The notes under the pieces were generated by a model. That model worked only from the letters and a program-made list of their open reading frames with translations, was not told the origin of the DNA and ran no database searches. Shown piece by piece: positions 1-34,848 of a stretch of 34,848 nucleotides of DNA. A program made the position numbers and the translations under genes. The DNA is taken from assembly GCA_023659775.1 (NCBI GenBank), contig JAGXOS010000004.1:1-34848 (forward strand). Reading direction: 5' to 3'. The first letter of the stretch is position 1. Each line of letters starts with the position of its first letter. This DNA comes from Methanomicrobia archaeon LH_S14. Its GTDB lineage: Archaea; Halobacteriota; Syntropharchaeia; Alkanophagales; Methanospirareceae.

Positions 1-97
1 TTCCATCAGCTCCCGTTGGTTATATGATTTTTTAACTGTCTTCTTCAAGGAGTGGAGTTTTTCAAAATTCTCACAGATTAACTCAGATTACACAGAT

Positions 98-343
98 TTA
101 TTTATTATCCATCAGCTTTTCGTACTCAGGAAGATTTTTCCTTATCTTGACGATACCATATTCCTCTTTCCAGAGATTCAATCGCTTTAGTTTTTTAACA
201 AATGATTCCATCTGCCCCTCTGTAAGCATGATCTCTCCGCACTCTGGACATTTCTCGACTTCGTGTAGAACGATGACATCGGCCATCACGTATGCGTCTT
301 GTTCAATCTTCATTTCTGCTCCGCATCTCGGGCATTTATCCAT
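98..343 (-). CDS. YgiT-type zinc-finger / MqsA-like antitoxin N-domain protein
   Basis: MDKCPRCGAEM...VLHEVEKCPECGEIMLTEGQ: two CxxC knuckles plus the E-x-CPxCGE motif typical of YgiT-type zinc fingers. Confidence 0.6.
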   Translation of the reverse strand: MDKCPRCGAEMKIEQDAYVMADVIVLHEVEKCPECGEIMLTEGQMESFVKKLKRLNLWKEEYGIVKIRKNLPEYEKLMDNK

Positions 344-481
344 TTTCAATCCCCTCTTTTAACTTCTTTTATTCTTTCCTTTAAGCAGTACAGATCAATT
401 GAATAGAGTGCGATTTGATCTCTTGCGGTCTTGGTATACCTGAATGTTTTGTTAGATATCTGCATCATTTTTTCTCCTACA

Positions 482-532
482 GCCGGTGCCTTTTGCTATT
501 TTTTGCAGGCTTTGATTTACGATTTCGGACAT
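482..532 (-). pseudogene. 5' stub of a polysaccharide flippase-like gene
   Basis: Minus-strand ATG reads MSEIVNQSLQKIAKGTG, resembling the N-terminus of archaeal flippases, then runs into unrelated sequence (CRRKNDADI*). Confidence 0.45.
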
Positions 533-579
533 GGTATCACTCCTACTTTATCCATAGGGAAAGGGAGAAAGGCAAATGG

Positions 580-767
580 CTAAGGGGAAAAGGTTTTCGA
601 CCGTGCCGATATCAATTTTGAATTTGAAAGCATACTTGATATTTCTGCACATCCTTTCTCTATCTCCTTAAATGTTTCTTTTTGGATATTTGATAGATGT
701 AAACCGCAAGGTTTTTACCCTTCTGCCAAACTCTAAGTTCTTTAAATTTAAAACCCCCTTTACCCAT
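580..767 (-). pseudogene. four-helix-bundle protein (23S rRNA-IVP / S23 family) with internal deletion
   Basis: N-terminus MGKGGFKFKELRVWQKGKNLAVYIYQIS joins in another frame to the C-terminus KETFKEIEKGCAEISSMLSNSKLI; the middle is missing. Confidence 0.6.
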
Positions 768-871
768 TAGCCTTTCGCCTCTTGCCTTTTGCCCTCATCT
801 CCCCTCCTATAAACCATGTCCAACACAAATACCAATCAATTTTTATCACATGGAGATAATGTATAAAAACC

Positions 872-976
872 ATGTTCATATTCGGTCACATAGGGATCAC
901 GCTCGGCATCGCATTCGTCATATCACGATTAGTTCTTCCAGGGATAGGGGAAGGGATAAGACCGAAGATCAACTAA
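872..976 (+). pseudogene. 5' stub of a membrane-bound metal-dependent hydrolase-like (DUF457-type) gene
   Basis: MFIFGHIGITLGIAFVISRLVLPGIGEGIRPKIN*; the N-terminus (MFxFGHxGITLG) resembles this membrane family but stops after 34 aa. Confidence 0.4.
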
Positions 977-1060
977 CACTTTTTCTTTTTACAAAACACT
1001 TTCTTTTCCGCGAAGCATTTTTGATAAAACTTTTCTTAAAAAGTTTAAAGAAAGGTTTGT

Positions 1061-1165
1061 ATGCATAAAAAGGTGAAGAGGATTACGAGCGCGAGGTCTT
1101 TTGGGAAGTGTTTGATTTCCATTCTGTTCTTTGGTATGGCGATTTTCATGGTATCACTTATCTAA
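1061..1165 (+). pseudogene. possible 5' stub of a membrane protein
   Basis: MHKKVKRITSARSFGKCLISILFFGMAIFMVSLI*: basic N-terminus plus one TM segment, then stop; similar length to neighbouring stubs. Confidence 0.25.
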
Positions 1166-1551
1166 TCGTTATCTCCACTTTCTGTCAAAATATCGTCTCT
1201 ATCCTTGATTATTACCCTATCTTTCCTTTCGATTTCAGTAGTAACAAGAATGTATTCTCGGTGTTTGCAGATGGATACACCTTCCAATTCGCCCAAACCC
1301 AAAGATCTCCGTTCTTCTATCAATCTACTCAAAAGCTCTAATTCTTCTTTGTTTAGCGGCGTTACTTCGAGAATTCCGCTCTCTATGACTTAATCAACGA
1401 ATTCATACCCACGCTCTCTTGCTTTGAAAAGGTCATTGTAAACCGAAGGAGGAATAAAGAACCTTGCATTAGGAAATAACCCCCTTAATAAATCCAGCCT
1501 TTTTATCTTTCCGAAAGTGCTTAGAACATCAGTGTCAAAGACTAAACTCAT
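1162..1551 (-). pseudogene. PIN-domain (VapC/DUF3368-like) toxin with in-frame nonsense codon
   Basis: MSLVFDTDVLSTFGKIKRLDLLRGLFPNARFFIPPSVYNDLFKARERGYEFVD*VIESGILEVTPLNKEELELLSRLIEERRSLGLGELEGVSICKHREYILVTTEIERK; TAA at codon 54 (plus-strand 1390-1392), frame open on both sides. Confidence 0.65.
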
Positions 1552-1886
1552 CGCTTCAACCTTTTGATTAGTTCAACACCTTTCTCCAACTCCTCCACAC
1601 TCCTTGAGCCCACTTCTCTCCTTACCCCCCTATCTGCTAATATGTCTTTGAACTCGATTGTTGTTACTCCTGCGATCTCCGCGGCTTTGCCCAGCGATAC
1701 CACACCCTCTTTATAAAGTTCAATAGCCGCAGCCGTTCTAAGATCAGGCTTAGCATTTAGCAAAGTTCTAAAAGCATCTTTTACCGCCTCGTCAACGCTG
1801 CCATAATATCCGGATTTAATCAAAGCTCTTATTTCCTTTTCAATAATTGCAGGTAATGCAAATATTTCTGCCATTTTGTTTATCAC
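1548..1886 (-). CDS. UPF0175-type antitoxin, RHH-like N-terminus
   Basis: AIELYKEGVVSLGKAAEIAGVTTIEFKDILADRGV is the UPF0175 helix-turn-helix; its stop overlaps the PIN ORF start (ATGA). Confidence 0.7.
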   Translation of the reverse strand: MINKMAEIFALPAIIEKEIRALIKSGYYGSVDEAVKDAFRTLLNAKPDLRTAAAIELYKEGVVSLGKAAEIAGVTTIEFKDILADRGVRREVGSRSVEELEKGVELIKRLKR

Positions 1887-1962
1887 TTGATATATTTGTA
1901 GTCTTCTACCTTATATAAAACATTAATTTCCTTTGCACCCTTCCAACCCTTAGATTTCTTCC

Positions 1963-2088
1963 TTAGTCTATCCTGTGTTGAAATAGCATAGCATTCTCTA
2001 TTCTGCTTCTATCTCTCAATCTCGCTCCCATGATTATCTCTAATCTCTTTTCAACCACATTTATCTCATCCATTCTTCCCGCCTCCAT
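1963..2088 (-). other. short ORF or 5' stub, unknown
   Basis: MEAGRMDEINVVEKRLEIIMGARLRDRSRIENAMLFQHRID*; 41 codons, no family recognised. Confidence 0.2.
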
Positions 2089-2145
2089 TTTCTGTCACCT
2101 TTGATATGTCCTTTGATGTGTTTTAATTTATATATCTATGCATCT

Positions 2146-2226
2146 TTAATTTTCAATCACGAAAGCTTTTGGTAATGACAAGCCCACGTAGCCTAAGCCG
2201 ATGATGCAAACGGTTTCGTTTTTCAT
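2146..2226 (-). pseudogene. 5' stub of a UDP/GDP-sugar dehydrogenase
   Basis: MKNETVCIIGLGYVGLSLPKAFVIEN*: Rossmann GxGYVG N-terminus of nucleotide-sugar dehydrogenases, truncated at 26 aa. Confidence 0.6.
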
Positions 2227-2246
2227 ATCCCTTATTATCATTTATC

Positions 2247-2438
2247 TTACCTCAGCTCCAGAACTTTCTCTTTTCTTATATCCTCCCCTCTTGCCTTTTC
2301 AATGACTTCTTTCGCTGTCATGCCTTTAAATATCGCTCTTAGCGAGCCCTTTTCTTCAGAAATATCTGGAAATGGCTTGAGTAAAATGCCTTCCCCAGAC
2401 TCAACTACAATCGCTCTGTCCTTAAACCCAATTGGCAA
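2247..2438 (-). pseudogene. AbrB/MazE-like antitoxin, apparently N-terminally truncated
   Basis: LPIGFKDRAIVVESGEGILLKPFPDISEEKGSLRAIFKGMTAKEVIEKARGE resembles the C-terminal part of AbrB-type antitoxins; a TAA lies shortly upstream in frame. Confidence 0.4.
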
Positions 2439-2475
2439 AACTATTAAACCCGATTACCATCTACTTAAACATAAG

Positions 2476-3765
2476 ATGAAGTGGCTGGATAGAATCATTG
2501 GCACGGAGGAGATACCCTCCACGGTCTCCTTCGATGAAATAGATACCTGGCTGGACATGGTATCGAAATCGCTATTTCGCGGTCTGAGTGCAAATGCCGA
2601 TCAGTTATACGGAGAGATAAAAGATACACGTGAGAGACTGAAGCAAAACATCTCTGAGCTTCAGGATGCCGAACCAATTGAAGATATACCAGCTCCTATC
2701 ACAAAAATAGGATTGCCCAATCGTGATAAGATGGTTAAGCATCTCTATTCGCTGACTGAAAAGATGTTGATCCCGACCAAAACCGATTATAAGACTGTTT
2801 TATCCTTTTACAGCGTAACCGCTTCCAACATAGAATTCGCTTTTGGCAAGTCAAAGTCATCGAAGACCATCTACTATGTTCGCTCGCTATTCCCGGATGA
2901 GGTTAAGGAAGTTATCTCAGACATTGATCGATTGAAAGCCCTTCTTAACCAGCTTATCGCACCTATTAAGGGAAAAGAAAGCCAGATTATAAATTTTGAG
3001 CGTGTGCCAGAGATAGTACGAGAAATAAAAAATCTGAAATCGGGGATAGAAAAGGAAAAAGAGCAGGTCCACGAACAAGAAGAAGAGTGTTCCGTACTCG
3101 GTAAGAGAATCGAAATGGATGGGAAAAGATTGAGCGCGATTGAAGAAAAGGAAGAATGGATGCGATTCAAAGAGCTCGAAATCGAATTAGCTTCATCGGA
3201 AGAGGAATTAAACGCACTCGAATCGAATATCCACGAATTATTCTCTCCAATTAACAAAGCACTCAACCTGTTGAAGAAGCAGGATGAGACCGGGCGGTAT
3301 ACCCTTACTCCTGAAGAGAGAAGAGCGTTATCTTCTATTCTGTCATCTCCAATTCGAGCGCTCGATGAAGATATCCGCGATTTCCTCCTCTCCATAAAAA
3401 ATGTCATAGAAGGAGATGACTCTATCCTGAAGGAACGAAAGCGAGACAAGACACTGAAATGGATAGACCATCTGTTAAATACCGGGTTATCCCCTATCAA
3501 GGAAAAACGTGCTCGGTTACAATCGAGAATTAAAGAGACCAAAGGTAAGCTTTCGAATATGACGATACTCAAAGATAGAAAGGAGATCGAACGATCAATC
3601 ATTTCAGCTAAGGAGCAACTTGCTCAATTACAAGAAAGAATAGACCGATCTAAAAGACACATAGTTTCGCTGCAAGAGAAAGTCACAGAGAACGAGAGGT
3701 TTTTGTTAGAGGTTTTGGAAGGTATTACAGGTAAGAAAATTGATGTTAAATTTGATAGAGGGTAA
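2476..3765 (+). CDS. large coiled-coil protein, function unknown
   Basis: Long Glu/Lys/Arg-rich heptad-like segments; ATG at 2476 (MKWLDRIIGTEE) is more plausible than the 5'-most start because the upstream part overlaps the AbrB-like ORF. Confidence 0.55.
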   Translation: MKWLDRIIGTEEIPSTVSFDEIDTWLDMVSKSLFRGLSANADQLYGEIKDTRERLKQNISELQDAEPIEDIPAPITKIGLPNRDKMVKHLYSLTEKMLIPTKTDYKTVLSFYSVTASNIEFAFGKSKSSKTIYYVRSLFPDEVKEVISDIDRLKALLNQLIAPIKGKESQIINFERVPEIVREIKNLKSGIEKEKEQVHEQEEECSVLGKRIEMDGKRLSAIEEKEEWMRFKELEIELASSEEELNALESNIHELFSPINKALNLLKKQDETGRYTLTPEERRALSSILSSPIRALDEDIRDFLLSIKNVIEGDDSILKERKRDKTLKWIDHLLNTGLSPIKEKRARLQSRIKETKGKLSNMTILKDRKEIERSIISAKEQLAQLQERIDRSKRHIVSLQEKVTENERFLLEVLEGITGKKIDVKFDRG

Positions 3766-3769
3766 AAAA

Positions 3770-5989
3770 GTGAAAAGCCGAAGAAGAGATAGTGGAGTGA
3801 CATTTGTGCTCGTTATTCTATTCGCAACAACAATGGCATTTGGGTGCTTTGGATACTCTTCCACGGCAACAGTTCACGCACCTATCATTACAGGAGTATA
3901 TTATGACACCTATCTGAAAGGGGATACCGATGGTGAGTTTATAAGGATACATAATCCCACCGGGAGTTCAATCAACATCGGTGGATGGCAGATAACAGAT
4001 TATGGAGAAAGGGAGGGTGTTATTACATTTCCGGAATGGGCGAATATAAGTGCTGGAGATAGTTTATACCTTGCATATAACGCAACTGCATTTTATGACG
4101 AGATGTTTCAGGAAGCAGATTTTGAGTATGGTGTGGATTCTGACTCAACACCAAATATGACGAAAATGGATAAACAGCTAAAATTAGCCAATACAGGAGA
4201 TGAAGTAATCCTGAAGAATAACGAAGGCGAGATAATAGATGTTGTGATTTACGGTAACTCGATATATGCAGGAGCTGGATGGACCGATGCTCCTGTGAAA
4301 GATGTAGCTGAAGGCGTAATCTTAGAGCGGGACAGAAACGAGACATCCGGTGAGTATGAGGATACCGATTCAGCGGAGGATTGGAACGACCCCAGAGTAT
4401 ACGTTGTCGGGCAGTCGCACTTTTCTTATGAGACATTCAGTTTTTACGGAAATGTAACGGTGTTTACCTCTCCGGACAGCAGCTTTAGCGAGATTGCAAA
4501 TGCAATAGACAACGCACAAGAATCAATTTATCTCAATGTTTACCTGTTTCATAATTTCTATTTGATGAACCACATAATAGATGCGATAGAAAGGGGCGTT
4601 GAAGTCGAAATAATGCTTGAAGGCGACCCCGTAAATGGGATTGCCGATGATGAAAGGTATATTGCGAACCAAACCATTGCCACAGGCGGAGAAGTAAGGT
4701 TTATGATGAATGACAAAGACAGAGGTATTCATGACAGATATGCGTTCAACCATGCGAAATATGCAATTATAGACAACGAAAAGACGATAGTAATGTCAGA
4801 GAACTGGAAAAATACAGGTGTGCCCACCAACAACACTTTTGGGAACAGAGGTTGGGGTGTTATTATAAACAATCCGGATGTAACAAATTATTTCAGTGCG
4901 GTCTTCTTTGAAGACTGGAAGCCCACAAGCAAAGACAGTTTTCCATTTACTTCGGATGACCCCATTTATGGGAACAAATATGGTAGCCCTCCCCTCGATT
5001 TTGTGCCGAATCGCACAATCCCGACTGGCAATTACTCGCATCCGTTTGATAGCGAAGTTATTTATGGTGAGTTCGATGTTTCTCCAGTTTTAGCTCCTGA
5101 TACCTCGCTAATGCAGACAAAATCTATTATCGGGATGATAAAAGGAGCGAAGAAATCCGTTTATGTCGAGCAGCTTTATATCCACAAGGATTGGAGCTCC
5201 TATGCGGACCTAAAACCAAATCATTTCTTAGAGGCTGCGATCAACGCATCGAGGAGAGGATGTGAAGTAAAGATATTACTAAATCCAACATATAGTTTTG
5301 AGCGTAACCACGCGACAATCGATTATGTCAGGGGCATTGCAGCAAACGAAGGACTAAACTTAGATGTAAAATTTATTGATATTGAAAGCACAGGGCTTAA
5401 CAAAACACATAACAAAGGCGTGATTGTTGACTGCAGCAAAGTTTTGATTTCAAGTATCAACTGGAATGAGCATAGTCCAACAAATAACCGGGAAGCAGGT
5501 CTAATTATCGAAAATGAAGACGTAGCCGGGTTTTATACTGATGTGTTTTTATATGACTGGTATAACGGCTCGTTGCCACCAGAAGCTATCTTCGACACAG
5601 GACCAGGAACTTATCCAAGCATCTTTGGCATGCACAACGGAACGATTACGCTAAATCAAACAATAACCGTGAGCAAGCTTTACACTTATCCATGTACAGG
5701 CACAGGCGGGCATTCTGAACATGTGAGAATATGGAATAGTTCGGGCTTAGATGTAACGGCAAATTGGAAAGGTTACAAAAGGGATTGGCACAATATCTCC
5801 TTTAGCGGTTCATTCACCCTAAAGGCAAATGAAACTTACAATTATACGATTAAAACAGGCTCATATCCGCAGATGCATCACAACAAGACTTTAACCTTGC
5901 CAGAAGGAGAAATCAGATGCATTAAATTTACAGATGCGAATGAGAGGGTTTATTGTGACTGGATACCAGCTATTAAGCTGTGGACGTGA
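3770..5989 (+). CDS. secreted lamin-tail-domain + tandem phospholipase D-like (HKD) protein
   Basis: Signal sequence VKSRRRDSGVTFVLVILFATTMAFGCFG; LTD-like GEFIRIHNPTGSSINIGGWQITD; two HxKx4D motifs (HAKYAIID, HNKGVIVD). Confidence 0.8.
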   Translation: MKSRRRDSGVTFVLVILFATTMAFGCFGYSSTATVHAPIITGVYYDTYLKGDTDGEFIRIHNPTGSSINIGGWQITDYGEREGVITFPEWANISAGDSLYLAYNATAFYDEMFQEADFEYGVDSDSTPNMTKMDKQLKLANTGDEVILKNNEGEIIDVVIYGNSIYAGAGWTDAPVKDVAEGVILERDRNETSGEYEDTDSAEDWNDPRVYVVGQSHFSYETFSFYGNVTVFTSPDSSFSEIANAIDNAQESIYLNVYLFHNFYLMNHIIDAIERGVEVEIMLEGDPVNGIADDERYIANQTIATGGEVRFMMNDKDRGIHDRYAFNHAKYAIIDNEKTIVMSENWKNTGVPTNNTFGNRGWGVIINNPDVTNYFSAVFFEDWKPTSKDSFPFTSDDPIYGNKYGSPPLDFVPNRTIPTGNYSHPFDSEVIYGEFDVSPVLAPDTSLMQTKSIIGMIKGAKKSVYVEQLYIHKDWSSYADLKPNHFLEAAINASRRGCEVKILLNPTYSFERNHATIDYVRGIAANEGLNLDVKFIDIESTGLNKTHNKGVIVDCSKVLISSINWNEHSPTNNREAGLIIENEDVAGFYTDVFLYDWYNGSLPPEAIFDTGPGTYPSIFGMHNGTITLNQTITVSKLYTYPCTGTGGHSEHVRIWNSSGLDVTANWKGYKRDWHNISFSGSFTLKANETYNYTIKTGSYPQMHHNKTLTLPEGEIRCIKFTDANERVYCDWIPAIKLWT

Positions 5990-5995
5990 TAAAAA

Positions 5996-6023
5996 TTTCA
6001 ATTTGCACTTTTCATTTTGCATT
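5996..6023 (+). repeat. AT-rich convergent-gap repeat, copy A
   Basis: TTTCAATTTGCACTTTTCATTTTGCATT; 25/28 identical to copy B at 23857-23884. Confidence 0.6.
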
Positions 6024-6037
6024 GCTTTGACCAATTA

Positions 6038-6430
6038 TCACGATTTCCCCTCTCCCTCTTTTACCAATAGCTCCTCTATCGGTTTCGTCCCATACTCCTT
6101 TATCTTCACGTTTATCTGCGATATCTCCGTTGATATTTCGTTACCTCTGACCGACTTCCTTCTCCTTTTACCACGCTCTTTTGGTCTGTAACCCGGTGGA
6201 GAAGTGATTAAGATCCTCTTCCTCGCAGTCCCCGCCATATCTTTTCGCATTGGCATACCCTCTTTATCCGAGCCACCGGTTATTCCCAGCTCATAGCCGC
6301 CCAAGCCGAGAATATCCGCATCCACCGCGTCGCCTATTCGTTTACCAATGAATAAAACATTAGCTTCTGTATCCTTACCTTCTATCTTATATGCCTTCCC
6401 TGTTTTCGAGTCGCTTATTACAATTTGCAT
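6038..6430 (-). CDS. rps6e: 30S ribosomal protein S6e
   Basis: MQIVISDSKTGKAYKIEGKD...GKRIGDAVDADILGLGGYELGITGGSDKEGMPMRKD...RKSVRGNEIS is characteristic S6e. Confidence 0.95.
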   Translation of the reverse strand: MQIVISDSKTGKAYKIEGKDTEANVLFIGKRIGDAVDADILGLGGYELGITGGSDKEGMPMRKDMAGTARKRILITSPPGYRPKERGKRRRKSVRGNEISTEISQINVKIKEYGTKPIEELLVKEGEGKS

Positions 6431-6781
6431 TTTGTTCTTCCTTCTCCTTTATTTTATATTCTCATCTTCTAATAACTCTTTGAGTTCTCTTTAAACTTTT
6501 TCTTTATTCATAATTTGGTTCACTTTAAAAAAACGCATTCTTACCACCTCAGAAGCTTCAAAAGAGCCGGAAAGTCCCCAGACTGAGCGAAAGCAACCCA
6601 AATTCGGTTAATTGTTAAAAAGCATAATGAGAAATGCGAGGTAGGAGATGCATAAATTGGGGAAGTTGAAGAGAATACAAGTGCCAAAGCGGCGAAAGAG
6701 GAAGAGAGAAAATAACTGAAACGAAATTTCAACTGACCGAAAGTAATAAATGTTAGCTATGAAGTATGTTCTAAAAAATAA

Positions 6782-6789
6782 AAAATGTT
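6782..6789. repeat. target site duplication (left) AAAATGTT
   Basis: Identical 8-mer at 8364-8371 flanking the IS66-type element. Confidence 0.85.
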
Positions 6790-8363
6790 GTATCTATTCA
6801 GGTTTTTAAAGTTATTCCCTTTTGACAAAATAGCAGTTGCGAAGAATATCTTGGTTCAAAATGAGAAGTAATGTGTGAAAATCGTTAAAAACCGAAAATC
6901 ATAAAACTAATGAACACGAATTGAAAATGCAGAATGAACGGTGGCTACATAGTGATTATGGAGGATTTGCAGAGAGAAAACAGAGAACTAAGAGAAGAAG
7001 TCAATCGTCTGCGTAAAGGACTTGAAGAGAAGGAATCAAAGAACAAAGACCTGCAAGAAGAGGTTAACAAGCAGAAAGAAGAGATTAACGAATTAAAAGA
7101 GGAGAATCAAAAGTTAAGACAGGAGATTTTCGGCTTAAAATCATCCAAAAAGAGGAGACGAAGCTAGAACACAGACACAAAACAGAAACGTAAAAAGAGA
7201 GGACCTCCTTTTGGACACAAGGGAACTTCACGCAAGCGACCGGATAGAGTGGACACGACCATTGTCCTCGAGCTCGAGGAGTGCCCTTACTGCGGTGGGG
7301 AGCTCAAAGAATTGGAGGATGTGAGGGTGAGATATGAGGAAGAAATCATCCCTGTCCCCCTTTATGTGATCAAATACATCATCAAGCAGGGATATTGCAA
7401 GCACTGTGACAGGGTTGTTTATCCCGAAGTCCCTGAGACAATTGGTAATCGCCATTTTGGCGTTCGTTTCCTCCTTTATATCGCTTACCTGAGGTATGTC
7501 ATGAATTTGCCTGAAGGCAAGATTGCAACGCTCCTGAATGACACTTACAATGCTCACGTCTCGGTAGGAACGGTGGTTGACTACCTCAAAAAGGCTGCTG
7601 AACTGTTCGGTGATGAATACAAGCGTATAAAGAAGGAGATGCGGGAATCGCACATTTGCAACTACGATGACACAGGGCAGCGAGTGGACAGGAGGAACAG
7701 GTGGCTTTGGGCTTTTGTCTCAAAGGAAGCGGTGTTATATCTCACGAGCAAGAACCGGGGAAAGAAAGTGGTGATAAAAGTTCTCGGAGAAGACTATGAC
7801 GGTGTGAGCGGGCAGGATTTCTATCCCTCGTTCGACGGCGCGCCGGGACGGAAGCAGAAATGCTGGTCGCATCAGATAGTGCCTGCGAGGGAACTCACAG
7901 AGAAGAAAAAACCACCACCGGAATCACTCGAATTCTACGAAGGAATATCGCAGATTTTTGAGGATGCAAAGGAGGCAGAGAAGGCACTAAAAACCAGCGA
8001 GGATCGGGAAAGGGTGTATACCGACTTCGTTGAACGCCTGGAGAAGTTCGTGACGCAGGAGGGGAAATGGAAGCATCATGGAGTGAAAAAACTGGCGAAG
8101 CGGGCATTGAAGTACAGGCATGAACTGTTCACTTTCATACTCGTTCCTGGTGTGGACCCTACAAACAATGTCGCTGAGCGTGCTCTAAGACCGGGTGTGC
8201 GACAAAGGAAAATATGGGGATGCTTCAGAACCAAAAAGGGTGCTAAAAACAGGGATATCATGATGAGCGTGATAGGAACGATGAAAATCATGAAAAAGGA
8301 CTTCTTCAGCTACGGAAAGGAATATATCCTCAGCAAATTAAGTTATAAAAGGTGAATAGATAC
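6790..8363 (+). mobile_element. IS66-family insertion sequence, 1574 bp
   Basis: Terminal inverted repeats GTATCTATTCA (6790-6800) / TGAATAGATAC (8353-8363), 8-bp direct repeat AAAATGTT on both sides, IS66-type transposase inside. Confidence 0.88.
6934..8355 (+). pseudogene. IS66-family transposase (TnpC) with a single in-frame TAG
   Basis: N-terminal leucine-zipper ORF 6934-7167 and ORF 7249-8355 are in the same frame, separated only by TAG at 7165-7167; the intervening codons read NTDTKQKRKKRGPPFGHKGTSRKRPDR, a normal IS66 linker. Zinc finger CPYCGGEL and DDE region present. Confidence 0.85.
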
Positions 8364-8371
8364 AAAATGTT
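8364..8371. repeat. target site duplication (right) AAAATGTT, containing the drmA ATG
   Basis: Identical to 6782-6789. Confidence 0.85.
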
Positions 8372-11300
8372 GATGAAAAGTTGTTACAAAACTTTTGTTG
8401 CGATTCTGGAAAATGAGATACTTAGCAAACTTAACGGCACACATCCGAATTTTAAACGATTTGAAATCCCAGACAGCCCCTCAAAAATCATTATCTTAGG
8501 TACATTAGGTGATAAGAGCAAGGATTATTCTTCTTGCATTAGCGATACGACTCGAACATTAACAAGTGTAAAGAACAATTCAATGTCTGTAAAGTTCCGG
8601 ACAAAAGAAAACAAAGATGTCATAATGGTAAAGCCCTCATTATCTCTATATTACAGGGTTTACCCAACTTTAGAAGAAGAAAAAGCTTACATAAGCAAGG
8701 ATTACGCGGAGATACCAGAAAAAGTGGAACTTGCCAGGATTTGGAAAAGATACGATTGTGATTTTGAACCTTTTACAATCAATATTTCGAAAGCGCAATC
8801 GGAGTACCCTTTAAACTTCAAACCGCTCATAAGCACTATAAAAAATGACGGAAACATCTACAAAAGGGGAAAGGAAATAGAATCGAAATGCTTGGAAAAT
8901 CAAATCCTCTATGAAGATAAAATAAAAGAATTTAGTGTAGATAGTCCTTCAAACTACGATTGGAAAGGCACGTTTTTGGTTGAGACCGAAGACTTCTTTC
9001 AAGATAATGAGAAATTGAAATTTGTCACAATAACGATGGTTAATGAAACGGAGGAAAGCAATAAGTATGAGACATTTTTCTTCAATTGCAATTTTGAAAT
9101 AAACTCGCAGTCCGTGAAACTTGTGCCTTTCAAATATGAATATGGTTATGAAGAGCATAGTTACCACTACGAGAACTATTTAAGATGCTTAAACTGTCAC
9201 GCAGACTACGAAATAGAGAGAAATAGAATCTTGACAAAACATTATGCGAAATTCGAGCAAGAGAAGATAGTTCCGAAAGAAACAATAAACTCCACTTCCT
9301 TTTCCTTTGAGGAATTGGCATCAATGAAAAAGAATCTTGTCTTGCTGGAGAAATTATACGGCTTCATGCAAGATTATCTAACTTCACACAAGAATTCGCC
9401 AGGATATAGAGAAGATGAACGATACAAAGAGACCGTGGATAAGTTCGATGAAACAACGAAGAGGTTCTACGAGGGGTTAAATGTGCTTAAGAAAGATGAA
9501 AATGCGTTGAAATCATTTGAATTGCTAAACGAGACTTTCAAGCGTGCAAGCCGGTTTGATAAGTGGCGAATATTTCAGTTGGTCTTCATTTTAAGTCTTA
9601 TCCCCGATATTGTTGACAAAACAAAAAGAAGAGATATGTGTGAAATCCTCCATGTTCATACCGGCGGTGGTAAAACGGAAGCATATCTTGGCTGTGTGAT
9701 ATTTTCAGCGTTTTATGATCGCCTTTCGGGAAAAACATTTGGGACTACTGCAATTGCAAAGTTTCCCTTGAGAATGCTTTCTATCCAGCAACTTCAAAGA
9801 ATTGCCAGTTTATTTATATTGGCAGAAGAAGTTAGAAAAGAGAATAAAATAGAAGGAGAACCGTTTTCCGTCGCATATTTTGTTGGCTCAACAGAGGAAT
9901 TTCCCCGCTATACCAAGCCAATAATAGACAAGCTAAAGAAGGCGGAAAGAGAAAAAGAGGAAATAAGGGGAAAAATTGTTGATGTTTGTCCCTTATGTAG
10001 CGGGGATGTCATATTGGATTATAGAAGCAAAGAAAGGTATATCGTTCACAAGTGCAAAAATTGCGGTAGAGAATTCATGCTATTTTATACAGATGAGGAG
10101 ATATATAGGCTCTTGCCAACTCTGATAGTATCTACAGTTGACAAATTTGCGGGTATTGCGCTAAATAGGAGATTTAAAAACATTTTCGGTGGAAAAACAG
10201 ACAGATGCCCAGAAGGTCATGGATTCATACCTCATAACGATGTGTGTGAGGTGGGGTTGGGTGGTAATGAGAAATGCAAAAAGAAGGGCGAATTATGCGA
10301 TATAAACTTCAGAACAGGTCCCGCTCTTATAATTCAAGATGAAATGCACTTGATCCGTGAAGCCTTCGGCACAATCAATGCCCATTTTGAAAGTTTTATT
10401 GAAGCTTTACAAAACGAATTCTGCGGATATGCGCCTAAGCGGATAGCAATGACTGCCACGGTAGCGGGTGCTAAACACCAGATAGAGCATTTATATCACA
10501 AAAGAATCAACGTTTTTCCGGGTGAATCACCCGAAGGAAGAGGAAATAATGACTTCTTTTTCGAGTATGATTTAGAAGAAAATACAAAAGTCATTCAGAG
10601 GATCATGATTGGTTTAAAGCCGAATCTCAGGGATAACCAATTTGCTTCCTTATTAACGCTTAAATACCTCTCAGAATTTATCAATGACGTGGAAACACAT
10701 ATAGACCAATTCTCCCAGCAGTGGGGTATGGAAGTAGAAGAATTGAAGGAAATAATAGACAATTACAAAGTGTTTTTGACATACCATAACAAAAAGAGTG
10801 ATGTCCACTCTATGAACTATTATTTGGAAGCCGTGGTAAACTCTAAATTGGATAGTTATAAAATCAAACCAAAGACGTTAACCAGCGATAACACTTTAGA
10901 CGACATCAAAGAGTTAATTCGGGTAGTGGAAAACTTTTCCAGCGATTCAAAAAACAACGAAAACTTGCTATCCGTATTTGCTACGAGCATAGTCTCTCAT
11001 GGGATTGATATAGAGAAGTGGAACGTGATAATTTTTCAAGGTATTCCCAGAAGCACAGCGGAATATATTCAGGCATTGAGCAGGGTGGGCAGGAGATATC
11101 CCGGACTCGTATTCGTTTGGTTTTATCCTAGCAGGGCAAGAGACCTCAGCTTCTATCAAAATTTTGCTGATTATCATCACATCATAGAACAAAAGGTGGA
11201 AAATATTCCTTTATCCAGGTGGGCAAAACTTGGCTTTATGCAGACTTTCACATCGATTTTCAATGCAAGCATACTCAATTATATGTCAGAGGTGACTGGT

Positions 11301-11636
11301 GAGCCGATCTATAAAATTGACAAAGTAAACGAGATATTTGCTGACGATGAGAACAGAAAAAAGCTGATTGGATTCATCAAAAAGGCGTATATCACTGATT
11401 CAACAATGATAGGCGCTGATTATTTCAATGGCGAGATACCAAAAGAGACGGAAAAGAGGTTGGAGTATCTCAAAACATACACGGGTGGTGAAAAAAACTT
11501 CTTCCCAAATGCTTTGAAAGATTGTGAGGACAGGTATTACAAAACACAGTATGGAATGCGAGGGATACAAGACGAGATTATTTTAAAACCAAGCAGTACC
11601 GACCTTAATTTCCTTATAAAAGCTTTGGAGGGATAA
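8367..11636 (+). CDS. drmA: DISARM-like helicase DrmA
   Basis: Walker A HTGGGKTEAYLG, DEMH box (IIQDEMHLIREAFGT), SRVGRR motif VI, Cys4 insert CPLCSG...CKNCG; large SF2 helicase paired with a DUF1998 protein. Confidence 0.78.
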   Translation: MLMKSCYKTFVAILENEILSKLNGTHPNFKRFEIPDSPSKIIILGTLGDKSKDYSSCISDTTRTLTSVKNNSMSVKFRTKENKDVIMVKPSLSLYYRVYPTLEEEKAYISKDYAEIPEKVELARIWKRYDCDFEPFTINISKAQSEYPLNFKPLISTIKNDGNIYKRGKEIESKCLENQILYEDKIKEFSVDSPSNYDWKGTFLVETEDFFQDNEKLKFVTITMVNETEESNKYETFFFNCNFEINSQSVKLVPFKYEYGYEEHSYHYENYLRCLNCHADYEIERNRILTKHYAKFEQEKIVPKETINSTSFSFEELASMKKNLVLLEKLYGFMQDYLTSHKNSPGYREDERYKETVDKFDETTKRFYEGLNVLKKDENALKSFELLNETFKRASRFDKWRIFQLVFILSLIPDIVDKTKRRDMCEILHVHTGGGKTEAYLGCVIFSAFYDRLSGKTFGTTAIAKFPLRMLSIQQLQRIASLFILAEEVRKENKIEGEPFSVAYFVGSTEEFPRYTKPIIDKLKKAEREKEEIRGKIVDVCPLCSGDVILDYRSKERYIVHKCKNCGREFMLFYTDEEIYRLLPTLIVSTVDKFAGIALNRRFKNIFGGKTDRCPEGHGFIPHNDVCEVGLGGNEKCKKKGELCDINFRTGPALIIQDEMHLIREAFGTINAHFESFIEALQNEFCGYAPKRIAMTATVAGAKHQIEHLYHKRINVFPGESPEGRGNNDFFFEYDLEENTKVIQRIMIGLKPNLRDNQFASLLTLKYLSEFINDVETHIDQFSQQWGMEVEELKEIIDNYKVFLTYHNKKSDVHSMNYYLEAVVNSKLDSYKIKPKTLTSDNTLDDIKELIRVVENFSSDSKNNENLLSVFATSIVSHGIDIEKWNVIIFQGIPRSTAEYIQALSRVGRRYPGLVFVWFYPSRARDLSFYQNFADYHHIIEQKVENIPLSRWAKLGFMQTFTSIFNASILNYMSEVTGEPIYKIDKVNEIFADDENRKKLIGFIKKAYITDSTMIGADYFNGEIPKETEKRLEYLKTYTGGEKNFFPNALKDCEDRYYKTQYGMRGIQDEIILKPSSTDLNFLIKALEG

Positions 11637-11639
11637 CTT

Positions 11640-13469
11640 ATGGATGAAGAAGAAATAGGAAGAACGAGGTATGTGTTCCCCGCATACAGTGCATTATATC
11701 ACACAGTAAAGGGGCTGATATTCATGAGGGGCCGTTTTGCACATAAGGTAATATCTCTTTTGCCAGATGAGAACGACAGAAACTTAAAAATCAGTAACGA
11801 AAGGCGTCTGAAAGGCAAATTATTTAGCGAGATAATGAGAGCATATAACGCACGTATAGACAAGTACAAACTGCTCCTTCCGAAATTCGGGGATTCGAGA
11901 AAGGACGATGTTAAAATCGTTAAGTTTAAACTGGTTGGGAGTTTGGAAGAAGATGAGTCCGATTATAGTGGACTTTATATTGTGTCTCCAAGGACTTTTG
12001 TCTGCTCAAAATGTGGTGATTTTAGAGTGGTCCGCAAAGAGGAGTGGAATACTTTCAATCCTAATAAATGCAGGAATCCTGGATGCGATGGAAGATACGA
12101 GCAAGTTTCAATTGTCATGTTTTGCGAGCAGTGTGGGAAAATTGAGCCCTTATACTATTCGTGTAAAACCCATGGAAACAAACACATAAGGTTGATTAGG
12201 AAAGAGAAAGATTCTTTATTGACATGGAAGGTAGTTTGCCAGAAATGCTATGAAGAAGGAACTAAGGAACCGGTAGACATATTTAGATTTACTTGCAAAC
12301 ATTATGGATATAATGAAAGAATCTGTAACGAAAAAGAAAAGAAGTTCAAGCCTCTTACTATAAAAGAAGGCGGTATATATACCCCGGTAGTAATCACTTC
12401 AGTGGATATCCCTCCCACTGAGAGTATTCATCTGGAGGATTTAGAATACATTTTATTGGGTTTGCACCTTGGTAAGTTTGATAAACTATCGGAAAGAGCA
12501 GGGTCAGTAGATTTGGGGAAGATAGAAAGTTATTATCGTGCATATAACGATGAGAATCTCAGGCAGTTTCTTTCGTCTGATATAAAAGAATTTATCAACA
12601 TTACCGAGAATGCAGTTAGAGAATTGAAGATTAAATATGAGGGTGTTGATTTAGAAAACTTTAACGACTACTTTGCAGTTAAGAGCAAGGAAGCGAAAAG
12701 TTATGGCGAATATATCAAAGAGATGGAAGAGAGGGCAGGAAGAGCGTTTTTGGAACAAAATTACCAGAAATTAAAAGCTAAATATGGCATTGAAAACATC
12801 ACCTACATATCAAAAATCAATTTGGTATCCTCCTGCATAGGCATCATAAACGGCATAAACAAGTTTTATGAGCCGGGTTTTGTCCCTCATTTCAACCCTA
12901 TCTGGAAGAACGATAAGAAGAAAGATAAAATAATTGTATATGCGTATCCGTTTGAAACGGAGGGCGTGTTAATAGACCTGAATAAAAACCAGGTGTGTAA
13001 TTGGCTTATTGATAATGGCTTGATTGCGAATAAGAAGCCAGAAAGCGTTTCAGAAGCTAAGGAAACTCTTTTTGCCATTAAGAAAGATACGGAGGCATAC
13101 AAAGCGCTAAAAGCACTTTTACATACGTTGTCACATGTCTTGATACGGAGATCGTCCCTATACACCGGTCTTGATAGTGATTCTTGCGGCGAACTGATAT
13201 TTGTGAATCCTGCAGCTATTATGATTTATTCTACATCAAACATAAACATTGGTGGTTTCCAGTTCGTTTTCGAGCATTCTCTGGAAGATTGGTTTCGAGA
13301 AGTAGAATTTGATATTGAAGCTTGCACATTTGACCCTGCGTGTATTACTGAAGGGGGTGCTTGTTTTTCGTGTTTATATCTTCCAGAATATGTTTGCACG
13401 GAATTTAATCAATTTTTAGACAGAGATGTGTTCCTTGGCAGGAGGAGGTATAGTGTCGGATATTGGTAG
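11640..13469 (+). CDS. drmB: DUF1998-domain protein DrmB-like
   Basis: LLHTLSHVLIRRSSLYTGLDSDSCGELIF...ACTFDPACITEGGACFSCLYLPEYVC: DUF1998-type C-terminus; several CxxC pairs; 3 nt after drmA. Confidence 0.8.
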   Translation: MDEEEIGRTRYVFPAYSALYHTVKGLIFMRGRFAHKVISLLPDENDRNLKISNERRLKGKLFSEIMRAYNARIDKYKLLLPKFGDSRKDDVKIVKFKLVGSLEEDESDYSGLYIVSPRTFVCSKCGDFRVVRKEEWNTFNPNKCRNPGCDGRYEQVSIVMFCEQCGKIEPLYYSCKTHGNKHIRLIRKEKDSLLTWKVVCQKCYEEGTKEPVDIFRFTCKHYGYNERICNEKEKKFKPLTIKEGGIYTPVVITSVDIPPTESIHLEDLEYILLGLHLGKFDKLSERAGSVDLGKIESYYRAYNDENLRQFLSSDIKEFINITENAVRELKIKYEGVDLENFNDYFAVKSKEAKSYGEYIKEMEERAGRAFLEQNYQKLKAKYGIENITYISKINLVSSCIGIINGINKFYEPGFVPHFNPIWKNDKKKDKIIVYAYPFETEGVLIDLNKNQVCNWLIDNGLIANKKPESVSEAKETLFAIKKDTEAYKALKALLHTLSHVLIRRSSLYTGLDSDSCGELIFVNPAAIMIYSTSNINIGGFQFVFEHSLEDWFREVEFDIEACTFDPACITEGGACFSCLYLPEYVCTEFNQFLDRDVFLGRRRYSVGYW

Positions 13470-14781
13470 GGTTGAGTTGAGGGAATGGTATGGGTCAAGT
13501 ACATCAATATGCACTTATAATCCACGCCAAAGAGTATCTCCTGGAAATGTAGAACTTTCAGGTATTTTAAGCCCATTAACTAATTTTTTCTTAAATGTTT
13601 TCGTAAATGCTATTGAAGAACGAAATCTCATCATTGCAATCCCTGATGTGGTTTTAAGACCCATTCCTATCATTTCATACTTATATGCGAAGCAAAAGAA
13701 CAAAAGTGTAGTCGTATTTACGATTGCACGTGACTTTCACTATAAAAATTATCACCTTCTTAATCAACCTGGTTTCGGATATCTTTCTTTCTTTGTCCCT
13801 ATGGGTTTTATATCTGAAGAGGGTATAGACGCGAAGGTTTACCTGCCGCGAGCGAGTAAAGAATATAGACAGGAATATATTCAACACTTAAGAGAGAATT
13901 TTTTAGAAAGCCCCGAACCAAAGATATTATTATCTCAAGGAGATAGAATGGTTGATGATATAATCAAAAAACTCGTAATAGACGAAGAGACATTTGATAA
14001 TGTAGAAGTTGGAATTGATACAGGGCTTATTATTTTTGAAAATGTTGACAGATTAGTTCATTCTCAATACAGCACAGAACTCTTTTTAAAGTGGCTGTCT
14101 CCATTGTTGGATAGAGGGGTGCGTTTTATTTTTCATTTTGCCAATCCAGAGTCGATGTTTATCCAAACAATTAAAGAAAAAACAAATTCATTGGTAGTGC
14201 CGTTTGGGACCGCTGTGCTGAGAAGCAATGCAGAAATCCAGAGAAGATCAATTGATGAGTATTTCGGAAAGATAGACGAAGATGGTAAGAGAAGAGCAGA
14301 ACTGATACTGATAAATAAATACAACATTGACAGGGAATACTTTTACGAGAACATAACATCTATTGAAATAGTAGAGTTAAAGGCTGGAAATATTGATTAT
14401 CACCTCAGAAATGCAAAGGAGGTTTTATCAAAGATAGACGAGAACAGGATAAAGAATAAAAGATTGTATTATACCGTGAAAAGCTTGCTGTACACACTGC
14501 CAAACTTTGTAATTAACCCGTCTAAATACAAGAACCCTTACGAAGATGATTTTGTTGGATGGCGTTCTTACACAATACCGCAACTGCTGGGTATGTTAAG
14601 AGAACGCGTATTTGAAGAAAGCAAAGATAACATTGTATTTTTGGAGGATTTGATATCGGAAATATATTGCGTATACGCCGAGTTAAAAGAGTGCAGGAGA
14701 TATGGAGAAGAGAAAACATATTCTCGCATTGCGAAGGACTACCAGATATTTAAAACGATTGGAAATTTTTGGGATTCATAA
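13453..14781 (+). CDS. uncharacterised DISARM-neighbour protein, possibly DrmE-like
   Basis: Overlaps the drmB 3' end by 17 nt (GTG start at 13453). Contains GLIIFENVDRL, a Walker-B-like strand, but no P-loop was seen. Confidence 0.5.
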   Translation: MSDIGRVELREWYGSSTSICTYNPRQRVSPGNVELSGILSPLTNFFLNVFVNAIEERNLIIAIPDVVLRPIPIISYLYAKQKNKSVVVFTIARDFHYKNYHLLNQPGFGYLSFFVPMGFISEEGIDAKVYLPRASKEYRQEYIQHLRENFLESPEPKILLSQGDRMVDDIIKKLVIDEETFDNVEVGIDTGLIIFENVDRLVHSQYSTELFLKWLSPLLDRGVRFIFHFANPESMFIQTIKEKTNSLVVPFGTAVLRSNAEIQRRSIDEYFGKIDEDGKRRAELILINKYNIDREYFYENITSIEIVELKAGNIDYHLRNAKEVLSKIDENRIKNKRLYYTVKSLLYTLPNFVINPSKYKNPYEDDFVGWRSYTIPQLLGMLRERVFEESKDNIVFLEDLISEIYCVYAELKECRRYGEEKTYSRIAKDYQIFKTIGNFWDS

Positions 14782-15700
14782 AGGTGCTGAGAAATACGCT
14801 AATAACCACACTTTAGATTACTCGATACTTAGCAATCCAAGCCCTATTGATTATCAGATAATTCACACTACTAGAGGCTGTCCCAGAAACTGTGAATTTT
14901 GTGGAACTTGGAAAATTGAACCAAAATTTGAATCAAAGAAAAGTATTCGAGATGAAATAATCAAAAGAAAGATTGTCTTTTATGATAACAACCTCTTAAA
15001 AAGTCAATATATAGAAGATATTCTAAACGAACTTATTACGTTGAAACAAGAGAGGAAAATTTTGTGGTGTGAATCGCAAAGCGGATTCGATGGCAGAGTG
15101 CTAAAAGAAAAACCATATTTAGGGAAAATGCTTAAAAAGGCGGGCTTTCGCTATCCAAGAATCGCTTGGGATTGGGGATACAACCAATTTAAAGAGATTA
15201 AAGAGCAGATTGATATTTTAGTTGCAGGAGGTTACAAGTTCAAAGATATTTACATCTTCATGCTTTACAACTGGGATATACCTTTTGAGGAGATGGAGAG
15301 GAAGCGAATAAAATGCTTGGAATGGAAGGTTCAGATTGCAGATTGCAGGTATAGACCTTTAGTCCAAATTAGCGATAAATATAATCCTCGGAAAGAGCAA
15401 ACAAATAAAGATTATCATATTCATACAGAAGCGGGCTGGACCGATGCACTTGTTAAACAATTTAGAAAGAATGTGAGACGACAAAATATCTGTGTAAGGC
15501 ATGGCGTTCCGTTTTATTCCAGGAATTTTGAGCGTAAGAGAGTTGAAAAAGAAGTGATGAAGAGAGTTAAACATATGGCGACAAAGGAAGAGAAAATAAA
15601 TTATTTGCAACAAATAAAAGCAGATTATTGGTTCCCTGATGAAATTACATATCATGAACAGGTTCAAATTCAGCGCCCAGACTTCCCCTTCCCCATCTGA
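14702..15700 (+). CDS. radical SAM protein lacking an N-terminal B12-binding-type domain
   Basis: TTRGCPRNCEFCGTWKIEP has the Cx3Cx2C motif; FYDNNLLKSQYIEDIL and WKVQIADCRYRPL are further radical-SAM core features. Confidence 0.75.
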   Translation: MEKRKHILALRRTTRYLKRLEIFGIHKGAEKYANNHTLDYSILSNPSPIDYQIIHTTRGCPRNCEFCGTWKIEPKFESKKSIRDEIIKRKIVFYDNNLLKSQYIEDILNELITLKQERKILWCESQSGFDGRVLKEKPYLGKMLKKAGFRYPRIAWDWGYNQFKEIKEQIDILVAGGYKFKDIYIFMLYNWDIPFEEMERKRIKCLEWKVQIADCRYRPLVQISDKYNPRKEQTNKDYHIHTEAGWTDALVKQFRKNVRRQNICVRHGVPFYSRNFERKRVEKEVMKRVKHMATKEEKINYLQQIKADYWFPDEITYHEQVQIQRPDFPFPI

Positions 15701-17475
15701 TCTAAACTGGATTTTCTTTTTCTCCTAATTTCCAACAATTCCTCCAGCACCTCTTCCTCATCCACCGACAACAAACCACTTAGCATTTTCATTTCTTTTA
15801 TTTCTTCTTCACTAATATACACATATAAAACATCATTCTCATTTATTTGCCGCCCTACCGTTGGTTTCTTCATTGAAATTGCCACCTGCATCCCCTGCCC
15901 TGCACTTTTTATGCTCTCTCCTTTATCCTGTATCTCATTTATCGCTCCGACACCTGTTCCATCCGCTTTTATCAATTCCACACCCGTTTTTATCTTACCG
16001 CCCAGAACTTCTACACCCACAATAGCAGGCTTACTTTGCCTGAATACACATCCCGGCAGTATTTTTATCTTAGCAGGAATGGTCAGCCTATCCATGAACT
16101 CACGCTTCTCTTTCTCGCGCTCCTGCTTCGCCCAGTTCTTATAATCTTCTATCAACCGGTAAATAACATCGCTTATAAATACCGGGATGTGGTTTTCCAA
16201 AGCCGCTTCTTTTGCATCCGGCAGTATATCAACGTTAAAGCCAAAAATAGCCCTGAAATAACAATTCTTAACCGTAGTAGCGTCTATAACATCCCTTTTA
16301 GATATATTCCCGACTTCTGCTTTTTTTATTTCCTCTATCTCTTCTCCTTTCAGCTCCAGAGCAAGTGCTTCCAGTGAGCCCATTGTATCCGCCTTTATGA
16401 TTATTCCTTCCGGGCTTGTCTCCATCCTCATCTCCTCTATCTCGCCCTTCATCTCTTTTATCACGTTCTCGAGTTTCTCCTCTACTTCAACCACTCTCAC
16501 CTGCGAACCTGGAAGCGCATTTTCTATATCGGGAGCTACTATTTTCACGCCAGAAGCAGCATTCACCGTTCTTACTCGCTCAAATCTTTGCTCCACCCTT
16601 ATCTCTTGCAAAGCTCTCGGCTTTAACAACGCCTTCACCTTTGTAACTATTGGCTCCTCCTCAGTGCTTCCCACCACGATTGTATCGCCCACGCCGATCT
16701 TTCCATCGTATAATATCACGTCAATCGTGGTTCCGAGCCCTCTCTCCTCCTCCTTTTCTAATATCGTACCAACACCAGCCTCTTCTAAATGAAGACGCAA
16801 GGTTCTTTCAAAGAACTTCTGCGATAATCCTATTAAAACAAGTAGCAAATCCGCAATTCCTTCCCCGGTCTTCGCACTCACCGGCACAATGCACACATTC
16901 CTTGAATAGTCTTTTATCCGGTCGTACCTCTCAGCCGAGAATCCTTTATCGTAAAGCTCACCCACTATTTCATATATTCTCGCATCCAGTTCCTTTCTCG
17001 CATATTCCGGCTGGTCTTTATAACCGATAATAAAAGGCGTTTTCTTTGAATCCCACCCCTTTATCCGGTCTATTTTATTCAACGCGACAACAAAAGGCGT
17101 TTTTAATAATCTTAAGATGTTTAACGATTCATGAGTCTGCGGCAGAAAGCCCTCCATCACGTCCACTACCACCACTGCGACATCAGCCAAAGCACTTCCT
17201 CTTTTCCTCAGGCTCGCGAAGGCATGATGCCCGGGGGTATCAATAAAAAGCAAACCAGGAACTTCTATTCCCGCCCAGTCCCTTTTTAGCGGCTTACAAA
17301 TCTCTTTTATCGTATCAATTGGTATTTCCGTTGCTCCTATATGCTGCGTTACTCGACCTGCTTCCTTCGCTGCTATCGCAGTGCCCCTTATAGAATCAAG
17401 TAAAGTGGTCTTCCCATGGTCTACATGTCCCAGTACAGAGAGAATAGGCGTTCTTATTTCGCTCTTTGTGCTCAT
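15670..17475 (-). CDS. infB: translation initiation factor aIF5B (IF-2)
   Basis: TPILSVLGHVDHGKTTLLDSIRGTAIAAKEAGRVTQHIGATEIP, FIDTPGHHAF, NKIDRIKGW; start MSTKSEIR at 17475. Confidence 0.96.
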   Translation of the reverse strand: MSTKSEIRTPILSVLGHVDHGKTTLLDSIRGTAIAAKEAGRVTQHIGATEIPIDTIKEICKPLKRDWAGIEVPGLLFIDTPGHHAFASLRKRGSALADVAVVVVDVMEGFLPQTHESLNILRLLKTPFVVALNKIDRIKGWDSKKTPFIIGYKDQPEYARKELDARIYEIVGELYDKGFSAERYDRIKDYSRNVCIVPVSAKTGEGIADLLLVLIGLSQKFFERTLRLHLEEAGVGTILEKEEERGLGTTIDVILYDGKIGVGDTIVVGSTEEEPIVTKVKALLKPRALQEIRVEQRFERVRTVNAASGVKIVAPDIENALPGSQVRVVEVEEKLENVIKEMKGEIEEMRMETSPEGIIIKADTMGSLEALALELKGEEIEEIKKAEVGNISKRDVIDATTVKNCYFRAIFGFNVDILPDAKEAALENHIPVFISDVIYRLIEDYKNWAKQEREKEKREFMDRLTIPAKIKILPGCVFRQSKPAIVGVEVLGGKIKTGVELIKADGTGVGAINEIQDKGESIKSAGQGMQVAISMKKPTVGRQINENDVLYVYISEEEIKEMKMLSGLLSVDEEEVLEELLEIRRKRKSSLDQMGKGKSGR

Positions 17476-17649
17476 ACCTTTCACATCCTTCTTTTTATAT
17501 TGAACTTGATAATTATATTTTAAAAGAAAATAACAATCAACAATCGAAAAGCTTATATATACCCTTGTGATATGCACAAGGGGATATTATTATAAACGAT
17601 TTTCATGCTGTTATGAGAATTACTGACGAAGGGGGTTACTCAGCTTTTC

Positions 17650-18579
17650 TTGAATTCCAAATCACAGATACCGGTTATCAATGTGCTCGCTGTGGCTCGT
17701 TTTTCAGCGATTTTCGATACCTATAAGGCAGCCCTTCAAAACGCCGATGTAGCGAGTTATTCCGCAATTGATGTTGAGGCAAAGAGTTATGGTGGATTGG
17801 TCAAAGCGGTTATAATATATCCTCACAACGAAACCAAGATCGAATTAGTCTGCGCAAAGGATTATGAAGAATTAACGTTTCTGTACGGGGGCTGGGATAA
17901 CGTCTCCATTTATGAACAGCAACAGATTGTTGTGCGGACACACCCAACACCACGTACACAAACCATCGAAAAATACACCGTTCTGGAGAAAATAACCGGT
18001 ATAAATGCTGAGAAGCTGAAAGAACTCTTCGGGATCAAAATGGATTGTTTGTTTTATGATATTACTTCAACGTACTTCGAGGGAAACGAAACGGATATAA
18101 CGACCGTTGGAAGAGCTATATCCCGCCTGAAAAATGAGTTTTCCATCTCCGATTGCCTGCTCATCTTTGACCGCGGCATGGTGTCAGAAGATAATTTTGT
18201 CAAAGACCTCGAAGAGGGTTTCAGTCTCTATGCAGTTGAGCGGATTCTGGAGTTATACGGTAAAGAGAGGAAGGTTGTTATTTGCTACGATACGAAGAAG
18301 GCGGCGTCTAAGAAGCGCAACAGGGCTGAAGAGTTAAAGCGCACATATTTATATGCTATCTTTCATATCTATTGATGAAAACACTTGAACACATGCTCAA
18401 AAAAAAGGGGATTGACGATGAACGCTGAGAATGCACTGAAACAATTGAGTAAGGTGAAGTATGTCGTAGTCACTAATTCCAAAGGGGACATCACAACGTC
18501 GAAATTATCCATTCCCTCACGGGAACAAAGGCAAATTATGGATGTGCCGGGGGTGGAGTATATAAAGTCTGAAACTTAG
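17650..18579 (+). pseudogene. IS1634/IS4-like transposase remnant
   Basis: MDCLFYDITSTYFEG...FDRGMVSEDNFVKDLEEGFSLYAV is a transposase DDE core; broken into ORFs 17650-18375 and 18385-18579 with missing segments. Confidence 0.65.
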
Positions 18580-19575
18580 TGTGGAATGGTGACCTCAAGA
18601 GAGATGAGAAAATCGAGCACAAGATTTCTATAAAGGTAGTCAAAGAGGGTGAATGGAGAATACGAGCATGGGTTGAAAATGAAAAGTTTAGCGGCTTTAA
18701 TCGGGCTTTCTTCTGTTATATAGATTCTAATGTAAGTGCTGGAGGAAAAGCATCATCGTCGATGGAGACGCAAGAATCAACGAGTCAGAAAGAAATTGTG
18801 TAGCGGATAATAGTGGAGCTGTTGTTGAAGGAGCAGTAGCCAGTACTTGGTGGGATATATTTGATTCAAACGATGCACTTGATCCTGATTATGATGAACT
18901 CTTGTTAGATTTTGATGAAATTTTTTACATCATAAGAAACCATAAACCAAATTCAATCAATAAATTTTGGGACTATTGGTTCCAACATTATGGATACAAA
19001 CCAGAAATGAATGAAATATATTGGAGTCATGGGATAGACAAAAATAATCCACCTTCATGCACAATTACTTCACCCAATGGAGGGGGATGGTATAGTGGTA
19101 CTATCACGGTTTCAGCGTCGGCATCAGACACAGATGGTTCAGTCTCACAAGTAGAATTTCAATATTCAAGAGATGGTAGTAGCTGGCACAATATTGGAAC
19201 AGACACGTCTTCCTCAGGCGGTTGGAGCGTTTCTTGGGATACTACAGCAATAACTTACGACCCTACAGTTTGGGTTAGGGCAAGAGCAAAAGATAATTTA
19301 GGAGAATACTCTTCAAACTGGGATAACTCAGATTCATCTTTCGGTATTGACAACAGAGCTGATCTCACTGTGACATCGGTCAATGCCCCCACTTCTGCTG
19401 AGGTGGGAGGTTACATTACAGTCTCCTGGACAGTGAAGAACCAAGGTAATGCCACTTCAGGCTCCTTTTATAACCGCATCTCTTTGGCAACTACACCTTA
19501 TGGAACGGACATCTCGTTGGGAAACTACCACATGAATTCAATTGTAGCTGGCTCTTCCTCGTCAGATGGACAAAA
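18579..19575 (+). pseudogene. surface protein (Ig-like + CARDB), frameshifted and 3'-truncated
   Basis: FCYIDSNVSAGGK shifts frame to IIVDGDARINESERNCVADNSGAVVEGAVAS...; SPNGGGWYSGTITVSASASDTDGSVSQVEFQYS is Ig-like; ADLTVTSVNAPTSAEVGGYITVSWTVKNQGNATSG is CARDB and ends abruptly. Confidence 0.6.
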
Positions 19576-19669
19576 TCCCAAAATTCGTGAAAATGTATCT
19601 CCCGGGAGAGAGGAGAGAGAGGGAGGTTGAGTTTCGTATAGAAGTAGGACACTTTTATGTGTAAAAGAA

Positions 19670-19995
19670 GTGCCCGAAATGAAGAAAAAGTTATTAATAT
19701 TTAAACGTAAGAAAGCAAAAGAACTGCACGAGAAAGGATGGAGTAACCGTAAAATAGCATACCATCTACTGGCAAGCAAAGATAGTGTAGGTAAATGGAT
19801 ACAGATGGATGAAAACGAAATATCAAATGACAACAGAGGCTGGGAAAAGGGAAAAACGAGAAAATACACGCCTGAAACAAAAGAGCAAGTTATAAAAATA
19901 AGAAGACAGTTATTTTATCGGTTCAGAGGTGGTCAAGCAAAATTATGAAAACCAGACCGGCAAAGAAGTCTCAAAATCAAATCATATGTAGACCG
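19670..19995 (+). pseudogene. helix-turn-helix transposase OrfA-like fragment
   Basis: KRKKAKELHEKGWSNRKIAYHLLASKDSVGKWIQ is an HTH; the reading continues in another frame (FIGSEVVKQNYENQTGKEVSKSNHM) after a frameshift and then stops. Confidence 0.5.
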
Positions 19996-20153
19996 AGTAT
20001 TTTCCCGGCATGAACTACCACCGTCACAAGTCTGTCTTTCTGCTCATGATATAAATAATGGTGACTTCCTCTTATTCTTATTTCTTCAAATCCTGCCCTC
20101 TCCAATGCTTTCACAACCTTACCTCCTGTAACTCTCGGGAGTTTTATTAGATT
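19977..20153 (-). pseudogene. hicA: HicA toxin remnant, C-terminus lost
   Basis: Minus-strand frame NLIKLPRVTGGKVVKALERAGFEEIRIRGSHHYLYHEQKDRLVTVVVHAGKILGLHMI*: HicA core with GSHH, but no canonical start at the expected place and no C-terminal helix. Confidence 0.65.
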
Positions 20154-20380
20154 GCCCCTGATTTAACTTCAACCGAGACTTCCGGTGGAATTGGTTTACC
20201 AAGGGTTTTTAACGCCTCGATGTACCCTGCAATTGCTTCTCTGGCATTAGCTATTGCTTCTTCCCATGTATCCCCTTCAGTGATGCACCCCGAAAGTGAA
20301 GGCACCGTAACTGTATAACTACCCTCCTCATTCCTTTCAATTAGTATTGTGTACTTCAGCTCCATTGGCTTGATTCCCAT
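20147..20380 (-). CDS. hicB: HicB-family antitoxin
   Basis: YTILIERNEEGSYTVTVPSLSGCITEGDTWEEAIANAREAIAGYIEALKTLGKPIP is a classic HicB partial-RNase H fold. Confidence 0.85.
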   Translation of the reverse strand: MGIKPMELKYTILIERNEEGSYTVTVPSLSGCITEGDTWEEAIANAREAIAGYIEALKTLGKPIPPEVSVEVKSGAI

Positions 20381-20389
20381 TTTGCTTTT

Positions 20390-21676
20390 TCACCTTAAGT
20401 TTATTAGCGCAGGTTTCTTTTGCAAAGAAAAGTGCTTTGCCAATTCTTCCACTATCTCCTCTGCTATTATTCTCTTCACACCTTTTACATGCTTTATGTC
20501 GCTTGTACCCTCTCTTATTACATACACCTCGTTCTCTTCTGTCCCTATCCCGCCGTTGCCAACATCATTTGCAACTACCATCTCAATGTTATGAGCCTCC
20601 ATCTTTTCCCTCGCCTTTCTTATCAGTTCCTCTTTAGAGACGTTCGTTTCTGCTTTAAATCCTACGATGACAAGCTCCGGGAATTCACGCTTTACTTCGT
20701 CTATCAATTTCCCGGTGGGAACGAGATGCAAATGAAAATCTCCGCCCGATGGAATTTTCACTTCGGACGAATCGGTAGTGAAATCCGAGATAGCGGCGGC
20801 GGATATAAGCACATCATATTCTTCCCCTTCGTCTTTACCTTCGCGAAGCTCAGTAACGCACGCATCAATCATTTCACGTGCAGTCTCCACCCTGACTTCT
20901 TTTATCCCATCTAAATTCAACGACGGTTTGCTGTGCACGAGCGTAACCTCAGCACCTTGTTTATACGCTTCCTTAGCGAGTTCCATCCCCGTGCGACCAG
21001 AACTTCGGTTTGTTAATATCCGTATAGGGTCTATCGGCTCGATGGTAGGACCGCCTGTGACGAGGATACGCATTCCCGCAAGTTTTTTCTGCGAAAGCAC
21101 ACGCTCAACCGCGAGAATTATGTCTTCAGCCGTGACGATTTTCGCAAGTCCCTCCTCAAATCGGGGTTCTAAGGCGGTTACGCCGAGTTTTCGCAGCTTG
21201 TCGCGGTTCGCGATTAGAATCGGGTTTTTGTACATGGTCTCGTGCATAGCAGGCACGACGATAATGGGAATTCCGGAGCCGAAGGCAGTGGTTGCAAATG
21301 CAGTCACGGTTGTATCTGAGACGCCCGAAGCAATTTTGTTTATCGTATTTGCAGTGCACGGCGCGATGATAAACAGGTCTGCTGAACCTTCCATCCCAAG
21401 AAACTCCACATGTTCGATATTCCCCATCAATTTCGTTATCACTTCGTGCCCCGTAGCATAATGAAGCGTATAAGGATGAATTATTTCCGTTGCCGCTTCG
21501 CTCATCACGCCATACACATCTGCACCGTGTCTTATCAATTCTCGTGCGAGTTCAACGGTTTTAACTGCTGCGATGGAGCCAGTAACACCTAATACTATCT
21601 TCTTTCCCGATAAAGCATGACTTTTTGTCCCTTTTATCTTCAAGGTTGGGTGTGGACCTCTTTCTCTCTCTGCCAT
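20390..21676 (-). CDS. coaBC: bifunctional phosphopantothenoylcysteine decarboxylase / phosphopantothenate-cysteine ligase
   Basis: KKIVLGVTGSIAAVKTVELARELIRHGADVYGVMS; LVTGGPTIEPIDPIRILTNRSSGRTGMELAKEA. Confidence 0.93.
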   Translation of the reverse strand: MAERERGPHPTLKIKGTKSHALSGKKIVLGVTGSIAAVKTVELARELIRHGADVYGVMSEAATEIIHPYTLHYATGHEVITKLMGNIEHVEFLGMEGSADLFIIAPCTANTINKIASGVSDTTVTAFATTAFGSGIPIIVVPAMHETMYKNPILIANRDKLRKLGVTALEPRFEEGLAKIVTAEDIILAVERVLSQKKLAGMRILVTGGPTIEPIDPIRILTNRSSGRTGMELAKEAYKQGAEVTLVHSKPSLNLDGIKEVRVETAREMIDACVTELREGKDEGEEYDVLISAAAISDFTTDSSEVKIPSGGDFHLHLVPTGKLIDEVKREFPELVIVGFKAETNVSKEELIRKAREKMEAHNIEMVVANDVGNGGIGTEENEVYVIREGTSDIKHVKGVKRIIAEEIVEELAKHFSLQKKPALINLR

Positions 21677-21691
21677 AATTGACCTCGATTA

Positions 21692-21764
21692 TGGACCGGT
21701 CGGGATTTGAACCCGAGGCCTCCCGCACGCCAAGCGGGTGATCTTCCAACTGATCTACCGGCCC
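21692..21764 (-). tRNA. tRNA-Ala (GGC)
   Basis: Minus strand GGGCCGG...GATC AGTTGGAA GATC...CCCGC TTGGCGT GCGGG...CCGGTCC; anticodon GGC. Confidence 0.9.
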
Positions 21765-22223
21765 TTACAGACTCCCGGACACATCCTCTATTATCCTTTC
21801 GCAATAAAAGCATCTGAACAGAGGAGGATTCTCGCTCACCGTGATGAACTTAGACATAACCGGCTCCTTCTCCACATTGGATATGCAATTAGGATTCGCA
21901 CATCTTATAATGCCCTCTATTGACTTCGGAAGGTAAACACTATGCTTTTCTGTTACTTCAGAATCCCGTATTATGTTTATCGTTGCGTTTGGAGCAATCA
22001 AAGCGATTTTATCCACCTCTTCAGGCTTTAGCTCCCTGTCTTCCACCTTTACTATGTCCTTCCTGCCCATCTTCTTGCTCCTTACGTTCATTATAACGCT
22101 TACAACTGCATCCGTCCTCGTATTTATCCCTAATATCTTCAACACGTTCAGCGCCTGCCCCCCTGGAATATGGTCAATGACAGTTCCGTTTTTGATTGGC
22201 AGGACTCTTAATTCTTTCTTCAT
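21765..22223 (-). CDS. pyrI: aspartate carbamoyltransferase regulatory chain
   Basis: [29 protein letters not shown] and C-terminal CANPNCISN...FRCFYCER zinc-binding region. Confidence 0.95.
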
Positions 22224-22228
22224 CTTAA

Positions 22229-22302
22229 TGGGGCCGCCGAGATTTGAACTCGGGACAACTCGGTCTTCAGCCGAGCGCTCTCCCAGTCTGAGCTACGGCC
22301 CC
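22229..22302 (-). tRNA. tRNA-Phe (GAA)
   Basis: Minus strand GGGGCCGTAGCTCAGACTGGGAGAGCGCTCGGCTGAAGACCGAG...CGGCCCC; anticodon GAA. Confidence 0.9.
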
Positions 22303-22417
22303 TCTTCTTATATTCTGTTTCTTCTTTATAATTTATAAATATTCTCCCAATTTTTATATTTTGGATTTGGTGCTTGGAGCGTGGGATTTTTAATGTGCTA
22401 TACAAATACAATTTATA

Positions 22418-23827
22418 ATGGAAGACGAGATAAAAAAAGCAATAGATTTTGTGGTATCGGAAAATGCGAGATACGCTGATATTCGCCTTGAAAAAGGTTA
22501 CGCAACTGTTATCGAGCTAAGTGATGATGTCTTCAGAGAGATGAGCTATGGTATAGACCAGGGCATGGGTATAAGAGTCCTGTATAAAAACTCATGGGGG
22601 TTCTCTTCTTCTAACGATGTTTCAAAACCCATGCTGAAAGATACTTTTGAAGACGCTTTGAACATCAGTAGAGCACTATCGCTATCAGAATCGAATAAGA
22701 AGGCAGAAACCGTAAAAATAGCAGATGTGAAGCAGATAAAGGGCAATTTTAAATTAAAGCCGAAAATAAACCCTGATGATGTCAGCATTGAGAAGAAGAA
22801 GCGTATGGTTAAAGAAGTATATGAAGCGGCAAAGGAACACTCCTCACTCATAAAAACCATTTCGATCTTGTATCTCGATGGCTACGAGGAGACGGTGTAT
22901 GCAAATTCAGATGGAAGTTATATTGTAATGGAAACGCCCGCGGTTTTTATGCGTGTGCGTGCAGTAGCGAAGAAGGGGAATGTTTTGCAAGAAGGTGTGG
23001 AGAGCATAGGTGCTGTGGCGGGTTTTGAAGTCATAGAAGAGGATAATCCAGAGGTCGTGGGCTTAAGGGCAGCAGATAAAGCTGTCAGGCTCCTTGACGC
23101 TGAACTGCCGCCTGCTGGTGAACTGCCTGTAATAATGGACAACAAGCTTACCGGGGTTTTTATGCACGAAGCGCTTGGACATTCCGCAGAAGCTGATCAC
23201 GTTTTATACGGGGAATCAATACTAAAGGGTAAATTAGGAGAGAAGATAGCATACGAAGGTCTAACTGTTGCTGACGACCCAACCATCGAGCTTTCTCATG
23301 GATATTACAGGTATGATGACGAGGGAATGGAGTCAAAAAGAACGGAGATAATAAAAGACGGCGTTTTGGTCTCTTACCTGCATACAAGGGAAACCGCAGG
23401 CAGGTTAGAAGCGATGCCAACCTCGAATGCGCGCGCTGCGGATTATTCTGAAATTCCTTTGGTCAGGATGAGCAACACGGTAATTGAGGAAGGGGACTGG
23501 AATTTTGATGATATGCGAGAAGATATACGGTCAGGAATCTATGCCAAAGGCATGCGTGGAGGGCAGGTAGATACAGTAAGGGGCGAATTTCAGTTCAGTG
23601 CAGAAGAGGCGTTCCTGATAGAAAAGGGCGCTCTTTCAAAGAGATTGAAAAACGTTTCCCTATCCGGTAGAACCCTTGATGTATTGAAAAACATAGATGC
23701 CGTGGGTAATGATAAAAAGAGAGGTTCAATAGGTTTTTGCGGTAAAGATGGTCAAGAGGTTCCTGTTTCTGAGTATGCTCCACATGTGCGCGTGAAGAAA
23801 ATATTGGTTGGTGGGGCGGTATCTTAA
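22418..23827 (+). CDS. tldD: TldD/PmbA-family metalloprotease, TldD-like
   Basis: MHEALGHSAEADHVLYGES with HExxxH, plus GMRGGQVDTVRGEFQFSAEEAFLIEKG. Confidence 0.9.
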   Translation: MEDEIKKAIDFVVSENARYADIRLEKGYATVIELSDDVFREMSYGIDQGMGIRVLYKNSWGFSSSNDVSKPMLKDTFEDALNISRALSLSESNKKAETVKIADVKQIKGNFKLKPKINPDDVSIEKKKRMVKEVYEAAKEHSSLIKTISILYLDGYEETVYANSDGSYIVMETPAVFMRVRAVAKKGNVLQEGVESIGAVAGFEVIEEDNPEVVGLRAADKAVRLLDAELPPAGELPVIMDNKLTGVFMHEALGHSAEADHVLYGESILKGKLGEKIAYEGLTVADDPTIELSHGYYRYDDEGMESKRTEIIKDGVLVSYLHTRETAGRLEAMPTSNARAADYSEIPLVRMSNTVIEEGDWNFDDMREDIRSGIYAKGMRGGQVDTVRGEFQFSAEEAFLIEKGALSKRLKNVSLSGRTLDVLKNIDAVGNDKKRGSIGFCGKDGQEVPVSEYAPHVRVKKILVGGAVS

Positions 23828-23856
23828 AGAATGCAAAACTCATAATATTTTGCTTT

Positions 23857-23884
23857 TTTCAATGTACACTTTGCATTTTGCATT
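23857..23884 (+). repeat. AT-rich convergent-gap repeat, copy B
   Basis: TTTCAATGTACACTTTGCATTTTGCATT. Confidence 0.6.
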
Positions 23885-23916
23885 TAGTTGCTCGAAATCA
23901 CCCAGATTTTGAGCAA

Positions 23917-25467
23917 TTACACCTTCTCCTTCACATAAATCATATCTCCCTCTTTTAGCTTGCTGAGGAAAGATAAAGTTAAAGGAGTGAGAGAAGAAAA
24001 AGAAAGGACGAGGTTAACGCCATCGAAAGTCTCGCCAGTGGGTCCGTATTTCTTGCTGTCGTCCAATCTGATTCCCATTAGCCCACGATTTGATCTGGAC
24101 ATGTTTGTAACCCCAAGGACTCCCTTTTCGACCTCTTCTTTTGGCAAGTTCTCGGGAACAAGTGTCCCCGCTTCTTCTGCGCTTCCCTCAAATAGCACCA
24201 TCATCCCCGGGACAGAGAAATGCACTTTTAAATTCCCTATTGGCCTGTTAATCAACCCTGTAAGCTTTCTGAAATACCACACGGTTTTAGGTGCTTCTTT
24301 GTGAAACAATTCCACCTCAAATACTCCTTCCGCATCAACACCAACTGTCCTTACTGTCCCTCTATCCACAATTTCCATCGTCAGTGCAGGCTCTTGATCT
24401 ACAACCACTGCATTATCATCCCTATTTCCTTCCCTTACCTGCTCGATATTCTCACGTTCAAAAAACTCTTCCGCTTCCTTTTGTGCTTTCCCTACCACCA
24501 TCATCCAGTTCGGCTCAGTCACTGTGTAAATAGTATCACCCGATTGCGCGTAATCCACCAATTCTCCACCTTGTATTATCTCACCAAATACGCTATGAGA
24601 AGGGTGAGGCAGTCTGCTTTCCTTATATGCATACACTTTCCCCTTCTCGGCCCCTTCGTTTCTTACTGACAGGTAATATTTCGACCTGTAACGGATGTTC
24701 TCAACTGGTAAACTAAGCCCTTTTAAATATTCCGAAGCCAGATAAGTATGTGAAAGGTCATCCACGTGGAAAATACCCTTTCTTGTAAGCGATAATAAAT
24801 GCTCACTTGACATTGGTGCTTCTCGAAGAAGTTGTACCTTTGCAAAGGTGAATATCTCCTGCCCTTTCCCTATCTCGGTGTTCAAGTCAGAGGTGCCGAA
24901 TCCAATTCTCTCCGCCTTTGTTACAATAGGACTTATCTCCTCGATTCTATCACCTTCAGGCAAATCTGAAATGATGCTTCTTCCCCTCGTTAATTTCCCA
25001 ATTACGGCATCGGTGCCAGTACCATAAGCAGCCTCGTGTTCCCGCTTGCTTATCATAAGGTATGTCATGCCCGGGTCAAAGCCGCCGAAGCCGAAGAAAA
25101 CATCCCATTTCTTGTATCTCTGCTCGCTTTTTTCTACGCTCAGATTCGTCTCTATTGGTCCAATAGCAGTTATATCCTCACTCTTCCATCCTATCCTACC
25201 GCTTCCATTGCGGAATCTCTTATAATCCTTATAGAATAAAGACAACGATTCAGTTTCAGCCTCTGCTTCTTTTTCTCTGACAATCTTTATCCTTGCCTCT
25301 CCCCTTTCTGTTTTTATAGCGAATTCATTTTTTAACTCCACTTTCTCCTTCTCTGAAATAACAGCTATTGTACAGCCCTGCTTGTATGCACCGTCTAACT
25401 CTTCGATAATATCACCTAATCTTTTACTTCTGACTTCCTGTGTCTCACCATTGAACTTGATTTTCAT
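23917..25467 (-). CDS. methanogenesis marker protein 3 (UPF0288)
   Basis: FFGFGGFDPGMTYLMISKREHEAAYGTG, RSNRGLMGIRLDDSKKYGPTGETFDGVN and overall UPF0288/MMP3 organisation. Confidence 0.85.
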   Translation of the reverse strand: MKIKFNGETQEVRSKRLGDIIEELDGAYKQGCTIAVISEKEKVELKNEFAIKTERGEARIKIVREKEAEAETESLSLFYKDYKRFRNGSGRIGWKSEDITAIGPIETNLSVEKSEQRYKKWDVFFGFGGFDPGMTYLMISKREHEAAYGTGTDAVIGKLTRGRSIISDLPEGDRIEEISPIVTKAERIGFGTSDLNTEIGKGQEIFTFAKVQLLREAPMSSEHLLSLTRKGIFHVDDLSHTYLASEYLKGLSLPVENIRYRSKYYLSVRNEGAEKGKVYAYKESRLPHPSHSVFGEIIQGGELVDYAQSGDTIYTVTEPNWMMVVGKAQKEAEEFFERENIEQVREGNRDDNAVVVDQEPALTMEIVDRGTVRTVGVDAEGVFEVELFHKEAPKTVWYFRKLTGLINRPIGNLKVHFSVPGMMVLFEGSAEEAGTLVPENLPKEEVEKGVLGVTNMSRSNRGLMGIRLDDSKKYGPTGETFDGVNLVLSFSSLTPLTLSFLSKLKEGDMIYVKEKV

Positions 25468-25540
25468 AACAATAATTTTTAGGGAGGAGAGTTTTAAAAG
25501 TTTTTCCTTTTTTCCTTTTTATTAAAGGTGAAAGTATGCG

Positions 25541-26266
25541 ATGGAAGTGAAATTGCTTAAAGTAACAAAGGGGGGAATAAATTTGGTTGCAGAATCAGCG
25601 AGGGTAAGTGGTTTTTCTTCAATGCGAAGTGCAAAAGAAATAGTTGAGCTAATTACGGATAACGATTATTCATCGGCGCTTGAGCATGTCTATTTCACTT
25701 TTGATGTCTCGGAGATAAGTGTTGCGTTGAGCAGGGAATTGTTAGAGCACAGGATAGCCAGCCACACTGCGAGAAGCACGAGGTATATGGAAGAAAAAGG
25801 GTTTGGCTACTATGTTCCAAAAGAGTTAGAGCGAAAAGGGGAAGAAGAAGCGAGAATTTACAGGGATGCAATGAAAAACGCTAACGAAGCATACACGAAG
25901 TTGCGAGAGCTTGGCATTGCGAGAGAACAGGCGAGATATGTCTTACCGTTGGCTTTGCACACGCACTACGTGGTAACAATGAATGTTCGCAGCTTGATAA
26001 ACTTCTTCATGCTCAGGCTCTGTATAAGAGCATCACCTGAAATCAGAGAGCTTGCAATGCGTATGTATAAAATATGCATGGAAGAATACCATGATATCTT
26101 CTCGAAGATATGGTGTCGGGGCTTCACGCTCGGCGTATGTCCGGAGAATGAAGTTAGACCCGATGAATGCCCATTCAAAAAGTTGGTGCCGAAGAAGCGA
26201 GAAATAAAGGGTAAATTCGAGGAGCAAGCGAGGAGGATAATAGAAAAAGAGTTGAAAACTTTTTAA
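25541..26266 (+). CDS. thyX: flavin-dependent thymidylate synthase
   Basis: SSALEHVYFTFDVSEISVALSRELLEHRIASHTARSTRYMEE: ThyX motif region. Confidence 0.93.
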   Translation: MEVKLLKVTKGGINLVAESARVSGFSSMRSAKEIVELITDNDYSSALEHVYFTFDVSEISVALSRELLEHRIASHTARSTRYMEEKGFGYYVPKELERKGEEEARIYRDAMKNANEAYTKLRELGIAREQARYVLPLALHTHYVVTMNVRSLINFFMLRLCIRASPEIRELAMRMYKICMEEYHDIFSKIWCRGFTLGVCPENEVRPDECPFKKLVPKKREIKGKFEEQARRIIEKELKTF

Positions 26267-26288
26267 TTTACAAATATCCATACATATA

Positions 26289-27041
26289 ATGGAAATGGAA
26301 GAAGTCGTGAGGATAGTGGAAGAAGGTGTTGTGCATAAAAATCCAATAGTTATAGAGGGCTTGCCAGATGTGGGATTGGTGGGAACCATCGCAGCGTCTT
26401 ACATCGTGGAGAAGATGAATTATAAGGAAATAGGCTATATTGAATCTGATTTGTTTCCCCCTGTTATGGTGGTGCACGGGGGGGAATTAAAAAATCCTTT
26501 ACGAATATACGGCAATGAAGGTGGAGTAGTTGTGTTATCAGAAGTTGCAATACCGCCAAGCGCTATTTATCCGCTGACGACTGCTTTGGCTGAGTGGGTC
26601 AAAGAAATTGGCGCTAAACTTGTTATCCCGATAACCGGGCTGCCGATAGAAAACAGAATGGATATAAGCAAGCCAGAGGTATTTGCCGTGGGGAACAGTG
26701 AAGAAGCAGTAAAAGAGCTGAAGGATAAGCAAATGGAACTGCTGGAGGAAGGATTTATCGCTGGTCCTCATGCTATAATGCTAAGGGAATGCTACAAGAG
26801 GGAATTGAATGCAATTTCTCTGCTCGCTCAGTGCTTCCCGGTGTATCCTGATCCAGGTGCAGCGGCGGCGGCAATTGAGTCGCTTGAGAAGTTTTTAAAA
26901 TTAGGTATAGATGTAGAGGAGCTATTAGAAAAAGGTGAGGAGATAAAGCTAAAAGCTCGCGACCTTATGAGGCAAACAGCGCTCTCAGCTCCAGAAATGC
27001 AGAAGGGTGTGGAGCAGGATATGCCCATCATGTATCGTTAA
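26289..27041 (+). CDS. PAC2-family (proteasome assembly chaperone-like) protein
   Basis: NPIVIEGLPDVGLVGTIAASYIVEKM; DPGAAAAAIESLEKFLKLGIDVEELLEKGEEIK. Confidence 0.88.
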   Translation: MEMEEVVRIVEEGVVHKNPIVIEGLPDVGLVGTIAASYIVEKMNYKEIGYIESDLFPPVMVVHGGELKNPLRIYGNEGGVVVLSEVAIPPSAIYPLTTALAEWVKEIGAKLVIPITGLPIENRMDISKPEVFAVGNSEEAVKELKDKQMELLEEGFIAGPHAIMLRECYKRELNAISLLAQCFPVYPDPGAAAAAIESLEKFLKLGIDVEELLEKGEEIKLKARDLMRQTALSAPEMQKGVEQDMPIMYR

Positions 27042-27105
27042 TAGGAAATAAAAATTTGTACCAATCAATCAATCAATCAATAAAATAAATAGGATAGGCT
27101 AGGGG

Positions 27106-27489
27106 GTGAAAGAAGGTATAGAAATGGGAATGGAAAGGAGGATAATAAGGACGACATGGGGCTATGATGGCAATTTAGAGCCGTTATACGAAGTGGAGGA
27201 TAAAGAAGATGAGATTTCGGTTACCTTTGACCTTCCAAGAGTAAGGAAAGAAAATGTGGAGATAAACACAACGGAAAACACGGTGGAGGTAATAGCGAGG
27301 ATGAGCGATGCAGTTTGCTGGGAGAGATGGGGCAGTACCCAGAAAAGGATAACTTTTCAGGCACTCAGGAAACAGATAAGGTTGCCAGAGCCCATAGACC
27401 CGGAAAAAGCATCTGCTTCGTTTAAAAATGGCATTCTCAGGATAAATTTGCCTAAGGGGAGAAGGAAGGTGTTTATACCGATAGAATAA
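27106..27489 (+). CDS. Hsp20/alpha-crystallin family small heat shock protein
   Basis: PLYEVEDKEDEISVTFDLPRVRKENVEINTTENTVEVIA...ASASFKNGILRINLPK. Confidence 0.88.
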   Translation: MKEGIEMGMERRIIRTTWGYDGNLEPLYEVEDKEDEISVTFDLPRVRKENVEINTTENTVEVIARMSDAVCWERWGSTQKRITFQALRKQIRLPEPIDPEKASASFKNGILRINLPKGRRKVFIPIE

Positions 27490-27533
27490 AAGGTGAATCT
27501 GTGCCGGGAGAGTAGCAAGAAAAAATAAATTAT

Positions 27534-27666
27534 AGACACAGATTAACACAGACAAAACAAACTGCAAAGTCCAAAATTTGTGTAATCTGCGTAATCTGTG
27601 GTTAAAATCAGCAATGTCAAACTTAAATAAGTCCGTGCCATGTAAATCAGTGTAAATCTGTGTCTT
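27534..27666. repeat. imperfect inverted-repeat element built from CACAGATTAACACAG-type words
   Basis: agacacagattaacacag (27534-) is inversely repeated as gtgtaaatctgtgtctt (27650-27666), with related internal words gtgtaatctgcgtaatctgtgg. Confidence 0.6.
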
Positions 27667-27702
27667 AAATAGAAGGAAGCTATATTTTATATACAAGAAC
27701 AA

Positions 27703-28137
27703 ATGGAAGAAGACAAATTTGGTGATGACCTGATAACACCGACTTCGTTCTATTCCGCAGAGCACGAGAAGACGAAACTGAATTGGTTCTGCTACGAAGT
27801 AGCTTTAAGTGTTGAGCTTGAGATTCAAGAGGAATTGGGGGGAAAATTGATGCGATATGGGATTTACGAAGAGCAAATAGCGGATTTTTCCGTTTATCTC
27901 GCGAAGCAGATGAAGGGAATCGTATTGCAAAAACTATCAGGAGAAATCGAGACGGTGTATTTCTCGTACGATATGGTTGAAGCATATTTCCCGAGGCTGA
28001 GTGACAGAATGGTGAATAAAATGCTCGATGCGATTGCAAAAGCATGGGACGAACAGCTCAGTGTTTGCGAAATATGTCCCACGAGATGTGTGAGCGAGAA
28101 GAATGTATATTGCACGATGTTTGATGAAGGACCTTAG
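27703..28137 (+). CDS. conserved-looking hypothetical with C-terminal Cys cluster
   Basis: 144 aa; C-terminus CEICPTRCVSEKNVYCTMFDE; stop is TAGTAG. Confidence 0.6.
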   Translation: MEEDKFGDDLITPTSFYSAEHEKTKLNWFCYEVALSVELEIQEELGGKLMRYGIYEEQIADFSVYLAKQMKGIVLQKLSGEIETVYFSYDMVEAYFPRLSDRMVNKMLDAIAKAWDEQLSVCEICPTRCVSEKNVYCTMFDEGP

Positions 28138-28249
28138 TAGGGGGCGGGAGAAAGAATGAGTAGAGATAGAGGCATTCTCAGGAGAAATAAGAAGTTTCGT
28201 AAGCTAATATGATTAGTTATACAAATACAGGAAATCATATACCTTTTCT

Positions 28250-28798
28250 TCTTAACCTTTGGCGGCAGGCTCACAACACACCACAGATTGCATTCATTGA
28301 GGAGTTTCCGTTAGTGCGAAAGAGCACACCTTCATCCATCACGATTCCACAGCGACCACCAGGTTTGAGGCTGTCTATAACATGCTGGAGGAATAACAGA
28401 CGAAAAGACTTCACCAATGACTTTCTGCCTTGATGTTGCCCCCGGCTTATCTTTTAATTTCCTGAGTGCTGGTAAGAGGTCGCCGTTTACGAAACTGATG
28501 AACCCGCCAAGCGCGTTCCCATTTGCAGTTCTAACCGTTTATCCCCTTCTGGAGATGCCCAGTTTCGCCAGCGATAGGGATATTCAAGCGAAGGGCGGAA
28601 TTCAGCACCAACTGCTTTTGAAAGTTCTTCTTCTCTTTCTTCTCTCTGGTCAAGAATACGCAGAAACAGCATCCAAGTTAGTTCCGGGACATACTGGAGT
28701 GCCCCGGCGCAGTTTGACCGCCGCATAATATCGCAGGTGCCTTTGATGTATGCGTTCAGGCCCTGCGGAGTTGTGATTTTTCGACTGTTTTTAGCCAT
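28250..28798 (-). pseudogene. hsdM: type I restriction-modification HsdM remnant
   Basis: MAKNSRKITTPQGLNAYIKGTCDIMRRSNCAGALQYVPELTWMLFLRILDQRE then frame change to NALGGFISFVNGDLLPALRKLKDKPG, then HVIDSLKPGGRCGIVMDEGVLFRTNG and KLLNECNLWCVVSLPPKV in further frames; the methylase core is deleted. Confidence 0.8.
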
Positions 28799-28862
28799 TT
28801 GGAGCCTCTTCTGGTGTTGTTTTGCTTCTTTCACATCTTTTCTATTATCTCTAAATATCAAA

Positions 28863-29096
28863 TCAAATAGGCAGTCTAACTGTTTTGCCAGTAGATTCAT
28901 CTGTAAAAAGCAAGCCTTTACCTTTAGTAATCTCAAGCTGGTCATTGGCGTTGAGTAGTTCAATACCATAGATTTTCCCATCTGGCGATATATCAACGTT
29001 CAATTCATCACTTATGCAGATGGTTTCGACTTCAGTAGTTTTCTCCCTCAGTCTTATATACGCAATATTGTACCTGGGGTCGTAACTTAGTTCCAT
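28863..29096 (-). CDS. DUF2283 family protein
   Basis: MELSYDPRYNIAYIRLREKTTEVETICISDELNVDISPDGKIYGIELLNANDQL: DUF2283 signature. Confidence 0.8.
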   Translation of the reverse strand: MELSYDPRYNIAYIRLREKTTEVETICISDELNVDISPDGKIYGIELLNANDQLEITKGKGLLFTDESTGKTVRLPI

Positions 29097-29107
29097 TCTT
29101 ACACCTT

Positions 29108-29366
29108 CTAATAATATTTTACTATAACGGTAATTATAATTAAATCTTCATCCTCTTTGGCTGGCAGCATACACTTCCACCTGTTTTGTTTTATATTGCT
29201 TACCTCTCCATACGCTTGCAAAAGGAAAATTACGTCTAAATCCAACTCGTCCAAACTTTGCTTGGAAACTTTCACCTTCTTCAACTGTTTTTATTATTTC
29301 ATCTTCAGTTGCTCCGCGCTCTTGCATTCGGTCTATCGCATGAGGATAAATCTTTATAGTCATCAT
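29108..29366 (-). pseudogene. DUF4258 family protein with 1-nt frameshift
   Basis: MMTIKIYPHAIDRMQERGATEDEIIKTVEEGE...KQVEVYAASQRG*; the shifted frame continues KEDEDLIIITVIVKYY*, the expected DUF4258 C-terminus. Confidence 0.75.
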
Positions 29367-30117
29367 AATTCACCTCTAAATGCTTTTCTTAAAATCGCCT
29401 GTGGCAGGGCATTTATTGCTTCCAGTTGCTTTTCAATACTCAAACAGAGTTTTTCAACCTGTGCCATTTTTTCTTTTAGTTCGAGGGCGATGTGCTGTTG
29501 AACAGGGAGAGGGGGAAGAGGGATATTTTGCTATAGGAGATAACAAATAATAAAAAAGATAATTTTTCCCATCTTGAATATCAAAAAGGGCACACTTTCC
29601 AATAAGGTTCCTGCTACCACTTGAAGTGGTAACCAAAATATCCTCAATCTGCATTTTCTTAGATTGTGCTTTAGTTGGAGATACTTTTCTAACTGCTTTT
29701 CACATGCAGTTCGTGCTCGCTCCACCTCCTGCATCAATGCTTGAATTTTTGAAACGATACTTTTTTGCTCTTCTATGGGTGGCAAGGGAATAACATAATT
29801 AGACAAAAAACTTTCAGGTATTCTTTGTTGACCAACTGCGCCTGTAAAATATGCTATCGCTTCATGCAAGAAATAATCTTTGCGAATAGAACATCGTTTT
29901 CCTCGAAGTAAGTATAGCCCTTAGCAACTTTTGAATACGGAACTACTTCAGGTCTGGCAATGGTGCCTGTCTTTTCATCAACCGCCACCATAGGAACAAA
30001 TGTAGTGGAAGCATCGTAGGCACGATTAAAGTTTTTGGGACGGCGAGGGTTTATCTTGCATACCTCCTCCAACTTAACCCAGCGCCAACCTTCTGGAATA
30101 GGATATTTTTCATTCAT
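29363..30117 (-). pseudogene. hsdS: type I RM specificity subunit HsdS remnant
   Basis: MNEKYPIPEGWRWVKLEEVCKINPRRP...; GAVGQQRIPESFLSNYVIPLPPIEEQKSIVSKIQALM; IEDILVTTSSGSRNLIGKCALF; IPLPPLPVQQHIALELKEKMAQVEKLCLSIEKQLEAINALPQAILRKAFRGEL*: HsdS segments in different frames with TRD parts missing. Confidence 0.8.
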
Positions 30118-31753
30118 CCAGCAAACAACCTCCTTTTTGTCTCGTTAATTATCTCATTCGGGTTACCGAGATTTTTCAAAGCTTCAAACCCACCTGCACG
30201 AGCAACATCCGGCGCTGTAAATACATGAGGATTCTCCAGCTCATCTGTTCCTCCTCTCTCAAACTGCTTTGCAAGAGCGATCAGGGTGTCTGTTGTTTTC
30301 TCTGGCAGACTCTTAAGCCAGGCACTATGCTTGTAGCTCAATGCCTCAACACGCTCAACACGACTTTTAGGCGTCATCCCGTAACCTATTTCCGCTAAAA
30401 CATCATACAGGTCATAATCCAGACGGTTTGTAAGTTCACGGAACAATCGCAAACCGCGTTCACCATCGGGAAGCATATCCATAATGCCTTTTCGCATCTG
30501 AGGGTTTATCCAGTATTTTCTGAAATCCTCGGGTGTCTTTAGCTCTTCTACGAGACGCTGAGCAAGCATTTGCTCATACTCCTCCAGCGTGACCATGGCT
30601 AACCTGCCCTCCCTTTTCGTTACGATGTATATTCCCGCTGGATTAATATGGACATCAAACCCTTCCACACGGATTATTTTCTCTTTCCTTTTTTCTCCTC
30701 TATCTTTTATTTCTCGTGTTGGTGACGACCTGCTCACAAATCCTTTTCCTAAAAGGCGTGTGGCGTCCGTGTAGTCGTAAACACGAAACATCAATTTGTT
30801 CGAGGGCAGATGAATCCTCGAACCACGTCCCATCATCTGCTGAAAAGAGATAGGAGAGCGAACATATTTGAAGAATACGACATTGCGTAAAATAGGGACA
30901 TCAACGCCCGTCGTAATCAGGTCAACGGTAGTTGCAACGAAGTGGCTGCGTTCCGAACCACGCAAATCAGCAATATGCTGACTGCCATCGCCAGCGGCGG
31001 TGCACTTGAAGGCATAAGGCTCAAGCCGATGTTGTCCGTTCGCAGCACACCACTCAGCATATATGTACCGGCTTCAAAAGAGCGAGGTGTTGCAGTAAGC
31101 CCAACTTGAACGGCTTCAGGGTTTTGCCGAAGCACAATGCTCCACTTCTCCCATGCGCTTCTGTGGCATTCATCAATAATTATATGGCTGAAATAGTTCT
31201 CAGGGTAATTCTCAATGAAAAATTTTGCATTTTCTACCTCCCCAGCTACGTTGAGCGTTTGGTAAGTTGCAATTAAGATGCGTGCATTCTTTTGCGGGTT
31301 TGTTGTTGTCACCTCAGCCGCATCGGCACCAAAGACATGCTGAAAAGCTGCCAGTCCTTGGCTACGAAGTTCGTCACGGCCACACAGAAACAAAGCACGA
31401 CGAAGCTGCCCTGCATCCGCAATCTTCTTCAAAAATAGATGTCCGTTGGAAGAATATACAAATGGAACATGGTTCAAACGGGCATATTTCTTCGCCTGCT
31501 CAAGACCTTTATCTGGCGGTTCATCCTCTCGCTTCGCCTCAATTAGAGCAATCGCAACAGGTTGAGAACTGATATTAACCCTGACACGCAGGAGATAATC
31601 GGTCCTCCCTCGCTCACGCCGTCTTGGCTTGCCATCTATAATCTCGATACCACGAGCAGTCTCCTCACGGCGAATAAGGTCTTCAGTCCAGTCACGGCGA
31701 TGTAGCGTGGGGTCTATGAGTTTTGCCCTTGTATCTGCTTCGCTTAAGGACAT
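30114..31753 (-). pseudogene. hsdR: type I RM HsdR remnant with internal deletion and frameshift
   Basis: N-terminal part up to VGLTATPRSFE; then another frame CAANGQHRLEPYAFKCTAAGDGSQHIADLRGSERSHFVATTVDLITTGVDVPILRNVVFFKYVRSPISFQQMMGRGSR; sequence between the helicase lobes is missing. Confidence 0.85.
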
Positions 31754-31993
31754 TTCTTAACCCCTTATTTACTTTTGCCGTTCAGTGCAACCATAGCCAA
31801 TGACGGTATACCGGAACCTTTGCTGTCCATTCTTTCCCATCTCCTCCTTTTATTAACTACGCATATTTTAGAAACATATATATATAAAAAAGTATCGCTA
31901 TCAGTTATTTTTTTGCCGACACTGGAACTTTTCATCCGCTACGAATTAGTTGTCCTCTGCTACTATATCTCATGTTTTCGTTTATCGCCTACT

Positions 31994-32824
31994 CTATTCC
32001 ACCACATCCATAGAAAAGCCCAACCATTTTGCAGAATGAGTAATCATGCCGATTGAAACAACATCAACGCCAGTAGAAGCAAATTCCTTTATATTTCTCA
32101 TATTTATCCCTCCGGAAGCCTCTAAAATCAAGCCATCACGAAGCCCCCTCTCGGTCAGCAACCTCACACACTCCTTTACTTCCGCTGCTGGCATGTTATC
32201 AAGCATGATTATGTCCACTTTTAATTCCGCAGCTCTGAGTGCATCCGCGATGCTTTCAACTTCAACTTCAATTTTTCGTGTAAAACTCGCTTTCTCTTTT
32301 GCCTTTTTTATCGCGTTCTCCAGCCCCATCAGCTTTATGTAATTGTCTTTTATTATCACCGCTTCATATAACCCGAATCTATGTGGGTCGCCGCCTCCAA
32401 TTGCTATCGCTTTCTTCTCGTATTTTCTGAAGCCAGGTGTTGTTTTCCTCGTCCCGGCTACCTTCACATGCTCATCTACTTCCCTCGTTTCGCTTACAAA
32501 CTTATCCGTTAAAGTCGCTACACCACTCATCCGACCTAAGAAATTGAGCACAAGTCTTTCTGTCTTCAATATCTTCACACCAGCTCCTCTCACAGTCAAA
32601 ATAGTATCCCCGCTTTTTATTCTATCTCTATCCCAAAATTCTGTGGAATATTGAACCGACATATAGTCAAATATCTGTTTTACCTCCTCTAAACCCGCAA
32701 GCACGCCTTCTTCTTTCACCGTTATCTCTGCTTTACAATTGGTATATGGCACTATCTCTTCGTAATCCTCATGCCCTACATCTTCCTCCAGAAAACTTTC
32801 TATCTCCTTCAGCAGCATTTGCAA
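31994..32824 (-). CDS. nadC: nicotinate-nucleotide pyrophosphorylase (carboxylating)
   Basis: LNFLGRMSGVATLTDKFV, AGTRKTTPGFRKYEKKAIAIGGGDPHRFGLYEAVIIKDNY, LEASGGINMRNIKEFASTGVDVVSIG. Confidence 0.95.
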   Translation of the reverse strand: MQMLLKEIESFLEEDVGHEDYEEIVPYTNCKAEITVKEEGVLAGLEEVKQIFDYMSVQYSTEFWDRDRIKSGDTILTVRGAGVKILKTERLVLNFLGRMSGVATLTDKFVSETREVDEHVKVAGTRKTTPGFRKYEKKAIAIGGGDPHRFGLYEAVIIKDNYIKLMGLENAIKKAKEKASFTRKIEVEVESIADALRAAELKVDIIMLDNMPAAEVKECVRLLTERGLRDGLILEASGGINMRNIKEFASTGVDVVSIGMITHSAKWLGFSMDVVE

Positions 32825-32831
32825 AAAAAAA

Positions 32832-32890
32832 AACTTTCTTATAAAGTAAAGAATGTTTTATAAAACTTTTCTTTTGAAAGTAAAAGTTTT
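32832..32890. promoter_or_regulatory. divergent nadC / aspartate dehydrogenase promoter region with dyad symmetry
   Basis: AAAACTTTT (32862-32870) and AAAAGTTTT (32882-32890) are perfect inverted repeats, extended by CTTT/AAAG; an upstream smaller dyad is actttcttataaagt. Confidence 0.45.
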
Positions 32891-32900
32891 TTGTAAAGAG

Positions 32901-33758
32901 ATGGCAAAAATAAGGGTTGGAGTGATAGGCTGCGGAGCAATCGGAAGTGAGATATGCAGGGCAATAGATAGTGATGAAGTAAATGGGCGTGAGTTAGGGT
33001 TGGGGATGGAACTGAAACTTTTGATAGACAAACATCCTGAGGGAATAGAAAGGCTGTGTGAAAGCCTGGGGAAGAAGCCAGATATAATAAAATCCGATAG
33101 CTCAGGACTGGATGAAATTTTAGCCGAGGTTGATTTGGTGATAGAGTGTGCATCGCAGGCTGCGGTTCGTGAGTTTGTGATACCAGCGTTGAAAAAAGGT
33201 AAAGAAGTGATGATATTGAGCGTTGGTGCATTGCTGTGTGAACCAGGTCTTTTTGAAGAAATTGAAAGTATATCGAAGGAAAAAGGATGTAAAGTGTATA
33301 TCCCATCAGGCGCCGTGGCAGGTATAGATGGGCTAAAATCCGGCGCTATTGGCGGGATACATTCAGTGAAGCTAACGACAAGAAAGCCGCCTTCAGGATT
33401 TGAGGGAAATGAGTATGTGAAGGAAAGAGGGATAAATTTGTTTTCAATAAAGAAGAAGAAAACGTTGTTCATGGGCCACGCGCTGGAAGCAGTGAAACAT
33501 TTTCCGGAGAACGTGAACGTAGCTGCTTCTTTAAGCATTGCGGGTATAGGTCCAGAGGCTACGCGCGTGAAAATCGTTGCAGACCCATCTGCGACGGAGA
33601 ATGTGCATGAGATAGAGGTGCGGGGGGAATTTGGTAAATTATTCGTGAGGGTGGAGAATGTCCCTTCGATTGCGAATCCAAAGACGAGCTATTTAGCTGC
33701 TCCTTCTGCAATTGCAACTCTGAAGCGCATATCATATCCAATAAGGGTCGGGACATAG
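32901..33758 (+). CDS. L-aspartate dehydrogenase
   Basis: MAKIRVGVIGCGAIGSEICRAI, VIECASQAAVREFVIPALKKGKEVMILSVGAL, IPSGAVAGIDGLKSG, NVNVAASLSIAGIG; divergent from nadC. Confidence 0.9.
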   Translation: MAKIRVGVIGCGAIGSEICRAIDSDEVNGRELGLGMELKLLIDKHPEGIERLCESLGKKPDIIKSDSSGLDEILAEVDLVIECASQAAVREFVIPALKKGKEVMILSVGALLCEPGLFEEIESISKEKGCKVYIPSGAVAGIDGLKSGAIGGIHSVKLTTRKPPSGFEGNEYVKERGINLFSIKKKKTLFMGHALEAVKHFPENVNVAASLSIAGIGPEATRVKIVADPSATENVHEIEVRGEFGKLFVRVENVPSIANPKTSYLAAPSAIATLKRISYPIRVGT

Positions 33759-33784
33759 AAAATGCAAATTGAAAAATGCAAAAT
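33758..33784 (-). repeat. AT-rich convergent-gap repeat, rearranged copy C
   Basis: gaaaatgcaaattgaaaaatgcaaaa; shares TTTTCAATTTGCATTTT and ATTTTGCAT words on the opposite strand. Confidence 0.5.
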
Positions 33785-33794
33785 AAAGCACACT

Positions 33795-34253
33795 TTATTG
33801 AGTATATTCCCGCTTCTCCTTCTTCTTCACCCTTATCTCCTCTATCCACGTATGCGGATAATTTCCCGTTTCGTCCTTCTCTTCCGATTTCACCATGTCC
33901 CATATCGTGAGCAATGCCACACTCACACCATGCAGTGCATCCATTTCCACCCCTGTTTTTCCAACCGATTTCACAGATACCGCCGCTTTTATATCACCCT
34001 CACCTATCGAAAAATCAACCTTTACCGCTTCAATGCTTATTGGATGGCATAGAGGGATCATATCTGGCGTTTTTTTCACTGCCAATATCGCTGCCGTTTC
34101 TGCACACCCAAGCACATTCCCCTTCTTTATAGTCCCACTTTTTATCTTCTCAACAGTGCTATTTTTCAATTTTATGCTGCCAGAAGCTACTGCTACTCTT
34201 TCGACTTCTTCTTTCTCGCTTATGTCCACCATGCTCGCGCCGTGCCGATGCAT
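33795..34253 (-). CDS. moaC: cyclic pyranopterin monophosphate synthase MoaC
   Basis: [64 protein letters not shown]. Confidence 0.94.
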
Positions 34254-34262
34254 TGTTTCCCT

Positions 34263-34472
34263 TCAAGCTGGCCAGACACCGTAATATATCTCCAGCCCTA
34301 ACACCATAACACCAATAAACACGCCAATGAGCAGTATCGTCTTCGGCGACAGCTTAACCGCAGACTCCTCAACGTCGTAATACCGCATCAACCCGGCAGA
34401 GGACATAAGCCCACGCTCTTCTCCTCTTCCTCCTCCTTTCTTCGCTTTCTTCGTTGCTTTTCTTTTTGCCAT
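34263..34472 (-). CDS. preprotein translocase Sec61-beta subunit
   Basis: MSSAGLMRYYDVEESAVKLSPKTILLIGVFIGVMVLGLEIYYG. Confidence 0.85.
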   Translation of the reverse strand: MAKRKATKKAKKGGGRGEERGLMSSAGLMRYYDVEESAVKLSPKTILLIGVFIGVMVLGLEIYYGVWPA

Positions 34473-34521
34473 AATTATTCCACTTATGTTTGGCTTTTGT
34501 TTTACAATTAATTATTTAGAC

Positions 34522-34848
34522 TTAGACTACCACTTTTACTTTTGCACTGTTCACATCGAGAATATCTCCCTCGCTTTCACTTTCACTTTCACTTTCGCTT
34601 GTACTTTTGCGTACCTTCACCTTCGTTGCCGTTGCGTTTTCTATATCCTCGGTATCCAAACTTTCTATATCTACGTACAGCTCTATTTTATCTAAAGGAG
34701 CATTTAACGGGATACCGCGTTCGGATTTATAATTTCTAGCCGCTCGGACAATATCGGCGATTAAGTCACCTTCGCTCTCCGCTTCTGAGTCGATCATGTC
34801 CTGCTTTACCTCCGGCCATTTCTCCTTATGCACGCTCCTTTCACCTTC
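34522..34848 (-). CDS. valS: valyl-tRNA synthetase C-terminus (partial, runs off window)
   Basis: KWPEVKQDMIDSEAESEGDLIADIVRAARNYKSERGIPLNAPLDKIELYV is typical of archaeal ValS C-termini. Confidence 0.75.
   Translation of the reverse strand, partial: EGERSVHKEKWPEVKQDMIDSEAESEGDLIADIVRAARNYKSERGIPLNAPLDKIELYVDIESLDTEDIENATATKVKVRKSTSESESESESEGDILDVNSAKVKVVV

What the first reader, a model, noticed from the sequence alone, without database searches (positions are those of the whole stretch)
6782..8371. IS66-type element inserted exactly at the drmA start codon; the target duplication carries the ATG
Seen: 11-bp perfect terminal repeats (GTATCTATTCA/TGAATAGATAC) bounded by identical AAAATGTT 8-mers. 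The right copy supplies ATG at 8367, so the drmA reading frame is regenerated while its native upstream region now lies 1.57 kb away beyond the element. Inference: the insertion spared the protein but replaced the promoter/leader, which could silence the system or place it under IS control.
Basis: partly seen in the sequence, partly recalled or inferred. Interest (0 to 1): 0.65.

Follow-up and report, generated by a model that had tools for sequence, protein, structure and literature searches.

The report
Jumping gene beside archaeal defence gene
A common type of bacterial and archaeal jumping gene landed exactly on the start codon of an antivirus (DISARM-like) gene in a methane-oxidising archaeon, rebuilding the start codon but leaving the gene's old promoter 1.57 kb away; the event is well supported and ordinary in kind, and the defence cluster carries a second, unrelated lesion.

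Summary
A 1,574-bp IS66-family (ISBst12-group) element occupies 6790-8363. It has perfect 11-bp inverted repeats and an 8-bp duplication, AAAATGTT, whose right copy carries the ATG of drmA. The host is an ANME-1 archaeon. A relative in another genus (GoMg2) has the same rpS6e/drmA junction without the element, which gives the empty site. A congener's copy of the element has a different 8-bp duplication, so the 8-mers are target sequence. A second drmA homologue supports the duplicated ATG as the real start.

The best conserved stretch of the old upstream region (28 bp, promoter-like) now lies beyond the element. The element's right end supplies AGGTGA, a Shine-Dalgarno-like sequence. The likeliest outcome is that drmA is now the second gene of a transposase transcript, at altered and probably reduced level; expression was not measured.

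The transposase has a TCG-to-TAG nonsense codon, so this copy probably cannot move on its own. A 1,607-bp deletion further down removes the C-terminal half of drmE and the start of a radical-SAM gene, so the cluster is probably decaying whatever drmA's promoter does. Ordinary event, well documented; interest low to moderate.

The parts
6724..6751 (+). 28-bp block AAATTTCAACTGACCGAAAGTAATAAAT, candidate native drmA promoter (BRE/TATA-like), now left of the element
   Evidence: 26/28 identical to GoMg2 at 33 nt (window) and 25 nt (GoMg2) from the ATG; best of 60 shuffles 21/28
6782..6789 (.). left target-site duplication AAAATGTT
   Evidence: congener copy has a different duplication, ATAAACTT
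6790..8363 (+). IS66-family (ISBst12-group) insertion sequence, 1574 bp
   Evidence: ends shared with copies in other ANME-1 genomes; transposase family
6790..6800 (.). left terminal inverted repeat GTATCTATTCA
6934..7167 (+). 5' part of the transposase gene (77 aa, coiled-coil-like N-terminus) ending at TAG 7165-7167
   Evidence: L016 and L022 are open at this point; TCG in L016
7168..8355 (+). rest of the transposase frame (zf-IS66 and DDE_Tnp_IS66), stop TGA 8353-8355 inside the right inverted repeat
8350..8355 (+). AGGTGA, Shine-Dalgarno-like sequence supplied by the element, 11 nt before ATG 8367
   Evidence: GGTGA present in all 12 right ends examined; 16S 3' end GGATCACCTCC in congener G001
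8353..8363 (.). right terminal inverted repeat TGAATAGATAC
8364..8371 (.). right target-site duplication AAAATGTT, carries the drmA start codon
8367..11636 (+). drmA-like helicase gene (1089 aa)
   Evidence: PADLOC DrmA E 1.9e-114; 94% identical in GoMg2
11640..13469 (+). drmB-like gene (609 aa)
   Evidence: PADLOC DrmB E 2.6e-28
13426..14781 (+). drmE-like gene truncated by a deletion at about 14766 (451-codon frame against 862 in GoMg2; DrmE_C domain lost)
   Evidence: comparison with GoMg2 and PF24957 in the longer homologue
14767..15700 (+). 3' remainder of a radical-SAM gene, its first ~118 codons removed by the same deletion

Best explanation
An ISBst12-group IS66 element transposed into the AT-rich start region of an ANME-1 drmA gene and duplicated 8 bp that include the ATG (shown). 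The DrmA protein is therefore unchanged, but the promoter-like block that lay about 35 nt upstream is now 1.6 kb away (position shown, promoter function inferred). drmA most likely survives as the second cistron of a transcript that runs through the transposase gene from the native promoter or the element's own promoter; the AGGTGA in the element's right end, overlapping the transposase stop, could serve as its ribosome-binding site (inferred). Expression is probably altered and lowered rather than abolished (inferred). The element itself is probably stuck because its transposase carries a nonsense codon, and the whole cluster is probably losing function because drmE is truncated.
For: Perfect inverted repeats and duplication. 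Same rpS6e-drmA junction without the element in GoMg2. Congener copy with its own duplication ATAAACTT. IS66 transposase above the curated cut-off. Conserved 28-bp block left of the element. No T-run of more than 5 inside the element on the + strand, so no strong T-tract stop between the native promoter and drmA is evident. GGTGA in all 12 right ends and a matching 16S tail in the congener. TAG replacing TCG, relatives open there, no pyrrolysyl-tRNA synthetase above cut-off in the genome. drmE deletion. Precedent: an IS placed upstream of a promoterless gene expressed it by read-through of the transposase transcript or an internal promoter (PMC8024623).
Against: No RNA data. The 11-nt gap between AGGTGA and the ATG is on the long side. 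Untranslated stretches after the TAG could reduce transcription downstream. The promoter block is supported by only two sequences. The genome bin is 66% complete, so pylS absence and missing drm genes elsewhere are not firm; a misassembly cannot be excluded without reads, though the only other copy found is a 91%-identical fragment.
Confidence: 0.6

Rival explanations
1. The insertion silenced drmA: the native promoter is cut off, read-through is negligible, and the system is an unexpressed remnant.
For: Promoter candidate displaced; drmE truncated in the same cluster, consistent with lost selection; G032 carries only a 99-codon drmA remnant, so the family does lose this system.
Against: drmA and drmB are fully open in the window and drmA dN/dS against GoMg2 is 0.29, though most of that divergence may predate the insertion; no strong T-tract terminator seen in the element.
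Confidence: 0.28
2. The element's right end acts as a promoter of its own: TTATAAAA at 8343-8350 starts a leaderless or nearly leaderless drmA transcript.
For: TATA-like 8-mer centred about 20-27 nt before the two candidate ATGs; archaeal TATA boxes are centred near -27 and short leaders are common (PMC5316973).
Against: The motif is shared by only one other copy examined (L043) and absent in the rest (e.g. GTTAAAAAAGG, TCTCAAAAAGG); AT-rich sequence makes it likely by chance; the expected start would fall at or past ATG 8367, so only ATG 8373 would be fully included.
Confidence: 0.08
3. Assembly artefact joining an IS copy to drmA.
For: Metagenome bin in 243 contigs; IS elements often break or mislead assemblies.
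Against: Both flanks are homologous to one continuous stretch in GoMg2, the duplication is perfect, and no near-identical second copy exists in the bin.
Confidence: 0.04

Closest known systems
ISDge4 (Deinococcus geothermalis), ISBst12 group of the IS66 family (PMC12898284)
   Same: single transposase gene; inverted repeats GTGACTACTCAGCA/GTAACTGCTCAGCA close to GTATCTATTCA; 8-bp direct repeat
   Different: archaeal host; transposase interrupted by TAG here; inserted at the start codon of a gene, not inside it
IS insertions that re-express a promoterless gene in Geobacillus kaustophilus (PMC8024623)
   Same: IS immediately upstream of a gene; transposase transcript reads on into it
   Different: other IS families; expression was measured there, not here
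DISARM (DrmA/DrmB core, PMC9142583)
   Same: adjacent drmA and drmB homologues, drmE homologue next
   Different: no methyltransferase and no drmC in the cluster; DrmA and DrmB score below the NCBIfam cut-offs; a radical-SAM gene follows

Membership tests
IS66 family | DDE transposase of the IS66 type with zf-IS66 domain | tested here: met
   PF03050 E 2.3e-36, PF13005 E 1.1e-9; NF033517 268 bits against cut-off 180
IS66 family | 8-bp target duplication | tested here: met
   AAAATGTT here, ATAAACTT in the congener copy
IS66 family, ISBst12 group | single transposase gene without tnpA/tnpB | tested here: met
   only one coding frame of size in 6790-8363; group description from PMC12898284
IS66 family, ISBst12 group | inverted repeats resembling those of a known group member (GTAACTGCTCA of ISDge4) | tested here: met
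   GTATCTATTCA against GTAACTGCTCA: 8 of 11 positions by eye
IS66 family | intact, active transposase (needed for mobility, not for membership) | tested here: not met
   in-frame TAG at 7165-7167 where the congener has TCG; no pylS above cut-off in the genome
DISARM | drmA and drmB core genes | tested here: met
   PADLOC DrmA E 1.9e-114, DrmB E 2.6e-28
DISARM | scores above NCBIfam curated cut-offs for DrmA/DrmB | tested here: not met
   DrmA 349 of 950 bits, DrmB 85 of 240 bits
DISARM | DNA methyltransferase drmMI or drmMII in the operon | tested here: not met
   none among the genes between rpS6e and infB in the window or GoMg2; one could lie elsewhere in the genome
DISARM class 2 | intact drmE | tested here: not met
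   GoMg2 homologue scores above the DrmE_fam cut-off, but the window's gene is truncated

The most novel reading that the evidence does not exclude
The right end of this archaeal IS66 group is a portable translation-start module: a conserved GGTGA at the transposase stop lets a gene whose start codon is captured in the target duplication become the translated second cistron of the transposase operon.
Probability: 0.2. Interest if true: 0.45.

Novelty: new member of a known kind. Interest (0 to 1): 0.27.

Why it matters
It is a clean natural case, with a matching empty site, of an insertion element rewiring an archaeal defence gene without touching its protein, and it shows an ANME-1 defence cluster that appears to be decaying. 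The general phenomenon is well known, so its value is as a documented example and as a caution that a complete-looking drmA frame does not mean a working system.

Tried and rejected
TAG read as pyrrolysine: rejected, no pylS hit over cut-off in the bin (26 bits against 178) and relatives have a sense codon there; the bin is only 66% complete. The 8-mers as part of the element: rejected, the flanks differ between copies. GTG 8352 or ATG 8373 as the drmA start: less likely, since G032 has ATG only at the 8367 equivalent. Several other element copies (L026, L041, L027) showed no clear duplication and appear degenerate; L022 shows 6 of 8. A paper search for DISARM in ANME-1 found nothing on point. 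No description of this insertion was found in the searches made. One protein-family call failed for a wrong frame and was rerun without that protein.

Full report
What is there. The element at 6790-8363 has 11-bp perfect inverted repeats and is bounded by AAAATGTT on both sides. The right copy gives the ATG at 8367 and an open frame to 11636. The genome is a metagenome bin of 1.63 Mb, 66% complete; the closest named relative of the drmA region is ANME-1 cluster archaeon GoMg2. In the whole bin the 11-mer occurs three times, all at this element or at the end of a 304-bp, 91%-identical fragment on another contig.

Insertion shown by the empty site. GoMg2 (QBUM01000179.1, L044), placed in another genus of the same family, has rpS6e on the minus strand followed by drmA on the plus strand, as in the window, with 315 bp between them and no element. 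Joining the window's two flanks gives ...aaataaaaaATGTTGATGAAAAG; GoMg2 reads ...gtttaaagaATGTTaATGAAAAG. The congener G001 carries a 90%-identical copy with its own 8-bp duplication ATAAACTT, so the 8-mers are target DNA. Other copies in the family share the ends and differ in the flanks.

Start codon. Three in-frame starts exist around the junction: GTG 8352 inside the element, ATG 8367 and ATG 8373. GoMg2 has both ATGs; the G032 remnant has only the one that aligns with 8367. ATG 8367 is therefore the best supported, so the duplication does carry the start codon.

What the insertion moved. The region between rpS6e and drmA is poorly conserved between the two genomes except for a 28-bp block with 26 matches, 33 nt before the ATG in the joined window and 25 nt in GoMg2; shuffled sequences reached at most 21. 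It contains CGAAAG followed by TAATAAAT, a BRE/TATA-like arrangement at a distance that would give the short leader usual in archaea (PMC5316973). That this is the drmA promoter is inference. It now lies left of the element.

What the element brings. The transposase frame ends with TGA at 8353-8355, inside the right repeat. AGGTGA at 8350-8355 lies 11 nt before ATG 8367. GGTGA is present in all 12 right ends examined, and the 16S 3' end in congener G001 reads GGATCACCTCC, complementary to it. The native leader has no such motif. A TATA-like TTATAAAA at 8343-8350 is shared by only one other copy and may be chance. There is no T-run longer than five on the plus strand inside the element.

The element is probably immobile by itself. 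TAG at 7165-7167 interrupts the transposase between its N-terminal part and the zinc-finger/DDE part. The congener has TCG there and a fully open 476-codon frame. No pyrrolysyl-tRNA synthetase over the cut-off was found in the bin.

State of the defence cluster. The genes after the element are drmA, drmB and a drmE homologue, then a radical-SAM gene. Against GoMg2 the window lacks 1,607 bp at 14766, which cuts the drmE frame from 862 to 451 codons, removes its DrmE_C domain, and removes the start of the radical-SAM gene. GoMg2's drmB has a frameshift, which may be an assembly error, and G032 keeps only 99 codons of drmA. DrmA and DrmB score below the NCBIfam cut-offs and no methyltransferase was found in the cluster, so I call it DISARM-like.

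Origin of the cluster. infB and rps6e are neighbours in many relatives; in the window and in GoMg2 the drm genes sit between them. drmA has dS 0.09 between the two genomes while rpS6e has 1.03, which suggests that the cluster was exchanged between lineages after they separated; the element is absent from the GoMg2 copy. Since most drmA divergence may predate the insertion, its dN/dS of 0.29 does not say whether drmA is still used.

Verdict. The event is real and well documented. The most likely present state is read-through expression of drmA at changed, probably lower, level, in a cluster already losing function; silencing is the main rival and only RNA or protein data can separate them. The kind of event is familiar, so interest is modest.

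Noticed in passing
window 14766 (GoMg2 L044 7571-9178): 1,607-bp deletion relative to GoMg2 truncates drmE and the radical-SAM gene; no repeat at the junction beyond a base or so.
   Followed up: partly
window 6038-17577: The drm cluster lies between rps6e and infB, which are neighbours in many relatives; drmA dS 0.09 against rpS6e dS 1.03 between window and GoMg2 suggests horizontal exchange at the same locus.
   Followed up: partly
L083 (G056:C2) 1507-12094; L044 8823-10079: A radical-SAM gene (B12-binding in G056) follows the DISARM-like genes in a distant relative (41% DrmA) too: drmA, drmB, drmC-like PLD, 1060-aa protein, radical SAM. It may be a regular part of this archaeal variant.
   Followed up: partly
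L044 4447-6277: GoMg2 drmB is split by a frameshift; real lesion or assembly error not resolved.
   Followed up: no
L006 1501-1800 (G032:C51): 99-codon remnant of drmA, 76% identical over 95 residues, followed by unrelated genes.
   Followed up: partly
window 3740-5989: 749-aa protein with two PLD domains and a lamin-tail domain, weak DrmC resemblance, upstream of rpS6e; relation to the cluster unclear.
   Followed up: no
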